DNA from: Martinezella rhizogenes
GTDB lineage: Bacteria > Pseudomonadota > Alphaproteobacteria > Rhizobiales > Rhizobiaceae
Assembly: GCA_013322215.1 (NCBI GenBank)
Contig: JAAMEZ010000050.1
Location: 1-64,000 of the forward strand
DNA length: 64,000 nt
Direction: 5' to 3'
This document shows positions 1-64,000 of this stretch, in pieces. Positions within the stretch are counted from its first letter, which is position 1. The number at the start of each line of letters is the position of its first letter. Both the position numbers and the translations under genes were made by a program. The notes under the pieces were generated by a model, which was not told the origin of the DNA, searched no databases, and saw nothing but the letters and a program-made list of their open reading frames with translations.

Positions 1-60
1 ATCTAGGAAACACTAGAGCGAAGGACTTCGTCGCCAGCAGCGCCGCCGCCCTCGTCAGTG
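1..60 (-). other. Leader of the leftward transcript, possibly the rRNA operon leader
   Basis: This stretch lies between the probable start site of the leftward promoter and the window edge. It has no open frame of note and is rich in GCGGCG-type runs. It contains a short self-complementary segment (CGAAG at 20-24 and CTTCG at 26-30). It would be the 5' leader preceding 16S rRNA if the promoter assignment is right. Confidence 0.4.
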
Positions 61-100
61 ATCGGGCTTATAGACCCTACCTCCGAACCAAGTCAACAGC
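55..100 (-). promoter_or_regulatory. Strong leftward promoter, probably of an rRNA operon
   Basis: Reading the minus strand, TTGACT (complement of 91-96) is followed 17 bases later by CTATAA (complement of 68-73), or 18 bases later by TATAAG (67-72). Both are close to the sigma-70 consensus. The discriminator downstream is GC-rich, as is usual for stable-RNA promoters, and the transcript would leave the window at its left end. The leader resembles what I recall of rhizobial 16S rRNA upstream regions. The promoter boxes are seen directly; the rRNA assignment is inference because the 16S gene itself is outside the window. Confidence 0.65.
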
Positions 101-122
101 TCAACTGTAAAAATTCTGACAT

Positions 123-493
123 TTTTGTAACTAACTGATTTTAAAGACACTTTTGTAATGTCGAGAGGAATTGCGGTCGTTTTTATCTGATTGCGGGCGA
201 TTTCCGGATTCATTTTGCGGTCTCGGTCGGAATCGCCCGGATTAGCGTTCGCAAAGTGGTTCTCTCGGCTCTATGGGCACGCGCCCTCGACCTCTCATTG
301 CCAGCCAGCCACCCAGGACCTAATAGACATCGGACACATAAGGGAAGCGGAGCATGGTGCTTCTTACTATAGGCCGGGCGCGGGCGCTGATGCCGCGACC
401 GGCCTTGATCGATACGGGAGCCCGGTCTTTGCCGACGATTGCGCAATGCGGATCCGGCACCATCCCACATAGCGCGATACGGAGCCGACTGGC
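123..493. other. Non-coding region upstream of hrpB
   Basis: The first part (about 105-160) is AT-rich, unlike its surroundings, and may hold the hrpB promoter. I could not pick a convincing -35/-10 pair. The rest has only short overlapping frames on both strands with no recognisable protein. No repeat or RNA gene was seen. Confidence 0.4.
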
Positions 494-2974
494 GTGACAT
501 ATAGAGTGCCTTCATTGCCGGAGCTGCCGGTCTCGCATGTGCTTGCCGATATCGGCGCGGCACTCGCCAGCGAGCGGCGTGCCGTGCTTTCCGCACCGCC
601 CGGCGCCGGCAAGACGACGCTGGTGCCGCTCTATCTATTGGGTCAAGGCTGGCGCGGCGATGACAGGATCATTCTTCTGGAACCACGGCGGCTGGCGGCA
701 AGGGCCGCTGCTGCCCGCATGGCCTCGCTGCTTGGCGAACAGGTCGGCGATACCGTCGGCTATCGCATGCGGCTCGACAATCGCATCTCTGCCAAGACCC
801 GCATCGAGGTGGTGACCGAGGGCGTGTTCGCCCGCATGACCCTCGACGACCCGGAACTCACCGGCATCTCCACCGTCATCTTTGACGAATTCCACGAGCG
901 CTCCCTGGATGCCGATTTCGGCCTGGCGCTGGCGCTCGACGTGCAATCGGCGCTGCGGGAGGGCCTGCGCATCCTCGTGATGTCGGCAACGCTGGACGTC
1001 GAGCGTGTCGCGGCCCTGCTTGACCATCCGCCCGTGATCGAGAGCATGGGTCGCAGCTTTCCGATCGAGATCCGCCATCAGGACAGGCCGGCAGGAGAGC
1101 GGGTCGAGGATACGGTGACGCGGGCGATCCTCGACGCACATATCAAGGAACAGGGCTCGATCCTCGCCTTCCTGCCGGGACAGGCAGAAATCACCCGCAC
1201 GGCGGAACGGCTCGACGGCCGGTTCGGGCCGGGGACGGTGATTGCGCCGCTCTACGGCAATCTCAGCCAGAAAGAACAGGATGCGGCGATCCGGCCCGCG
1301 CCGCAAGGCACCCGCAAGATCGTGCTGGCGACGTCGATCGCTGAAACCTCCATCACCATCGACGGCGTGCGGATCGTTATCGACAGCGGCCTGCAGCGCC
1401 TGCCCGTCTTCGAGGCCTCGACCGGCATTACGCGGCTGGAGACCGTGCGCGTATCGCGCGCCTCGGCCGATCAGCGCGCCGGCCGCGCCGGGCGAACCGA
1501 GCCGGGTATCGCCATTCGACTGTGGCATCAGGGGCAGACGGCGGCACTCCCGGCCTTTACGCCGCCACAGATCCTTTCGAGCGACCTTTCCGGTCTCGCG
1601 CTCGATCTCGCTCACTGGGGCGTACAGGATCCCGCAACGCTTTCTTTCGTCGACCAACCACCGGCAACCACGCTTGCCGAGGCGCGGACCCTGCTCCGGC
1701 AGCTGGGCGCGCTCGATGCGGAAAACGGGCTGACGGCACGCGGCCGGCTGATGCGGGAGCTCGCCTTGCCGCCACGGCTGGCAGCCATGGTGATTTCAGC
1801 TGGCGAATTCGGCCAGGCGCGCGAGGCGGCGTTGCTTTCCGTGCTGCTGACGGAACAGGGGCTTGGGGGGCAGAGCATCGATCTGGAAGATCGGCTGCGA
1901 CGCTTCAAGACGGAAAAGGGTGAGCGGGCGGAAGCCGCGCGTCGCCTTGCCGGGCGTCTCGCCCAGGCAGCCGGCGGCAACACCAGCCCCACCGCCTCGT
2001 CTATTCCACCCTTTGCCGGTGCATTGCTGCTGCATGCTTTTCCCGACCGCATCGCCCTGCAGCGCGGCGGACGAGGACGCTTCGTCATGGCCAATGGGCG
2101 CGGCGCGGAACTGCCGGAGACCGAGCGGCTGGCAGGATCGCAGATGCTCGTCATCGCCGACCTGACGGGACGTGCGGCGCAGGCGCGCATTCTCGCGGCG
2201 GCGGAGATTTCCCGCGCCGATGTCGAAGAGCATTTGCCGGGCGAGGTCCGCACCGAGGATCAGAGCTTTTTCGATAAAGCGAGCCGGCAGGTGCGGGCGC
2301 GACGAGCAACGCGGCTCGGCGCCATCATCTTCGAGGAAACGCCTCTGCCGCGCCCCTCCGGCGAGCAGGCAGCCAAGGCGCTGGCCGAGGGCATCCGCGA
2401 ACTGGGGATCGACGTCCTGCCCTTTTCCAAGGAGGCGGCGCAGCTGCGCGACAGGATCGGCTTCTTATATAGGACGATCGGCGAGCCGTGGCCGGATATG
2501 AGCGACGAAGCCTTGGCCGCACGGCTCGACGAATGGTTCACGCCGTTTCAGACTGACGCGCGCGGCCTTTCCGACATCTCGGCCGGCGGCCTTTCCAATG
2601 GGCTGATGTCACTGGTGCCGCATGAGCTGCAGCGCGATCTCTCCCGGATGGCGCCGACGCATTTCGAAGCGCCGACCGGCCAGCGCCATCCCATTCAATA
2701 TGATGGCGAGGAGCCGCTGCTCACCATTCGCGTTCAGGAGCTCTTCGGGCTGAAACAGCATCCGGCGATCGGCGGCGGCAGATTGCCGCTGGTGCTGGAG
2801 TTGACATCGCCGGCGCATCGCCCGATCCAGACGACGCGCGACCTGCCGGGCTTCTGGGCCGGATCCTGGAAGGACGTGCGCGCCGATATGCGCGGCCGCT
2901 ACCCGAGGCATCCCTGGCCGGAAGATCCGGCCGAGGCCTTGCCGACAACACGCGCCAAGCCACGAGGGACCTGA
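494..2974 (+). CDS. hrpB: ATP-dependent helicase HrpB
   Basis: An 826-residue DExH-box helicase of the HrpB family, the usual length. The N-terminal half carries the motor motifs: Walker A PPGAGKTT at 35-42, the Walker B box as DEFH at about 131, MSATLD at about 163 and QRAGRAGR at about 327. The C-terminal half is the HrpB-specific region. The family is thought to act on RNA, but its bacterial role is poorly defined. The start codon is GTG; no ATG near it gives the conserved N-terminus. The next gene, actS, begins two bases after the stop codon, so the two are probably co-transcribed. Confidence 0.95.
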   Translation: MTYRVPSLPELPVSHVLADIGAALASERRAVLSAPPGAGKTTLVPLYLLGQGWRGDDRIILLEPRRLAARAAAARMASLLGEQVGDTVGYRMRLDNRISAKTRIEVVTEGVFARMTLDDPELTGISTVIFDEFHERSLDADFGLALALDVQSALREGLRILVMSATLDVERVAALLDHPPVIESMGRSFPIEIRHQDRPAGERVEDTVTRAILDAHIKEQGSILAFLPGQAEITRTAERLDGRFGPGTVIAPLYGNLSQKEQDAAIRPAPQGTRKIVLATSIAETSITIDGVRIVIDSGLQRLPVFEASTGITRLETVRVSRASADQRAGRAGRTEPGIAIRLWHQGQTAALPAFTPPQILSSDLSGLALDLAHWGVQDPATLSFVDQPPATTLAEARTLLRQLGALDAENGLTARGRLMRELALPPRLAAMVISAGEFGQAREAALLSVLLTEQGLGGQSIDLEDRLRRFKTEKGERAEAARRLAGRLAQAAGGNTSPTASSIPPFAGALLLHAFPDRIALQRGGRGRFVMANGRGAELPETERLAGSQMLVIADLTGRAAQARILAAAEISRADVEEHLPGEVRTEDQSFFDKASRQVRARRATRLGAIIFEETPLPRPSGEQAAKALAEGIRELGIDVLPFSKEAAQLRDRIGFLYRTIGEPWPDMSDEALAARLDEWFTPFQTDARGLSDISAGGLSNGLMSLVPHELQRDLSRMAPTHFEAPTGQRHPIQYDGEEPLLTIRVQELFGLKQHPAIGGGRLPLVLELTSPAHRPIQTTRDLPGFWAGSWKDVRADMRGRYPRHPWPEDPAEALPTTRAKPRGT

Positions 2975-2976
2975 CA

Positions 2977-4314
2977 ATGGCACGCTTCTTCCGGGGACTG
3001 GAAAAACTCTCCGAGGCCGAGATGAAGGCGCAGGAAGGCCATCGCACCAGCCGGCGGCTGAGATTGCAGACGCTGGTGCGCCTGCGCTGGCTTGCCGTCG
3101 GCGGCCAGACGGTGACTGTCATGATCGTCGCCTTCTGGCTGAAATTTCCGATGCCGCTCCTGCCTTGCTGCGTGCTGATCGCCTGCCTCGCCTGGATCAA
3201 CTTCTTCCTGACGCTGCGCTACCCGCCGACGCACCGGCTGGAGGCGCCGGCGGCCTTCGCGCTGCTCAGCCTCGACCTTCTGCAGCTCTGTGGACTGCTG
3301 CTGATTACCGGCGGATTGGCCAATCCCTTCTCGGCGCTGGTCTGCGTGCCCGTCATCATTTCCTTCGCCTCACAGCCGATCCGCTACAGCATGCCGCTGA
3401 TAGGTCTGGCGATGATCTGCATTACCGGCCTTGCCTTCTCTCCCTTCCCCTTGCCCTGGTATGAGGGCGTTTCGGTGAGTGTGCACAGCGTGATGCAGTT
3501 GGGCGTTTGGTGCTCTATCGCTTCCACCATGGCTTTCGCCGCCTTCTATGCCTATCGCGTCTCCATGGAAGCCTCGCAGCTTGCCGATGCGCTCTCGGCA
3601 ACGGAGCTGGTGCTGCAGCGGGAAAAGCACCTGTCGCAGCTCGATGGGCTGGCGGCGGCGGCCGCACACGAGCTCGGTACGCCGCTTGCGACGATCAGTG
3701 TCGTCGCCAAGGAGATGGAACGCGAACTCAGAGAAGACGACCGGTTCCGCGAGGATGTGGCACTGCTGCGCAGCCAGAGCGAGCGCTGCCGCGATATCCT
3801 GCGGCGGCTAACGACGCTCTCCTCCGAGGATGAGGCACATATGCGGCGGCTCACTTTGTCGTCCATGATGGAGGAGATCATCGCGCCGCATCGCGAGTTC
3901 GGGATCAATCTGGAATTCATCGAAAAGAGCCCGCGCTCCGGCGAACCCGTCCTCAGCCGCAATGCCGGCATCATGTACGGCCTCGGCAATCTCATCGAAA
4001 ATGCCGTCGACTATGCCCGTAAAACGGTGACCGTCACGGTGGACTATACAGCCGACGCTCTGACCATCGTCATCGAGGATGACGGCAATGGCTATTCGCC
4101 GGAAATACTGGCGCGGATCGGCGAACCCTATGTCACTTCGCGCCAGCGTGACGACACCGCGGGCGGACTCGGCCTTGGCCTCTTCATCGCCAAGACGCTG
4201 CTTGAACGCTCGGGCGCCGCGCTTTCCTTCGGCAATCGCGATCCGGAAACGCCAGGTGCGCGCATCCGCGTCGAATGGCCGCGCGTGTTAATCGACAGTA
4301 ATTCGACAAAATGA
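2977..4314 (+). CDS. actS: Redox sensor histidine kinase ActS (RegB/PrrB family)
   Basis: A 445-residue membrane histidine kinase. Several hydrophobic segments lie at about residues 45-190, followed by the H-box AAHELGTPL with the phospho-accepting His231 and a C-terminal ATPase domain ending in GGLGLGLFIAKTLLE. Two RegB features are visible: GGLANPF at 112-118, the family's proposed quinone-sensing loop, and Cys271 in SERCRDIL, matching the redox-active cysteine region of RegB. In rhizobia this kinase signals redox and acid state to ActR, whose gene follows 76 bases downstream. Family assignment is firm; the signal sensed here is inferred from homologues. Confidence 0.92.
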   Translation: MARFFRGLEKLSEAEMKAQEGHRTSRRLRLQTLVRLRWLAVGGQTVTVMIVAFWLKFPMPLLPCCVLIACLAWINFFLTLRYPPTHRLEAPAAFALLSLDLLQLCGLLLITGGLANPFSALVCVPVIISFASQPIRYSMPLIGLAMICITGLAFSPFPLPWYEGVSVSVHSVMQLGVWCSIASTMAFAAFYAYRVSMEASQLADALSATELVLQREKHLSQLDGLAAAAAHELGTPLATISVVAKEMERELREDDRFREDVALLRSQSERCRDILRRLTTLSSEDEAHMRRLTLSSMMEEIIAPHREFGINLEFIEKSPRSGEPVLSRNAGIMYGLGNLIENAVDYARKTVTVTVDYTADALTIVIEDDGNGYSPEILARIGEPYVTSRQRDDTAGGLGLGLFIAKTLLERSGAALSFGNRDPETPGARIRVEWPRVLIDSNSTK

Positions 4315-4390
4315 TTTTCGCGGCTTAAAACTGCGATCGTCAAAATCGGTAGGAATATGCAGGCGGATGATCGCCGGGATAGAAGATAGA

Positions 4391-4978
4391 ATGACGGATA
4401 AAGAGAGCACAGCCCCGCAGGCCGGGGCGAACGATGATGCAGCCCACATAGGCCCGGATGCCACATTGCTGATCGTCGATGACGATGGTCCCTTTCTGCG
4501 CCGGCTGGCGCGCGCGATGGAAGCGCGGGGCTTCGTCGTGGAGACGGCGGAATCAGTGGCGGAAGGCGTCGCCAAATCCAAGGCGAGCCCGCCGAAACAT
4601 GCCGTGGTCGACCTTCGCCTCGGCGACGGCAACGGACTGGACGTGATCGAAGCAATCCGCCAGCGACGCGACGACACGCGCATCGTGGTGCTGACAGGCT
4701 ACGGAAACATCGCGACGGCGGTGACCGCCGTCAAGCTCGGCGCGGTCGATTATCTCGCCAAGCCCGCCGATGCCGACGACGTCTATGCCGCGCTGACGCA
4801 GCGTCCCGGCGAGAAGGCGGAAGTGCCCGAGAACCCGATGTCGGCGGACCGCGTCCGTTGGGAACATATCCAGCGCGTCTACGAGATGTGCGAGCGCAAT
4901 GTTTCCGAAACGGCCCGGCGCCTCAACATGCATCGCCGGACGCTGCAGCGCATTCTTGCCAAGCGCGCGCCGAAATAA
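4391..4978 (+). CDS. actR: Response regulator ActR (RegA/PrrA family)
   Basis: A 195-residue response regulator. The receiver domain has the acidic cluster DDD near residues 34-36 and phospho-acceptor Asp74 in VVDLRLGDGNG. The C-terminus is a Fis-type helix-turn-helix (SETARRLNMHRRTLQRIL), as in all RegA proteins. I chose ATG 4391 (MTDKEST) over an in-frame ATG at 4367 because the conserved N-terminus begins there. It is the cognate partner of ActS just upstream and is expected to control energy, CO2 and nitrogen metabolism genes in response to redox state. Confidence 0.93.
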   Translation: MTDKESTAPQAGANDDAAHIGPDATLLIVDDDGPFLRRLARAMEARGFVVETAESVAEGVAKSKASPPKHAVVDLRLGDGNGLDVIEAIRQRRDDTRIVVLTGYGNIATAVTAVKLGAVDYLAKPADADDVYAALTQRPGEKAEVPENPMSADRVRWEHIQRVYEMCERNVSETARRLNMHRRTLQRILAKRAPK

Positions 4979-4979
4979 A

Positions 4980-5022
4980 GCAATTCCAGGAAAAGTGCGC
5001 AGCGGTTTTCCGTCCGGAATTG
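4980..5022 (-). repeat. Short palindromic repeat, copy E of the AAAACCGC/CACTTTT family
   Basis: CAATTCC (4981-4987) pairs with GGAATTG (5016-5022). Read on the minus strand, the loop side holds AAAACCGCTGCGCACTTTT, flanked by CGG on the left and CCT on the right. The same core occurs at 13498-13522, 21805-21829, 29661-29685 and 50479-50503. It sits between the ends of actR and mmcB, which converge, so it may also act as a terminator or RNA-end stabiliser. Confidence 0.8.
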
Positions 5023-5041
5023 TGCCGGAGAGCGGGCTGAC

Positions 5042-5530
5042 CTATTCGGAAGCGAAAGACTTGCCCGTCGCCCATTCGGCCAATAGCAGGCGCTGGGCGG
5101 CGGCGCGTGAGAAATTGAGCGTCACCGACTTGCGCGTCGCCGGCGGCAGGCGATGCTCCGGCGCTTCACGGATGATGTGGGCGCCATAGCCGTCGGACAG
5201 AAACAGCCCGCAATCCTCCGGAAAGATATCAAGCGGCACGTCCTTGTGCGTCGCGAAGAACATCCGGTCGCAATGCTGCCGGTATTCGGGCCATTTGCGA
5301 TCGACGCGGAAATCCTCGATCGAGGTCTTGATCTCGATGATCCAGATCTCGCCCTTTTCCGAAAGGCTGATGAGATCGGCGCGACGACCGCTGGCAAGCG
5401 GCAACTCCGGCAAGACCGCATGGCGCATGTCATGCAGTAATAGTTGCACGCCCTTGCGTACAAGCATGGCCCGCTCCGACTGCCGGCCATCTATTAACGG
5501 ATTGTTATTGTAAACGTTCAAAATCGTCAT
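5042..5530 (-). CDS. mmcB: MmcB family DNA-repair protein, PD-(D/E)XK nuclease-like
   Basis: A 162-residue protein matching the alphaproteobacterial MmcB family. The nuclease-like core is visible: Asp52 in RRADLI, then Glu66 and Lys68 in WIIEIKTS, giving the D...E-x-K signature of the PD-(D/E)XK fold. In Caulobacter, mmcB is induced by mitomycin C damage. The catalytic residues are intact here, so it could cleave or process DNA, but its exact substrate is not known to me. It is transcribed away from the L,D-transpeptidase gene. Confidence 0.85.
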   Translation of the reverse strand: MTILNVYNNNPLIDGRQSERAMLVRKGVQLLLHDMRHAVLPELPLASGRRADLISLSEKGEIWIIEIKTSIEDFRVDRKWPEYRQHCDRMFFATHKDVPLDIFPEDCGLFLSDGYGAHIIREAPEHRLPPATRKSVTLNFSRAAAQRLLLAEWATGKSFASE

Positions 5531-5711
5531 GAATTGTCTCGGGGACAGGCCCGGCGTTGTTGCAAAAAAACCATGTCCTTCTAATTTGCGCGCCGGCGCT
5601 ATTTTTGTAGGGCCACAGCAGCTTGCAAAGCCAAGTTTAATGGAAAATAAACTTTAGACAAAGATGGTTGATAGCCATCCGTTTCCCGCCACGAAAATTC
5701 AAGAGACTTCC

Positions 5712-6386
5712 ATGCGCATCCGTAATGCTATGACCGCACTCGGCCTTGTCGCAACGCTCGCATCGGCTGGCTATGCCACCACCGCCGCAGCAGCGCCGGC
5801 CGCAACCGCAAATTCGGCCACCGAGACCATCAAGACTTTCGATGGCGACTACGGTGTCACGAGCGACAACGGCTTCCAGCTGCCGGCAATCCCGATCCAG
5901 AAGGTGAAGCCGCAGTTCCGCCGTCAGATCGTCGAATACAAGACGGATGAGGCCGAAGGCACCATCATCGTCAACACGCGCGAGCGTCATCTCTACTACA
6001 TTCTAGGCAATGGCGAAGCGATGCGCTACGGCATCGGCGTCGGCAAGCAGGGCTTCTCCTGGTCCGGCACCGCATATGTCGCCTGGAAGCAGGAATGGCC
6101 GAACTGGCATCCGCCGAAGGAAATGGCTGTTCGCCGTCCGGAAATCGCCAAATATGTCGATGGCGGCATGAACCCGGGCCTGTCGAACCCGCTCGGTGCG
6201 CGCGCCATGTATCTCTACAATGAAAAGGGCCAGGACACGTTGTTCCGCCTGCACGGCACGCCGGAATGGGCTTCGATCGGTACCGCAGCCTCCTCTGGCT
6301 GCATCCGCCTAATCAATCAGGACGTGATCGATCTCTACAGCCGCGTTCTTCCGGGCCGCAGCACCAAGGTCATCGTTATCCAGTAA
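5712..6386 (+). CDS. Exported L,D-transpeptidase (YkuD domain)
   Basis: A 224-residue secreted protein. The N-terminus (MRIRN, then a hydrophobic run ending in AAAAAP) is a typical signal peptide, which favours ATG 5712 over the in-frame ATG at 5664. The YkuD domain carries the catalytic signature: His181 in LHGTPEW and nucleophile Cys197 in SSGCIRL. Such enzymes form 3-3 cross-links in peptidoglycan or attach proteins to it, an abundant type of linkage in Rhizobiales. The gene is alone in its direction and ends in a strong terminator. Confidence 0.93.
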   Translation: MRIRNAMTALGLVATLASAGYATTAAAAPAATANSATETIKTFDGDYGVTSDNGFQLPAIPIQKVKPQFRRQIVEYKTDEAEGTIIVNTRERHLYYILGNGEAMRYGIGVGKQGFSWSGTAYVAWKQEWPNWHPPKEMAVRRPEIAKYVDGGMNPGLSNPLGARAMYLYNEKGQDTLFRLHGTPEWASIGTAASSGCIRLINQDVIDLYSRVLPGRSTKVIVIQ

Positions 6387-6403
6387 TCACTGGGCATTCG
6401 GAT

Positions 6404-6443
6404 TTAAAAAAGCCGCCGGATATCGATCCGGCGGCTTTTTTTG
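6404..6443. terminator. Bidirectional rho-independent terminator between the L,D-transpeptidase gene and glcB
   Basis: AGCCGCCGGA (6411-6420) pairs perfectly with TCCGGCGGCT (6427-6436) around a 6-base loop. A run of A precedes the stem and a run of T follows it, so it can end transcripts arriving from both converging genes. Confidence 0.92.
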
Positions 6444-6474
6444 TTTGCGTCTTTCAGCTGTGCCTCCGGCAGGC

Positions 6475-8643
6475 CTATCCGGCCTGCTTTGCCTTCAGCT
6501 CGATGCGGCGGCGGTGGAGGACCGGTTCGGTATAGCCGTTCGGCTGCTCGCGGCCCTTGAGGACGAGATCAAGCGCTGCCTGGAAGGCGACCGAACCGTC
6601 GAAATTGCCTGACATCGCGATGTACTGCGGATCATCGGCATTCTGCTGATCGACCACGGCGGCCATGCGCTTCATCGTTTCCAGAATCTGCGCTTCGGTG
6701 ATGACCTTGTGATGCAGCCAGTTCGCCATGTGCTGCGCCGAGATGCGCAGGGTGGCGCGGTCTTCCATGAGGCCGACATCGTTGATGTCCGGAACCTTGG
6801 AGCAGCCGACGCCCTGATCGACCCAGCGCACGACATAGCCGAGGATACCCTGGCTGTTGTTGTCGATCTCGCGCTGGATTTCCTCCGGCGTCCAGTTCGG
6901 CCGCGAGGCGACCGGCACGGAGAGAATATCCGAGAGCTTGGCGCGGCCGCGGCTCTTCAGGCTCTTCTGCACCTCGGCAACGTTGACGCGGTGATAATGC
7001 GTGGCGTGCAGCGTCGCCGCCGTCGGAGACGGCACCCAGGCGGTGTTGGCGCCGGCCTTCGGATGCGCGATCTTCTGCTCGAGCATGGCGGCCATCAGAT
7101 CCGGCATGGCCCACATGCCCTTGCCGATCTGCGCATGGCCGGAGAGTCCGCATTCGAGGCCGATATCGACGTTCCAGTTCTCATAGGCAGCGATCCAGGC
7201 CGCCTGCTTCATGTCGCCTTTGCGGATCATCGGGCCGGCTTCCATCGAGGTGTGGATTTCATCGCCGGTGCGATCGAGGAAGCCGGTATTGATGAAGACG
7301 ACGCGCTCGCGGGCGGCACGGATCGCTTCCTTGAGGTTGACCGTGGTGCGGCGCTCTTCGTCCATGATGCCCATCTTCATGGTGTTTCTGGGCATGCCGA
7401 GCAGGTCCTCGACGCGCGTGAAGGTATCGACGGCGAAGGCGACTTCTTCCGGGCCGTGCATCTTCGGCTTGACGACATACATCGAGCCGGTGCGCGAGTT
7501 CTTGCGGCGGCCGTTCGGGCCGATGTCGTAGAGGGCGATCAGGCCGGTGATGACAGCATCCATGACGCCTTCCGGCACCTCGTTGCCATCCCGGTCGAGG
7601 ATGGCGGGATTGGTCATCAGGTGACCGACATTGCGCACCAGCATCAGCGATCGGCAATGCAGATCGAAAGTGCTGCCATCCGGCGCGGTATAGGCGACAT
7701 CGGGATTGAGGCGGCGCGTAAAGGTCTTGCCGCCCTTGGCAACGTCCTCGGTCAGGTCGCCCTTCATCAGGCCGAGCCAGTTGCGATAGACTTCGGCCTT
7801 GTCCTCGGCGTCGACGGCCGCGATCGAATCCTCGCAGTCCATGATCGTCGTGATGGCCGATTCCAGGCGGACGTCGGAAATGCCGGCCGGATCGGTCTTG
7901 CCGATGGCCGTACTCGTATCGATGACGATTTCGATATGGATGCCGTTCTGCTTCAGGAGGATATGCGTCGGGGTGGCGGCATCACCAAGGTAGCCGGCGA
8001 AATGGCTGCCATCGGCGAGCTTTACGGCACCGCCCTTGGTCGTGATCGCCAGGACGCCATCCTTGACCGCGAGGCCGGTAACGTCCTTCCAGCTGGCACC
8101 GTCAAGCAGCACGGTGGAATCAAGGAAATCGCGAACCCAGGCAATGACCTTCTCGCCACGCTTGGGATTATATCCCTTGCCCTTCTCGGCGCCATCGGTC
8201 TCCGGAATGGCATCGGTGCCGTAGAGGGCGTCGTAGAGCGACCCCCAGCGGGCATTGGCCGCGTTCAGCGCATAGCGGGCATTCATGACGGGAACGACGA
8301 GCTGCGGGCCGGCAATGTGGGAAATCTCGGGATCGACGTTGGCAGTCGACACGGCAAAGGCCGGGCCTTCGGGCACGATATAGCCGATGTCGCGAAGGAA
8401 GGCTTCGTAGGCGGCGAGATCGACTGGGGCGCCGTTCTTGCGATACCAGTCGTCGAGCGCTGCCTGCATGTGGTCACGCTTGGCAAGGAGCTCGCGGTTC
8501 CGCGGTGCGAGATCGTGGACGATCTTGGAAAAACCGGCAAAGAAGGCATCGGCATCCACGCCCGAACCCGGTAGTGCCTCCTTGACGAGGAAATCGTAAA
8601 GGACCTGTTCGATCTGAAGCCCGTGTTTCTCAATGCGGCTCAT
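6475..8643 (-). CDS. glcB: Malate synthase G
   Basis: A 722-residue protein, the usual size of the G isoform. It condenses glyoxylate with acetyl-CoA to give malate in the glyoxylate shunt. The catalytic-barrel segments [18 protein letters not shown] and [16 protein letters not shown] are clearly present, and the C-terminal plug domain is complete. No isocitrate lyase gene is nearby. The enzyme lets cells grow on acetate, fatty acids or stored PHB, for which a depolymerase gene lies further along the window. The 118 bases upstream are AT-rich and should hold its promoter. Confidence 0.97.
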
Positions 8644-8761
8644 GCCATATACTCCTCAAGGCCGTTCTACGGCTCAGTTTTTACATGTTGCCACTTTGCT
8701 CACGCTTTCACTTCTGTCAATTTGGCAATAGTTCGAAAGATTTATGCCTTTAGGGAAATAA

Positions 8762-10765
8762 TCAGTCCGTGGCGATGCGGGGACGGCCGCTGGCAGTGGC
8801 GATAAACCGCGCCTCGATCAGCTTACGATTGCCCTCGACCTCGGGCGCATCCACCTGCTCGTCCACCGCCACGACGAGATCCACCGCACCATTCAGCCTT
8901 GCCTGCGCCATAGCGGCTTCGACCGCGCGCGAGCGGGCATCGGCAAAACTCCGGCTCTCGTCGGTAAAACGCAGACTCTCGCCCGCTCCGTTCAAAATAT
9001 AGATGCCATCCTCCGGCATGGTGACGAAGACGATGGCGCTGGCCCGCACCTGGCCAACGACAGCGCCGACGGCATTGGCAACATCCGAATCACCGGGAAT
9101 GGCGCTCTCGGTCGCCAGCATCTCGGCGATCGCAGGATAATAGACCGGAGCGGAAGCGCCGAGCCCGACCAAAGGCCGATCGAGCGAGATGGCGAAACGG
9201 GCGATCCCCGGCGCGCGACGAAGGGCGCGATCGATGGAGATGGACTTGGCGGGATCGAGATCGGCCACGCCGTCCTCGGCCAAGCAGGCGGCAAGGATGA
9301 CATCGGCCGACTGGCGGGTGAGGCGATCGACGATCTTCTGCGCGAGTTCCTCAACGGATGCCGCGATGGGGCGGCCGGAGCCATCCTTCAGCCGCATCGC
9401 CAGCGCCAGTCCCAGGCGGGCCGCTTCGGCATTCCACTGGCTTTGCCGGCCGAGCACATGCATGGCATCCGAAGGTGTCAGGCCGCTCAGATGCACGAGG
9501 CCGCGCGCAACAAGCCGATCCAAAGTCGCCTTCTGCGATGTCATCGTCAGAAGCTTGTCGAGCGCAACGGGAACGGCGCCAATCCGGTCGAACAACGCCT
9601 GCTCGGGTGCTGTCAGACCGCTGGCGAGATGATCGGGCACGCCAGTGCGGAGCGCAAAGCGGCCAGCATTACGGGCAAGATGCGTCGCCCGCAGCTGCTG
9701 CTCCAGCACATTCAGGACGGCATCGTCATGCATGTGAGCGGCAAGGCTGAGCGGCAACAAGCGGCGCGGACCGAGTTCGAACGCGGCGACAAGGCCACGA
9801 TCGTTGATCTTCACTTCGGAATCGCCACCGAGACCATAGGTGCGCATGGCAACAGCCTCGACCATGGTACGATAGCCTCCGACCACCGCGCCATCGGCAT
9901 CGAGCCGCGGCCGGCCATCCTCCATGACGGCGACATCGGTCGTGGTGCCGCCAATATCGGAAACGACCGCATTGTCGAGGCCGGTGAGATAGCGCGCACC
10001 GACAAGGCTTGCGGCCGGACCCGACAGGATCGTCTCGATCGGCCGCAGCTTCGCCTCGTCCGCCGAAATCAGCGCGCCGTCGCCGCGCACCACCATCATC
10101 GGCGCGGATATGCCGCGTGTTGCCAAAAATCCCTCGCAGGCACCGACGAGACGATCGATCATCGACACGAGGCGGGCATTGAGCAGCGTCGTCAAGGCGC
10201 GGCGCGGCCCGCCCAGCTTGGAGGAGAGCTCGTGGCTGCAGGTAACAGGCAGATGCGAGATTTCACGGATGCAATCGCGCACCCTGATTTCATGAGCCGG
10301 ATTCCGCACGGCGAAATAGCCGGCGACGGCGAAGGACGACACCGATTTGGCCAGTTCCGGCAATGCGTCGCGCAGTGCCGTCAGATCGAGCGGGTTTTCA
10401 TTGCCGTGAACATTATGGCCGCCGGGAAGATAGATCACCGGATCCGACCCCAGCGCATCCGCCAAACCATCGCGCCTGAGATCCTCTGGGCCGAAACCGA
10501 TCATGACCAACCCGGCGCGACCGCCCTGCCCTTCCACCAAAGCATTGGTGGCAAGCGTCGTCGAGAGTGACACGAGGCCGATTGCCGCAACAGGAATGTC
10601 GGCCTTGGCGATAACGGCATCGACGGCGCCGGCAATGCCCACGGCCAGATCGTGCCGCGTGGTCAGCGATTTCGCCTTGGCTATCACGCCATCGGTTTCG
10701 TGGAAGAGAACGGCATCGGTGTAGGTTCCACCCGTATCGATGCCGAGCAGGAAATGAGACGTCAC
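8762..10765 (-). CDS. Hydantoinase/oxoprolinase family protein
   Basis: A protein of about 667 residues with the hydantoinase A architecture. The N-terminal phosphate-binding loop LGIDTGGTYTDAVLF is followed by a second ATPase-type loop, SDIGGTTTDVAV, near the middle. These families open five-membered lactam or imide rings (5-oxoproline, hydantoins, N-methylhydantoin) with ATP, usually with a B subunit. No B subunit is seen here, so the substrate cannot be named. The likely start is GTG 10765 (VTSHFLLGID), where family similarity begins; an upstream ATG at 10837 would add 24 residues of unlikely sequence. Confidence 0.85.
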   Translation of the reverse strand: MTSHFLLGIDTGGTYTDAVLFHETDGVIAKAKSLTTRHDLAVGIAGAVDAVIAKADIPVAAIGLVSLSTTLATNALVEGQGGRAGLVMIGFGPEDLRRDGLADALGSDPVIYLPGGHNVHGNENPLDLTALRDALPELAKSVSSFAVAGYFAVRNPAHEIRVRDCIREISHLPVTCSHELSSKLGGPRRALTTLLNARLVSMIDRLVGACEGFLATRGISAPMMVVRGDGALISADEAKLRPIETILSGPAASLVGARYLTGLDNAVVSDIGGTTTDVAVMEDGRPRLDADGAVVGGYRTMVEAVAMRTYGLGGDSEVKINDRGLVAAFELGPRRLLPLSLAAHMHDDAVLNVLEQQLRATHLARNAGRFALRTGVPDHLASGLTAPEQALFDRIGAVPVALDKLLTMTSQKATLDRLVARGLVHLSGLTPSDAMHVLGRQSQWNAEAARLGLALAMRLKDGSGRPIAASVEELAQKIVDRLTRQSADVILAACLAEDGVADLDPAKSISIDRALRRAPGIARFAISLDRPLVGLGASAPVYYPAIAEMLATESAIPGDSDVANAVGAVVGQVRASAIVFVTMPEDGIYILNGAGESLRFTDESRSFADARSRAVEAAMAQARLNGAVDLVVAVDEQVDAPEVEGNRKLIEARFIATASGRPRIATD

Positions 10766-10852
10766 GACAATATCCAGCCCTTGAATGCACTGTGATGCCG
10801 TTATTGCACCCTTCCGGGCCGAGCCGCTAGCTGGCAAGCGGCAAAAACAGTT

Positions 10853-12247
10853 CTATCGCCTCGTCACCCTCATCGGCAAACCGCCACGCGGCTGGGTGGT
10901 CAGCTTCTGCACCGGCCAGGGATCGGTGTCCTCCGTCAGGTCGAAGCGGAAGCGGCGCATCATGACGGCAAGGGCAATAACTGCTTCCTGGAGCGCGAAT
11001 GTCGCGCCGATGCAGACGCGGGGACCTGCCCCGAAAGGCAGATACTGGAAGCGGTTGATCTTGGCGCGATTCTCCGGAAGAAAGCGCTCCGGCATGAAGG
11101 CGCGCGGCTTTTCCCAGTAGAGTTCGTGGCGATGCAGCGTCCAGGGCATGATGAGAACGGTGATGCCCTTCTCCATCGTCACGCGCTCGCCCGTGGCGCT
11201 CGTCCATTCGTCATCGGCGATCGCGGCGCGATTGATCGACGGTGCCGGCGGATAGAGGCGCATCGCCTCCTCGAAGGCGGCGCGGACATGCGGCATCAGG
11301 TCAAGCCAGGCGACCGGCTCTGCATCGGTTGCAAGCACCCGGTCGATTTCCTCTTCCATGGCCTGGCGTATGTGCGGGCTGTTGGCGACGCAATAGAGCG
11401 TCCAGGCAAGCGCACGGGCCGTCGTCTCGTGGCCTGCGCCGATGAAGGTCAGGATATTGTCCTCGATCTCCTCCATCGTCAGTCCGTCGGGGCCGGCTTT
11501 TTCCAGAAGCAGCGTCAGAAAATCATCCGGCGCGCTGGCGCGATCCCTACGCATCTTTTCCAGGCGCTGGTCCATGGTGTTGCGAACGATGCCACGGAAC
11601 TTGTCGAGCATGCGCTGGCCGCCGATGCGGGTGACGCGCGGCACCCAGGGAGGGGCGCGCAGGAGATCCATGGGATCGACACGGCCCATGCGGTGCAGCA
11701 GCTCGTTGACGTCGTCGGAAAAACTCGTGCTTTCGGTGACGATCTCGCCGGAGAACAATGTCTCGGCCAGGATGACGAAGGTCAGCTCGGTCATGTCAGC
11801 AGCGATATCGAATACCGCGCCTTCGTCGCCGATCTCCTCGTATTTCTGCAGGTAGTCCAGGCTCTGGCTCAGCATCTGGCCGGCGAAACCCTGGGCGTGG
11901 CGCGGCGTGAACACCGGTGCCACAGCCTTGCGCGAGCGCTTCCACACCGGCCCTTCCGCCGTCAGCAGGCCATCGCGCAGGATCGGCCGCAGCACGAGCT
12001 GGCGGATATCGGCCATGCGGTAATTGGCGGCGTTGTCGACCAGGACATGCTTGATCAGGCCGGGATCGTTGACGATCAGCGTGCGCTCGTTGAAGAACTT
12101 GGTCTTGATCCAGGGCAGCGTATAGGAGGGCTCGCCCCAGAGCTCGAGCGGATTGCGCAGGATGGTCTTGATGATAGTCCACCGCGACGGCGGAATGGTG
12201 CGCGGGATCGGCGCCGGCGGGGAGAAGGCTTCCGGAATCATGTCCAT
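10853..12247 (-). CDS. Cytochrome P450
   Basis: A 464-residue soluble P450. The heme loop FGAGPRVCIG ends the conserved region, with Cys412 as the thiolate ligand. The oxygen-activation helix reads FIGAGHETTARAL, and a K-helix ExxR is present in AFEEAMRLYPP. ATG 12247 is chosen because GAGGAG lies eight bases upstream. The closest relatives I recall are rhizobial P450s of unknown substrate. No ferredoxin or reductase gene adjoins it, so electron donors must come from elsewhere. It lies between the hydantoinase-like gene and the DUF1402 gene, all on the same strand but separated by gaps. Confidence 0.93.
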   Translation of the reverse strand: MDMIPEAFSPPAPIPRTIPPSRWTIIKTILRNPLELWGEPSYTLPWIKTKFFNERTLIVNDPGLIKHVLVDNAANYRMADIRQLVLRPILRDGLLTAEGPVWKRSRKAVAPVFTPRHAQGFAGQMLSQSLDYLQKYEEIGDEGAVFDIAADMTELTFVILAETLFSGEIVTESTSFSDDVNELLHRMGRVDPMDLLRAPPWVPRVTRIGGQRMLDKFRGIVRNTMDQRLEKMRRDRASAPDDFLTLLLEKAGPDGLTMEEIEDNILTFIGAGHETTARALAWTLYCVANSPHIRQAMEEEIDRVLATDAEPVAWLDLMPHVRAAFEEAMRLYPPAPSINRAAIADDEWTSATGERVTMEKGITVLIMPWTLHRHELYWEKPRAFMPERFLPENRAKINRFQYLPFGAGPRVCIGATFALQEAVIALAVMMRRFRFDLTEDTDPWPVQKLTTQPRGGLPMRVTRR

Positions 12248-12368
12248 GGGATCAACTCTCCTCGAAAACCAGCCATTTCCCGAACGAACACGACCGGAGC
12301 GGCGCACCCGTTCGATATGGGGAACGCCGCCCGTGAAATCCAGGCGATAAAACGTCGCGCAGAACTTC

Positions 12369-13322
12369 TTAGAGCAACGACTTCAGATCGCTCAGCTTAT
12401 CATTGATGAGCCAACCATAGTAATTCTCTTCCGGCCAGACCGGCTGCGAAGAGCCACGGTTCTTGGCCGCGAGGGCCGCGGCGCGCTTGCGAGAGTTACC
12501 GAGATTATAAAGCGTCGCGGTGATGCCGGGATTGCCTGAGATATCCATGCCGGCGATCGAGCGATAATCGTCGATCGACTTGCGGATCGAAGCGGCAACG
12601 AAGGCCAGCGACAGATCCGGATCCATGATCGCCTTGTAGACGCCGCCGGCATCCTTTTCATTGAGCTTCGGGATGCCCGAGGTACGGCTGACCAAATCCG
12701 ACAGCTCAAGCGCCGTCAGCGGATTGACCTGGCCGAGGCCGAAGGTCTGTCCGGCATAGAATGGCTGGAAGAAGACCGCGCTGAAGCGATTGTCCGGATA
12801 AGATTTGCCGGCGACCGTCTTGCCGCGGAAATCGTCTTCCCAGACATCCTCGCGGCAGGTCCAGAGACTATATGAATCACCCTTGCCCTTACAGGCATCG
12901 AATTGCGGCCGGGCGACGAAATCATCGACGTTTTCACCGTTGTAGGCAAAACGAAAGCTCTGGCCGGCATAGGATGCGGCCTTGACGTAATAGGACTGCA
13001 GGCCGTCATAGGCGTCGACATTGTAGGTATGTTCGCCGACGAGCGCGCCGATGATGTGGATCGGCTCGATGCCATAGGCCCGTGCCGTCGACTTGATCTT
13101 CGACATCAGCTTCGTATCGGTCGCCAGCAGTTCGCGGACCTTCTGATACTTGCGGTCGAAGGTGGAGTTCGTACCCCGTGTACGGCGAACGGAAGCGCCG
13201 GGAACCGGTGGCTGCTCGGCATTGCGATTGCCCGGAGGCACCGAGGTCGCCGCATCCGCATAGGCGGGGACCCAGGAGAGGCTGACGACCGCCAGAAGAA
13301 GAGTGATCAGTATACGTCGCAA
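12369..13322 (-). CDS. DUF1402 family exported protein
   Basis: A 317-residue protein with a signal peptide of about 22 residues (RRILITLLLAVVSLSWVP, then an AYADA cleavage region). The mature part matches the rhizobial DUF1402 family. Two features recall lytic transglycosylases: IIGALVGEHTYNVD with a glutamate early in the domain, and FGLGQVNPLTALEL, which resembles the GxGxMQ-type substrate loop of that fold. A peptidoglycan-related role is therefore plausible but not shown. A second, non-overlapping gene could not be fitted in the 275 bases upstream. Confidence 0.8.
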   Translation of the reverse strand: MRRILITLLLAVVSLSWVPAYADAATSVPPGNRNAEQPPVPGASVRRTRGTNSTFDRKYQKVRELLATDTKLMSKIKSTARAYGIEPIHIIGALVGEHTYNVDAYDGLQSYYVKAASYAGQSFRFAYNGENVDDFVARPQFDACKGKGDSYSLWTCREDVWEDDFRGKTVAGKSYPDNRFSAVFFQPFYAGQTFGLGQVNPLTALELSDLVSRTSGIPKLNEKDAGGVYKAIMDPDLSLAFVAASIRKSIDDYRSIAGMDISGNPGITATLYNLGNSRKRAAALAAKNRGSSQPVWPEENYYGWLINDKLSDLKSLL

Positions 13323-13420
13323 GATGGCTGTCCTGTCGAAGTTTCAACCGATGTTTCCGTGCGCGTCCCTGACGGATAATCTTGGCCGAATAAAGCCATC
13401 CGACACAAAGAAACGGGCCA

Positions 13421-13535
13421 CTAGAGCGGATGATTTTAGGTCAGGTCGACCTAAAATCTGAATCCGCTCTAGAATCAAAAAAGTAGAGCGTGATGTCGTC
13501 CGAAAACCCCACACACTTTTCGGCATCACGCTCTA
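13421..13535. repeat. Two-hairpin intergenic element (RIME type), copy A
   Basis: Module 1 is CTAGAGCGGA (13421-13430) paired with TCCGCTCTAG (13463-13472), enclosing a second palindrome around GTCGAC. Module 2 is TAGAGCGTGATG (13484-13495) paired with CATCACGCTCTA (13524-13535), with the core AAAACC...CACTTTT in its loop. A second copy lies at 29582-29697. It resembles the rhizobial intergenic mosaic elements. Apparent reading frames across it are a by-product of the palindromes. Confidence 0.88.
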
Positions 13536-13597
13536 ACTAAAAAGTTAACGGCCCGTTGTCGAGTGCTTACTGTTTTAGATCGCCTTGAGCTGTCCAG

Positions 13598-14908
13598 TTA
13601 CAGGATGAAGCGGGACAGGTCGGTGTTGGTGGCGAGGTCGCCGACATGCTCGCGGACATAGGCGGCATCGATGGTCACCGACACGCCGGCGCGGTCAGAG
13701 GCGTTGTAGGAGATATCGTCGAGCACGCGCTCCATGACCGTCTGCAGGCGACGGGCGCCGATATTCTCGACGGTGGAGTTCAGATGTACGGCGACGTCGG
13801 CGAGAGCGTCGATCGCATCATCCGTGAAGTCGAGCTTCAGGTCTTCCGTTTCCATCAGTGCCTTGTACTGGCGGATGAGGCTGGCTTCCGGCTCGGTCAG
13901 GATGCGGCGGAAATCTTCCTTGGTCAGCGGCCGGAGCTCGACGCGGATCGGCAGACGGCCCTGCAATTCCGGCAGCAGATCCGAAGGCTTGGAGACGTGG
14001 AAGGCGCCGGAGGCAATGAAGAGGATATGGTCCGTCTTGACCGGGCCGTACTTCGTCGAAACCGTCGTGCCTTCGACCAGCGGCAGCAGGTCGCGCTGCA
14101 CGCCTTCACGCGAGACGCCGGCACCCATGCCGCCGTCGCGGGCGGCGATCTTGTCGATCTCGTCGAGGAAGACGATGCCGTCATTTTCGGCGGATTGCAC
14201 GGCTTCGCGCTGGATCGCTTCGTTGTCGATCAGCTTGTCGGATTCGTCGCGCACCAGTTCCTTGTAGGAATCCTTGACCGTGGTGCGAACCTTCTTCGTG
14301 CGGCCGCCCATGGCCTTGCCGAACATTTCGGAGAGGTTGAGAACGCCGATATTGGCGCCGGGCATGCCGGGGATTTCGAAACCGCCGGGCATGCCGGAGC
14401 CGGTGTCGGCCACTTCGATATCGATTTCCTTGTCGTCGAGCTGGCCGTCGCGCAGCTTCTTGCGGAAGCTGTCACGCGTCGCCGGTGACGCGGTAGCACC
14501 AACCAGCGCATCGAGGACGCGTTCTTCAGCGCTCATATGCGCCTTGGCCTGCACCTCGGCTCGCTTCTTTTCGCGCACCAGGCCGATGCCGACTTCGACG
14601 AGGTCACGGACGATCTGTTCGACGTCACGGCCGACATAGCCGACTTCAGTGAACTTCGTGGCTTCGACCTTGATGAAGGGAGCGCCGGCAAGCTTGGCAA
14701 GGCGACGGGAGATTTCCGTCTTGCCGACACCGGTCGGGCCGATCATCAGGATGTTCTTGGGCATGACTTCGTCGCGGAGCTCGGGTTCGAGCTGCTGGCG
14801 GCGCCAGCGATTGCGCAATGCGATCGCCACGGCACGCTTGGCCTCATGTTGGCCGACAATGTAACGATCGAGCTCCGAAACGATCTCGCGGGGGGAAAAA
14901 GTGGTCAT
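13598..14908 (-). CDS. hslU: ATP-dependent protease ATPase subunit HslU
   Basis: A 436-residue AAA+ unfoldase that forms the HslUV protease with HslV. Walker A GPTGVGKT is at 57-64 and Walker B reads [10 protein letters not shown]. The inserted I-domain lies between them (about residues 110-240), and the C-terminal tail ends RFIL, which docks into the protease ring. It follows hslV by 44 bases on the same strand, so they form an operon. HslUV degrades misfolded proteins during heat stress; in other rhizobia the operon is under RpoH control, but I could not identify a clear heat-shock promoter here. Confidence 0.98.
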
Positions 14909-14952
14909 TTCGTATGTTCCCTGTCAGGGCTAGAAACTATCAAGAGAGGAAC

Positions 14953-15480
14953 TTAGGCTTCGGCATCGAGCGTTTCGACAACCACATTGTGGTTGGTGTA
15001 GACGCAGATGTCGGCAGCGATGTCGAGGGCGCGGCGGGCGACGTCTTCTGCCGATTTGTCGCTATCCATGAGGGCCCGCGCGGCGGCGAGCGCATAATTG
15101 CCGCCAGAACCGATCGCGAGCGCACCATGCTCGGGCTCAAGCACATCGCCGTTGCCGGTGATGGCGAGCGTTATGTTCTTGTCGGCAACCAGCATCATGG
15201 CTTCGAGATTGCGCAGATATTTGTCCGTGCGCCAGTCCTTAGCGAGCTCGACGGCGGCGCGCATCAACTGGCCGGGATATTGTTCGAGCTTCTTTTCAAG
15301 GCGTTCGAGCAGGGTGAAGGCATCGGCGGTCGCGCCGGCGAAACCGGCGATGACATCGCCCTTGCCGATGCGGCGAACCTTGCGCGCATTGCCCTTCATT
15401 ACGGTCTGGCCAAGGCTCACCTGGCCATCACCAGCCATCACGACCTTGCCGTCCTTGCGAATAGTCACGATTGTCGTCAT
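14953..15480 (-). CDS. hslV: ATP-dependent protease peptidase subunit HslV
   Basis: A 175-residue proteasome-like peptidase. The mature chain begins at Thr2 ([19 protein letters not shown]), the catalytic nucleophile after removal of Met1. [14 protein letters not shown] is the conserved C-terminal half motif. It assembles into two hexameric rings capped by HslU, whose gene follows. Divergent from hisB, with 213 bases between them that must serve both promoters. Confidence 0.98.
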
Positions 15481-15693
15481 TTAACACCTGTTTGCCCCCG
15501 TTCCGGCGGGCTTTCTGCCGGGCCGCTTATCGGCCCCGTCAGCAACTATGTAAGAGGGGTTTTTGCGATTGCAAATGGCGGCCGCACCCGAATGATGGCG
15601 GCAAGCCGGCTAAACGCGTAAGGCCCACGCGTAACTTCTGGATATTTCCCGATACGCCTGATAAGGAACGGCCGTATTCCGATGGAGCAGCCC

Positions 15694-16302
15694 ATGGCAG
15701 AGACCGCAGCGAGCCGCACGGCAAGCATTTCCCGCAAGACCAACGAGACCTCGGTCTCCGTTTCCGTCAATATCGACGGCAGCGGCAAATCGACGATTTC
15801 GACCGGGGTCGGCTTCTTCGACCATATGCTGGAACAGCTGTCGCGACATTCGCTGATCGACATGGACATCGACACCAAGGGCGACCTGCATGTCGACGAC
15901 CATCATGCGGTTGAGGATACCGGCATCGCCATCGGCCAGGCCATTGCCAAGGCGCTGGGCGACCGGCGCGGCATCACCCGCTATGCCTCGATCGACCTCG
16001 CGATGGACGAGACGATGACGAAAGCCGCCGTCGATCTTTCCGGCCGGCCCTTTCTCGTCTGGAACGTTTCGTTCAGCGCCCCGAAGATCGGCACATTCGA
16101 TACCGAGCTGGTGCGCGAGTTCTTCCAGGCCTTGGCGCAGAACGCCGGCATCACGCTGCATATCCTCAATCATTATGGCGCCAACAATCACCATATAGCC
16201 GAGACATGCTTCAAGGCCGTTGCGCGCGCATTGCGCACCGCAACCGAGATCGATCCACGGCAGGCAGGCCGGGTGCCCTCGACGAAAGGCACGCTCGCCT
16301 GA
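15694..16302 (+). CDS. hisB: Imidazoleglycerol-phosphate dehydratase
   Basis: A 202-residue monofunctional HisB (no phosphatase domain), catalysing the sixth step of histidine synthesis. The metal-binding repeats are visible: [14 protein letters not shown] and [15 protein letters not shown] 15694 is preferred over ATG 15682 because GGAG lies six bases before it and the conserved N-terminus begins MAETAAS. It heads a his cluster in which hisB, a DUF2628 gene, hisH, hisA, hisF and hisE run closely spaced in one direction. Confidence 0.97.
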
Positions 16303-16325
16303 GCCCCAACCTGGGGAAGTGAAGA

Positions 16326-16823
16326 ATGGCAAGCTATCTGATTTTGACCTCGCCCGGAGCGCCGAACCGATCCGAAGCATCGGATCGGTATCGCGACGAG
16401 ACGCGGTTCATCCGTGACGGTTTTTCGTGGAAGGCGTTCCTGTTTCCGACGCTCTGGATGCTTTTCCATCGGCTTTGGCTGTATGCGATCACCGCTTTCC
16501 TGCTGCAGGGCATTGCGCTGGAACTGATGCGCCAGCCGGGCTTTTTCGCTGCCGGGGCCGCGCTGCTGCTGGGTGTGCATGTTCTTGCAGCCCTTGAAGG
16601 GCCACATGCGATCAGCGATCGCCTCATCGGCCGTGGCTGGAAGATCAAGAACCTCGTCTCGGCCCATGATCTGGCGACCGCGGAGGAAATCCATTTTTCC
16701 GGCATCGAGCAGGAAGCAAGCCCGGATATCCATCCAAAGAATTGGGATATTCCTGCCAAAAATACCAATACCAGCCGCCCGGGCCCGAGCTTCGGCCTTC
16801 CCGGCTATGACGGAGGACGCTGA
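16326..16823 (+). CDS. DUF2628 domain membrane protein in the his operon
   Basis: A 165-residue protein of the DUF2628 family. A soluble N-terminus of about 35 residues is followed by hydrophobic stretches at about 42-58 ([19 protein letters not shown]) and 60-95, then a polar C-terminus. It is inserted between hisB and hisH, 23 bases after one and two bases before the other, so it must be co-transcribed with histidine genes. No link to histidine synthesis is known to me; the position is conserved in many rhizobia, as I recall. Confidence 0.85.
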
Positions 16824-16825
16824 CC

Positions 16826-17476
16826 ATGCGGGTCGCGATTATCGACTATGGTTCCGGCAATCTACGCTCGGCCACCAAGGCCTTCGAACGGGCCGCCCGC
16901 GAGGCGGGCATAGACGCACATATCGACCTGACCGATGACGCCGAGCGTGTCGCCACCGCAGACCGCATCGTGCTTCCCGGCGTCGGCGCCTATGCCGATT
17001 GCCGTCGGGGCCTCGATGCCGTGCCGGGCATGGCGGAAGCGGTCATCGACGTCGTGGAACACAAGGCCCGCCCCTTCCTCGGTATCTGCGTTGGCATGCA
17101 GCTGATGTCGTCGCGCGGGCTGGAAAAGACGATCACGAAAGGCTTCGGCTGGATCAGGGGCGACGTCAAGGAAATGACGCCCAGCGACCCCGGCCTGAAA
17201 ATCCCGCAGATCGGCTGGAACACGCTGGAGCTGCGCCACCCGCATGCTCTGTTCGACGGGATTGCGACCGGGCCGGACGGTTTGCATGCCTATTTCGTCC
17301 ATTCCTACCATCTGGCAGCGGACCACGGCGACGATGTCATCGCGACGACGAGCTATGGCGGGCCGATGACCGCCTTTGTCGGCCGCGACAATATCGCCGG
17401 CGCGCAATTCCATCCGGAAAAGAGCCAGAAGCTCGGCCTTGCCCTGATCGCCAATTTCCTGCGCTGGAAGCCGTAA
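16826..17476 (+). CDS. hisH: Imidazole glycerol phosphate synthase, glutamine amidotransferase subunit
   Basis: A 216-residue class I amidotransferase. The nucleophile is Cys88 in GICVGMQL, and the His-Glu pair of the triad is in FHPEKSQ near residue 194. It releases ammonia from glutamine and passes it to HisF. GGAGG lies nine bases before ATG 16826. It is separated from hisF by hisA, the usual rhizobial order. Confidence 0.97.
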
Positions 17477-17500
17477 GGCTCGCGCTAAAAGGACAAAAAC

Positions 17501-18244
17501 ATGATTCTCTTTCCCGCAATCGACCTCAAGGACGGGCAATGCGTGCGCCTCAAGCTCGGCGACATGGAGCAGGCGACCGTCTACAACCCCGATCCCGGCG
17601 CGCAGGCGAAAGCCTTTGAAGACCAGGGCTTCGAATGGCTGCATGTCGTCGATCTCAACGGCGCTTTCGCCGGCGAGACCGTGAACGGCGCTGCCGTCGA
17701 CGCCATTCTCAAGGCAACCAAGAACCCGGTGCAGCTCGGCGGCGGTATCCGCACGCTCGAGCACATGGAAAACTGGCTGTCACGCGGCCTTGCCCGCGTC
17801 ATCCTCGGCACGGTGGCGGTGCGCGATCCAGCGCTTGTCGTGGAAGCCTGCCGCCATTTCCCGGGTCATATCGCCGTCGGCATCGACGCCAAGGGTGGCA
17901 AGGTGGCGGTCGAAGGCTGGGCCGAAGCTTCCGAGCTTGGCGTCATCGAACTCGCCAGGAAATTCGAGGGCGCCGGCGTTGCGGCAATCATCTATACCGA
18001 TATCGACCGCGACGGCATTCTGACAGGCATTAACTGGGACTCGACACTGGAGCTGGCCGAGGCCGTTTCCATTCCGGTCATCGCCTCCGGCGGGCTGGCC
18101 TCGATGGACGATATCCGTCGCATGACACAGCCGGATGCCCGCAAACTGGAAGGTGCGATTTCCGGCCGCGCGCTCTATGATGGCCGGATCGATCCGAAAG
18201 AGGCACTGGCCCTGATCAAGCAGGCCAAGGAGGCAGTGCAATGA
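17501..18244 (+). CDS. hisA: ProFAR isomerase HisA
   Basis: A 247-residue TIM-barrel enzyme that isomerises the ribosyl group of ProFAR to PRFAR. The catalytic aspartates fit Asp8 (FPAIDLKDG) and the aspartate in [15 protein letters not shown]; the phosphate loops QLGGGIRT and [12 protein letters not shown] are present. Its stop codon overlaps the start of hisF as ATGA, indicating coupled translation. Confidence 0.97.
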
Positions 18245-19029
18245 CCCTGAAAGCCCGCGTCATCCCCTGCCTCGACGTCAAGGACGGCCGCGTCGTCAAG
18301 GGCGTCAACTTTCTCAATCTCGTCGATGCCGGCGATCCGGTCGAGGCCGCCAAAGCCTATGACGCTGCCGGTGCAGACGAACTCTGCTTCCTCGACATCA
18401 CCGCCTCCTCGGACAATCGCGACACCATCTTCGACGTGGTGGCCCGCACGGCGGAACAATGCTTCATGCCCGTTACCGTCGGCGGCGGCGTGCGCACCAT
18501 CGCCGACATCCGCAAGCTGCTGCTTTGTGGCGCCGACAAGGTTTCGATCAATTCGGCGGCGGTCAACAATCCGGATTTCGTTGCCGAAGCGGCCGACAAG
18601 TTCGGCAACCAGTGCATCGTCGTTTCGATCGACGCCAAGCGCCGCCGGACCGAGGCGCTCGATGGCGACAATATGAGCGCCTGGGAGATCTACACCCACG
18701 GCGGCCGCAACGCGACCGGCATCGATGCCGTCGATTTTGCCCGCAAGATGGTCGAGCGCGGCGCCGGCGAGCTGCTCGTCACCTCCATGGATCGCGACGG
18801 CACCAAGGTCGGCTACGATCTGGAGCTGACGCGGGCGATTGCCGATGCGGTGCGCGTGCCCGTCATCGCGTCGGGCGGCGTCGGCGATCTCGACGATCTC
18901 GTTGCCGGCGTCAAGGAAGGCCATGCGACGGCGGTGCTTGCCGCTTCGATCTTCCACTTCGGCACCTACTCAGTGGGCGAGGCAAAGCGCTACATGGCTG
19001 AGCGCGGCATTCCCATGCGGCTGGATTAG
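18241..19029 (+). CDS. hisF: Imidazole glycerol phosphate synthase, cyclase subunit
   Basis: A 262-residue TIM barrel that joins with HisH to make imidazole glycerol phosphate and AICAR. Asp12 in [14 protein letters not shown] and the aspartate in VVSIDAKRR are the expected catalytic pair. The phosphate-binding loops TVGGGVRT and [12 protein letters not shown] are complete. It overlaps hisA by four bases and precedes hisE by 13 bases. Confidence 0.98.
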
Positions 19030-19042
19030 GAGACAGCGAGCG

Positions 19043-19357
19043 ATGAGCGGATTTACCCTTTCAGACCTCGAACGTATCGTCGAGGAGCGCTCCAAGGCTT
19101 CGCCGGACCAATCCTGGACGGCGAAACTTTTTGCCGGCGGGCAGCCGAAAGCCGCCAAGAAACTCGGCGAAGAAGCGATCGAAGCCGTGATGGCAGCGGT
19201 TGCCAACGATCGCGACAACCTCACTTATGAGGCCGCCGATCTGCTATATCATCTTTTAGTCGTATTGAAGATTGCCGGCATTCCGTTAGAGAATGTCATG
19301 GGTGAGCTCGAAAGGCGCACCTCACAATCCGGCCTTCAAGAAAAGGCCAGCCGGTAA
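19043..19357 (+). CDS. hisE: Phosphoribosyl-ATP pyrophosphatase
   Basis: A 104-residue MazG-like enzyme for the second histidine step, encoded separately from hisI, as is normal in alphaproteobacteria. [14 protein letters not shown] and [12 protein letters not shown] are the metal-binding helices. ATG 19043 follows AGGAGA by 10 bases and gives the conserved start [10 protein letters not shown]; longer frames upstream overlap hisF. coaA starts eight bases after its stop codon. Confidence 0.96.
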
Positions 19358-19364
19358 GAACGCG

Positions 19365-20360
19365 ATGACGATAGCGACCAAGAGCGAGCCAGCGCCCGAA
19401 ACACTCGATATTTTTGAGGCGAAAGCCTATTCGCCCTATTATTTCTTCTCTTCGGAAGAATGGGCGAAATTCCGGGCGGACACACCGCTGACGCTGACAT
19501 CAGACGAAGTGAAGCGGCTGCGCTCGATGGGCGACCCGATCGATCTCGACGAAGTCAGGCGCATCTATCTGTCGCTGTCGCGACTGCTCTCATCGCATGT
19601 GGAATCCTCGCAGATTCTGTTCGAGCAGCGCAATCGCTTCCTAAGCCTTTCCAATGTCGCCAAGACGCCTTTCGTCATCGGCATTGCCGGCTCGGTCGCG
19701 GTCGGCAAATCCACGACAGCCCGTATCCTGAAGGAGTTGTTGGGCCGCTGGCCGTCGAGCCCGAAGGTCGATCTCGTCACCACGGACGGCTTTCTCTTTC
19801 CGAATGCCGAATTGCAGCGCCGCAACCTGATGCAGCGCAAGGGCTTTCCGGAGAGCTACGATACGGCCGCACTGTTGCGCTTCCTCTCGGCGATCAAGGC
19901 CGGCCAGCCGAATGTGCAGGCGCCCTCCTATTCGCACCTCGTCTATGACGTGCTGCCGAACGAGTTCAAGACGGTCGACCGCCCCGATATCCTGATCTTC
20001 GAGGGCATCAACGTGCTGCAGTCGCGGCATCTGCCGGCCGACGGCAAGATCGTGCCGATGGTCTCGGATTTCTTCGACTTTTCGATCTATATCGATGCCG
20101 ACGAGGAACTGATCCATAACTGGTACGTCGCCCGCTTCATGCGGCTGCGCGAGACGGCCTTCCGTGACCCCAATTCCTTCTTCCATCGCTACGCCTCGAT
20201 CAGCGAGGAAGAGGCGCTGGCGATCGCCGAGGGGCTCTGGAAGAACATCAACCTGAAGAACCTGCGCCAGAACATCCTGCCGACGCGGCCGCGCGCCGAC
20301 CTTATCCTGCAGAAGGGCAAGAATCATCTGATCGAACAGGTGGCGCTGCGGAAGCTCTGA
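19365..20360 (+). CDS. coaA: Type I pantothenate kinase
   Basis: A 331-residue kinase making 4'-phosphopantothenate, the committed step of coenzyme A synthesis. The P-loop GSVAVGKS is at 109-116. Further conserved parts are TTDGFLFPN and [13 protein letters not shown] 19365 gives the normal family length; an ATG at 19293 lies inside hisE. It is the last gene of the his cluster and converges on alkB with only three bases between the stop codons, so no separate terminator can lie there. Confidence 0.97.
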
Positions 20361-20363
20361 TGG

Positions 20364-20972
20364 TCAGGGCTGCACTCGCCTTAAAGTCAGGTTGATCCGC
20401 CCGCCATTCTTCAGCAATGTCGACGTCGCCGGATAGATGCGGTCGACACCATGGAAGCACAGCCTCCCCTCGCCGCCGAGAACGACGATATCGCCGCTCG
20501 AAAGCTTGAAGGATAGCGTGCGATCATTGCGGTTAAGGCCGCCGACGCGGAACAGGCAGGTGTTTCCGAGGGAGATCGACAGGACAGGTGCCTTGAGATC
20601 CCGCTCATCGCGATCCTGATGCAGGCCCATGCGGGCATCGTCGCCGTAGAAATTGACCAGGCAGGCCTCGGGCGGCTTTTCATAGCCTGCTATATCGCGC
20701 CAGAAATCGAGCAGTTGCGGTGGTATGACCGGCCAGGGGCGACCGGTGACCGGATGGGTCGGCTGATAACGATAGCCGCGCTGCTTGTCCGTCACCCAGC
20801 CGAGCGAGCCGCAATTGGTCATGCGCACCGACATTTCCTTGCCGGTGCCGGGCATGACGGGCGTGTACAGCGGCGCCTCCGCCACGACGGCGCGGATAGC
20901 CTCGACCAGCACTTCCTGGGCGGGGCGATCGAGATATCCGGGCAGATGGCGAATTCCATTCGGGAGCTGCAT
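20364..20972 (-). CDS. alkB: AlkB-type alpha-ketoglutarate-dependent DNA repair dioxygenase
   Basis: A 202-residue Fe(II)/2-oxoglutarate enzyme that removes alkyl groups from 1-methyladenine and 3-methylcytosine. The iron ligands are His118 and Asp120 in MGLHQDRDERD and His174 in CFHGVDRIY; the 2-oxoglutarate-binding arginine is in RINLTLRR (192-199). No Ada or other adaptive-response gene adjoins it. The upstream gap contains a 157-bp repeat, which may separate its promoter from arfB. Confidence 0.95.
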   Translation of the reverse strand: MQLPNGIRHLPGYLDRPAQEVLVEAIRAVVAEAPLYTPVMPGTGKEMSVRMTNCGSLGWVTDKQRGYRYQPTHPVTGRPWPVIPPQLLDFWRDIAGYEKPPEACLVNFYGDDARMGLHQDRDERDLKAPVLSISLGNTCLFRVGGLNRNDRTLSFKLSSGDIVVLGGEGRLCFHGVDRIYPATSTLLKNGGRINLTLRRVQP

Positions 20973-21033
20973 CGATATTTCCTTTGAGCATTGCTGGTCA
21001 GGTCAGCGCGCCATTGCCGCATCCTCGCGCATG

Positions 21034-21190
21034 GCCCCTCACCCCAGCCCTCTCCCCGCCCTCTTCGACAAGCTCAGGACGGGGCGAGGGAGCTCTTCTT
21101 GCCTCAAATTAGTCGCTTCAACGAGAGTCTGTTGTTTCACGCTGTTGTCCCTTCTCCCCGCTCAGCGGGGAGAAGATTAGGATGAGGGGC
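21034..21190. repeat. 157-bp GC-rich repeat with terminal inverted repeats
   Basis: The ends are GCCCCTCA (21034-21041) and TGAGGGGC (21183-21190). Inside the right part is a perfect hairpin, CTTCTCCCCGC (21151-21161) with GCGGGGAGAAG (21165-21175). The left part contains CCCTCTCCCCGCC and the AAGCTCAGGACGGGGCGAGGGAG tract split by a short spacer. It matches in style the GC-rich intergenic repeats common in rhizobia and other alphaproteobacteria. No coding sequence is recognisable. It fills most of the gap between alkB and arfB. Confidence 0.8.
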
Positions 21191-21286
21191 CAGGCACATA
21201 GCTGCAACGAATTCGGCCTCACCTGACGATCTGTTTTTTGACTATCTTGACCCAACCAAACCAAAACCGCAGCCCGAAAACCAAGC

Positions 21287-21721
21287 CTAGTCGCCACCGA
21301 CCTTGCCGCGCATCTTCTTCACTTCCGATCGCCCGGATTTCTCCTTCAGTCGGCGCTCGATCGAGCCCTTTGTAGGCTTGGTCTTCCGGCGCGGCGGCGG
21401 CGGCGGGGCGGCGGCTTCGAGAATCAGCTCCTTCAGGCGCTCGCGCGCATCCTCTCGGTTGCGGTCCTGGCTGCGGAAGCGGCTGGCCTCGATCATCAGA
21501 ACGCCTTCCTTGGACACGCGACGGCCGGCAAGTCTGATCGCATTCGCCTTCACGCGGTCCGTCAGCGACGGAGAATTCTGGACATTGAAGAAAAGCTGGA
21601 CTGCAGTTGCGACCTTGTTGACGTTCTGGCCGCCGGGACCGCCTGCCAGAACGAATTGTTCCGTCAGCTCCCAGCCGGCGATCGTGATCCGGTCGTTGAT
21701 GTAAAGCGCTTCGCTGGCCAT
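21287..21721 (-). CDS. arfB: Alternative ribosome-rescue factor ArfB (peptidyl-tRNA hydrolase)
   Basis: A 144-residue release-factor-like protein. The catalytic GGQ is at 30-32 (GGPGGQNVNKVATAVQL). The C-terminus is strongly basic (KTKPTKGSIERRLKEKS), the tail that enters the empty mRNA channel of stalled ribosomes. It frees nascent chains without needing a stop codon. It stands alone, transcribed in the same direction as pckA and downstream of it behind a terminator. Confidence 0.95.
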   Translation of the reverse strand: MASEALYINDRITIAGWELTEQFVLAGGPGGQNVNKVATAVQLFFNVQNSPSLTDRVKANAIRLAGRRVSKEGVLMIEASRFRSQDRNREDARERLKELILEAAAPPPPPRRKTKPTKGSIERRLKEKSGRSEVKKMRGKVGGD

Positions 21722-21793
21722 GATCTTCTCCGCGCCTGCCGAGGTCGGCGAACATCCGGCTGAAGCCGCGTCGCCGCTCTATCGTCAGTCTAC

Positions 21794-21846
21794 GCAATTC
21801 CAAGCGGAAAACCGCTGAGCACTTTTCCTGAAATCGCTCTATTCCA
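21794..21846 (+). repeat. Short palindromic repeat, copy D of the AAAACCGC/CACTTTT family
   Basis: The core AAAACCGCTGAGCACTTTT is flanked by CGG (left) and CCT (right), nearly the same as copy E at 4980-5022. The outer arms (GCAATTCC and ATCGCTCTATT) are degraded compared with copy E. Located between arfB and the pckA terminator. Confidence 0.75.
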
Positions 21847-21879
21847 CATTGCATTGCGCTTGAAAACATCCAGTGAAAC

Positions 21880-21910
21880 GAAAAACCCGGCGGATCGGCC
21901 GCCGGGTTTC
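21880..21910 (-). terminator. Rho-independent terminator of pckA
   Basis: AAACCCGGCGG (21883-21893) pairs perfectly with CCGCCGGGTTT (21899-21909) around a five-base loop. On the minus strand the stem is followed by a T-rich tract. It lies about 30 bases after the pckA stop codon. Confidence 0.9.
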
Positions 21911-21937
21911 ACGTGAGTCATTGCTGTTGCGAAAAAT

Positions 21938-23548
21938 CTACTCCGCAGCGACCGGCATTCCCGGGGCCGCATCGCGGACATTGCCGTCCACATGGTCCTC
22001 GAACTTCGCGAAGTTGGTGACGAACATCTGCACCAGCTTCCTGGCCTGCGCATCATAGGCCTCGCCATCGGCCCAGGTGGAGCGCGGGTCGAGGATGGCG
22101 CTCTCGACGCCTTCGACAGCGACCGGAACCGCAAAGCCGAAATTCGCATCCGTGCGGAATTCGACATTGTCGAGGTCACCCTTCAGGGCTGCGGCGAGCA
22201 ATGCGCGCGTCGCCTTGATCGGCATGCGGCTTCCCTTGCCATAGGCGCCACCGGTCCAGCCGGTGTTGACCAGCCAGCAGCGAGCGCCATGGCGGGCGAT
22301 CAGTTCCTTGAGCAGGTTACCATATTCGGCCGGATGGCGCGGCATGAAGGGGGCGCCGAAGCAGGTCGAGAAGGTGGCTTCCGGCTCGACGACGCCCTTT
22401 TCCGTGCCGGCGACCTTGGCGGTGTAGCCGGACAGGAAGTGGTACATCGCCTGATCCGGCGTCAGCTTGGCGATCGGCGGCATGACGCCGAAAGCGTCTG
22501 CCGTCAGCATGATGATCGTCTCGGGATGGCCGGTGATGCCGGATTCCGAGGCATTCGGGATGAAATGCAGCGGGTAGGCACTGCGGGTGTTTTCCGTCAG
22601 CGAGCCATCGTCGAGATCCGGGCGGCCGTGCTCGTCGAGCACGACGTTTTCCAGCACGGTGCCGAAACGGCGCGTCGTGGCGTAGATTTCCGGCTCGGCT
22701 TCGGCCGACAGACGGATGGTTTTAGCGTAGCAGCCGCCTTCGAAGTTGAAGATGCCGTTCTCGCCCCAGCCATGCTCGTCGTCGCCGATGAGCGTGCGGG
22801 TCGGATCGGCCGAGAGTGTCGTCTTGCCCGTGCCGGACAGGCCGAAGAAGATCGCCGCATCGCCTTCCGGGCCGACATTGGCCGAGCAATGCATCGGCAT
22901 GACGCCACGTTCCGGAAGCAGGTAGTTCAGGACGGTGAAGACCGATTTCTTCATTTCGCCGGCATAAGAGGTGCCGCCGATGAGGACGATGCCGTTGACG
23001 AGATCGCAGGCGATCACCGTTTCCGTACGGCAGCCATGGCGCTCGGGATCGGCGCGGAAGCTCGGCAGGTCGATGATCGTCAGCTGCGGTACGAAGCTTT
23101 CGAGCGCTGCGCGATCGGGGCGGATCAGCAGATTGCGGATGAACAGCGAATGCCAGGCAAATTCGGTGACGACGCGCGTCGGCAGAGCATATTCGACATC
23201 GGCGCCGCCGATCAGATCCTGCACGAACAGGTCCTTGCCGCGAGCGTGTGCCAGCATGTCTTCGTGCAGCAGCTCGAAATGCTCCGGCGACATCGGCTTG
23301 TTGTTATCCCACCAGATCTGGTCTTCGGTGGTGGCGTTACGCACCACGAACTTGTCCTTCGGGGAACGGCCGGTGTGCTGTCCGGTGATCGCTCTCAGCG
23401 CACCATCGGCGGTCAGATCGGCCTCACGACGGCGAATCGCCTCCTCGTAAAGATGGGCTGCCATCAGGTTATAGTGCACACTGGCGGCGGCTCCCAGGCC
23501 GATCGATCCCAGTTCAGTCGCGGGATTGCGGACGCCGAATTGCTCCAT
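21938..23548 (-). CDS. pckA: Phosphoenolpyruvate carboxykinase (ATP)
   Basis: A 536-residue gluconeogenic enzyme converting oxaloacetate and ATP to phosphoenolpyruvate. The kinase loop [14 protein letters not shown] and the preceding [10 protein letters not shown] are diagnostic for the ATP form. ATG 23548 is preferred to the GTG one codon earlier because GAGGA lies seven bases before it. It is divergent from chvI. In Agrobacterium, pckA sits beside chvI-chvG and its expression depends on that system, so the shared 333-base gap is a likely control region. Confidence 0.98.
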
Positions 23549-23881
23549 CACTTTTTCCTCTACAAAGGGGCTTGGCCGTTAGAATTGCCTAAAGCGTAGA
23601 GGGCTCTTTTTAAAAGCACAAGAGCCAGAAGCAAGAAATGTTTAATGATATCAGTTATTTAATCGATTTAAATAAATTTCGATAATTTTAAATCGTTTGA
23701 ATAAGGGGCGGCGGGACGTTTCGTCGCACAACTAATGCGCAAGGGTTTTTCTCGGCAACAATCCTCCCCTTTATCTTTGCCACAATTTGTTCCACCTTTA
23801 TCCCCATAAGCGCGCCAGGTTACCGCCGACCGAGCTGGCAGACCGCCTGGGCTGGATTCCAAATCCGGGAGACGCGCACTG
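23549..23881. promoter_or_regulatory. Divergent pckA/chvI control region with a 9-bp inverted repeat
   Basis: The part from about 23600 to 23705 is strikingly AT-rich. It holds CGATTTAAA (23664-23672) and TTTAAATCG (23687-23695), a perfect inverted repeat with 14 bases between the arms. Such spacing suits a dimeric regulator contacting successive turns of the helix. Whether ChvI or another factor binds there is unknown. No gene is recognisable in the gap. Confidence 0.55.
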
Positions 23882-24631
23882 ATGACGGAGACGAACACCA
23901 TGTTGACAATCGCGCTCGTTGACGACGACCGCAATATCCTGACTTCCGTATCGATTGCCTTGGAAGCAGAGGGATATAAGGTAGAGACCTATACGGACGG
24001 AGCCTCGGCGCTGGACGGCCTGCTGGCCCGGCCGCCGCAACTGGCGATCTTCGATATCAAGATGCCACGCATGGATGGCATGGAACTGCTGCGCCGCCTG
24101 CGCCAGAAATCCGACCTGCCCGTGATCTTCCTCACCTCGAAGGATGAAGAGATCGACGAACTCTTCGGCTTGAAGATGGGCGCCGACGACTTCATCACCA
24201 AGCCATTCTCGCAGCGTCTGCTGGTCGAACGCGTCAAGGCGGTGCTCCGCCGTGCCTCCGCACGCGAAGCCGCGAATGCTGCCGGTGGCGCAACCGCCGC
24301 CAAGCCGGGCGCTACGCAGCAAGCCCGTTCGCTGGAACGCGGACAGCTCGTCATGGACCAGGAACGCCATACCTGCACCTGGAAGGGCGAGCCGGTCACG
24401 CTGACCGTCACCGAGTTCCTCATCCTGCATTCGCTGGCGCAGCGCCCCGGCGTGGTCAAGAGCCGCGACGCCCTGATGGATGCGGCTTACGACGAGCAGG
24501 TCTATGTCGACGACCGCACGATCGACAGCCACATCAAGCGCCTGCGCAAGAAATTCAAGATGGTCGACCTCGATTTTGATATGATCGAGACGCTGTATGG
24601 CGTGGGCTATCGCTTCCGCGAAGCTGCCTGA
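23882..24631 (+). CDS. chvI: Response regulator ChvI
   Basis: A 249-residue OmpR-type regulator. The receiver domain has DDD near residues 14-16 and phospho-acceptor Asp58 in [12 protein letters not shown]. The C-terminal winged helix carries the [16 protein letters not shown] and [15 protein letters not shown] segments. An alternative start at ATG 23900 ([10 protein letters not shown]), with GGAGA eight bases before it, gives a 243-residue protein; both starts have fair ribosome-binding sites. With ChvG it controls acid tolerance, exopolysaccharide, motility and symbiosis or virulence genes in rhizobia and agrobacteria. Confidence 0.96.
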
Positions 24632-24670
24632 TAGTTAACTGGACCATACGGCACCCAATGGAATAAGAGC

Positions 24671-26509
24671 ATGCGGACGGGATCGCCGATCCCGTTCTTC
24701 GAAAGGGCCGTAGGCTTGGCACAGCTGGTGCAGGACAGAGACATAGACGACTCGGAAAGCCCGAGCGGCGCTCGGCCCGCGCGCCGTCGCTGGACTCATC
24801 CGTTCGTTCTGATCCGCCGCATCTTCGGCAATGCCGTGTTCTCAAGCCTGACGCGGCGCATCCTGTTCTTCAATCTGGCCGCCCTCGTCGTGCTTGTCGG
24901 TGGCATTCTCTACCTCAACCAATTCCGCGAGGGCCTGATCGACGCCCGCGTCGAAAGCCTGCTGACGCAGGGCGAGATCATCGCCGGTGCCGTCTCGGCT
25001 TCGGCATCGGTCGACACCAACTCCATCACCATCGATCCGCAGAAGCTGCTGGAACTGCAGGCCGGCCAGAGCATCACGCCCGTTCCGAACGACGAGGATC
25101 TGGAATTCCCGATCGATCCGGAAAAGGTGGCGCCGGTGCTGACGCGGCTGATCTCGCCGACACGCACCCGCGCCCGCATCTTCGATGCCGATGCGAACCT
25201 CTTGCTCGACAGCCGCCATCTTTATTCGCGCGGCCAGGTGCTGCGCTACGATCTGCCGCCCGTCGAAGACGAGAAGCAGAGCTGGTCCGACTGGTTCAGC
25301 GGCCTGCTCAACAAGATGCTGCAGCCGGGCAACCTGCCTGTCTATAAAGAAGCGCCCGGCGGCGACGGCTCCATCTATCCGGAAGTCATGAACGCGCTCA
25401 CCGGCGTGCGCGGCGCAGTGGTCCGCACCACGGAGAAAGGCGAACTGATCGTTTCGGTCGCCGTTCCGATCCAGCGTTTCCGCGCCGTTCTCGGTGTCTT
25501 GCTGCTCTCTACCCAGGCCGGCGACATCGACAAGATCGTCCATGCCGAGCGTCTCGCGATCATGCGCGTCTTCGGCGTTGCGACCCTCGTTAACGTCGTG
25601 CTGTCGCTGCTTTTATCCTCCACGATAGCCAATCCGCTGCGCCGGCTTTCTGCCGCCGCCATCCGCGTGCGCCGCGGCGGGGCGAAGGAACGTGAGGAAA
25701 TCCCGGACTTTTCCGCTCGCCAGGACGAAATCGGCAATCTGTCGATTGCGCTGCGCGACATGACCTCAGCGCTCTACGACCGCATCGATGCGATCGAGAG
25801 TTTTGCCGCCGACGTCAGCCACGAGCTGAAGAACCCGCTGACCTCGCTGCGCAGCGCCGTCGAAACGCTGCCGCTTGCCAAGAGCGACGATTCCAAGAAA
25901 CGGCTGATGGATGTGATCCAGCACGACGTGCGCCGCCTCGACCGCCTGATCAGCGATATCTCCGACGCATCGCGCCTCGACGCGGAGCTCGCCCGTTCGG
26001 ATGCGAGATCGCTCGATATGGAAGTGCTGCTGCGCGACATGATCGAGATTTCGAGGCAGGTCGGACACAGCAAGAAGGCCGTCGAGATCGAATACGTCGT
26101 CGACCGCAAGCCAGGCAACAAGGCGAAGTTCACGATCGACGGCCACGATCTTCGCATCGGCCAGATCGTGACCAATCTCATCGAAAACGCACGTTCCTTT
26201 GTCCCGACGGAAACCGGCAAGATCACCGTCCGGCTGACGCGGACGCGGACGCGCTGCGTCATCTATATCGAGGATAACGGCCCCGGCATCCAGGCCGAGA
26301 ACATCGACCGCATCTTCGAACGTTTTTATACCGACCGGCCTGAATCCGAAGGATTCGGACAGAATTCCGGCCTCGGCCTTTCGATCAGCCGGCAAATTGC
26401 CGAGGCGCATGGCGGGTCGCTGCGCGCCGAAAATATCGTCGATAGCGATGGCGCGACGCTGCTCGGAGCCCGCTTCATCCTGTCGCTGCCGGCCCAGACG
26501 ACGGCATGA
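24671..26509 (+). CDS. chvG: Sensor histidine kinase ChvG (ExoS)
   Basis: A 612-residue membrane kinase. After a cytoplasmic N-terminus of about 55 residues comes a transmembrane segment (LFFNLAALVVLVGGILYL), then a periplasmic domain of about 220 residues. A second membrane segment (MRVFGVATLVNVVLSLLL) leads to HAMP, the H-box ADVSHELKNPL with His384, and a complete ATPase domain. In Agrobacterium and Sinorhizobium the periplasmic inhibitor ExoR holds this kinase off; exoR is not in the window. Its stop codon overlaps the start of hprK as ATGA. Confidence 0.96.
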   Translation: MRTGSPIPFFERAVGLAQLVQDRDIDDSESPSGARPARRRWTHPFVLIRRIFGNAVFSSLTRRILFFNLAALVVLVGGILYLNQFREGLIDARVESLLTQGEIIAGAVSASASVDTNSITIDPQKLLELQAGQSITPVPNDEDLEFPIDPEKVAPVLTRLISPTRTRARIFDADANLLLDSRHLYSRGQVLRYDLPPVEDEKQSWSDWFSGLLNKMLQPGNLPVYKEAPGGDGSIYPEVMNALTGVRGAVVRTTEKGELIVSVAVPIQRFRAVLGVLLLSTQAGDIDKIVHAERLAIMRVFGVATLVNVVLSLLLSSTIANPLRRLSAAAIRVRRGGAKEREEIPDFSARQDEIGNLSIALRDMTSALYDRIDAIESFAADVSHELKNPLTSLRSAVETLPLAKSDDSKKRLMDVIQHDVRRLDRLISDISDASRLDAELARSDARSLDMEVLLRDMIEISRQVGHSKKAVEIEYVVDRKPGNKAKFTIDGHDLRIGQIVTNLIENARSFVPTETGKITVRLTRTRTRCVIYIEDNGPGIQAENIDRIFERFYTDRPESEGFGQNSGLGLSISRQIAEAHGGSLRAENIVDSDGATLLGARFILSLPAQTTA

Positions 26510-26982
26510 GCAGCCGCATGACCGGCGAAACGACCAATATCCATGCAACGGCGATCGTCATCGGCAGAACGGGGCTGCTGTTCCTCGGCCCCTCGGGCAG
26601 CGGCAAATCCGCCCTTGCCTTCTCCTGCCTTGCCGCCGCCAAACCGCTCGGACTGGCGGCAAGCCTGATTGCGGACGACCGGGTGCTGATTAGCGAACAG
26701 AACGGCTCCATTATTGCGAAATGTCCGCCCTCGATCGCGGGGCTTATGGAAATCCGCTATACCGGCATCGTTCGCGTGCCTTATATTTCCGAGGGCGAAA
26801 TGCACTTCGCCATCCGCCCCGTCGACCCGGCTACGGCGGAACGGATGCCACCCGAAGGCGAGCGGATCGATATTACCGCATCTGCCCGGTTGCCGCTGAT
26901 CCGATTGGCTGCAACCTCTGCGAATCCGCTCGCCATAATAATGGCGAAAATCGGCGCGAGTTTCGATGAATCGGCCATTTAG
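26506..26982 (+). CDS. hprK: HPr kinase/phosphorylase, short alphaproteobacterial form
   Basis: A 158-residue protein consisting only of the catalytic C-terminal half of HprK. The P-loop FLGPSGSGKSAL is at about 27-37. The Gram-positive enzyme is about twice as long because it has an additional N-terminal domain. It should phosphorylate a serine on the HPr encoded 560 bases downstream, where the matching serine is present. The four-base overlap with chvG couples its translation to the sensor kinase, and the order chvI-chvG-hprK-EIIA-HPr suggests that envelope signalling and the PTS are co-regulated. Confidence 0.92.
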   Translation: MSSRMTGETTNIHATAIVIGRTGLLFLGPSGSGKSALAFSCLAAAKPLGLAASLIADDRVLISEQNGSIIAKCPPSIAGLMEIRYTGIVRVPYISEGEMHFAIRPVDPATAERMPPEGERIDITASARLPLIRLAATSANPLAIIMAKIGASFDESAI

Positions 26983-27122
26983 GCCCGCACAGGCGCGCAA
27001 ATCCTGTATTTTAAGCTTGCACTTCGTCTTTTCATCGCCAAGATGTCCCCCCACTGGTGGACGACATTGCTGCATTGCGATATGGGCCACCTGTTTGCGT
27101 ATGCGATGGGAGCAGTAATATC

Positions 27123-27524
27123 ATGATTGGACTTGTGCTTGTCACTCATGGCAAGCTGGCTGAAGAGTTTCGGCATGCTGTCGAGCATGTCGTTGGTCCG
27201 CAGAAGTTCATAGAAACGGTATGCATTGGTCCCGAAGACGACATGGACAAGCGGCGGCAGGATATCCTGCAGGCTGTTGCCGGTGCCGACGACGGGCACG
27301 GTGTCATCATCCTCACCGACATGTTCGGCGGTACTCCTTCCAATCTCGCAATCTCCGTCATGAATAGCGGCCACACCGAGGTCATCGCCGGCGTCAACCT
27401 GCCGATGCTGATCAAGCTCGCAGGCGTGCGCGGCGACAACAATATGGAAAGGGCTTTGGTGGAAGCATCGGAGGCCGGGCGCAAATATATCAACGTGGCC
27501 AGCCGTGTGCTCAGTGGCAAATAA
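27123..27524 (+). CDS. PTS EIIA component of the mannose type (regulatory)
   Basis: A 133-residue EIIA-Man domain protein. The phosphorylated residue is His9 in LVTHGKLAEEF. ILTDMFGGTPSNLA is the family signature. No EIIB, EIIC or EIID gene is present, so it cannot import sugar; as in other alphaproteobacteria it probably serves as a phosphorylation-dependent regulator. ATG 27123 follows GGGAG by about 10 bases. It is followed 19 bases later by the HPr gene. Confidence 0.93.
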   Translation: MIGLVLVTHGKLAEEFRHAVEHVVGPQKFIETVCIGPEDDMDKRRQDILQAVAGADDGHGVIILTDMFGGTPSNLAISVMNSGHTEVIAGVNLPMLIKLAGVRGDNNMERALVEASEAGRKYINVASRVLSGK

Positions 27525-27543
27525 CGAGGCAAACACCGCCCCC

Positions 27544-27819
27544 ATGACCGAGCTTTCCCGGGAACTCCTGATTATCAACAAGCGGGGTTTGCATGCCCGT
27601 GCTTCGGCGAAATTCGTGCAGACCGTCGAAGCCTACGACGCCGCGATCACCGTTTCGAAGGATGGCACCACGGTCGGCGGCACGTCGATCATGGGCCTGA
27701 TGATGCTGGCGGCCAGCCCCGGCTGCAGTGTAATGGTAACGGCAAGCGGCAACCAGGCCGCCGAAGCGCTCGAGGCGCTCGACCAGCTGGTCGCCAACAA
27801 GTTCGGCGAGGAAATTTAG
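27544..27819 (+). CDS. ptsH: PTS phosphocarrier protein HPr
   Basis: A 91-residue HPr. His17 in KRGLHARAS is the site phosphorylated by enzyme I. Ser48 in GGTSIMGLMML occupies the place of the Ser46 target of HprK in Gram-positive HPr. Both sites being intact supports a working regulatory PTS together with the hprK and EIIA genes upstream; enzyme I is not in the window. ATG 27544 gives the conserved start MTELSREL. Confidence 0.94.
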   Translation: MTELSRELLIINKRGLHARASAKFVQTVEAYDAAITVSKDGTTVGGTSIMGLMMLAASPGCSVMVTASGNQAAEALEALDQLVANKFGEEI

Positions 27820-27843
27820 GCGTTTGCCTGCGATTGCCAGCTG

Positions 27844-27873
27844 GATATAAAGACATAAAGACTTCTTTATATC
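27844..27873. promoter_or_regulatory. Probable SahR operator upstream of ahcY
   Basis: ATAAAGA (27855-27861) and TCTTTAT (27864-27870) form an inverted repeat with a two-base gap. An overlapping 10-bp repeat pairs GATATAAAGA (27844-27853) with TCTTTATATC (27864-27873). An ATAAAGA-type palindrome is what I recall for SahR, the ArsR-family regulator that senses S-adenosylhomocysteine in proteobacteria. Its position about 130 bases before ahcY, the gene for SAH breakdown, fits. The repeat is seen; the regulator is inferred. Confidence 0.6.
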
Positions 27874-28000
27874 ATTATTGATTTCCACCCTGAAGCCTGC
27901 TACACGGCATCATCCACACGCTGTCAGCGTGCAATTCTTGTTGCATTCGGCCGAGGCGTCTGCCCGCGGCGCGACTGCATCGTTCAGGCTGGAGACCTTC

Positions 28001-29401
28001 ATGAGCACTGAAAAGGACTACATCGTCGCGGATATCGGCCTTGCCGACTTCGGCCGCAAGGAAATCACGATCGCCGAAACCGAGATGCCGGGCCTGATGG
28101 CCTGCCGCGCCGAATTCGGCGAAGCACAGCCGCTGAAGGGTGCACGCATCACCGGCTCGCTGCACATGACGATCCAGACGGCCGTTCTCATCGAGACGCT
28201 GGTCGCACTCGGCGCTCAGGTGCGCTGGGCATCCTGCAACATTTTCTCGACGCAGGATCATGCCGCTGCCGCGATCGCCGCTTCCGGCGTTCCGGTCTTC
28301 GCCATCAAGGGTGAAAGCCTCGAAGACTACTGGACCTACACGGACAAGATCTTCCAGTGGACCGATGGCGGCGTTTCCAACATGATCCTCGACGATGGCG
28401 GCGACGCCACGATGTACATTCTGCTCGGCGCCCGCGCCGAAGCCGGTGAGGACGTGCTCTCCAACCCGCATTCGGAAGAAGAAGAGATCCTCTTCGCACA
28501 GATCAAGAAGCGCCTTCAGGCTTCGCCGGGCTGGTTTACCAAGCAGCGCGACGCCATCAAGGGCGTGACCGAAGAAACCACCACGGGCGTCAACCGTCTG
28601 TACCAGCTCAGCCAGAAGGGCCTGCTGCCCTTTCCGGCCATCAACGTCAACGACTCGGTCACCAAGTCGAAGTTCGACAACAAGTATGGCTGCAAGGAAT
28701 CGCTGGTTGACGGTATCCGCCGCGCCACCGACGTCATGATGGCCGGCAAGGTTGCGGTCGTCTGCGGTTACGGCGACGTCGGCAAGGGTTCTGCCGCTTC
28801 GCTCTCCGGCGCCGGCGCCCGCGTCAAGGTCACGGAAGTCGACCCGATCTGCGCATTGCAGGCCGCCATGGACGGTTACGAAGTCGTTCAGCTCGAGGAC
28901 GTCGTTTCCTCGGCCGACATCTTCATCACCACGACCGGCAACAAGGACGTCATCCGCATCGATCACATGCGTGCGATGAAGGACATGGCGATCGTCGGCA
29001 ACATCGGCCACTTCGACAACGAGATCCAGGTTGCCGCTCTGCGGAACCTGAAGTGGACGAACATCAAGCCGCAGGTCGACATGGTCGAGTTCGCCAAGGG
29101 CAACCGCATCATTCTTCTGTCGGAAGGCCGCCTTCTCAACCTCGGCAACGCCACCGGCCATCCGTCCTTCGTGATGTCGGCTTCCTTCACCAACCAGACG
29201 CTGGCCCAGATCGAGCTTTTCACCAAGCCCGGCCACTACAAGAACGAAGTCTACGTGCTGCCGAAGCACCTCGACGAGAAGGTCGCTCGCCTGCATCTCG
29301 CCAAACTCGGCGTGAAGCTGACGGAGCTTTCCGAAGAGCAGGCTTCGTATATCGGCGTGACACCGAAGGGTCCGTTCAAGTCCGACCACTACAGATACTG
29401 A
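28001..29401 (+). CDS. ahcY: Adenosylhomocysteinase
   Basis: A 466-residue enzyme hydrolysing S-adenosylhomocysteine to adenosine and homocysteine, thereby relieving product inhibition of methyltransferases. The NAD-binding loop [16 protein letters not shown] and the C-terminal [18 protein letters not shown] are complete, and the protein ends in the conserved DHYRY. ATG 28001 ([18 protein letters not shown]) is the family start; GGAG lies 7-8 bases upstream. It follows HPr by 181 bases and has its own probable operator and terminator, so it is likely a separate unit. Confidence 0.98.
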
Positions 29402-29428
29402 TTACGAAAACAGTATCCACAACATCTT

Positions 29429-29468
29429 GTAGCCCTGGCATTGACAAATGCCGGGGCTTATTTTTTAG
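29429..29468 (+). terminator. Rho-independent terminator of ahcY
   Basis: AGCCCTGGCATT (29431-29442) pairs with AATGCCGGGGCT (29447-29458), with one T-G wobble and a four-base loop. It is followed by TTATTTTTTAG. It begins about 30 bases after the ahcY stop codon. Confidence 0.9.
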
Positions 29469-29581
29469 CCAGCTCCCTTCCCGCAGATTCCCTTAGGCAG
29501 TATTGTTTTTACACTTGATTCGTGACGAACCGGGCGTGCCCGGAGCCATGAAAATGGGATGTCTTGTCAGGATGCGGCACA

Positions 29582-29697
29582 GTAGAGCCGGATGATTTTA
29601 GGTCTGTTCGGCCTAAAATCTGAATCCGATCTACAATCAAATAAGTAGAGCATGATGTCATCCGAAAACCGCTTACACTTTTCGGCATCATGCTCTG
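29582..29697. repeat. Two-hairpin intergenic element (RIME type), copy B
   Basis: Same plan as the element at 13421-13535. Module 1 spans 29582-29634 with inner arms ATTTTAGG and CCTAAAAT. Module 2 pairs AGAGCATGATG (29647-29657) with CATCATGCTCT (29686-29696). Relative to copy A, one base pair in this stem changed from G-C to A-T on both sides, keeping the pairing. It occupies most of the 317-base gap between ahcY and the DivL-like gene. Confidence 0.88.
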
Positions 29698-29718
29698 AAA
29701 GACGGAGACAGACCTCTT

Positions 29719-32298
29719 ATGTTTGAAGGGGAAGACAACCTGCATCGACCAGCGCTACGCCAAGCGGCGGCGCAGTTGCTGCGGGGCCGTGCAGATCGGC
29801 TTTCGGCGGGAGCGAAGCGCGGCAAAGGCCGGCTGGCCTCCTTTAGCCGCCTGCTGCGGTTCAGCGTTTTCGGCGGTCTCGTGACCGGCTTGGCGGGTCC
29901 CGTTTTCGCGCAGAGCAATGATGCCGCGCAGACGAGCATGCGCCTCTTCACCTCCTCGGAAATGGCCGTCTTCTCCGTCATCATCGGCGTCATCTCCGCT
30001 GCACTCCTCTCGACCATGTGGATGGTCCGCCAGCGCGGCAATATGGAGAATGAAAGCCGCGAGATCCGCACAGCGCTCTCCGATGCCAATCAGCGCATTT
30101 CGCAATATCAGGCGCTGATCGCTGACAAGAACCGCCGCATCGTCATCTGGGACGGCCAGAATGCGCGGCCGGAACTGCTCGGACAGCTTCCGATCGAGAC
30201 TGGCGCGCCACAAGACAACGAATTCCTCGCCTTCGGCCGCTGGCTGAAATCATGGTCGGCCGGCGAACTCGACAAGGCGATCGACAAGCTGCGCGGTAGC
30301 GGCCAGAGCTTCGACATGGTGGTCGAAACCAACCGCGACGAAATTCTGGAAGCGCAGGGCCGCATTTCCGGCGGGCGCGCTTTTGTCCGCTTCATCGCGC
30401 TCAACAATCTGCGCGCGGAACTCGCCGAGCTGAAGATCGAGCGCGACCGGCTGATGACATCGATCTCCACCTTCCAGAACCTGCTTGATGCCATCGACCT
30501 GCCGGTCTGGCAGCGCGATGCGGAAGGCACGCTCACCTGGGTCAACCAGGCTTATGGCGAAGCGGTGGAAGCAGTTTCGACCGATGAGGCCGTGCGAGAA
30601 GGACGGGAATTCCTGACGACCGTGACCCGCGAGCGCATTCGCGCCGCCACCACGCCTGAATCGCCGTTCCACGACAAGATCTCGACCGTCGTCCATGGCA
30701 ACCGCACCTTCTTCGACGTCGTCGACGTCAAAGCCCCGAACGGCTCGGCCGGGATCGCCATCGACGTGTCCGAAGCGGAATCCGTCCGCGCGGAACTCGC
30801 ACGCACGCTGAAAAGCCATGCTGAAACGCTCGATCATCTGGCGACCCCGGTTGCGATCTTCGATGGCGACAGGCGGCTGCAATTCTACAATCAGGCCTTC
30901 GTCCAGCTCTGGGAACTCGACATCGCGTTTCTCGAGAAGCGGCCCGACAACAGCGAGCTTCTAGACAGGCTGCGCAGCGCCAAGAAACTGCCGGAACAGC
31001 TGAGCTGGAAGTCGTGGAAGGACGGCGTCCTTTCCGTCTATCGCGCGCTCGACACGCAGACCGATCTCTGGCACCTGCCGAATGGCCAGATTCTGCGGGT
31101 TTTCGCGACGGCGCATCCGCAGGGCGGCGCCACCTGGGTCTTCGAGAACCTGACCGAGCAGGTCGATCTCGAAACCCGCTACAACACGCTGGTCAAAGTC
31201 CAGGGCGAAACCATCGACCACCTTTCCGAAGGCGTTGCCGTTTTTGGTCCCGATGGCCGCATCCGGCTTTCCAACCCGGCTTTCCGCATTCTCTGGAACA
31301 TCACCGAGGCGCAGGCGAAGCCCGACACGCATATCCAGGCTCTGGCCGAAGCTTGTGCTCCCTCCTACGACCGGCCCGACGGCTGGAAGCGCTTTGCCGA
31401 GCAGATCACCAGCTTTGACGACGAGCGGCCATCCTCGCAAGGGACATTGGAACTCTACTCCAATCTGGTGCTCGACTACGCCGTCATTCCGCTGCCGAAC
31501 GCGCAGACCATGCTGACCTTCGTCAACAAGACTGACAGCGTCCGTGCCGAGCGCGCTCTAACCGAGAAGAACGACGCGCTGCTGAAGGCCGACGAGCTGA
31601 AGAACGATTTCGTCCAGCATGTTTCCTACGAGCTGCGTTCGCCGCTGACTAATATCATCGGCTTCACCGATCTGCTGAAGACGCCGGGCATCGGCTCGCT
31701 GAACGACCGGCAAGCCGAATATATCGACCATATCTCGACCTCCTCCTCGGTACTTCTGACGCTGGTCAACGACATTCTCGACCTCGCGACGCTCGACGCC
31801 GGCATCATGCGGCTGAACTATTCCGAGATCGTGCTTTCCGACCTGCTCGACGAAGTCTCCATGCAGATTGCCGATCGGCTGCAGGAAAGCGGTGTGACGC
31901 TGGAAATTACCGTTCCGGCGCATCTCGGCTCGATCGTTGCCGATCAGCAGCGGCTGAAGCAGATCCTGCTCAAGCTTCTGACCAACGCCGCCAATTTCGC
32001 GCCCGAGGGATCGACGATCTCGCTGAAATGCGGCCGCGAAGGCGCGGATTTCGTCTTCTCGGTCGCAGACAAGGGCCCCGGCATACCGGAAGAGCTGATC
32101 CACAGCGTCTTCAACCGCTTCGCCTCCGGCGGCAAGGGCGGCAAGCGCAGCGGCGCTGGCCTTGGCCTTTCCATCGTCGAAAGCTTTGTCAGCCTGCATG
32201 AAGGCGAGGTTTCGATCGAAAGCCAGCCAGGCAAGGGAACCACGGTCACCTGCCGGATTCCTTCGGCTGAATTGCCCCACTCCGTCGCAGCAGAATGA
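29719..32298 (+). CDS. divL: DivL-like PAS sensor kinase with tyrosine in the H-box
   Basis: An 859-residue membrane protein. Two hydrophobic segments (about residues 50-70 and 82-100) precede a long PAS region: WLPVWQRDAEGT-like, FDGDRRLQFYNQAF and FGPDGRIRLSNPAF mark at least three PAS repeats. The dimerisation helix reads FVQHVSYELRSPLTNIIGF, so the residue aligned with the phospho-accepting histidine is Tyr637. A full ATPase domain follows (DKGPGIPEEL, GAGLGLSIVE). This tyrosine defines DivL of Caulobacter, which regulates the CckA-CtrA cell-cycle pathway through DivK. The symbol is given on that basis. tsaE/amgK overlaps its stop by four bases. Confidence 0.85.
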   Translation: MFEGEDNLHRPALRQAAAQLLRGRADRLSAGAKRGKGRLASFSRLLRFSVFGGLVTGLAGPVFAQSNDAAQTSMRLFTSSEMAVFSVIIGVISAALLSTMWMVRQRGNMENESREIRTALSDANQRISQYQALIADKNRRIVIWDGQNARPELLGQLPIETGAPQDNEFLAFGRWLKSWSAGELDKAIDKLRGSGQSFDMVVETNRDEILEAQGRISGGRAFVRFIALNNLRAELAELKIERDRLMTSISTFQNLLDAIDLPVWQRDAEGTLTWVNQAYGEAVEAVSTDEAVREGREFLTTVTRERIRAATTPESPFHDKISTVVHGNRTFFDVVDVKAPNGSAGIAIDVSEAESVRAELARTLKSHAETLDHLATPVAIFDGDRRLQFYNQAFVQLWELDIAFLEKRPDNSELLDRLRSAKKLPEQLSWKSWKDGVLSVYRALDTQTDLWHLPNGQILRVFATAHPQGGATWVFENLTEQVDLETRYNTLVKVQGETIDHLSEGVAVFGPDGRIRLSNPAFRILWNITEAQAKPDTHIQALAEACAPSYDRPDGWKRFAEQITSFDDERPSSQGTLELYSNLVLDYAVIPLPNAQTMLTFVNKTDSVRAERALTEKNDALLKADELKNDFVQHVSYELRSPLTNIIGFTDLLKTPGIGSLNDRQAEYIDHISTSSSVLLTLVNDILDLATLDAGIMRLNYSEIVLSDLLDEVSMQIADRLQESGVTLEITVPAHLGSIVADQQRLKQILLKLLTNAANFAPEGSTISLKCGREGADFVFSVADKGPGIPEELIHSVFNRFASGGKGGKRSGAGLGLSIVESFVSLHEGEVSIESQPGKGTTVTCRIPSAELPHSVAAE

Positions 32299-33806
32299 CA
32301 GCCTCAAAGAGCAGTATTTCCCTTTTCCTCGCAGATGATGCCGCCACGGCCCAGCTTGGCGAGGACTTGGCGCTGGCATTGAAGGTTGGCGACTGTCTGG
32401 CATTGTCGGGCGATCTCGGGGCAGGCAAATCATCGCTGGCACGCGCGTTGCTGCGGGCCATGGCCGACGATGCCGAACTCGATGTGCCAAGCCCGACCTT
32501 TACGCTCGTGCAATCCTACGAGTTGCGCATTCCCATCTCGCATTTCGATCTCTACCGCCTCGGCGATCCCAGCGAATTGGTGGAACTCGGCTTCGATGAG
32601 GCCCTGCAGACGGGCATCTGCCTCGTGGAATGGCCCGAAATGGCAGAAGGCGAGCTGCCGAAAGAGCGCATCGACCTCAAGCTCACGCATGAGGGCGAAG
32701 GACGGCGGGTCGCGATCACGGCACCGGCCAAACAGATGGCACGCATCGAGCGCGTGCTTGCTATCCGCGCCTTTCTCGATGCGCACGGCTATCGTGGCGC
32801 CCGCAGACGATTCCTCACGGGCGATGCCTCGCTGCGCGCTTACGAATCCGCCTATCCGAAGGATGGGGGGCGCCGTGTGATCCTGATGGATTGGCCAGGC
32901 CTGCCGGAAGGGCCGCCTGTGCTCGATGGCAAGCCCTACCCCAAGGTCGCGCATCTTGCCTGGGACACCTATCCCTTCGTGGCGATCGCCAACATCCTGC
33001 GCGAGAACGGCTTCGCTGCCCCGGAAATCTTCGCGGCGGACTACGACCAGGGCATTCTTCTGATCGAGGATCTCGGCACCGACGGCGTGCTCGACACGCA
33101 AGGAAAACCGATTGCCGAGCGCTATCGCGCCAGCGTCGCCTGCCTCGCACATCTGCACGGTCTTTCCATTCCTCATGATATTCCGGTCACGCCGGACCAC
33201 GTCCATCACATTCCGGATTTCGACCGGACCGCAATGAAGATGGAAGCGCGGCTGCTTCTCGACTGGCATCTGCCCTGGAAGCGCGGCACGCCTGCAAGCG
33301 ACGAGGAACGCGCCGACTATCTGGCGATCTGGGACAAGCTCATCGATCAGCTCGAAGACGCGGAAAAGAACCTGCTGCTGCGCGACATGCATTCGCCTAA
33401 CATCATCTGGCAAGCCCATCAGCAGGGCATAAAGCGCGTCGGCATCATCGATTTCCAGGATGCGATGATCGGCCCGACCTCCTACGACGTCGCCTCGCTG
33501 GTGCAGGATGCGCGGGTGACGATCGAGCGCGATTTGCATGACCAGCTGATGTCAGACTATCTCGCACTGCGCCGTGCCCAGGGCGGCTTCGACGAGGCCA
33601 AATTCCTGAAGAGCTGGGCGATCATGTCGGCGCAGCGCAATTGCAAGCTTGCCGGCCTCTGGGTGCGGCTCTTGCAGCGGGACGGCAAGCCGGGATATCT
33701 GAAGCATATGCCGCGCACGCTCGCCTATCTCGCCATCGCCTTCGAACACGAAGCGCTCGCACCCTTACGCGAATGGTGCGAGAAGACCGGGATAGGTCGG
33801 GCATAG
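32295..33806 (+). CDS. tsaE: Fusion of TsaE (tRNA t6A ATPase) with an AmgK-like sugar kinase
   Basis: A 503-residue two-domain protein. Residues 1 to about 150 are TsaE, the ATPase needed for N6-threonylcarbamoyl-adenosine in tRNA, with the P-loop GDLGAGKSS at 39-47 and SPTFTLVQSY. Residues about 160-503 are an aminoglycoside-phosphotransferase fold resembling AmgK, the anomeric kinase for N-acetylmuramate and N-acetylglucosamine, with LLLRDMHSPNIIW and GIIDFQDAMIGPTSYD. The next gene is a MurU homologue, which supports the AmgK reading because AmgK and MurU act in sequence. The fusion is common in Rhizobiales databases; what the two activities gain from being linked is unknown. Confidence 0.9.
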   Translation: MTASKSSISLFLADDAATAQLGEDLALALKVGDCLALSGDLGAGKSSLARALLRAMADDAELDVPSPTFTLVQSYELRIPISHFDLYRLGDPSELVELGFDEALQTGICLVEWPEMAEGELPKERIDLKLTHEGEGRRVAITAPAKQMARIERVLAIRAFLDAHGYRGARRRFLTGDASLRAYESAYPKDGGRRVILMDWPGLPEGPPVLDGKPYPKVAHLAWDTYPFVAIANILRENGFAAPEIFAADYDQGILLIEDLGTDGVLDTQGKPIAERYRASVACLAHLHGLSIPHDIPVTPDHVHHIPDFDRTAMKMEARLLLDWHLPWKRGTPASDEERADYLAIWDKLIDQLEDAEKNLLLRDMHSPNIIWQAHQQGIKRVGIIDFQDAMIGPTSYDVASLVQDARVTIERDLHDQLMSDYLALRRAQGGFDEAKFLKSWAIMSAQRNCKLAGLWVRLLQRDGKPGYLKHMPRTLAYLAIAFEHEALAPLREWCEKTGIGRA

Positions 33807-33881
33807 CGGACCAAGACCCCGCGACGGCTTTCCGGCCCTGTGCTATGGAAATCAGATAGCGAATTGAGAGTTCGAGACGAA

Positions 33882-34613
33882 ATGACCATCAAGCAAGCCA
33901 TGGTATTGGCCGCGGGGCTTGGAACCCGCATGCGGCCGATCACCGATACCATCCCGAAGCCGCTGGTGAAGATCGCCGGCAAGCCGATGATCGATTATGC
34001 GCTGGATGCCCTGGCGGAAGCCGGAGTCGAGCAGGTCGTCGTCAATGTCCATCACCATGCCGACCAGATGGAAGCGCATCTGCGCGGCTACCGCAAACTG
34101 GACATCCTGATCTCGGATGAGCGGGACGCGCTTATGAATAATGGCGGTGGGTTGGCCAAGGGATTGAAGCTCCTCGGCCGTGATCCCGCTTTCGTCATGA
34201 ATTCGGATCTCTTCTGGATTGGGGAAAAAGAAGGCCAACCGACGAACCTTGATCGCTTAGCCGGATTCTTCGACGTGGATCACATGGACCTTGGTATGCT
34301 CTGCGTGGCGTTAGAGAAGACGACAGGCCACAACGGCAAGAATGATTTCAGCATGGCTGAGGATGGTCGTCTCTCACGCTATAGCGATGTCACCGGCAAC
34401 GGCGTCGTGTATGCCGGCACGTTGGTCATCAATCCGTCGTTTCTCGACGACGCACCAGCTGATGCCTTCAACATCAACACATACTACGACAAGGCGATCG
34501 CCAGGGGCCGGCTCTATGGCACCATGCTTGACGGCCACTGGCTGACCGTTGGCACGCCGGAGGCAGTCGGCGAGGCGGAGGAAACGATCCGGAACTTCCG
34601 GGCGTTTGCGTGA
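33882..34613 (+). CDS. murU: Nucleotidyltransferase, probable N-acetylmuramate-1-phosphate uridylyltransferase
   Basis: A 243-residue sugar-1-phosphate nucleotidyltransferase. The N-terminal signature VLAAGLGTRMRP and the lysine in IPKPLVKIAGKP are intact. Together with the upstream AmgK-like domain it would make UDP-MurNAc from recycled MurNAc, bypassing de novo synthesis and fosfomycin-sensitive MurA. ATG 33882 is chosen over ATG 33840 because the conserved MTIKQAMVLAAG begins there. addB starts four bases after its stop codon. The specificity is inferred from context. Confidence 0.85.
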   Translation: MTIKQAMVLAAGLGTRMRPITDTIPKPLVKIAGKPMIDYALDALAEAGVEQVVVNVHHHADQMEAHLRGYRKLDILISDERDALMNNGGGLAKGLKLLGRDPAFVMNSDLFWIGEKEGQPTNLDRLAGFFDVDHMDLGMLCVALEKTTGHNGKNDFSMAEDGRLSRYSDVTGNGVVYAGTLVINPSFLDDAPADAFNINTYYDKAIARGRLYGTMLDGHWLTVGTPEAVGEAEETIRNFRAFA

Positions 34614-34617
34614 GCCT

Positions 34618-37600
34618 ATGGCGGGCGGACACCGGCAGCGCATTCTGACGATTCCGGCAGGCCTGCCCTTCCTGAAAACCCTTGCGACGGCGCTCTGCGA
34701 TGGCCGACTGACCGAGCATTTCCGTCATGATCCGGACGACCCGCTATCGCTCGCAAAGGTCAGCATCTTCCTGCCGACGCGACGCGCGGCGCGCGTGCTG
34801 CGCTCGGAATTCGTCGATCTGCTCGGCGGCCGCTCCGCCATCCTGCCGGTCATTCGCCCGCTTGGCGAAACCGACGACGACAGCGGCTATTTCGAGGAAG
34901 CCATGCCCGAAACGGCCGATCTGGCGCAGCCGCTTGCCAACACGGCGCGGCTCCTGGAACTGGCGCGGCTGATCCTTGCCTGGCGCAACAAGCTGCCGCA
35001 GATCGTGCGCGACATCCACTCGGATTCGCCGCTCGTGGCACCGGCAAGCCCGGCTGATGCCATTTGGCTCGCGCGCAATCTCGCCGAACTCATCGATTCC
35101 CTTGAAACCGAGGATCGCGAATGGAGCGAGCTTGCCAATCTCAACGCGGAGGATCATGCGCTCTGGTGGCAGCTGACGGCCGAATTCCTGGCGATTGCCA
35201 GCGCCTTCTGGCCGGCGCGCCTCGAAGAGCTCGGCAAGTCCTCACCCGCCCGCAATCGTAATGCCGTCCTGCGCGCTGAGGTGCAGCGGATATCGACCAT
35301 GCGGCATCCCGGACCTGTCATCATTGCCGGTTCGACCGGCTCGGTCCCGGCAACGGCGGAGCTGATCGCCGCGGTCGCCTCGCTGCCACAAGGCGTGATC
35401 GTGCTGCCCGGCCTCGATCTTGCAATGCCCGAAGAGGATTGGCAGCTCGTGGCACCGGAGATATCGATCGGCGAAAGAGCCGATCCGACCACGCGCAGCC
35501 ATCCGCAATATGGCCTCTCACTGCTGCTGAAGCGGTTGCGCGTCACCCGGCGCGATGTCGAAACTGTTACCGAAGCCGCTGATACGATGCGGATGCGGGC
35601 GCAGATCCTTTCGCGCGCGCTGGCACCGGCAAAAGCGACGAGCGGCTGGGGAAGCTGGCGCAAGACGCTTACCGACAACGCGATTGCCGATGCTTTCGCA
35701 GACGTTTCCCTGATCGAGGCATCGAACGAGCGCGAGGAAGCGACCGCAATCGCCATCGCCTTGCGGCTGGCGCTGGAAAAGCCCGGCCGCAACGGCGGCG
35801 AAAGCCAGGCGGCCTTGATCACGCCCGACCGCAATCTCGCCCGACGGGTAACAGCCGAACTTGCCCGCTTCGGCATCACCGCCGACGATTCGGCCGGCAC
35901 GCCGCTGAACGCGACGCCGCAAGGCACGCTGCTGCAATTGCTGCTGGAGGCGTCCCTTCGCCCCGGCGATCCCGTTGCCGTCGTCGCATTGCTGAAACAT
36001 CCGCTTGCTCTGTTCGGCCTGCCGGCGGAAACACACGGGCCGGGCGTCGATGCGCTAGAGATCCTAGCGCTCAGGGGCGGCGTCGCCGATGTCGATATCG
36101 GCAGGCTGGAAGCCCTGCTCGATGACCGCGTGGCAGAGCAGGCCAATGATCGCCATGCGCCGCAATGGCGCAAATCGCTGCCGCCTGAGGCCATCGAGCA
36201 TGCGCGCGCCCTGGCCCAGCGGGTGACGGCCGCCTGCGAACCGTTGGTATCGGCGCTTTCCCTGCCAGCGACGGAGGGGCTTCTCACGCTTTCGGACTGG
36301 GCGGAACGCACCGGCCGCGCCCTTGAAGCCGCCGCCGTCGACGAGCGTAGCAGCTTGGCGGGCCTCTGGTCCGGCGAGGCCGGAGATACGCTTGCCAGCC
36401 TGCTCCGGGACGTCATCGAGACTGATGGCCAGCTCGAAGCCGACGGCGTGCAGTGGATCGACATCATGGCGGCGCTCTGTGTCGGCCAGGCGGTGAAGCC
36501 GCGTGCGCTCAGCCATCCCCGCCTCTTCATCTTCGGTACGCTGGAAGCGCGCCTGCAAAGCGTCGATACGCTGATCCTTGGCGGGTTGAACGAGGGTTCC
36601 TGGCCGGGGCAGACGGCGAACAACCCCTTTATCTCCCGCAGCATGAAGACCGAAATCGGCCTGGAACCACCGGAGCGCCGCATCGGCCAGCTCGCGCATG
36701 ACTTCGAAATGGCGAACGGCACCCGCGACCTGATCTATTCCCGCGCGCTGCGCCAGGGCTCGACGCCGACGGTCGCGTCGCGCTGGCTGCAGCGGCTGAT
36801 CGCACTCGGCGGCAAGGAACTGGAAGAGGACATGAAGGCCCGCGGCGACCAGTATCGCCATTGGGCCGCGATGATCGACGAGGGCGAAAACCAGGCACCG
36901 GCACTGCGCCCTGCGCCAAAGCCGCCCGTGGAATTGCAGCCGAAGAGCTACTCCTTCAGCGAAGTGGGCCGGCTGCGGCGCGATCCCTATTCGATCTATG
37001 CCCGGCGCGTGCTGCGGCTCGATCCGGTCGACCCGTTCAACCGCGATCCCGGCCCGGCCGAACGCGGCACGCTCTACCACAAGATCATCGACCGCTTCAT
37101 CCGCGAGGGGCACGTGGCCGGCACGCCGGATGCGACGCTGGCCATGGATCGGATCATCGCGGATCTCTTCGATGCCGAACGGCTGCCCGTTCATATCGAT
37201 AGCGTCTGGCGCCCGCGTTTCCGCGAAGTCGCACGCGCCTTTCTTGTCTGGGAAGCGGAACGACGGCCCGAAGTGCGCAAAACGGCGACGGAAGTGCCGG
37301 CTGGCGTCGAGATCGAGCCGATCGGTATTCGGCTGACGGGCGTCGCCGACCGCATCGACATCAAGAGCGACAGGGGCGCCGATCTCATCGATTACAAGAC
37401 CGGCTACAATCCCTCACCGCCACAGGCACGCGCGCTGCTCGATCCGCAGCTGGCACTGGAGGCCTATGCGCTGAGGGCTGGCGCCTTCCGCAATATCGGC
37501 ACGCTGGTGCCGGAAAACCTGCTTTACGTGCGGTTGCGACCCGGCGACCGCTTCAAGGTAGACCAGGTCAACAACGAAAATTCCAGCCGTGGCGGCAAGA

Positions 37601-37809
37601 CGGAAACGAAGTCGGCTATGGATCTCGCGCAGGAGTCGATGGATCAGCTGGTGAAATTCGTCTCGCTGCTGCAGTCGGGCGAGAAGGGCTTTTCCTCGCG
37701 GCTGATCCCGGCGCAGCAGTTTGAATATGGCGGCGACTACGATCACCTCGCCCGCGTTTCGGAATGGTCGACGGCGGAAAGCGAGCAGGAAGGCGGCGGC
37801 GATGAGTGA
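34618..37809 (+). CDS. addB: Double-strand break repair protein AddB
   Basis: A 1063-residue AddB of the alphaproteobacterial type. The N-terminal half is a helicase-like scaffold (FLPTRRAARVLRSEF; VIIAGSTGSVPATAEL); I see no standard Walker A motif there. The C-terminal nuclease domain has GTLYHKIIDRF and the catalytic D925-Y-K927 in LIDYKTGYN. The tail after the nuclease motif contains no cysteine, so the Fe-S cluster of Bacillus AddB is absent. With AddA it forms the helicase-nuclease that prepares double-strand ends for RecA. The last eight bases overlap addA. Confidence 0.95.
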   Translation: MAGGHRQRILTIPAGLPFLKTLATALCDGRLTEHFRHDPDDPLSLAKVSIFLPTRRAARVLRSEFVDLLGGRSAILPVIRPLGETDDDSGYFEEAMPETADLAQPLANTARLLELARLILAWRNKLPQIVRDIHSDSPLVAPASPADAIWLARNLAELIDSLETEDREWSELANLNAEDHALWWQLTAEFLAIASAFWPARLEELGKSSPARNRNAVLRAEVQRISTMRHPGPVIIAGSTGSVPATAELIAAVASLPQGVIVLPGLDLAMPEEDWQLVAPEISIGERADPTTRSHPQYGLSLLLKRLRVTRRDVETVTEAADTMRMRAQILSRALAPAKATSGWGSWRKTLTDNAIADAFADVSLIEASNEREEATAIAIALRLALEKPGRNGGESQAALITPDRNLARRVTAELARFGITADDSAGTPLNATPQGTLLQLLLEASLRPGDPVAVVALLKHPLALFGLPAETHGPGVDALEILALRGGVADVDIGRLEALLDDRVAEQANDRHAPQWRKSLPPEAIEHARALAQRVTAACEPLVSALSLPATEGLLTLSDWAERTGRALEAAAVDERSSLAGLWSGEAGDTLASLLRDVIETDGQLEADGVQWIDIMAALCVGQAVKPRALSHPRLFIFGTLEARLQSVDTLILGGLNEGSWPGQTANNPFISRSMKTEIGLEPPERRIGQLAHDFEMANGTRDLIYSRALRQGSTPTVASRWLQRLIALGGKELEEDMKARGDQYRHWAAMIDEGENQAPALRPAPKPPVELQPKSYSFSEVGRLRRDPYSIYARRVLRLDPVDPFNRDPGPAERGTLYHKIIDRFIREGHVAGTPDATLAMDRIIADLFDAERLPVHIDSVWRPRFREVARAFLVWEAERRPEVRKTATEVPAGVEIEPIGIRLTGVADRIDIKSDRGADLIDYKTGYNPSPPQARALLDPQLALEAYALRAGAFRNIGTLVPENLLYVRLRPGDRFKVDQVNNENSSRGGKTETKSAMDLAQESMDQLVKFVSLLQSGEKGFSSRLIPAQQFEYGGDYDHLARVSEWSTAESEQEGGGDE

Positions 37810-40800
37810 TTTTTCCGCCGACGACATCGCCACGCTGCCCGAGAGCGACGATCCCGGCGTCTGGATCGGCTGGACGACCATCCAGCAATCGATCGCCTCC
37901 GACCCCGAACGCTCGGCCTGGGTTTCGGCCAATGCCGGCTCCGGCAAGACGCATGTGCTGACGCAACGCGTCATTCGCCTGCTTCTGGCCGGCGCGCGAC
38001 CTTCGGCCATCCTTTGCCTCACCTATACCAAGGCCGCGGCTTCCGAAATGTCGAACCGTGTCTTCGACAGACTCGCAGCCTGGGCGACAATGCCGGACGA
38101 GGAGCTGAAGAAACGCATCGCCGATATCGAAGGCAGGGAGCCGGATCTCTTCAAGCTCGCAGAGGCGCGCCGTCTCTTTGCCAAGGCGCTGGAAACGCCG
38201 GGTGGACTGAAGATCCAGACCATCCATGCCTTTTGCGAAGCCTTGCTGCATCAGTTCCCGCTCGAGGCGAACGTCGCCGGGCATTTCTCCGTTCTCGACG
38301 ATCGCGCCGCCGAAGTGCTGCTCGACGATGCACGCCGCGCGCTGCTGACGTCGACCACGCCGCATGGCGATGCCGAACTGGCGCGGGCCTTCGATTATGT
38401 GCTCGATCTCGGCGACGAATCCGGCCTCGAAACCCTGCTCGGCGATATCGTCGCCAATCGCAATGCCATCAGGCGCTTCACGGAGGGCGCCGACCGCAAG
38501 GGCGGCATCGAAACAGCACTGCTTACCCGGCTCGGCCTTTCCCCCGGCGAGACGGAAACGAGCATTGCGGAGCAATACTGGCCGCTGCCCGGCCTCTCGG
38601 GCGCAACCCTGGAGCTTTACCTCAAACTCGCCGATGACAAGGGTGGCGCCAAGGCACAGGAAATTGCCTATGCGCTGCGGCTTGCCAAGCGCGAGGCAGA
38701 TCCGCTTGCACGCACCGAGATCCTCGAAAAGGCCATGCTGACCGCCAAAGGCGAACCGAAATCGGACAGCCAATTCTTCGTCAAGGCGATGCTTGCGGAT
38801 GCGCCGGCACTCGCGGAAGCCGTCGGTGAAGCACGCGCCCATGTCGTTGCCTGCCGTGACCGGCTGAAGCTGATGCGGATGTATCGCGCCACCCATGCCG
38901 CCCTCATTCTTGCCGATCGCCTGAACCGCGACTACGAGGAGCTGAAGAAGCGCCGCAGCCAGCTCGATTTCGAAGACCTCATTACCCGCACGGCCGATCT
39001 TCTGACCAAGAAAGGCGTCGGGCCATGGATTCACTACAAGCTGGATCAGGGCATCGACCACATTCTCGTGGACGAGGCGCAGGATACGAGTCCCATCCAG
39101 TGGAGCGTCATACAGTCTCTGGCAGAGGATTTCTTCTCCGGCGAAAGCGCTCGGCCGACGCTACGCACGATCTTTGCCGTGGGTGACGAGAAGCAATCGA
39201 TCTATTCGTTCCAGGGTGCACGGCCCGAACGATTTTCCGAGGAGAGCGACCGCACGCGGCGGCGCGTGGCGGCGAGCGGCCAGCAATTCTCATCGATCCG
39301 CCTGCCCCTCTCCTTCCGCTCGACCGCCGATGTGCTCGGCGCTGTCGACCATGTCTTCACCAGCCCTGAGAATGCCCGGGGGCTCAGCGCCGTCAACGAG
39401 CCGGTGGTGCATCGCTCCAGCCGCATCGGCCATCCCGGCGCTGTCGACCTCTGGGAGATAATCGCACCGGAACCGGCCGCGAAGGAGGAGGACTGGACGG
39501 CACCGTTCGATTCGACTCCGGAGAGTGCGCCGGCCGCCATTCTGGCACGGCGGATGGCGCACATGATCGGCAATCTTGTCGGCCGGGAAAAGATCATCGA
39601 GAAGGGCAAGGCCCGCTTCATCGAGGCGGGCGACATTCTCGTGCTCGTGCGCAAGCGCGACAGCTTCGTCAACGCGCTGACGCGCGCTTTGAAACGGCGC
39701 GGCAACATTCCCGTCGCCGGCGCCGACCGTCTTGTCCTGACCAGCCATATCGCCATTCAGGATCTTCTGGCGCTCGGCCGCTTCCTGTTGCTGCCGGAAG
39801 ACGATCTTTCGCTTTGCGCTCTGCTGAAAAGCCCCCTGTTCGACCTCAGCGAAGAGGATGTCTTTGCCGTTGCCGCCTATCGTGACGACGAGGAAAGCGT
39901 CTGGAGCCACCTGCAAAGATTTGCCGCAGACGGCCATGAACGGTTCCACCAAGTCGTCGAGCGCCTGCGAACCTTCCTTGCCTTGTCGAGGAGCCTTCCT
40001 GTCCATGATTTCTATGCGCGTGTGCTGGGCAGCTTTGGCGGCAGGCGGCAGTTTCTCGCGCGCCTCGGCACCGAAGTCAGCGATATCCTCGACGAATTCC
40101 TGACCTTCACGCTCGATCATGAAACGGGCGGCCTGTCCGGCCTGCAATCCTTCATCTCGACGCTGGAGCTGGAAGCGCCGACGGTCAAGCGCGAGCAGGA
40201 CAAGGGCCGCAACGAAGTGCGGATCATGACGGTGCATGCTTCGAAGGGGTTGGAAGCGCCGATCGTCTTCCTTGTCGATGGCGGCGGCAAGGCTTTCACC
40301 CATACACACCTGCCGAAGATGCGGCTGATCGAAACTGGCAGGAACGAGATCCCGCTGCCGATCTGGGTTCCGGTCTCGGCGCTTGCCAATTCACTGACGC
40401 AGGCCGATACCGCGCGGCTGCAGGCGCTGGCGGAAGAGGAATATCGACGCCTCCTCTATGTCGGCATGACGCGCGCCGCCGACCGGCTGATCATCTGCGG
40501 CTACCGCGGCATCCGCGAAAATGCCGATACCTGGCACGCCATGATTTCCGCAGCGCTGCGCGGGGATGAGCAGCATTGCACGCAGAAGACCTTCACCGGA
40601 CCTGACGGCGACTGGGAGGGATTGAGCTGGCGGGTTGCCCAGGTTCAGCTCGAATTCGAGACCGCAAGGGAGCATGAGAAGCGCTCGGAGCGCATTGGCC
40701 TGCCTGACAGTCTCAGCCGGCCGCTGCCGCCGCAAAGAAGCCTGCCGCGGCCGCTCAGCCCCTCCGGCGTCGGCACCGTCATCGATGAGGAAGCCGACGA

Positions 40801-41368
40801 TCTGCTGGTGACTTCGGCGCTTTTCGGCGAGAAAGCCAAGTCGGATCGCGCCCTGCAAAAGGGCCGCTTCATCCATCGGATGCTGCAGACCTTGCCCGAG
40901 ATCGCACCCGAGGAGCGGGCCGATGCCGCCCGGCGCTATGTCGAGCGGGCCGCGCGCTTCTGGTCGCAGGCGGAACAAGATGCACTGGTGAAGTCCGTCA
41001 TGGCGCTGCTGTCGCATCCGGATCTGCAGGGCACGTTCAGCACCCATGCGCAGGCGGAAGTCTCGATCATGGGCACGCTGAAGCTCCGTAGCCAATCCTA
41101 TGCCGTCTCCGGCCGTATCGACCGGCTGGCTGACCTCGACGACCGTGTCGTCATTCTCGACTACAAGACGAACCGCGTGCCGCCCGGCGAGGAAAGCAGT
41201 ATTCCCTTCGCGCACAAAGCCCAGCTTGCGATCTACCGCGAGATCCTTTCGCCGCTCTATCCGGGAAAGCGTGTCGACTGCATGCTGGTCTATACCGAAA
41301 ATGCTTCGATCCATACGCTGTCAGACAGGGCTCTTGCATTGGCGCTTGCAGAGCTCCAAACAAAGTGA
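37802..41368 (+). CDS. addA: Double-strand break repair helicase-nuclease AddA
   Basis: A 1188-residue UvrD-family helicase with a C-terminal nuclease. Walker A ANAGSGKT is at 43-50, the Walker B region is ILVDEAQDTSPIQW, and GDEKQSIYSFQGA is motif III. The nuclease motif is D1120-Y-K1122 in VVILDYKTNR. ATG 37802 lies inside the end of addB, the usual arrangement for stoichiometric partners. It provides the motor and one of the two nuclease sites of the AddAB complex. Confidence 0.97.
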   Translation: MSDFSADDIATLPESDDPGVWIGWTTIQQSIASDPERSAWVSANAGSGKTHVLTQRVIRLLLAGARPSAILCLTYTKAAASEMSNRVFDRLAAWATMPDEELKKRIADIEGREPDLFKLAEARRLFAKALETPGGLKIQTIHAFCEALLHQFPLEANVAGHFSVLDDRAAEVLLDDARRALLTSTTPHGDAELARAFDYVLDLGDESGLETLLGDIVANRNAIRRFTEGADRKGGIETALLTRLGLSPGETETSIAEQYWPLPGLSGATLELYLKLADDKGGAKAQEIAYALRLAKREADPLARTEILEKAMLTAKGEPKSDSQFFVKAMLADAPALAEAVGEARAHVVACRDRLKLMRMYRATHAALILADRLNRDYEELKKRRSQLDFEDLITRTADLLTKKGVGPWIHYKLDQGIDHILVDEAQDTSPIQWSVIQSLAEDFFSGESARPTLRTIFAVGDEKQSIYSFQGARPERFSEESDRTRRRVAASGQQFSSIRLPLSFRSTADVLGAVDHVFTSPENARGLSAVNEPVVHRSSRIGHPGAVDLWEIIAPEPAAKEEDWTAPFDSTPESAPAAILARRMAHMIGNLVGREKIIEKGKARFIEAGDILVLVRKRDSFVNALTRALKRRGNIPVAGADRLVLTSHIAIQDLLALGRFLLLPEDDLSLCALLKSPLFDLSEEDVFAVAAYRDDEESVWSHLQRFAADGHERFHQVVERLRTFLALSRSLPVHDFYARVLGSFGGRRQFLARLGTEVSDILDEFLTFTLDHETGGLSGLQSFISTLELEAPTVKREQDKGRNEVRIMTVHASKGLEAPIVFLVDGGGKAFTHTHLPKMRLIETGRNEIPLPIWVPVSALANSLTQADTARLQALAEEEYRRLLYVGMTRAADRLIICGYRGIRENADTWHAMISAALRGDEQHCTQKTFTGPDGDWEGLSWRVAQVQLEFETAREHEKRSERIGLPDSLSRPLPPQRSLPRPLSPSGVGTVIDEEADDLLVTSALFGEKAKSDRALQKGRFIHRMLQTLPEIAPEERADAARRYVERAARFWSQAEQDALVKSVMALLSHPDLQGTFSTHAQAEVSIMGTLKLRSQSYAVSGRIDRLADLDDRVVILDYKTNRVPPGEESSIPFAHKAQLAIYREILSPLYPGKRVDCMLVYTENASIHTLSDRALALALAELQTK

Positions 41369-41443
41369 AATACCAAATATTGAAATTTGGGCACCGCACC
41401 ATCACATATCTAGCAACCCGCAAATTCTGGTAAGGAGCAGCCT

Positions 41444-41764
41444 ATGGCTACCGTTAAAGTCGATACCTCCAACTTCGCCACCGAAGTGCTGCAGTCTGCA
41501 GAGCCTGTCGTCGTTGATTTCTGGGCCGAATGGTGCGGTCCGTGCAAGATGATCGCTCCGGCCCTCGAAGAACTTGCCGTGCAGTTCGAAGGCAAGGTTA
41601 AGGTCGCCAAGCTCAACATCGACGAGAACCCGGAACTGGCCGCCCAGTTCGGCGTTCGCTCGATCCCGACGCTTGCCATGTTCAAGGGCGGCGAAGTCGC
41701 TGACATCAAGGTCGGCGCCGCCCCCAAGACGGCCCTGCAGAACTGGATCTCCAGCGCAGCCTGA
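41444..41764 (+). CDS. trxA: Thioredoxin
   Basis: A 106-residue thioredoxin with the active site WCGPC at 30-34 and the cis-proline segment [11 protein letters not shown]. It reduces disulfides in the cytoplasm using thioredoxin reductase. It follows addA by 75 bases, probably with its own promoter, and ends at a strong terminator. AAGGAG lies 9 bases before the start codon. Confidence 0.98.
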
Positions 41765-41785
41765 TCGGTATCGATCGCATGAAAC

Positions 41786-41816
41786 AAAAAGCCCCGCTTC
41801 GGTGGGGCTTTTTTAT
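41786..41816 (+). terminator. Rho-independent terminator of trxA
   Basis: AAGCCCCGC (41789-41797) and GTGGGGCTT (41802-41810) pair around a TTCG tetraloop, followed by TTTTTATT. folC converges from the other side, and the A-rich stretch before the stem may let it work for folC as well. Confidence 0.92.
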
Positions 41817-41841
41817 TGAGCGATCGTCAAGCTCGCTTCAG

Positions 41842-43194
41842 TTATCGCGGCGGCGTGCCGTTGTCGGCAAGGACATCGCCGACGAGATAAAGCGAACCGC
41901 CGATCAGGATGCGCGGAGCGGGTGAATTCGGCACAGCCAGAGCCTTGATCGCATCCAGCGCCTCGACAACGCTGGACATGGGCTCGGCTATGAGGCCGGC
42001 ATCATAGGCGGCATTCGCCAGGATGACCGGATCGATCATGGCATCGCTGCCGCGGATCGGCACGCAATAGACCTTCTCAGCCAGGCCGACAAAGGCTTTG
42101 AAATAGCCGATCGGATCCTTGGTGTTGATCATGCCGATGATGAGAAACAGCGGCCGCGGCTGGCGTTCCTCGAAATTGGCTATGGCCTCGGCGATGACTT
42201 CGCCGGCGCCGGGATTATGGCCGCCATCGACCCAGATCTCGGCGCGCTCGGGCGCATGCGCCACCAGCTCGCCTTCCGTCAGCCGCTGCAGGCGCCCCGG
42301 CCATTCCACCGAGGTCATCGCCTTTTCCATCATCGCTTCGGTGACGACGAAACCGGCGGCCTTGACGGCGCGTATGGCGGCGGCGGCATTGCCATATTGG
42401 TGGCGACCCGGCAGACGCGGCAGCGGCAGGTCGGCAAGACCGAACTCGTCCTGATAGACCAGCTTGCCGTATTCCTCATGAGCCGAAAAATCCTGGCCGA
42501 AGACAGCGGTCGGACAACGGAGCCGCTCGGCCGTCGAGATCAGCACGTCGAGCGCGGCATCATATTCCTGATGGCCGATGACGACCGGATGGCCCGGTTT
42601 CATGATGCCGGCCTTTTCCGCCGCGATCAGCTCGACGCGATCGCCGAGATAGGGCTGATGATCGAGCGAAATCGGCATGACGACCGATACGGCCGGATCG
42701 GAAAGGACGTTGGTAGCGTCGAAACGGCCACCAAGGCCGACCTCGATGACAGCGACATCTGCCGGATGCTCGGCAAAGAGAAGGAAGGTCGCTGCCGTTA
42801 AAATTTCAAAGACGGTGATCTTCTGTCCGTCATTGGCCTTGGCGATGCGCCTCAGCACATCGGCAAACACGGCATCGTCGACAAGCTGGCCGCGACCACC
42901 CTTGACACCGATACGATAGCGCTCATGCCAGTTTACGAGGTGGGGCGAGGTGTGGACGTGTACGCTATAGCCGCCGGCTTCGAGCAACGCGCGGCTGAAA
43001 GCCGTGACGGAGCCTTTGCCATTGGTGCCGGCGACATGGATTACCGGCGGCAATTTCTGATGAGGATTGCCGAGGACGTCGAGCAGCCGGGTTATTCTCT
43101 CCAGAGAAAGATCAAAGCCCTTGGGGTGCAACGCCATGAGCTTCTCGATCTCCCGTGCTGCCTCGCTCATTGCGGACTGGTCCATAGACGTCAT
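41842..43194 (-). CDS. folC: Folylpolyglutamate synthase / dihydrofolate synthase
   Basis: A 450-residue Mur-ligase-type enzyme adding glutamate to dihydropteroate and folates. The ATP loop HVAGTNGKGSVTAF and EVGLGGRFDATNV are both diagnostic. It lies 32 bases after accD on the same strand, the widespread accD-folC arrangement. An alternative start three codons in (ATG 43185, MDQSAMSEAA) is possible. Confidence 0.97.
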   Translation of the reverse strand: MTSMDQSAMSEAAREIEKLMALHPKGFDLSLERITRLLDVLGNPHQKLPPVIHVAGTNGKGSVTAFSRALLEAGGYSVHVHTSPHLVNWHERYRIGVKGGRGQLVDDAVFADVLRRIAKANDGQKITVFEILTAATFLLFAEHPADVAVIEVGLGGRFDATNVLSDPAVSVVMPISLDHQPYLGDRVELIAAEKAGIMKPGHPVVIGHQEYDAALDVLISTAERLRCPTAVFGQDFSAHEEYGKLVYQDEFGLADLPLPRLPGRHQYGNAAAAIRAVKAAGFVVTEAMMEKAMTSVEWPGRLQRLTEGELVAHAPERAEIWVDGGHNPGAGEVIAEAIANFEERQPRPLFLIIGMINTKDPIGYFKAFVGLAEKVYCVPIRGSDAMIDPVILANAAYDAGLIAEPMSSVVEALDAIKALAVPNSPAPRILIGGSLYLVGDVLADNGTPPR

Positions 43195-43226
43195 CCCGCA
43201 CCTCCGCCTGTCGGCAATCGATGATG

Positions 43227-44138
43227 TCAGGCGCTCGCTGCCACCGGCAGTGCAGCGCCATTCTTGCTCTTGGCCGGCACATCGTTTGCCGGCGCCTTGG
43301 TCAGGATCTTCAGAAGCGTCGCCAGGGTGTCGGGAATGTCGTGACGCTTCACGACCATGTCCACCATGCCGTGCTCCAGCAGATATTCCGAGGTCTGGAA
43401 GCCTTCCGGCAATTTTTCACGCAGCGTCTGCTCGATCACGCGCTTGCCGGCAAAGCCGATTTCGGCACCGGGTTCGGCGAGATGAATATCGCCAAGCATG
43501 GCATAGGAGGCCGTGACGCCGCCGGTGGTCGGGTTGGTCAGAACCACGACATAGGGCTGGCCCGCTTCCTTCAGCATGTCGACGGCAACGGTCGTGCGCG
43601 GCAGCTGCATCAGCGACAGAATGCCTTCCTGCATGCGTGCGCCGCCCGAAGCCGGGAACATGACCACGGGGCATTTTTCGGCGATCGCGCGCTCGAAAGC
43701 CTTCACGATGGCTTCGCCGGCAGCCATGCCGAGCGAGCCGCCGATGAAGTTGAATTCATGCACGATGGCAACGAGCTTCAGGCCGCGCACCTTGCCGAGG
43801 CCGGAAAGGATCGTGTCTTCCTGCTCGGTCTTGATGCGGCTGTCCTTGAGACGATCGGTATATTTCTTCGAATCGCGGAACTTCAGCGGGTCCTGCGCCA
43901 CCTTCGGCTGCGGCAGGGCTTCGTATTCCCCATTGTCGAAGAGATCGGCAAGGCGAGCCTTCGCCGGCATCTTCATGTGGAAACCGGAAGCGGGGATGAC
44001 CCACTTGTTGTCTTCCAGATCCTTGTGGAAGACCATTTCGCCCGTTTCCGGGCACTTGATCCAGAGATTCTCCGGAACCTCGCGACGGCCCAGCATGGAA
44101 TTGATCCGCGGGCGGACGTAGTTCGTGATCCAGTTCAA
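43227..44138 (-). CDS. accD: Acetyl-CoA carboxylase carboxyltransferase subunit beta
   Basis: A 303-residue carboxyltransferase subunit that makes malonyl-CoA together with AccA. The acyl-CoA fold is complete ([28 protein letters not shown]). I place the start at TTG 44138 because AGGAG lies seven bases before it and [12 protein letters not shown] is the family N-terminus; an ATG at 44210 adds 24 unlikely residues. The N-terminal zinc-ribbon is degenerate: only Cys29 ([11 protein letters not shown]) of the four cysteines found in E. coli AccD can be seen. Confidence 0.95.
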
Positions 44139-44246
44139 TTCGAAACTCCTAATCGACGAATGTATCGATAACCCAGTCGTCGCCAAATGCCCATAGGCCT
44201 TTTCCCTCAATCCGCAGGGGATTGCTGAGAGGCCTATATGGGAAAA

Positions 44247-45086
44247 CTATTCGGCGGCAACAAGGCGGGCGGAACGGGTGCCTGTCGACAGGCCGCGCAC
44301 CAGGGTCGCCACGGCCTGGATGGTATCCGGTGTCGCCTTGCCGTCCTTGGAAAGGCTGGTGGCGATCTGGTTGACGATGGCGGTGCCGACGACGACGCCG
44401 TCAGCGGCAGCGCCGATCAGCTTGGCGTGCTCGGCCGTCTTGACGCCGAAGCCGACGCAGACGGGCAGTTCGGTGTGCTGCTTGATGCGCTTGACGGCGC
44501 CCGAAACCAGCGATGGGTCCGGCAGCGCCGAACCGGTGATGCCGTTCATCGAGACGTAATAGACGAAGCCGGTCGTGTTCTTCAGAACCGTCGGCAGGCG
44601 CTTTTCATCGGTGGTCGGCGTCGCGAGGCGAATGAAGTTGATGCCCTTGCGGATCGCCGGAATGCAAAGCTCGTCATCCATTTCCGGCGGCAGATCGACG
44701 ACGATCAGTCCGTCGATGCCGGCGGCAATCGCATCATCGAGAAACTTCTCTACGCCGTAGATGTAGATCGGATTGTAGTAGCCCATCATCACGATCGGCG
44801 TATCGGTATCGACTTTACGGAAATCGGCGGCGAGCTGCAGCGTCTTCTTCAGCGTCTGGCCGGCCTTCAGGGCGCGCTGGCCGGCAAGCTGGATCGCCGG
44901 GCCGTCAGCCATGGGATCGGAAAAGGGCATGCCGAGCTCGATGACGTCGGCGCCGGCTTCCGGCAGTGCCTTCATGATGCCGAGCGAGGTCTCGTAGTCG
45001 GGATCGCCGCCCATGAAATAGGTGACGAGTGCCGGGCGGCCTTCAGCCTTCAGAGCGGCGAAGCGTTTGTCCATACGTGCGGTCAT
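44247..45086 (-). CDS. trpA: Tryptophan synthase alpha subunit
   Basis: A 279-residue TIM barrel cleaving indole-3-glycerol phosphate. The catalytic glutamate and aspartate lie in [16 protein letters not shown]; the phosphate loop GFGVKTAEH is present. It starts 10 bases after trpB. The symbols trpF, trpB and trpA run in that order on the minus strand, and accD follows after 108 bases. Confidence 0.98.
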
Positions 45087-45096
45087 GGCGTCTAAC

Positions 45097-46307
<1,211 letters not shown>

Positions 46308-46311
<4 letters not shown>

Positions 46312-46982
46312 TTTCTACTCCCTGCTGCCGGTTCCGGCAGGCATGCTTCTGCAAAAGCGTCGAAAAACTGGTCGATCTTGCCCAGATCCTTCACACCCGG
46401 CGCACTTTCGACGGCGGAAGAAAGATCGATGCCGCTGGCCTTGGTGGAGGCCAGCGCCAGGGCGACGTTGTCCTTGTTGACACCGCCCGACAGCATGTAA
46501 TCCACCCGATCGTCGAGCCAGCTCATCAGGCCCCAATCGAAGGACACACCGTTTCCGCCCGGCAGCTCGGAGCCGGCCGGCGGCTTGGCATCGAACAGGA
46601 AACGGTCGGCGATGCCGATATAGGATTCCACCCGCTTCAGGTCATCGGCCTCGCGCACCGACATGGCCTTCATGACGGGGACATTATAGACCGCTTTGAT
46701 GGTGAGCACACGCTCCGGGCTCTCATTGCCATGGAGCTGCAGCATGTCCGGCTTCACCAGCGACATGATCTCATCGAGATCGTCATTGGTGGGATTGACC
46801 GTGACCGCAACGATCTTCGCCTTGCTGCGCACGCGCTCAGCGAGCTCGCCGGCGAGATCCGGCTCGATATAGCGCGGGCTCTTTTCAAAGAAGATAAAAC
46901 CGATATGGGTGGCGCCGCGCTCAAGAGCACGATCCACCGCTTCCGGCGTCTTCAGACCACAAATTTTGACATCGGGGTTCAT
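46308..46982 (-). CDS. trpF: Phosphoribosylanthranilate isomerase
   Basis: A 224-residue TIM barrel. The catalytic cysteine is in [13 protein letters not shown] near the N-terminus and the aspartate in the [16 protein letters not shown] region. ATG 46982 gives the usual start MNPDVKICG; a longer frame to 47120 is not conserved. First gene of the trpFBA operon; no attenuator-like leader peptide with tandem tryptophan codons was found in the 140 bases before it. Confidence 0.96.
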
Positions 46983-47122
46983 GGCAGCGGAGTGACACGA
47001 AATTTCGAAAGAGTCGAGCCTAAAGGCGACGTTGGCGGGATTTTTGCGTTGTCCGAACGCAACAGGAAGCATAGGCCTTTCGGCCCAAAGCGCACCCGAT
47101 ATCCTGAAGCAACAGCTCACCC

Positions 47123-48124
47123 TTACTTCACGGCGATCACGACCTTGCCCTTGGCTCGACCGGTTTCCACATAGGCCAACGCTTCGTTGATGCTCTCGAA
47201 CGGAAAGACCCGATCCACGACGGGCCGCACGGCTCCTGCTTCAATCAAAGACGTGATCTGTCCCAGCTGCTCTCCGTTCGCCGTCATGAAAAGGAACGAG
47301 TAGTTGACCTCATGACGCTTTGATTTCCTCCTGATGCCGGAACTCAGCACACGCATGACCTGCTGAAGCAGCCAGCCGGAACCATTCTGCCTGGCAAATT
47401 CCGGGTCCGGCGGACCGGAGATCGAGATGAGCTTCCCGCCCGGCTTCAACACGCGGAGGGATTTCTCCAACGTATCCTTGCCGAGGCTGTTCAGCACAAC
47501 GTCATAACCCTGCAAGACCTTCTCGAAATCGTCCTTCTTGTAATCGACGACAATATCTGCGCCGAGGCTCTTGACGAGATCGATATTGGTTGTGCTCGTC
47601 GTCGTCGCAACATGCGCACCGACATGCTTGGCGAGCTGGATGGCAATCGTCCCGACGCCGCCAGAACCGGCATGGATCAGAACTTTCTGTCCCTTCTTCA
47701 AGCCGGCCCGCTCTATCAGTACCTGCCAAGCCGTCAAGGCGACCAGCGGTAGCGATGCCGCCTCTTCCATCGTCAGGTTTTTAGGCTTCATCGCGACATC
47801 GGCCTCGTCAATGGCGATGAACTCCGCAAAGGTGCCGATGCGATCTTGACCCGGACGAGCATAGACTTCGTCTCCCGGCTTGAAACGACTGACCTTGGAG
47901 CCAACCCGAACCACGACTCCGGCGACATCGCTACCGAGGATCAACGGAAGACGGTACGGCAGGATGAGCTTGAACTCTCCGTCCCTGATCTTGACATCCA
48001 GAAGGTTCACGCTGGCTGCGTGAACCTCTACCATCACATCGTTATCCCGCAGCTCCGGCGCCGGACTTTCACCAGGCCGCAGAGCACCGCCTTTCGCATA
48101 ACGATCGATCAGAAATGCTTTCAT
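47123..48124 (-). CDS. NADP-dependent quinone oxidoreductase-like protein (zinc-less MDR family)
   Basis: A 333-residue medium-chain reductase. It has the nucleotide-binding loop GSGGVGTIAIQLAKHVGA, and it lacks the cysteine-rich structural zinc loop of alcohol dehydrogenases. This points to the quinone oxidoreductase/enoyl reductase branch. It lies 70 bases downstream of the SDR gene on the same strand; both are divergent from an HxlR regulator that probably controls them. Substrate unknown; quinones or reactive aldehydes are the best guess. Confidence 0.88.
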   Translation of the reverse strand: MKAFLIDRYAKGGALRPGESPAPELRDNDVMVEVHAASVNLLDVKIRDGEFKLILPYRLPLILGSDVAGVVVRVGSKVSRFKPGDEVYARPGQDRIGTFAEFIAIDEADVAMKPKNLTMEEAASLPLVALTAWQVLIERAGLKKGQKVLIHAGSGGVGTIAIQLAKHVGAHVATTTSTTNIDLVKSLGADIVVDYKKDDFEKVLQGYDVVLNSLGKDTLEKSLRVLKPGGKLISISGPPDPEFARQNGSGWLLQQVMRVLSSGIRRKSKRHEVNYSFLFMTANGEQLGQITSLIEAGAVRPVVDRVFPFESINEALAYVETGRAKGKVVIAVK

Positions 48125-48194
48125 GAGAACTAACTTTCGTTTTTAGGGTGGCGGCTAGGCAGGCACCGAAAGCGCCATCCGGAGATAAGTGCTC

Positions 48195-49010
48195 TCAGGC
48201 GGGAAGCCTGCTAAACTTGCGGAGATTTTTGTCGACGAAGGTCTCGGGCAGGAAGCGGCGTATGAAACGAACCTGCCCCGCTGCCTTTCCCGCCGTGTAG
48301 CGCCTCTTCGGCGATGCGACGTTCGCGGCTTTGACCACGATGTCGGCAACCACCTCCGGCGCGTCGCCGGTCCCAACGACCTCGCGCATCAGTTTCTCTG
48401 CGTTGGCGCGAGCGGCATCGTATTCCGGAAGCGGATGATCCGGTCGGGTCAAGTTCTCCTCGAAGGATGTGCGAGTGACACCGGGTTCCACAAGCACGAC
48501 GCGGATGCCGTGTGTACGGACCTCATGATCAAGGGATTCGGAATAGCCCTCTATCGCATGCTTGGTCGATGCGTACAGCGCATTGTAGGGGGCAGGGATG
48601 AGCCCGAGGATCGAACTCATATTGATGATCCTGCCCTTTCGCTGACGCCTCATCAGCGGAAGTATTGCGTTCGTCATCCGCAGGACGCCGAACAGGTTCA
48701 CATCGAACAGAGCCTTCGCCTGCGCGGCAGAGGATTCCTCAGCCGCACCCAGCAATCCAATCCCGGCATTGTTGACAAGGAGATCGATCCGTCCCGCACG
48801 GGCCAGTATCTCATCGACCGTTCTTTGCACCGATTCATCGTCGGTAACGTCGCAGACGAGCATCGCAACCCCGTCCGGCGTATCCGGCATCGGTTTGCGG
48901 CTGGTTCCGAACACTTTGTATCCCGCGCGCCGCAACGCTTGCGCAGTCACCAACCCGATACCGGAGGAAGCGCCCGTAACCAGGGCGACGCGGCTTTCCG
49001 TCTTGCTCAT
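48195..49010 (-). CDS. Short-chain dehydrogenase/reductase
   Basis: A 271-residue classical SDR. The cofactor loop TGASSGIGLVTAQAL and the catalytic Tyr-Lys pair in YNALYASTKHAIEG are present, as is LVNNAGIG. The C-terminus continues into an RFIRRFLPETF tail seen in larger SDRs. It is separated from the divergent HxlR gene by 89 bases with clear palindromes. Substrate cannot be stated. Confidence 0.9.
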   Translation of the reverse strand: MSKTESRVALVTGASSGIGLVTAQALRRAGYKVFGTSRKPMPDTPDGVAMLVCDVTDDESVQRTVDEILARAGRIDLLVNNAGIGLLGAAEESSAAQAKALFDVNLFGVLRMTNAILPLMRRQRKGRIINMSSILGLIPAPYNALYASTKHAIEGYSESLDHEVRTHGIRVVLVEPGVTRTSFEENLTRPDHPLPEYDAARANAEKLMREVVGTGDAPEVVADIVVKAANVASPKRRYTAGKAAGQVRFIRRFLPETFVDKNLRKFSRLPA

Positions 49011-49055
49011 TGAGCTCTGCCTTCACTTTGTCATGGAACATCAATGGGTATTCTG

Positions 49056-49087
49056 TTACTATCAATTTAATAGTAAGTCACTATCAA
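49056..49087. promoter_or_regulatory. Probable HxlR operator between the SDR gene and its regulator
   Basis: TTACTAT (49056-49062) and ATAGTAA (49070-49076) form an inverted repeat with seven bases between the arms. A further half-site, ACTATCAA (49080-49087), repeats the sequence at 49058-49065. The arrangement lies between two divergent genes close to the regulator's start codon, as expected for autoregulation. HxlR/YodB proteins bind TACT-(spacer)-AGTA-type palindromes, which matches. Confidence 0.7.
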
Positions 49088-49099
49088 AAAGATATCGAC

Positions 49100-49531
49100 A
49101 TGAAAAATCTTTCAAACCAGCCATGTCTCATCGCCCGCAGCCTCGCATTGGTGGGCGATGCGTGGACCATGCTGATCATGCGAGATGCCCATGCGGGGCT
49201 CACGCGTTTCGACGAATTCCGCAAAAGCCTCGGCATCGCGCCGACAATGCTGACCAGCCGCCTATCCGCGCTCACGGAAGATGGTCTATTGGAGAAGCGG
49301 CGCTACTCGGAGCGGCCTCCGCGCGATGAGTACGTGTTGACGCCGGCCGGCCAGGACTTCCTGCCGGTGCTGTTTGCGATCGGTGCATGGGGACGGAAAC
49401 ATCGCCCCGCAGACGGCGTGACCAGGTTCTTCGATGCTGAAGCCGGTACTGAAATCGACCCGGTTACCATCGACCGCGCGACGGGTGCCGTGATCGGAAC
49501 GCGTCCCATCCGCGTTGTCATGCCTGAATGA
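49100..49531 (+). CDS. HxlR-family transcriptional regulator with a conserved N-terminal cysteine
   Basis: A 143-residue winged-helix regulator. The domain runs from residue 10 to about 105 (LIARSLALVGDAWTMLIMRDA; SRLSALTEDGLLEKRRY). Cys9 lies just before the first helix, the position of the thiol switch in YodB and QorR, which sense quinones and control reductase genes. The divergent SDR and quinone-oxidoreductase-like genes make the same logic likely here. The extra C-terminal 35 residues (DAEAGTEIDPVTIDR) are seen in some family members. Confidence 0.88.
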   Translation: MKNLSNQPCLIARSLALVGDAWTMLIMRDAHAGLTRFDEFRKSLGIAPTMLTSRLSALTEDGLLEKRRYSERPPRDEYVLTPAGQDFLPVLFAIGAWGRKHRPADGVTRFFDAEAGTEIDPVTIDRATGAVIGTRPIRVVMPE

Positions 49532-49627
49532 GTTTCAGCCGGAGAGAACTTCAATCTCTTGCGGATACGGCCGGGGACAAAATCGCGGAGTGAGGAAGTT
49601 CAGGCGCCGTCAATTCGCACAGTCTGC

Positions 49628-50389
49628 TCAATCAAAATCGATCGCATGCAGCTGGCTGCCGTGGCGCTTCAGCCAGGCCTTGGCCTCATCCATGTCGGGG
49701 CAGAGCTTGCGGCAGAGCGCCCAGAAGCGAGGCCCATGGTTCATTTCCCGCAAATGCGCGACTTCGTGGGCGGCGAGGTAATCGATGACCAGGGGTGGCG
49801 CCATGACGATGCGCCAGGAAAAACTCAGGTTCCCTTGCGAGGAGCAGGAGCCCCAGCGGCTGCGGGTATCCTTCATGGTGATGGAGGTGACAGTGGCGCG
49901 GATGGTCTTGGCATGCACCGCCACATATCGTTCCAGATCGGCGCGCGCCTCCTTCTTCAGGAAGGTGGCGATGCGGCGGCCGGCATGTTCCGGCATGCCG
50001 CTGACACGCAGCACCGGCATGCCCTCGACCACGATCGCTTCAGTCAGGCCGCGCAGGGTTCCGGTATGCTCGATCCGATGCCGCACGCCACGCAGGAGGA
50101 TTTCGCTGCCGCCGCGCAGGCCGTTATCGGCCGAGAATTTCGCGAGCTTCGTCAGCAGCCAGCCCTGATGCCGGTCGAGAAAGGCATTGACCTCGCGGGC
50201 GGCAAGACCGCGCGGGATGGTCATCTTCAACGACCGCCCGCCCGGCTCGATTCTCAGCGTGATGCGGGTCGCGCGCTCGTGCTGGCGGATCGTCAGCGGC
50301 ATCAGCCGGCCGGCGACATCAAGCGTGCGCGTTTCCGGCGCGGCCAACTTGGCTTGCGGTTTGCGGGATCTGGAGAGCAGCGGAAACAT
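49628..50389 (-). CDS. SprT/YgjP-like zinc metalloprotease
   Basis: A 253-residue protein of the M48-like YgjP/DUF45 group. The zinc motif is HEVAHLREMNHGPRFW (HExxH with a downstream His). KDTRSRWGSCSSQGNLSFSWR is the typical segment before it. No signal peptide or membrane segment is seen, so it is cytoplasmic. Substrates of this family are not established. It converges on the HxlR gene. Confidence 0.88.
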   Translation of the reverse strand: MFPLLSRSRKPQAKLAAPETRTLDVAGRLMPLTIRQHERATRITLRIEPGGRSLKMTIPRGLAAREVNAFLDRHQGWLLTKLAKFSADNGLRGGSEILLRGVRHRIEHTGTLRGLTEAIVVEGMPVLRVSGMPEHAGRRIATFLKKEARADLERYVAVHAKTIRATVTSITMKDTRSRWGSCSSQGNLSFSWRIVMAPPLVIDYLAAHEVAHLREMNHGPRFWALCRKLCPDMDEAKAWLKRHGSQLHAIDFD

Positions 50390-50416
50390 GAAGGCAGTTT
50401 TATATGATTCGCCAAA

Positions 50417-50512
50417 GCGCGTCGCAATCTTTCAGATTCGCTCCTTGCGCTTTGATCTTCGATTTACGCATGTCGTTGTCGCAAAACCGCCGCACACTTT
50501 TGCGCGACTTGC
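50417..50512 (+). repeat. Intergenic repeat containing copy C of the AAAACCGC/CACTTTT family
   Basis: The sequence from GCGCGTCGCAATCTTTCAG through TTGCGCGACTTGC is a layout I recall as frequent in Rhizobium genomes. Its right half (about 50466-50512) has the core AAAACCGCCGCACACTTTT, flanked by CGC on the left and GCG on the right. GTCG and CGAC extend the pairing. Confidence 0.7.
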
Positions 50513-50530
50513 TTTGCGGCTTCTGGCAAG

Positions 50531-50558
50531 GAAAAACCGGCATCGGGTGATGCCGGCT
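50531..50558 (-). terminator. Rho-independent terminator of the DUF2852 gene
   Basis: CCGGCATC (50537-50544) pairs with GATGCCGG (50549-50556) around a four-base loop; on the minus strand the stem is followed by TTTTTCC. It lies about 35 bases past the DUF2852 stop codon. Confidence 0.8.
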
Positions 50559-50591
50559 TCGACCATATGACGCGGTTGCTCTCGCAGCCCA

Positions 50592-51032
50592 TCACGGCGT
50601 CTGGAATTCGGTCGGCGCGCCGCCATTGTCATTGCGCTTGACGCTGTTGCGCTCACGCATGAAACGGTCGAACTCTTCCTGGTCCTTGGCGCGGCGCAAC
50701 TCGCGGGCGTAAGCGTCGAACTCGGCGCGCATTTCGTCGAGCTTGCGGCGCTCCTCTTCGAGGCGCTCAAGCTCTGCCCGGCGCCAGTCGTCGAAGGCGA
50801 CGTTGCCGGTGGAGGAATAGGAATGGCGATGACGATTGCGATGACGTCCGCAGCCAGCAAACATGCCGTCGGTCCTTTCGTTCACATCCCGTTTGAAATC
50901 CCGCAGACGTTCTCCGAAGAGAATATAGGCGAGCATGGCGAAGCCCAGCGGCCAGAAGACCACGAAGCCTAGTATCATGAGGGCAATGGTAGCCGGAGTC
51001 CAATCCGGGCGAAGCAATGCAGATTGGTTCAT
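50592..51032 (-). CDS. DUF2852 small membrane protein
   Basis: A 146-residue protein of the DUF2852 family. A single membrane hairpin lies near residues 13-38 (IALMILGFVVFWPLGFAM), followed by FGERLRDFKRDVNE, a histidine-arginine-rich patch, and a charged coiled-coil-like helix (RAELERLEEERRKLDEMRAEF split over about 75-110). ATG 51032 gives MNQSALLRP, the conserved start. Widespread in Rhizobiales; function unknown. Confidence 0.88.
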   Translation of the reverse strand: MNQSALLRPDWTPATIALMILGFVVFWPLGFAMLAYILFGERLRDFKRDVNERTDGMFAGCGRHRNRHRHSYSSTGNVAFDDWRRAELERLEEERRKLDEMRAEFDAYARELRRAKDQEEFDRFMRERNSVKRNDNGGAPTEFQTP

Positions 51033-51366
51033 TGTCAGGTATCCTCGCACGGCGCATCGCCCCTCGACCGATACTGGTCAACGGTAAGGCTTCTGCGCGG
51101 TTTTTAAAGTTCTACCTGCATCTCAGCGCGTTCCAAGGACGCGCGGCGCGGTAAACGGCCCGATCTCTGCGGTACCGCTGGAATCGAGATGGTAACCTCT
51201 TCGTGAGGCTTCAATGGTGCCGGCAGACTGAATCGGACAAGTATTTGAATCTGCCCGAATAATTCAACAAAAGCTAATAGTTTGCGCTGGCGGCAATTTG
51301 GCTTGCGCGGGCACAATGTAGCCTTCGACCGACATCGTGCCCTTGCTTTTGGCCTTTTGAATGGCC
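51033..51366. other. 334-base gap between the DUF2852 gene and phaZ
   Basis: The part next to the DUF2852 gene should hold its promoter. A minus-strand frame of about 70 codons (51104-51316) covers most of the rest. Its composition is protein-like (SLPAPLKPHEEVTISIP) but I recognise no family and see no good ribosome-binding site. It may be a gene remnant or chance. No repeat or terminator was identified. Confidence 0.3.
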
Positions 51367-52644
51367 TCAGGCCGACTTGCCGCCCTTGATGACCCGCTTG
51401 ACGACCGGCCGGCCGGTGCGGGCATGTTCGCGCGTAAAAGCCAGGATGCGCGGCGCGATCTCGCGGCGGAAGCGCGAGCCATTGAAGACACCATAGTGAC
51501 CGACATCGGGCTGCAGATAGTGCATGCGCATATGGTCGGGAATATTGGTGCAGATGGTCTGCGCCGCATGCGTCTGGCCGACGCCCGAGATATCATCGTT
51601 CTCGCCTTCGACGGTCAAAAGCGCGACGTTGCGGATGGCGGATGGATCGACGCGCTCACCGCGATGCATGAGCTCACCCTTGGGCAGCGCGTGCTTGATG
51701 AAGACCTGATCGACCGTCTGCAGATAGAATTCCGCCGTCAGATCCATGACGGCCAGATATTCGTCGTAGAAATCGCGGTGCTTTTCGGCAGGCTCGCCGT
51801 CATTCTTGACGAGATGCACGAAGAAATCCTTGTGCGCGATCATGTGGCGGTCGAGGTTCATCGACATGAAGCCGGACAGCTGCAGGAAACCGGGATAGAC
51901 CGGACGCATGAAGCCCGGCTGCGGCCAGGGCACGTTCATGACGACATTGTCGGCAAACCATTCCAGCGGCCTGTCCTTGGCAAGCTGGTTGACCGCCGTC
52001 GGATTGATGCGCGTATCGATCGGGCCGCCCATCAGCGTCATCGACGAGGGCGCCAGACGATCGCCCGCCGCTTCCATCACGGCAGCCGCGGCCAGAACCG
52101 GCACCGAAGGCTGGCAGACGGCGACGACATGCGTATCCGGTCCGAGGTGATGCAGCATCTCGATGACGTAATCGATATAATCCTCCAGATCGAAAGTGCC
52201 TTCGGTCATCGGCACCATGCGGGCATCGATCCAGTCGGTAATGTAGACGTCGGCGCCCGGCAGCAGGGCTTCCACCGTGCCGCGCAGCAGCGTCGCATAG
52301 TGACCCGACATCGGCGCGACGATCAGGATACGCGGATCGGCGCCATGGCCAGCGGGCAGGCTGCGCTCGAAATGGATGAGATTGCAGAAGGGCTTTTTCC
52401 AGACGATCTTCTCGTGCACCGAGACCGTCTTGCCCTCGATCTGCGTCTGATGAAGGCCGAATTCCGGCTTGCCGTAACGTCTGGTCGTGCGCTCGAAAAC
52501 CTCGAGGCTGGCCGTCAAGGTACGGCCGAACACCGTATGCGAGAGGGGATTGAGGGGATTGGCATAGGCCAGGCGCATCATGTCTGCCGCAGCGCGAAAG
52601 GGGGCGAGAGCGGCATGATTGAGTTCGTAAAACTGATAAAACAT
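51367..52644 (-). CDS. phaZ: Intracellular polyhydroxyalkanoate depolymerase
   Basis: A 425-residue PHB depolymerase of the intracellular PhaZ1 type. The nucleophile is a cysteine in HVVAVCQPSVPVLAA instead of the serine of secreted enzymes. MFYQFYELNHAALAPFR is the conserved start, which fixes ATG 52644; AGAGG lies about 10 bases before it. It mobilises stored PHB to 3-hydroxybutyrate, carbon that would pass through the glyoxylate shunt enzyme encoded at 6475-8643. Confidence 0.94.
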   Translation of the reverse strand: MFYQFYELNHAALAPFRAAADMMRLAYANPLNPLSHTVFGRTLTASLEVFERTTRRYGKPEFGLHQTQIEGKTVSVHEKIVWKKPFCNLIHFERSLPAGHGADPRILIVAPMSGHYATLLRGTVEALLPGADVYITDWIDARMVPMTEGTFDLEDYIDYVIEMLHHLGPDTHVVAVCQPSVPVLAAAAVMEAAGDRLAPSSMTLMGGPIDTRINPTAVNQLAKDRPLEWFADNVVMNVPWPQPGFMRPVYPGFLQLSGFMSMNLDRHMIAHKDFFVHLVKNDGEPAEKHRDFYDEYLAVMDLTAEFYLQTVDQVFIKHALPKGELMHRGERVDPSAIRNVALLTVEGENDDISGVGQTHAAQTICTNIPDHMRMHYLQPDVGHYGVFNGSRFRREIAPRILAFTREHARTGRPVVKRVIKGGKSA

Positions 52645-52870
52645 GGGGGCTTTACCTCTTGTGATGCGGGGTATGCGACCGCGCAAATCACCTAAATCAT
52701 TGAAACGCACACGCCTTGCGTGTCGCTTGCCTTCGCTGCAACGCTCCTCCGGTCGCGCTGTGCAGCAGGATGATCGCGGCTCCTCGATGCGCCTCATCCT
52801 TTAAGTCTTACTATTCAGCCTAGCAGCTTTTGCTGCAGAGCAACATAACGACTACCGATTCTTCCTATAA

Positions 52871-52900
52871 AAAACGCCGGAGAATCGCTTCTCCGGCATC
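52871..52900 (-). terminator. Rho-independent terminator of the FAH-family gene
   Basis: GCCGGAGAA (52877-52885) pairs with TTCTCCGGC (52890-52898) around TCGC. On the minus strand the stem is followed by GTTTTTTAT. It lies some 45 bases past the stop codon of the FAH-family gene. Confidence 0.9.
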
Positions 52901-52943
52901 AACAATGATCTCAAAAAGTTAAAGTTCCTGAGCTTCGCACGCC

Positions 52944-53786
52944 TTACGCGTCGGCGAGGAAGGTCTGCTTCTGCGCGCCCAGGCCTTCCATGCCGAGCTC
53001 AACGACGTCGCCCGGCTTCAGATACTGCGGCGGCTTCATGCCCATGCCGACGCCCGGAGGCGTGCCGGTGGAGATGACATCGCCCGGATGCAGCGACATG
53101 AACTGGCTAAGGTAAGAGACAAGGTAGGCAACGCCATAGACCATGGTCTTGGTCGAGCCGTTCTGCATCATCTTGCCGTTGACCTTCAGCCACATGCCAA
53201 GATTCTGCGGATCGGCGATCTCGTCCTTGGTGACGAGCCAGGGGCCGATCGGGCCGAAGGTGTCACAGGACTTGCCCTTGGTCCACTGCCCCGAACGCTC
53301 GGTCTGGAAAGCGCGCTCGGAAACATCGTGCGAAACGCAGTAACCCGCCACATAGTCGAGCGCGTCGGCTTCGCTGACATATTTCGCCGTCTTGCCGATG
53401 ACGACGCCGAGCTCGACTTCCCAATCGGTCTTTTCAGAGCCGCGCGGGATCAGCACGTTGTCGTTCGGGCCGACGATCGCAGAGCTTGCCTTCATGAAGA
53501 TGATCGGCTCCGGCGGCACGGTGGCGCCGGTTTCGGCGGCGTGGTCGGAGAAATTCAGGCCGATGCAGATGAACTTGCCGGTGCCGGCAACGCAGGCGCC
53601 GAGGCGGCCTTTGGCGAGTTCGGGCAGGCTCTTCGGATCGAGGGCTGCGATCTTTGCCAGACCCGCGGGCGAAATCGTCTCGCCGCCGATATCGGCGACG
53701 TGGGCGGAGAGATCGCGGATCTTGCCGTCGCTATCCAGAAGCGCCGGCTTTTCCTTGCCGACTTCGCCAACACGCAACAGTTTCAT
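52944..53786 (-). CDS. Fumarylacetoacetate hydrolase family protein
   Basis: A 280-residue FAH-superfamily enzyme. The metal-binding glutamates lie in the IFMKASSAIVGPNDNV to DWEVELGVVIGK region, and the C-terminus has the STGTPPGVGMG loop common to this group. The family cleaves or decarboxylates 2-oxo acids such as fumarylpyruvate or ureidoglycolate-type substrates; no catabolic neighbours allow a choice. It has its own promoter gap and terminator, so it is a single-gene unit. Confidence 0.9.
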   Translation of the reverse strand: MKLLRVGEVGKEKPALLDSDGKIRDLSAHVADIGGETISPAGLAKIAALDPKSLPELAKGRLGACVAGTGKFICIGLNFSDHAAETGATVPPEPIIFMKASSAIVGPNDNVLIPRGSEKTDWEVELGVVIGKTAKYVSEADALDYVAGYCVSHDVSERAFQTERSGQWTKGKSCDTFGPIGPWLVTKDEIADPQNLGMWLKVNGKMMQNGSTKTMVYGVAYLVSYLSQFMSLHPGDVISTGTPPGVGMGMKPPQYLKPGDVVELGMEGLGAQKQTFLADA

Positions 53787-53915
53787 GGATTTTCCTTCCC
53801 TGCATTTTCAAAGACGAGATTGGCGTCATATATGAACGAATTATTCACCAGTGTCACCAATCGATTTTAGGGAGCCTAGCACGGCTCGGTCCTCCGTGCC
53901 GGAAAAACAGCGTTT

Positions 53916-55334
53916 CTAACTCGGAGATAATGACCTGGCGATTTCGACGATGACATCGAAGGCCGTGTCGATATCATCGGCCGTCGCCTCGAACTGACCA
54001 GCCTGGAAGCGGATGACCAGCCGACCGCCGACGCGGGTCTGCGTCAGATAGATACGGCCATCATTGTTGATTGCATTCAGCAGGCGCTGCGTATGGCTTT
54101 CCTGATCGACACCTTCAGGCGCCATGTGATCGAAGGAAAACAGCGACAGGAACGGCTCCGTGACGATTTCGAAATCCGGCTCGGCGGCAAGGCGCTTCGC
54201 CAGATTCCGCGACCAGGAAACGTGGTTGCGGATCATCGTCCGCAGCCCTTCCAAGCCATGATAGCGCAGCAGGAACCAGAGTTTCAGCGCGCGGAAGCGG
54301 CGGCCAAGAGGCACCGACCATTCCGAATAGTTCATGATGCCGTCATGCCCATGGGTGCGCAGATATTCGGGCTGGATCGCCAGCGTGCGGACCAGCGCCT
54401 CCGGCTCGCGAACGAACTGGACGGAGCAATCGAACTGCGCGCCGAGCCATTTATGCGGATTGAAGACGACGGAATCGGCCTGCTCGACGCCTTGCCAAAG
54501 CTCACGAAATTCCGGGCAGATCATCGCCGAACCCGCCCAGGCGGCATCGACATGCACATAGAGCCCATGCGCATGGGCCACTTCGACGACAGCGGCGATA
54601 TCATCGCAGGCGCCGACGCTGGTGCCGCCGACGCAAGCGATGACACCGGCAGGCAAAAGCCCGGCCGCGCGATCGCGCTCTATGGCCGCGGCAAGCGCCT
54701 TCGGGTCCATGGCCTTGTTGGGACCGCCCGAGGGGATGCGCACCAGATTTTCCGCGCCGACACCAGCAATCCAGATGGCGCGATCGATTGATGTGTGGAC
54801 CTGATCGGTGGAATAGATACGCACCGCCTTGTTGGCGGCAAGCCCCTGGCTATTGCCCTGCCAGTTCAGCGCTCTCTCGCGCATGACCAGAACGGCGGCT
54901 AGGGTCGCGGTCGAGGCGGAATCCTGAATGACGCCGGTGAAGGTTTCCGGCAGGCCGAGTGCCTGTCGCAGCCAATCGACGACCTTCGTTTCAAGTTCGG
55001 TGGCTGATGGCGATGTCTGCCAGAGCATGCATTGCGCGGCGATGGCGCTGACCAAATATTCGGCCACCACCGAGACGGGGGCGGCATTCGCGGGGAAATA
55101 AGCAAAGAAGCGCGGATGCTGCCAATGCGTCATGCCTGGAACAAGGATATCCTCAAAATCCCTATAGATATCCTCCATGGCTTCGCCAGATTCCGGCGGG
55201 GAATCGGCGATATGCGCTGATATCTCGCCCGGCGCCGTCTTTGCCCGGACCGGCCTGTCGCGAAGCGACGCGCGGTAATCCGCGCCCCAATTTGCCGCTT
55301 TCTCCGACCACTGCCGAAACTCCTCCCAATTCAT
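53916..55334 (-). CDS. PLP-dependent amino-acid decarboxylase (group II)
   Basis: A 472-residue decarboxylase of the aromatic L-amino-acid/glutamate group. The PLP lysine is in VFNPHKWLGAQFD. ARFFAYFPANAAPVS-type and LYVHVDAAWAGSAMICPEFR segments (the latter split over two helices) confirm the fold. Likely substrates are aromatic amino acids, but the specificity cannot be read from the sequence. GGAGG lies six bases before ATG 55334. It lies 64 bases upstream of the GST-like gene's stop side, same strand. Confidence 0.92.
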   Translation of the reverse strand: MNWEEFRQWSEKAANWGADYRASLRDRPVRAKTAPGEISAHIADSPPESGEAMEDIYRDFEDILVPGMTHWQHPRFFAYFPANAAPVSVVAEYLVSAIAAQCMLWQTSPSATELETKVVDWLRQALGLPETFTGVIQDSASTATLAAVLVMRERALNWQGNSQGLAANKAVRIYSTDQVHTSIDRAIWIAGVGAENLVRIPSGGPNKAMDPKALAAAIERDRAAGLLPAGVIACVGGTSVGACDDIAAVVEVAHAHGLYVHVDAAWAGSAMICPEFRELWQGVEQADSVVFNPHKWLGAQFDCSVQFVREPEALVRTLAIQPEYLRTHGHDGIMNYSEWSVPLGRRFRALKLWFLLRYHGLEGLRTMIRNHVSWSRNLAKRLAAEPDFEIVTEPFLSLFSFDHMAPEGVDQESHTQRLLNAINNDGRIYLTQTRVGGRLVIRFQAGQFEATADDIDTAFDVIVEIARSLSPS

Positions 55335-55398
55335 GACGGTCCTCCCTGATCCATCGAATGGGGCGGACCTTAGACCGCTTTTTAAAGACGGTCGAGTA

Positions 55399-56352
55399 TC
55401 AGAACAGCTCGTCCAGTGCCGGCCCGAGCGGCACGATCCCCGCGGGATTGAGCGTCTTTATCGAATAATAGCCGCGCTTGATATGATCGAAGTTCACGGT
55501 TTCCGCAACACCGGGCCAATCGAGCATGCGACGGCAGAAGGATTGCAGATTGGCATAGTCCGACAGGCGGCGGAGATTGCATTTGAAGAGGCCATGATAA
55601 GCGACATCGAAGCGAACGAGGGTGACGAAGAGCCTGATATCGCTTTCGGTGGGATTGTTGGCAAAGAGGAAATCCTTGCCCTCCAGCTCCGTCTCGACCT
55701 GATCGAGGCAGTCGAAAACCTCATTGAAGGCCTCTTCATAGGCGATCTGCGTCGTGGCAAAGCCTGTGCGATAGACGCCGTTGTTGAGGACCGGATAGAT
55801 CCGGGCATTGAAGCTGTCGATTTCTTCCCGCTTGCCGGCCGGATAAAGATCGATGTCATGCCGCGCGAGATCGCCGAAACCGTCATTCAGCATGCGCAGG
55901 ATATCCGACGACTCGTTGTTGACGATCGTGCCGGTCCGCTTGTCCCAAAGGACGGGAACCGTGGCGCGGCCGGTGAAGGTCGGATCGGCTTTCGTATAGA
56001 TCTCGTGCATGTAGGTGGCGCCGTTTATCGGGTCGCTCGAGGCACCGGGATATTCGCCAAACTGCCAGCCCTGCTTGGAGAGCACGGGTTCGACAACAGA
56101 AATGGAAATGGCGTCTTCCAGGCCCTTCAGCTTGCGGCCGATCAGGGTGCGCGATGCCCAGGGGCAGATCAGCGCGACGTAGAGATGATAGCGGCCGGCT
56201 TCCGCCGCAAAACCACCCTCGCCTGTCGCCCCTGGCTTCCCATCCGGCGTCACCCAGTTGCGGAAGCTTGAAATCTGGCGGACAAAACCGCCCTTCTCAT
56301 CCTTGGCCTGGACCGGCTGCCACTCCTCAGTCCATTTTCCATTTACCAGCAA
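55399..56352 (-). CDS. Glutathionyl-hydroquinone reductase-like glutathione transferase (Xi class)
   Basis: A 317-residue GST of the Xi class. The catalytic cysteine is in LICPWASRTLIGRKL, the CPWA motif of enzymes that reduce glutathionyl-hydroquinones. The C-terminal helical domain is complete (NPTESDIRLFVTLVRFD). The start codon is TTG 56352, with GGAGA seven bases upstream; the conserved N-terminus is LLVNGKWTEEWQPV. Together with the quinone-reductase, HxlR and nitroreductase genes nearby it suggests a region for handling quinones and electrophiles. Confidence 0.9.
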   Translation of the reverse strand: MLVNGKWTEEWQPVQAKDEKGGFVRQISSFRNWVTPDGKPGATGEGGFAAEAGRYHLYVALICPWASRTLIGRKLKGLEDAISISVVEPVLSKQGWQFGEYPGASSDPINGATYMHEIYTKADPTFTGRATVPVLWDKRTGTIVNNESSDILRMLNDGFGDLARHDIDLYPAGKREEIDSFNARIYPVLNNGVYRTGFATTQIAYEEAFNEVFDCLDQVETELEGKDFLFANNPTESDIRLFVTLVRFDVAYHGLFKCNLRRLSDYANLQSFCRRMLDWPGVAETVNFDHIKRGYYSIKTLNPAGIVPLGPALDELF

Positions 56353-56514
56353 GGCTTTGTCTCCGCTCGCACGCGTTCCTATCGGCGCTCAGCATAGCGG
56401 AACAGAATTTCACTGGAATAACGCAAACTTGAAACAGACTGTCTACCTGGCGAATGCGGATGCCTCTATGTATGAAATCGTGCGTTTTGCGATAAGGTTT
56501 ATTGGAGAAATCCC

Positions 56515-56805
56515 ATGGCGACATCCGTTTCCAACGTCAAAACCGAACATGCCAGCCGCTATCTCCAGCAGCTCTGCAAGCACTGGAGCCATCGCTTCAG
56601 CGTGGAATTCGATGCGGCCGCCGGCCAGGTGCCGTTCAGCCCGGAAAACGTCCTCGACCTGGCGGTCGAGCCTGGCAACCTCGTCATGACGCTGACGGTC
56701 GAGAAGCCCGAAGACCTCGAGCACATGCAGAACGTCGTTGCCGAGCACCTCAAGCGCTTCGCCTTCCGCGAAGAGCTCGACGTGAGCTGGACTGTCCGAG
56801 TTTAA
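56515..56805 (+). CDS. DUF2218 family protein
   Basis: A 96-residue protein of the DUF2218 family, all soluble. The pattern YLQQLCKHWSHRFSVEF and the mixed alpha/beta C-terminus fit the family. GGAG lies seven bases before the ATG. Homologues often sit beside siderophore or ABC iron genes, but none is here. It is divergent from the GST gene and precedes the nitroreductase by 79 bases. Confidence 0.88.
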   Translation: MATSVSNVKTEHASRYLQQLCKHWSHRFSVEFDAAAGQVPFSPENVLDLAVEPGNLVMTLTVEKPEDLEHMQNVVAEHLKRFAFREELDVSWTVRV

Positions 56806-56884
56806 GTTTTCATCCTCTATTTTTAACCAGCCAACGGCCAGTTTCGATCGCCCGCGGCCGATGCTCTCCAAGGAAGAAGCCCCC

Positions 56885-57484
56885 ATGACATCAAGCAACA
56901 GCCGCGAATCCCAATATCCGATCGACAAGCTCTTTCTCGACCGCTGGTCGCCGCGCGCCTATTCCAACGAAACCATGCCGGAACAGGACCTGCTGACCAT
57001 TCTGGAAGCGGCGCATTGGGCACCTTCCGCCTCGAACCTGCAGCCCTGGCGCTTCCTCTACGCTCTGCGCGGCTCGGAGCATTGGGACAGGTTCTTGAGC
57101 GTCCTGGTCGAGTTCAATCAGGGCTGGGTGAAATCCGCTGCCGCACTGCTTTTCGTCATTTCCCGCACGCACAGTGGCGAGCTCGGCTCGGCCGAACAGA
57201 AGCCCAGCTACAGCCACTCCTTCGATGCTGGCACGGCGTGGGGTTTTCTGGCAATCCAGGCACATCTAGCCGGCTATGAAGCCCATGGGATGACCGGCTT
57301 TCATGTCGAAAAATCCTACGAAGTTCTCGGCATTCCCGATGGTTTCCGCGTCGAGGCGGCTGTCGCGATCGGCAAGATCGGCGACAAGAACCAGCTTCCG
57401 GAAAAGCTGCGCGAGCGCGAGGTTCCGAGCCAGCGCAATCCGCTTTCGGGGCTCGCCTTCAACGGCACTTTCATCGCCAAGTAA
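56885..57484 (+). CDS. Nitroreductase family protein
   Basis: A 199-residue FMN-dependent oxidoreductase. RWSPRAYSNETMPEQDL and AAHWAPSASNLQPWRFLYA bind the flavin phosphate; the C-terminal VAIGKIGDK completes the fold. ATG 56885 is chosen over 56861. Family members reduce nitro compounds, quinones or enones with NAD(P)H. It converges on gyrB with a bidirectional terminator between. Confidence 0.92.
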   Translation: MTSSNSRESQYPIDKLFLDRWSPRAYSNETMPEQDLLTILEAAHWAPSASNLQPWRFLYALRGSEHWDRFLSVLVEFNQGWVKSAAALLFVISRTHSGELGSAEQKPSYSHSFDAGTAWGFLAIQAHLAGYEAHGMTGFHVEKSYEVLGIPDGFRVEAAVAIGKIGDKNQLPEKLREREVPSQRNPLSGLAFNGTFIAK

Positions 57485-57494
57485 TTGATAAAAA

Positions 57495-57532
57495 AGAAAG
57501 GCCCGCCGAAACTATCCGGCGGGCCTTTTTTG
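57495..57532. terminator. Bidirectional terminator between the nitroreductase gene and gyrB
   Basis: AAAGGCCCGCCG (57497-57508) pairs with CGGCGGGCCTTT (57517-57528) around an eight-base loop, with A-rich sequence before and T-rich sequence after. It can serve both converging genes. Confidence 0.93.
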
Positions 57533-57548
57533 CGTCTTCGTCGAGCGA

Positions 57549-60005
<2,457 letters not shown>

Positions 60006-60131
60006 TTAGAGAACACTGCCGATCCCTGGCGAATCAGCGGTTTTTCCTAGCCTGTATATAGGATGTTTCACCCTGAAGTTCCAAACGGAAGGCCCCGAAA
60101 TCAGGTATAAAACAGGGGATTAAGGCGGTTT

Positions 60132-60497
60132 TCAGCCGGTTTTGCCGGCATTTTCCAAAACCCGGGTCAGTTCGCGGATCGTCGCGGCATCAAGGCCGCG
60201 GATCCTGCCGGCCAAGTGGTTGACGAAGGCCGTATATTCAGGCGAAAGCCCGGAGGTATCGACGACGACGCGCGGGTCGGAAAACCGAGCCAGCAGGAAC
60301 AATTCCTCGGCCTCGTCCCAGATGATGTTGAAGTAGCCGGCAATGCGCTGCAAAAGATCGAAGGTCGGCAGGCCACGTTTTCCGTGTTCTAAGGCGGATA
60401 AATAAGCCGGAGTCACATTGAGCGCTGCGGCCATCTGCTTTTGCGAGACGCCCTTTCGCAACCTCAACTTTCGCACCGCTTCGCCAAACGGGGTCAA
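60132..60497 (-). CDS. XRE-family helix-turn-helix regulator
   Basis: A 121-residue protein. The helix-turn-helix (RLRKGVSQKQMAAALNVTPA, YLSALEHGKRG) is in the first 50 residues; the rest is a helical part with unknown ligand. The start is TTG 60497, overlapping the smr stop as TTGA and preceded by GGGGAGA. It is the last gene of the timA-mltA-smr-xre operon and lies before gyrB. Its targets are unknown; the position is conserved in rhizobia as I recall it. Confidence 0.88.
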   Translation of the reverse strand: MTPFGEAVRKLRLRKGVSQKQMAAALNVTPAYLSALEHGKRGLPTFDLLQRIAGYFNIIWDEAEELFLLARFSDPRVVVDTSGLSPEYTAFVNHLAGRIRGLDAATIRELTRVLENAGKTG

Positions 60498-61078
60498 AGC
60501 CTCTCCCCTTTCAGGCGCGACAGGCGGATATAGAGCGCGCCCTCGCCGCCGTGATGCTGCGCAGCAGTCTCATAGGAGGAAATCAGAAAGCGGAATTCCG
60601 GCTTGGAAAACCAGAGCGGCACGGCGCGCTTCAGCGCTCCTTCACTGCCCATAGAGCTGCCCTTGCCTGTTATGACGAGCACATGGCGCAGACCGCGGCT
60701 ATGGGCACGCAGCAGGAAATCCAGAAGCATACCGTGGGCCTCGCTCTGGATGAGGCCGTGGAGGTCGATCCGGGCTTCGAGCGCCAGATGGCCCTTGGCG
60801 ATCTTGCGCTTGACGGGACGCTCGAGTGGATGATGGCGGCCGCCAGGCTGCTTTACGGGCGCTGAAACTTCCGGCGCTTCTGCGGATGCCGGCGCCGGCT
60901 TTGCCTTTGCGGCACGGGCAGTTTCCTCGCTTTCGGCTTCGGCCTGCAATGCTGCCTCAAAAGCCTCGATGTCAGCCATACGGCCCGGCATCGGGCGCGT
61001 GCTCTTGGCGACCTTACCCCAAAGGATGCGGTCCTCCGCACTGAGCTTTCGATCCTTGTTCTGCCGTTCCGGGGCCAT
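60494..61078 (-). CDS. Smr (small MutS-related) domain protein
   Basis: A 194-residue protein. An alanine- and lysine-rich, probably disordered N-terminus (about 1-95) leads to a C-terminal Smr nuclease-like domain with DLHGLIQSEAH and ITGKGSSMGSEG. Smr domains bind or cut nucleic acids; the standalone bacterial type has been linked to rescue of collided ribosomes, but the function of this subgroup is not settled. The ATG overlaps the TGA of mltA by one base. Confidence 0.92.
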   Translation of the reverse strand: MAPERQNKDRKLSAEDRILWGKVAKSTRPMPGRMADIEAFEAALQAEAESEETARAAKAKPAPASAEAPEVSAPVKQPGGRHHPLERPVKRKIAKGHLALEARIDLHGLIQSEAHGMLLDFLLRAHSRGLRHVLVITGKGSSMGSEGALKRAVPLWFSKPEFRFLISSYETAAQHHGGEGALYIRLSRLKGERL

Positions 61079-62196
61079 CAGCCGAACCTCTGCGCCGCCG
61101 CCTTCGGAATGAATATATAAAAATCGGCGTCGTTGCGCACGGTACCGGCGAGCTCCCCGGCATCGTAACCGGAGCCGGTAAAGATATCGCCACGCGCCGG
61201 CCCGACGATCGCGGAGCCCGTATCGAGCGCCAGCATCAGCCGCGCGAAAGGCTTGCCGGCATCGAGATGCGTCAGACTTTCCGAACGGATGAAGAAGGGA
61301 AAACCAAAGGTATGGATCAGCCGATCGACCGCAAGGGAACGGCCCGCTACCAACGGCACCTTGGCTGCCGCGATCGGTCCGAGAGCGGGATCGCTGACAT
61401 CGGCCTCGCGGAAGAAGATATAGGATCGATTGTGCGAGAGGACTTCATCGACCTGATCCGGATGGGCGTAAAGCCAATCGCGGATCGTCTGCATCGAAAT
61501 CGTTGCGCGATCCAGCAGGCCACGGTCTATGAGCAGGCGCCCGACCGCCGAGAAGGGATGACCGGCCTTGGCGGCATAGGTGATACGGCCGAGACGTCCA
61601 TCGGGATAGCGCAAACGTGCTGCCCCCTGCACGTGCACGAAGAAGACATCGACCTTGGATTTCGCCCAGGCGATTTCCAGGCCCTTGCCTTCGAGATAGC
61701 CACGATCGATCTCGCCACGGTCGGGATAGGCGGAAATCGAATCAGCCTGACGCCTGCCGAACATGTAGGAAGGATCGATATCGTCCGGCCGATTGCTGTC
61801 GTCGAGATCGATCAGATCATCCGGCCGACGATAAAAAGGATAGCGGTAGGTTTCGCTTGGCTCGGCCGACACTTCGATTTCCGGCTCGAAGAAGGCGGTC
61901 ACGAAACCGGTCGCGCCGCCATCGCGGCGAATGAAGAAGGGCTGGCAGTGCTCCTCGAAGAAGGCTCTGGCTTCGGCTGCATCGCCAGGTTCTTTCCCTT
62001 CTGCCGCATCGAGAAGCACCAGAAGATCATCGGCTGTCAGCCCGGCAGCGCCGGTGCGATAGGGCTTCACATCGCGGATATGGGTGCGACAGTCCTTCAT
62101 CGCGCGAAAAAGGCTGGAAGGATCGTCCTCCTCCCAGCCCTTCAGATCGGCGAAGGTTGCCGGCTCCAGCCTGAATTCCTGCGATGGGCTCGTCAT
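61078..62196 (-). CDS. mltA: Murein transglycosylase A
   Basis: A 372-residue protein with the MltA and 3D domains. LVAGRSLAVDRLIHTFG and DTGSAIVGPARGDIFTGSG form the C-terminal domain with the catalytic aspartates. It cleaves MurNAc-GlcNAc bonds to anhydro products. No signal peptide or lipobox can be seen: the protein begins MTSPSQEFRLEPATF directly at the domain. The start codon overlaps the timA stop (ATGA), so no upstream extension is available except in another frame. Confidence 0.94.
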   Translation of the reverse strand: MTSPSQEFRLEPATFADLKGWEEDDPSSLFRAMKDCRTHIRDVKPYRTGAAGLTADDLLVLLDAAEGKEPGDAAEARAFFEEHCQPFFIRRDGGATGFVTAFFEPEIEVSAEPSETYRYPFYRRPDDLIDLDDSNRPDDIDPSYMFGRRQADSISAYPDRGEIDRGYLEGKGLEIAWAKSKVDVFFVHVQGAARLRYPDGRLGRITYAAKAGHPFSAVGRLLIDRGLLDRATISMQTIRDWLYAHPDQVDEVLSHNRSYIFFREADVSDPALGPIAAAKVPLVAGRSLAVDRLIHTFGFPFFIRSESLTHLDAGKPFARLMLALDTGSAIVGPARGDIFTGSGYDAGELAGTVRNDADFYIFIPKAAAQRFG

Positions 62197-62894
62197 TGTT
62201 CCGATTCGGTCGCCACAAGTTTCCAGTTCGGATCGCGCGAGCGCGTGTCGCGGGCGAAAGTCCAGAGATCGCTGACCTCAGCCACGGCTTCGGCATCGCC
62301 ATCGATCAGCTTATCCGCCTTGTCGTAGGTGGCGGAAATCATCTGGCTGACGATGCGCATGGTGATAAGAACATCCGTTCCCTTCACCTCGGCAGTGACG
62401 ATATCGGCCTTGTCGATGCCGACGAAGGTCGATTTGACCTTTTCGCCCTTGGCCTCGCGATCGGCGATGGCGGCATCGAAGCCTTCGTAGACCTCACGCG
62501 ACAGGAGCCCCTTCAGCGATTTCCGGTCGCCGTCGGCAAAGGCCATGACGATCATCTCATAGGCCATGCGGGCACCGTTGACGAATTCCTTCGGATTGAA
62601 GGACGGGTCGGCCGCGTTCAATTCACGCAGCGAATCATTGAGTGGCGTGCCGGCCGGGGTGAAGGCATCGATGGCAGCAAAACGGTCTTCCTCTTCGGTC
62701 CCGTCACGACGCGGCAGAGTGACCACTTTGCCGGCGTCCGGCGGCGTCGGGCCATTGGCCGGATCTGCAGAACCGTAGAGATCGCGCGGCGGCTTCTCAT
62801 TCCCCGTGCGGCGGCCAAGGACGCTGCGCAACTGAAAGAAAATCAGCACCGCTGCCACCAGGAAAAAGATCGTCACAAAGTCGTTTGCACCCAT
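62193..62894 (-). CDS. timA: Tim44/TimA family membrane-anchored protein
   Basis: A 233-residue protein. One N-terminal membrane segment (VTIFFLVAAVLIFFQL) is followed by a polar linker and a Tim44-like domain from about residue 75 (FVNGARMAYEMIVMAFADGD; FVGIDKADIVTAEVKG). The bacterial relatives of mitochondrial Tim44 are inner-membrane proteins, here beside the secretion gene secB, though no link to export is proven. First gene of the four-gene operon; divergent from fxsA. The symbol follows usage in alphaproteobacteria. Confidence 0.9.
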   Translation of the reverse strand: MGANDFVTIFFLVAAVLIFFQLRSVLGRRTGNEKPPRDLYGSADPANGPTPPDAGKVVTLPRRDGTEEEDRFAAIDAFTPAGTPLNDSLRELNAADPSFNPKEFVNGARMAYEMIVMAFADGDRKSLKGLLSREVYEGFDAAIADREAKGEKVKSTFVGIDKADIVTAEVKGTDVLITMRIVSQMISATYDKADKLIDGDAEAVAEVSDLWTFARDTRSRDPNWKLVATESEQ

Positions 62895-63040
62895 CTCGTA
62901 TCGGAACCACCGTTAAAATTAAAAGATCAATCCCCATATAGTCCGCATCGATCTATCATTCAAATAGCGGACCAGTTTCTTTATTATATGCGAGAAACCA
63001 ACGCTTACGCGAAGAAACACGCTCTCAGGACCACCGTAAC

Positions 63041-63559
63041 ATGCGCCTATCACTTCTTCCTATCTTCGTTTTTCTGATGCCTCTGGCTGAGATTGCCGGA
63101 TTCATCGTGGTCGGAAAGATGATCGGCGTCTGGGCGACACTGGGGCTTGTCATCCTCAGCGTCCTGCTCGGTGCCGCTCTCTTGAGGATCCAGGGCATCG
63201 GCATTCTTCAGCGCATCTCGGCCGAAAGCCGCAATGGCGGCGATCCCGGCCGCGAGATGGTGCATGGCGCCATGATCGTCGTTGCCGCCTTCTTCCTGAT
63301 GCTGCCCGGCTTCATCTCCGACATCATCGGCCTGCTGCTGTTCATCCCGGCCGTGCGCGACCTCGCCTGGCAGGTCTTGCGCAAGCGTATCGTCGTTGTC
63401 GGCAATTCGCGGGCGTTCCGCCGTGGACAAGGCCCGGGTGCCGGGCCACAAGGCCGGCCGAGCAAACCCGGAAACGTCGTCGATCTCGATGAAGGCGATT
63501 TCCATCGCGAGCCGAACCGCAACTCGCCCTGGTCTGATAAAAAGCGTCTGGAAGACTAG
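63041..63559 (+). CDS. fxsA: FxsA family membrane protein
   Basis: A 172-residue protein with three or four membrane segments (FVFLMPLAEIAGFIVVG; ATLGLVILSVLLGAALL; MIVVAAFFLMLPGFI) and a polar C-terminal tail of about 55 residues. FxsA in E. coli, when overproduced, relieves F-plasmid exclusion of phage T7; its normal role is unknown. It is followed by secB after 95 bases and is divergent from timA. Confidence 0.92.
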   Translation: MRLSLLPIFVFLMPLAEIAGFIVVGKMIGVWATLGLVILSVLLGAALLRIQGIGILQRISAESRNGGDPGREMVHGAMIVVAAFFLMLPGFISDIIGLLLFIPAVRDLAWQVLRKRIVVVGNSRAFRRGQGPGAGPQGRPSKPGNVVDLDEGDFHREPNRNSPWSDKKRLED

Positions 63560-63654
63560 CGAGCGGCCGCGAGAGCGCCGGAGCCATAAGGGTTGTAAGC
63601 CCCTTTTCTAAATGCTAGATGGCGACACCCATTGAGACGTGAGAGGACACCCCC

Positions 63655-64000
63655 ATGGCCAACGAGACCAACGGCAACGGCGCAGCCACCCCGAGCCTCA
63701 GCATCCTTGCTCAGTACACCAAGGATCTTTCCTTCGAAAATCCGGGTGCTCCGCGCTCGCTTCAGGCCCGGGAAAATGCTCCGGACATCAATATCAACGT
63801 GAACGTCAACGCCAATCCGCTATCGGATTCCGATTTCGACGTGGTGCTGACGCTGAGCGCCGAAGCCAAGGATGGCGAGCGCGTCCTCTTCCACACCGAG
63901 CTGGTCTATGGCGGCGTCTTCCGCGTCACCGGCTTCCCGCAGGAACACATGCTGCCGCTGCTCTTCATCGAGTGCCCGCGCCTGCTGTTCCCCTTCGCAC
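63655..64000 (+). CDS. secB: Protein-export chaperone SecB (3' end outside the window)
   Basis: The first 115 codons of SecB are present. [18 protein letters not shown] is the conserved N-terminus, and the core strands follow ([21 protein letters not shown]). The chaperone is a tetramer that holds preproteins unfolded and hands them to SecA. ATG 63655 follows GAGAGGA by 8-9 bases. About a third of the protein is missing because the window ends. Confidence 0.96.

Follow-up and report, generated by a model that had tools for sequence, protein, structure and literature searches.

An in-frame fusion of TsaE with an AmgK-type kinase beside murU in Martinezella rhizogenes and related Alphaproteobacteria

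Introduction

MurNAc salvage through AmgK and MurU is already known from relatives of the organism studied here. In the AmgK/MurU route of Pseudomonas and Caulobacter the kinase is encoded beside MurU, and deletion of Caulobacter amgK leads to MurNAc accumulation and fosfomycin sensitivity, according to the accessible parts of two reports (PMC13046382, PMC11980594), the second of which reports no MurQ in Caulobacter. In Agrobacterium tumefaciens, a member of the same bacterial family as Martinezella rhizogenes, a fosfomycin transposon screen (Tn-seq) names AnmK, MupP, AmgK and MurU, and both AmgK (Atu0026) and MurU (Atu0025) are required under fosfomycin; the accessible text of this study discusses Atu0026 without referring to TsaE or to any fusion (Gilmore and Cava 2022, PMC9790009). 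A further related locus is the bvrR/bvrS operon of Brucella abortus, which includes BAB1_2102 and BAB1_2103 and forms a single transcript by RT-PCR. The portion of that paper available to us describes the two genes as TsaE and a mannose-1-phosphate guanylyltransferase, and mentions neither a kinase domain nor MurNAc salvage (PMC9491525).

Results

Gene order and the reading frame of the fusion

We analysed a window of 64,000 nucleotides of M. rhizogenes (assembly GCA_013322215.1, contig JAAMEZ010000050.1, positions 1 to 64,000); by its relatives it belongs to Rhizobium or lies very close to that genus. As far as the Brucella source describes it, the gene order around BAB1_2102/BAB1_2103 is the same as in the window, the correspondence extending from the response regulator through thioredoxin. 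The locus also shares with the Pseudomonas and Caulobacter route a kinase located beside MurU, the same domain families and active-site residues, and the presence of AnmK in the genome. However, Caulobacter amgK has its own locus tag beside murU in the text consulted, whereas in the window the kinase is part of a longer gene. The relevant features are as follows.

29719–32298, plus strand: PAS-domain histidine kinase (domain match), called DivL from its place in the Brucella operon
32295–33806, plus strand: TsaE–AmgK fusion gene, 503 aa (open reading frame and profile matches)
32295–32738, plus strand: TsaE half, residues 1–148 (profiles, alignment, fold match)
32727–32783, plus strand: predicted single helix, residues 145–163 (AlphaFold2 model and VIA-align ranges)
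32748–33803, plus strand: AmgK-type kinase half, residues 152–503 (profiles, alignment, fold match)
33381–33401, plus strand: putative catalytic loop R363-D364-M-H366-S-P-N369, followed by D386 (conservation)
33882–34613, plus strand: MurU, N-acetylmuramate-1-phosphate uridylyltransferase (profiles, PDB matches)
34549–37809, plus strand: AddB (TIGR02786, 1222 bits)

The fusion is a single frame that opens with ATG and has no internal stop, TsaE coming first and the kinase second; its start overlaps the TGA of the preceding gene (ATGA at 32295–32298). For MurU, the open reading frame list gives a GTG start at 33840, and the conserved domain fits the ATG at 33882, 75 bases past the fusion stop. 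The AddB frame is likewise listed from 34549, and the ATG at 34618, 4 bases past MurU, fits as its start. An earlier note on this DNA, made from the sequence alone, had placed TsaE fused to an AmgK-like kinase, with MurU next, in a span (32295–34613) that takes in both genes, and the open reading frame, Pfam and NCBIfam models and PDB matches confirm this assignment. A local assembly error as the cause of the fusion can be dismissed, because an intact frame of the same kind is present in 85 of 91 genomes of the family. We also considered an internal start from which the kinase would be made on its own. A start codon and a Shine-Dalgarno-like match occur together at the junction in 5 of 79 dereplicated fused genes, a share below the 14% seen in control windows from these genes, and the possibility is not supported.

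Both halves retain their characteristic residues

Residues 13–137 match Pfam TsaE (PF02367; 121 bits, cut-off 26.6), and TIGR00150 scores 109.3 bits, above its curated cut-off of 60.1. The fusion is the sole TsaE match in the genome. Walker A (G39–K45) and the conserved E112–W113 pair, which we take to be the TsaE motifs, are invariant (G39, G42, G44, K45, E112 and W113) in all 49 aligned fused proteins, drawn from the 79 dereplicated ones. Fold and nucleotide-binding motifs are common to stand-alone TsaE (YjeE; PDB 1htw, 5np9 and 6n9a chain E), from which the window protein differs in having a second enzyme at its C-terminus.

In the kinase half, Pfam APH matches residues 174–423 (68.2 bits, cut-off 23.2). 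The NCBIfam AmgK model NF045698 covers residues 158–497 with 207 bits, under its equivalog cut-off of 500, a narrow threshold since it is reached in only 2 of 289 genomes of the class; a second AmgK model, NF045759, gives 104 bits against a cut-off of 550. We classify this half as AmgK-type, not as NCBI's AmgK equivalog. An alignment of 17 kinases, sampled within the class and beyond it and including L087, which exceeds the NF045759 cut-off, has 32 invariant columns. D364, N369 and D386 are invariant both here and in the 49 fused proteins; we assign the catalytic-loop role of the R363–N369 segment by analogy with the APH fold. The alignment and the fold match thus identify an APH-type fold carrying residues common to AmgK-type kinases outside the class. 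The nearest solved structure, PDB 3csv (putative aminoglycoside phosphotransferase from Silicibacter sp. TM1040), superimposes with Z 35.2 and rmsd 2.0 over 309 aligned residues at 32% identity. It is a separate chain under another label, unlike the fused kinase half, and is probably itself an AmgK.

Since the kinase falls under the curated AmgK cut-offs, and the next gene under the MurU ones (NF045697, 215 bits, cut-off 370, reached in 2 of 289 class genomes; NF045761, 147 bits, cut-off 250), the two proteins might act mainly on another sugar, such as GlcNAc, mannose or heptose, as the guanylyltransferase annotation of the Brucella sister gene (PMC9491525, as available) would suggest for mannose. 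However, the best PDB matches of the MurU gene are the solved MurU chains 4y7t (118.5 bits) and 8hhd (106.7 bits; named N-acetylmuramate alpha-1-phosphate uridylyltransferase), which outrank the next match, a mannose-1-phosphate guanylyltransferase, at 73.6 bits. Moreover, the heptose model NF049965 trails the MurU models by some 147 bits, and the published genetics in Agrobacterium and Caulobacter, in the parts consulted (PMC9790009, PMC13046382, PMC11980594), point to MurNAc. A different main substrate is therefore very improbable.

The AlphaFold2 model of the fused protein has a pLDDT of 94.7 and a pTM of 0.91. Both halves lay claim to helix 145–163: in VIA-align comparisons solved TsaE chains align up to residue 158–167, and the kinase 3csv aligns from residue 152. 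In the model, the two halves meet in one continuous helix, the last of TsaE and the first of the kinase, which is predicted to be rigid and shared.

The fusion predominates in the family and is less common in the class outside the order

The earlier note had proposed surveying how widely the fusion is conserved. Throughout, two loci that duplicate the window (L001 and L041) were removed before counting, and the relatives sample comprised the best 80 of 590, favouring the window's order. Of the 91 family genomes, 85 carry the fusion, five have TsaE alone (frames of 140–176 aa) and one has no match; separate neighbouring tsaE and amgK were absent among the matches listed in these genomes. At 89 class loci outside the order, the two genes are separate neighbours in 74, fused in 11 and without TsaE nearby in 4. 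Altogether, TsaE and the kinase share one frame at 100 of 191 loci. Of 15 AmgK loci outside the class, none showed TsaE within 1.5 kb; our query detected MurU beside AmgK at seven of them, the other eight being without MurU in the stretch covered. MurU is likewise absent from the stretch covered at L035, L036, L219, L221 and L224.

We then tallied the AmgK and MurU families by hand across 289 class genomes, as raw counts in which related genomes are counted separately: 199 have both, 76 neither, 9 AmgK only and 5 MurU only. Scoring covered the first 5 (fused query), 6 (AmgK) and 9 (MurU) candidates in each genome, which makes absences uncertain. Of the 81 genomes in which AmgK was not matched, 63 still match the fused query, meaning that TsaE is kept without the kinase. 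The kinase and MurU appear and disappear together; TsaE persists alone.

The junction merged repeatedly

Separate tsaE/amgK pairs lie very close together, with a median of 22 bases separating the stop of TsaE from the first kinase codon in the alignment and a one-base overlap of start and stop codons in 32 of 85 dereplicated pairs. The fusion may therefore be meaningless in itself, overlapping operon genes having been joined by a small frameshift and the product kept because TsaE, unlike the other junctions, tolerates a C-terminal extension. Since MurU begins directly with a nucleotide-binding strand, a join there may indeed be harder. On the other hand, three neighbouring junctions are equally close (medians 33, 28 and 20), yet same-frame joins were found in 0 of 109, 0 of 197 and 0 of 167 pairs. 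We give this neutral account a little under an even chance; it is compatible with our preferred reading, an in-frame merger of neighbours into two independent enzymes, and differs from it solely in the matter of selection.

Trees require about seven changes of state between fused and separate tsaE/amgK. A single origin of the fusion was rejected (p-AU 0.000213 with L196 among the others; 0.0000175 with all 26 fused rows), and, judged from these sequence trees, the same two genes merged several times independently. In the free trees L196, a genome of the window's order with a very long branch, falls outside that order. Constraining it to group with the order improves the tree by 61.6 log units (p-AU 0.985), so that seven changes, not eight, are counted and the quick trees are evidently not optimal. 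Backbone supports are uneven, and around L030, a separate pair flanked by two fused groups, losing the fusion takes no more steps than gaining it a second time. Some states come from metagenome assemblies and may include frameshift errors. For the 170-row tree, near-identical kinases were dropped and 6 of the 19 loci lacking TsaE were kept; the rows of the 59-row tree were a subset selected by hand.

Merger at this one junction only, in the course of those changes of state, together with the continuous helix predicted at high pTM and the lack of a listed separate pair in the family, would also fit regulatory coupling: docking of TsaE on TsaB/TsaD, or its ATP cycle, might act through the shared helix on the activity or location of the kinase; conversely, TsaE might respond to the occupancy of the kinase by MurNAc. 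However, the halves part easily in evolution, as the TsaE-only family genomes and the predominance of separate genes elsewhere in the class illustrate. Junction length and sequence also vary between fusion origins, which makes one shared mechanism implausible. Both suggestions of the earlier note, that TsaE could regulate the kinase and that the fusion could balance the two activities, go beyond what these results show. We consider coupling unlikely.

A second fate for MurNAc in this genome

AnmK is well supported in the genome (PF03702, 229 bits; NF007141, 491 bits, cut-off 352). The MupP candidate, a HAD phosphatase on another contig (C45), reaches only 88.6 bits with the MupP model (cut-off 359) and 179.7 bits with a phosphoglycolate phosphatase model (cut-off 225); no MupP adjoins glmU in this genome as it does in Caulobacter. 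A lack of MurQ, reported for Caulobacter, is typical of the AnmK-MupP-AmgK-MurU pathway without defining it, and proved wrong here: TIGR00274 detects it with 421 bits (cut-off 302), in a 17-kb stretch that also encodes AnmK, a peptide-type ABC importer, a NagK-like kinase and MurA. MurNAc therefore has a second fate. Based on this cluster, MurNAc in the strain could be mostly degraded by MurQ, with the AmgK branch minor or used only under MurA inhibition; the fusion–MurU pair is nonetheless conserved in the family regardless, and we regard a dominant MurQ route as rather doubtful.

The muramic acid salvage anticipated by the earlier note is borne out by the Agrobacterium and Caulobacter genetics, as far as the accessible texts go (PMC9790009, PMC13046382, PMC11980594). 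Its expectation of lower fosfomycin sensitivity holds in these relatives; in the window strain the size of the effect is uncertain, since MurNAc-6-phosphate can also be degraded through the MurQ cluster.

Discussion

Our preferred reading, to which we assign a probability of about 0.82, is that one polypeptide carries two working, independent enzymes of unrelated pathways and arose by in-frame merger of neighbouring genes. In tRNA modification, the N-terminal TsaE would serve TsaB/TsaD, the complex responsible for t6A. At the C-terminus, the AmgK domain would phosphorylate recycled MurNAc at C1, and MurU, encoded next, would convert MurNAc-1-phosphate to UDP-MurNAc, bypassing MurA. The merger would have joined two closely spaced members of an old alphaproteobacterial cluster, tsaE-amgK-murU-addB, the terminal TsaE helix running on as the first kinase helix. 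The two activities would not depend on each other chemically and, sharing one chain, would be produced in a 1:1 ratio. Counting against this reading are the kinase and MurU scores below NCBI equivalog cut-offs, the low score of the MupP candidate and the competing MurQ route.

Even so, the restriction of fusion to the TsaE–kinase junction, the lack of a separate pair among the family matches listed and the rigid helix predicted suggest that the fusion could matter for function. Improbably, in our estimation, the fused protein might physically couple tRNA modification to wall salvage, and selection for this coupling would explain about seven mergers and none at equally close neighbours.

Atu0026 is probably the direct orthologue of the window fusion and, given the frequency of the fusion in the family, would itself be a fused protein. 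In two rhizobial records the entire 504-aa protein is labelled TsaE, and the gene after it is entered as 'nucleotidyltransferase family protein'; our literature search found no text on a TsaE–AmgK fusion. In the records and accessible literature examined, the fused protein is named after one half only.

The recycling route was known before; new here are the spread of the fusion, its junction specificity and repeated origin, the predicted helix and the co-occurrence of kinase and MurU. With the kinase half hidden from annotation, MurNAc salvage and its blunting of fosfomycin can easily go unnoticed in rhizobia and related bacteria. Tn-seq of the fusion gene should give mixed signals, because insertions in the first part would hit tRNA modification and those in the second only salvage. 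Should selection lie behind the recurrent fusion at this one junction, a connection between the fidelity of translation and the recycling of the wall would become directly testable.

The fusion protein and its locus

The earlier note had placed TsaE and an AmgK-like kinase on one chain with MurU beside them, and this arrangement was confirmed: both domains lie in a single frame of 503 residues, and MurU is the next gene.

32295-33806, strand +, TsaE-AmgK fusion frame, 503 residues (frame and domain matches)

TsaE occupies residues 13-137 and an APH/AmgK-type kinase about residues 152-503; the window's genome has one TsaE match. The closest named relatives of the kinase half, among the best 80 of 590, are from Rhizobium sp. 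ASV20 (93%) and R. lusitanum (89%). The gene order is response regulator, sensor kinase, HPr kinase, IIA, HPr, AhcY, PAS histidine kinase, fusion, MurU, AddB, AddA and thioredoxin. The ATG of the fusion overlaps the histidine kinase stop, 75 bases separate its own stop from the MurU ATG, and the AddB ATG follows MurU by 4 bases. From response regulator to thioredoxin, this order is identical to that of a Brucella operon, shown to be a single transcript from bvrR through thioredoxin, with TsaE and 'mannose-1-phosphate guanylyltransferase' listed at the place of the fusion and MurU (PMC9491525). The operon is also present in CP090106.1 (L225), whose title is S. meliloti plasmid pSymB and whose length is 3.7 Mb; for that reason the record is probably a wrongly labelled chromosome.

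No description of a TsaE-AmgK fusion was found in the literature searched, which took in a minority of subscription papers; a t6A review, in its accessible part, covers other fusions only (PMC9654439). In two rhizobial records the fusion protein is annotated simply as TsaE, and MurU appears as 'nucleotidyltransferase family protein'. A record from Sphingomonas has tsaE, 'phosphotransferase' and 'nucleotidyltransferase' as separate genes with overlaps of 4 bases.

Prevalence and origins

A survey of conservation had been proposed beforehand, and it revealed the fusion in one frame in 85 of 91 Rhizobiaceae genomes (one of them with an insertion), with TsaE alone in five and no match in one. Among relatives drawn from the genus and the order, 37 of 41 had the one-frame fusion, two were cut by contig ends and two had TsaE alone. 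Named loci (best 80 of 590 relatives) were fused in 63 cases and separate in 17; none of the separate ones bore a Hyphomicrobiales or Rhizobiales title, and two of the fused ones bore only class or phylum names. At 89 alphaproteobacterial loci outside the order, the genes were separate neighbours in 74 and fused in 11, with TsaE not nearby in four.

The fusion in G581 (contig C1:762359-764014) has about 50 extra residues in its kinase half, the frame being unbroken. G583, a family genome, encodes a second AmgK-type kinase (35% identity) away from the fusion (contig C49:28096-29046). G224 has both fused and separate loci (contigs C38 and C79; L023, L070); with a listed contamination of 5%, it may be a mixture of genomes.

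In a 170-row tree, the order's 69 fused rows formed one clade and the remaining 10 fused rows fell elsewhere, giving 8 changes. A 59-row kinase and MurU tree also gave 8 changes of state, or 7 without L196, a very long branch that fits better when held with its order. A single origin of the fused rows was rejected by tree tests. Both states are present even within one genus, fused in two genomes and separate in one (L021, L026, L198), and the junction peptides vary in length and sequence from origin to origin. Since separate genes prevail outside the order, most changes look like gains; some could possibly be losses of the fusion.

Junction specificity and predicted structure

Of 191 TsaE-kinase pairs across all loci compared, 100 form a single continuous frame; the counts are 0/109 for histidine kinase-TsaE, 0/197 for kinase-MurU and 0/167 for MurU-AddB. 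After dereplication the TsaE-kinase junction is fused in 79 of 164 pairs, versus 0/91, 0/166 and 0/143, respectively. Median spacings are similar (33 bases for histidine kinase-TsaE, 22 for TsaE-kinase, 28 for kinase-MurU and 20 for MurU-AddB). The kinase and MurU are the pair whose fusion would make biochemical sense, yet they are fused in none. Structural ease may be part of the reason, because TsaE terminates in a helix and MurU starts with a nucleotide-binding strand. Of the separate pairs, 11 of 91 share a frame (L022, L024, L038 and 8 other class loci), and in the three named loci a single stop lies between the TsaE and kinase matches; such pairs resemble a stage before or after fusion.

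AlphaFold2 modeling (49 fused sequences) gave a mean pLDDT of 94.7, a pTM of 0.91 and a single helix at 145-163. Judged by first and last aligned residues only, solved TsaE structures cover residues 5-158 (5np9, Z 21.7) and 4-167 (6n9a chain E, Z 20.5), and 3csv covers 152-503 (Z 35.2). The ranges overlap; therefore one predicted helix would both close the TsaE fold and open that of the kinase. The high pTM suggests that the relative placement of the halves is predicted confidently.

Function of the two halves

Active-site residues are kept in both halves: the TsaE Walker A and E-W pair and kinase D364, N369 and D386 are unchanged in the 49 aligned fused proteins, and the three kinase residues are also invariant across 17 kinases, including AmgK-type enzymes from outside the class. 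The window MurU is nearest to solved MurU chains, with mannose-1-phosphate guanylyltransferases ranking behind. Neither it nor the kinase half reaches the NCBI equivalog cut-offs, which are very high, being passed in 2 of 289 class genomes.

Among the matches listed, 199 of 289 class genomes have both AmgK and MurU, 76 have neither and 14 have a single one; of the 81 genomes in which AmgK is unmatched, 63 still match the fused query, presumably via TsaE. In two same-order genomes TsaE stands alone behind the histidine kinase, with neither kinase nor MurU within the 8 kb examined. Thus, the kinase goes with MurU and not with TsaE, as AmgK and MurU co-occur while TsaE persists alone.

The predicted MurNAc salvage and lower fosfomycin sensitivity agree with published work, in which the pathway is known and, in the text available, the fosfomycin effect is in print for relatives. 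An Agrobacterium transposon screen with fosfomycin implicates AnmK, MupP, AmgK (Atu0026) and MurU (Atu0025) (Gilmore and Cava 2022, PMC9790009). According to the accessible parts of the Caulobacter reports, amgK deletions are fosfomycin-sensitive (PMC13046382, PMC11980594) and MurNAc accumulates (PMC13046382); in Caulobacter, amgK is listed under a separate locus tag, whereas the window kinase is fused to TsaE. The window's genome likely encodes a MupP, for which it has a candidate gene.

MurNAc has a second fate in this genome, through MurQ, encoded about 6 kb from AnmK.

contig C55:305000-322000 (L047 3738-15575), strand -, MurNAc-use cluster (gene matches)

The cluster comprises an SLT transglycosylase, AnmK, a beta-lactamase-family protein, a peptide-type ABC importer, MurQ, a NagK-like kinase and a MurA (528.7 bits against a cut-off of 392.7). 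MurA is the target of fosfomycin, and the presence of one beside MurQ is odd.

The earlier note had offered balance between the two activities or regulation of the kinase by TsaE. Independent activities on one chain are the best reading; coupling of the halves is possible. The salvage pathway and the fosfomycin effect in relatives were already known; the present analysis contributes the fused protein itself, how widespread it is, the finding that it arose more than once at a single junction, and a helix predicted to be common to both halves.
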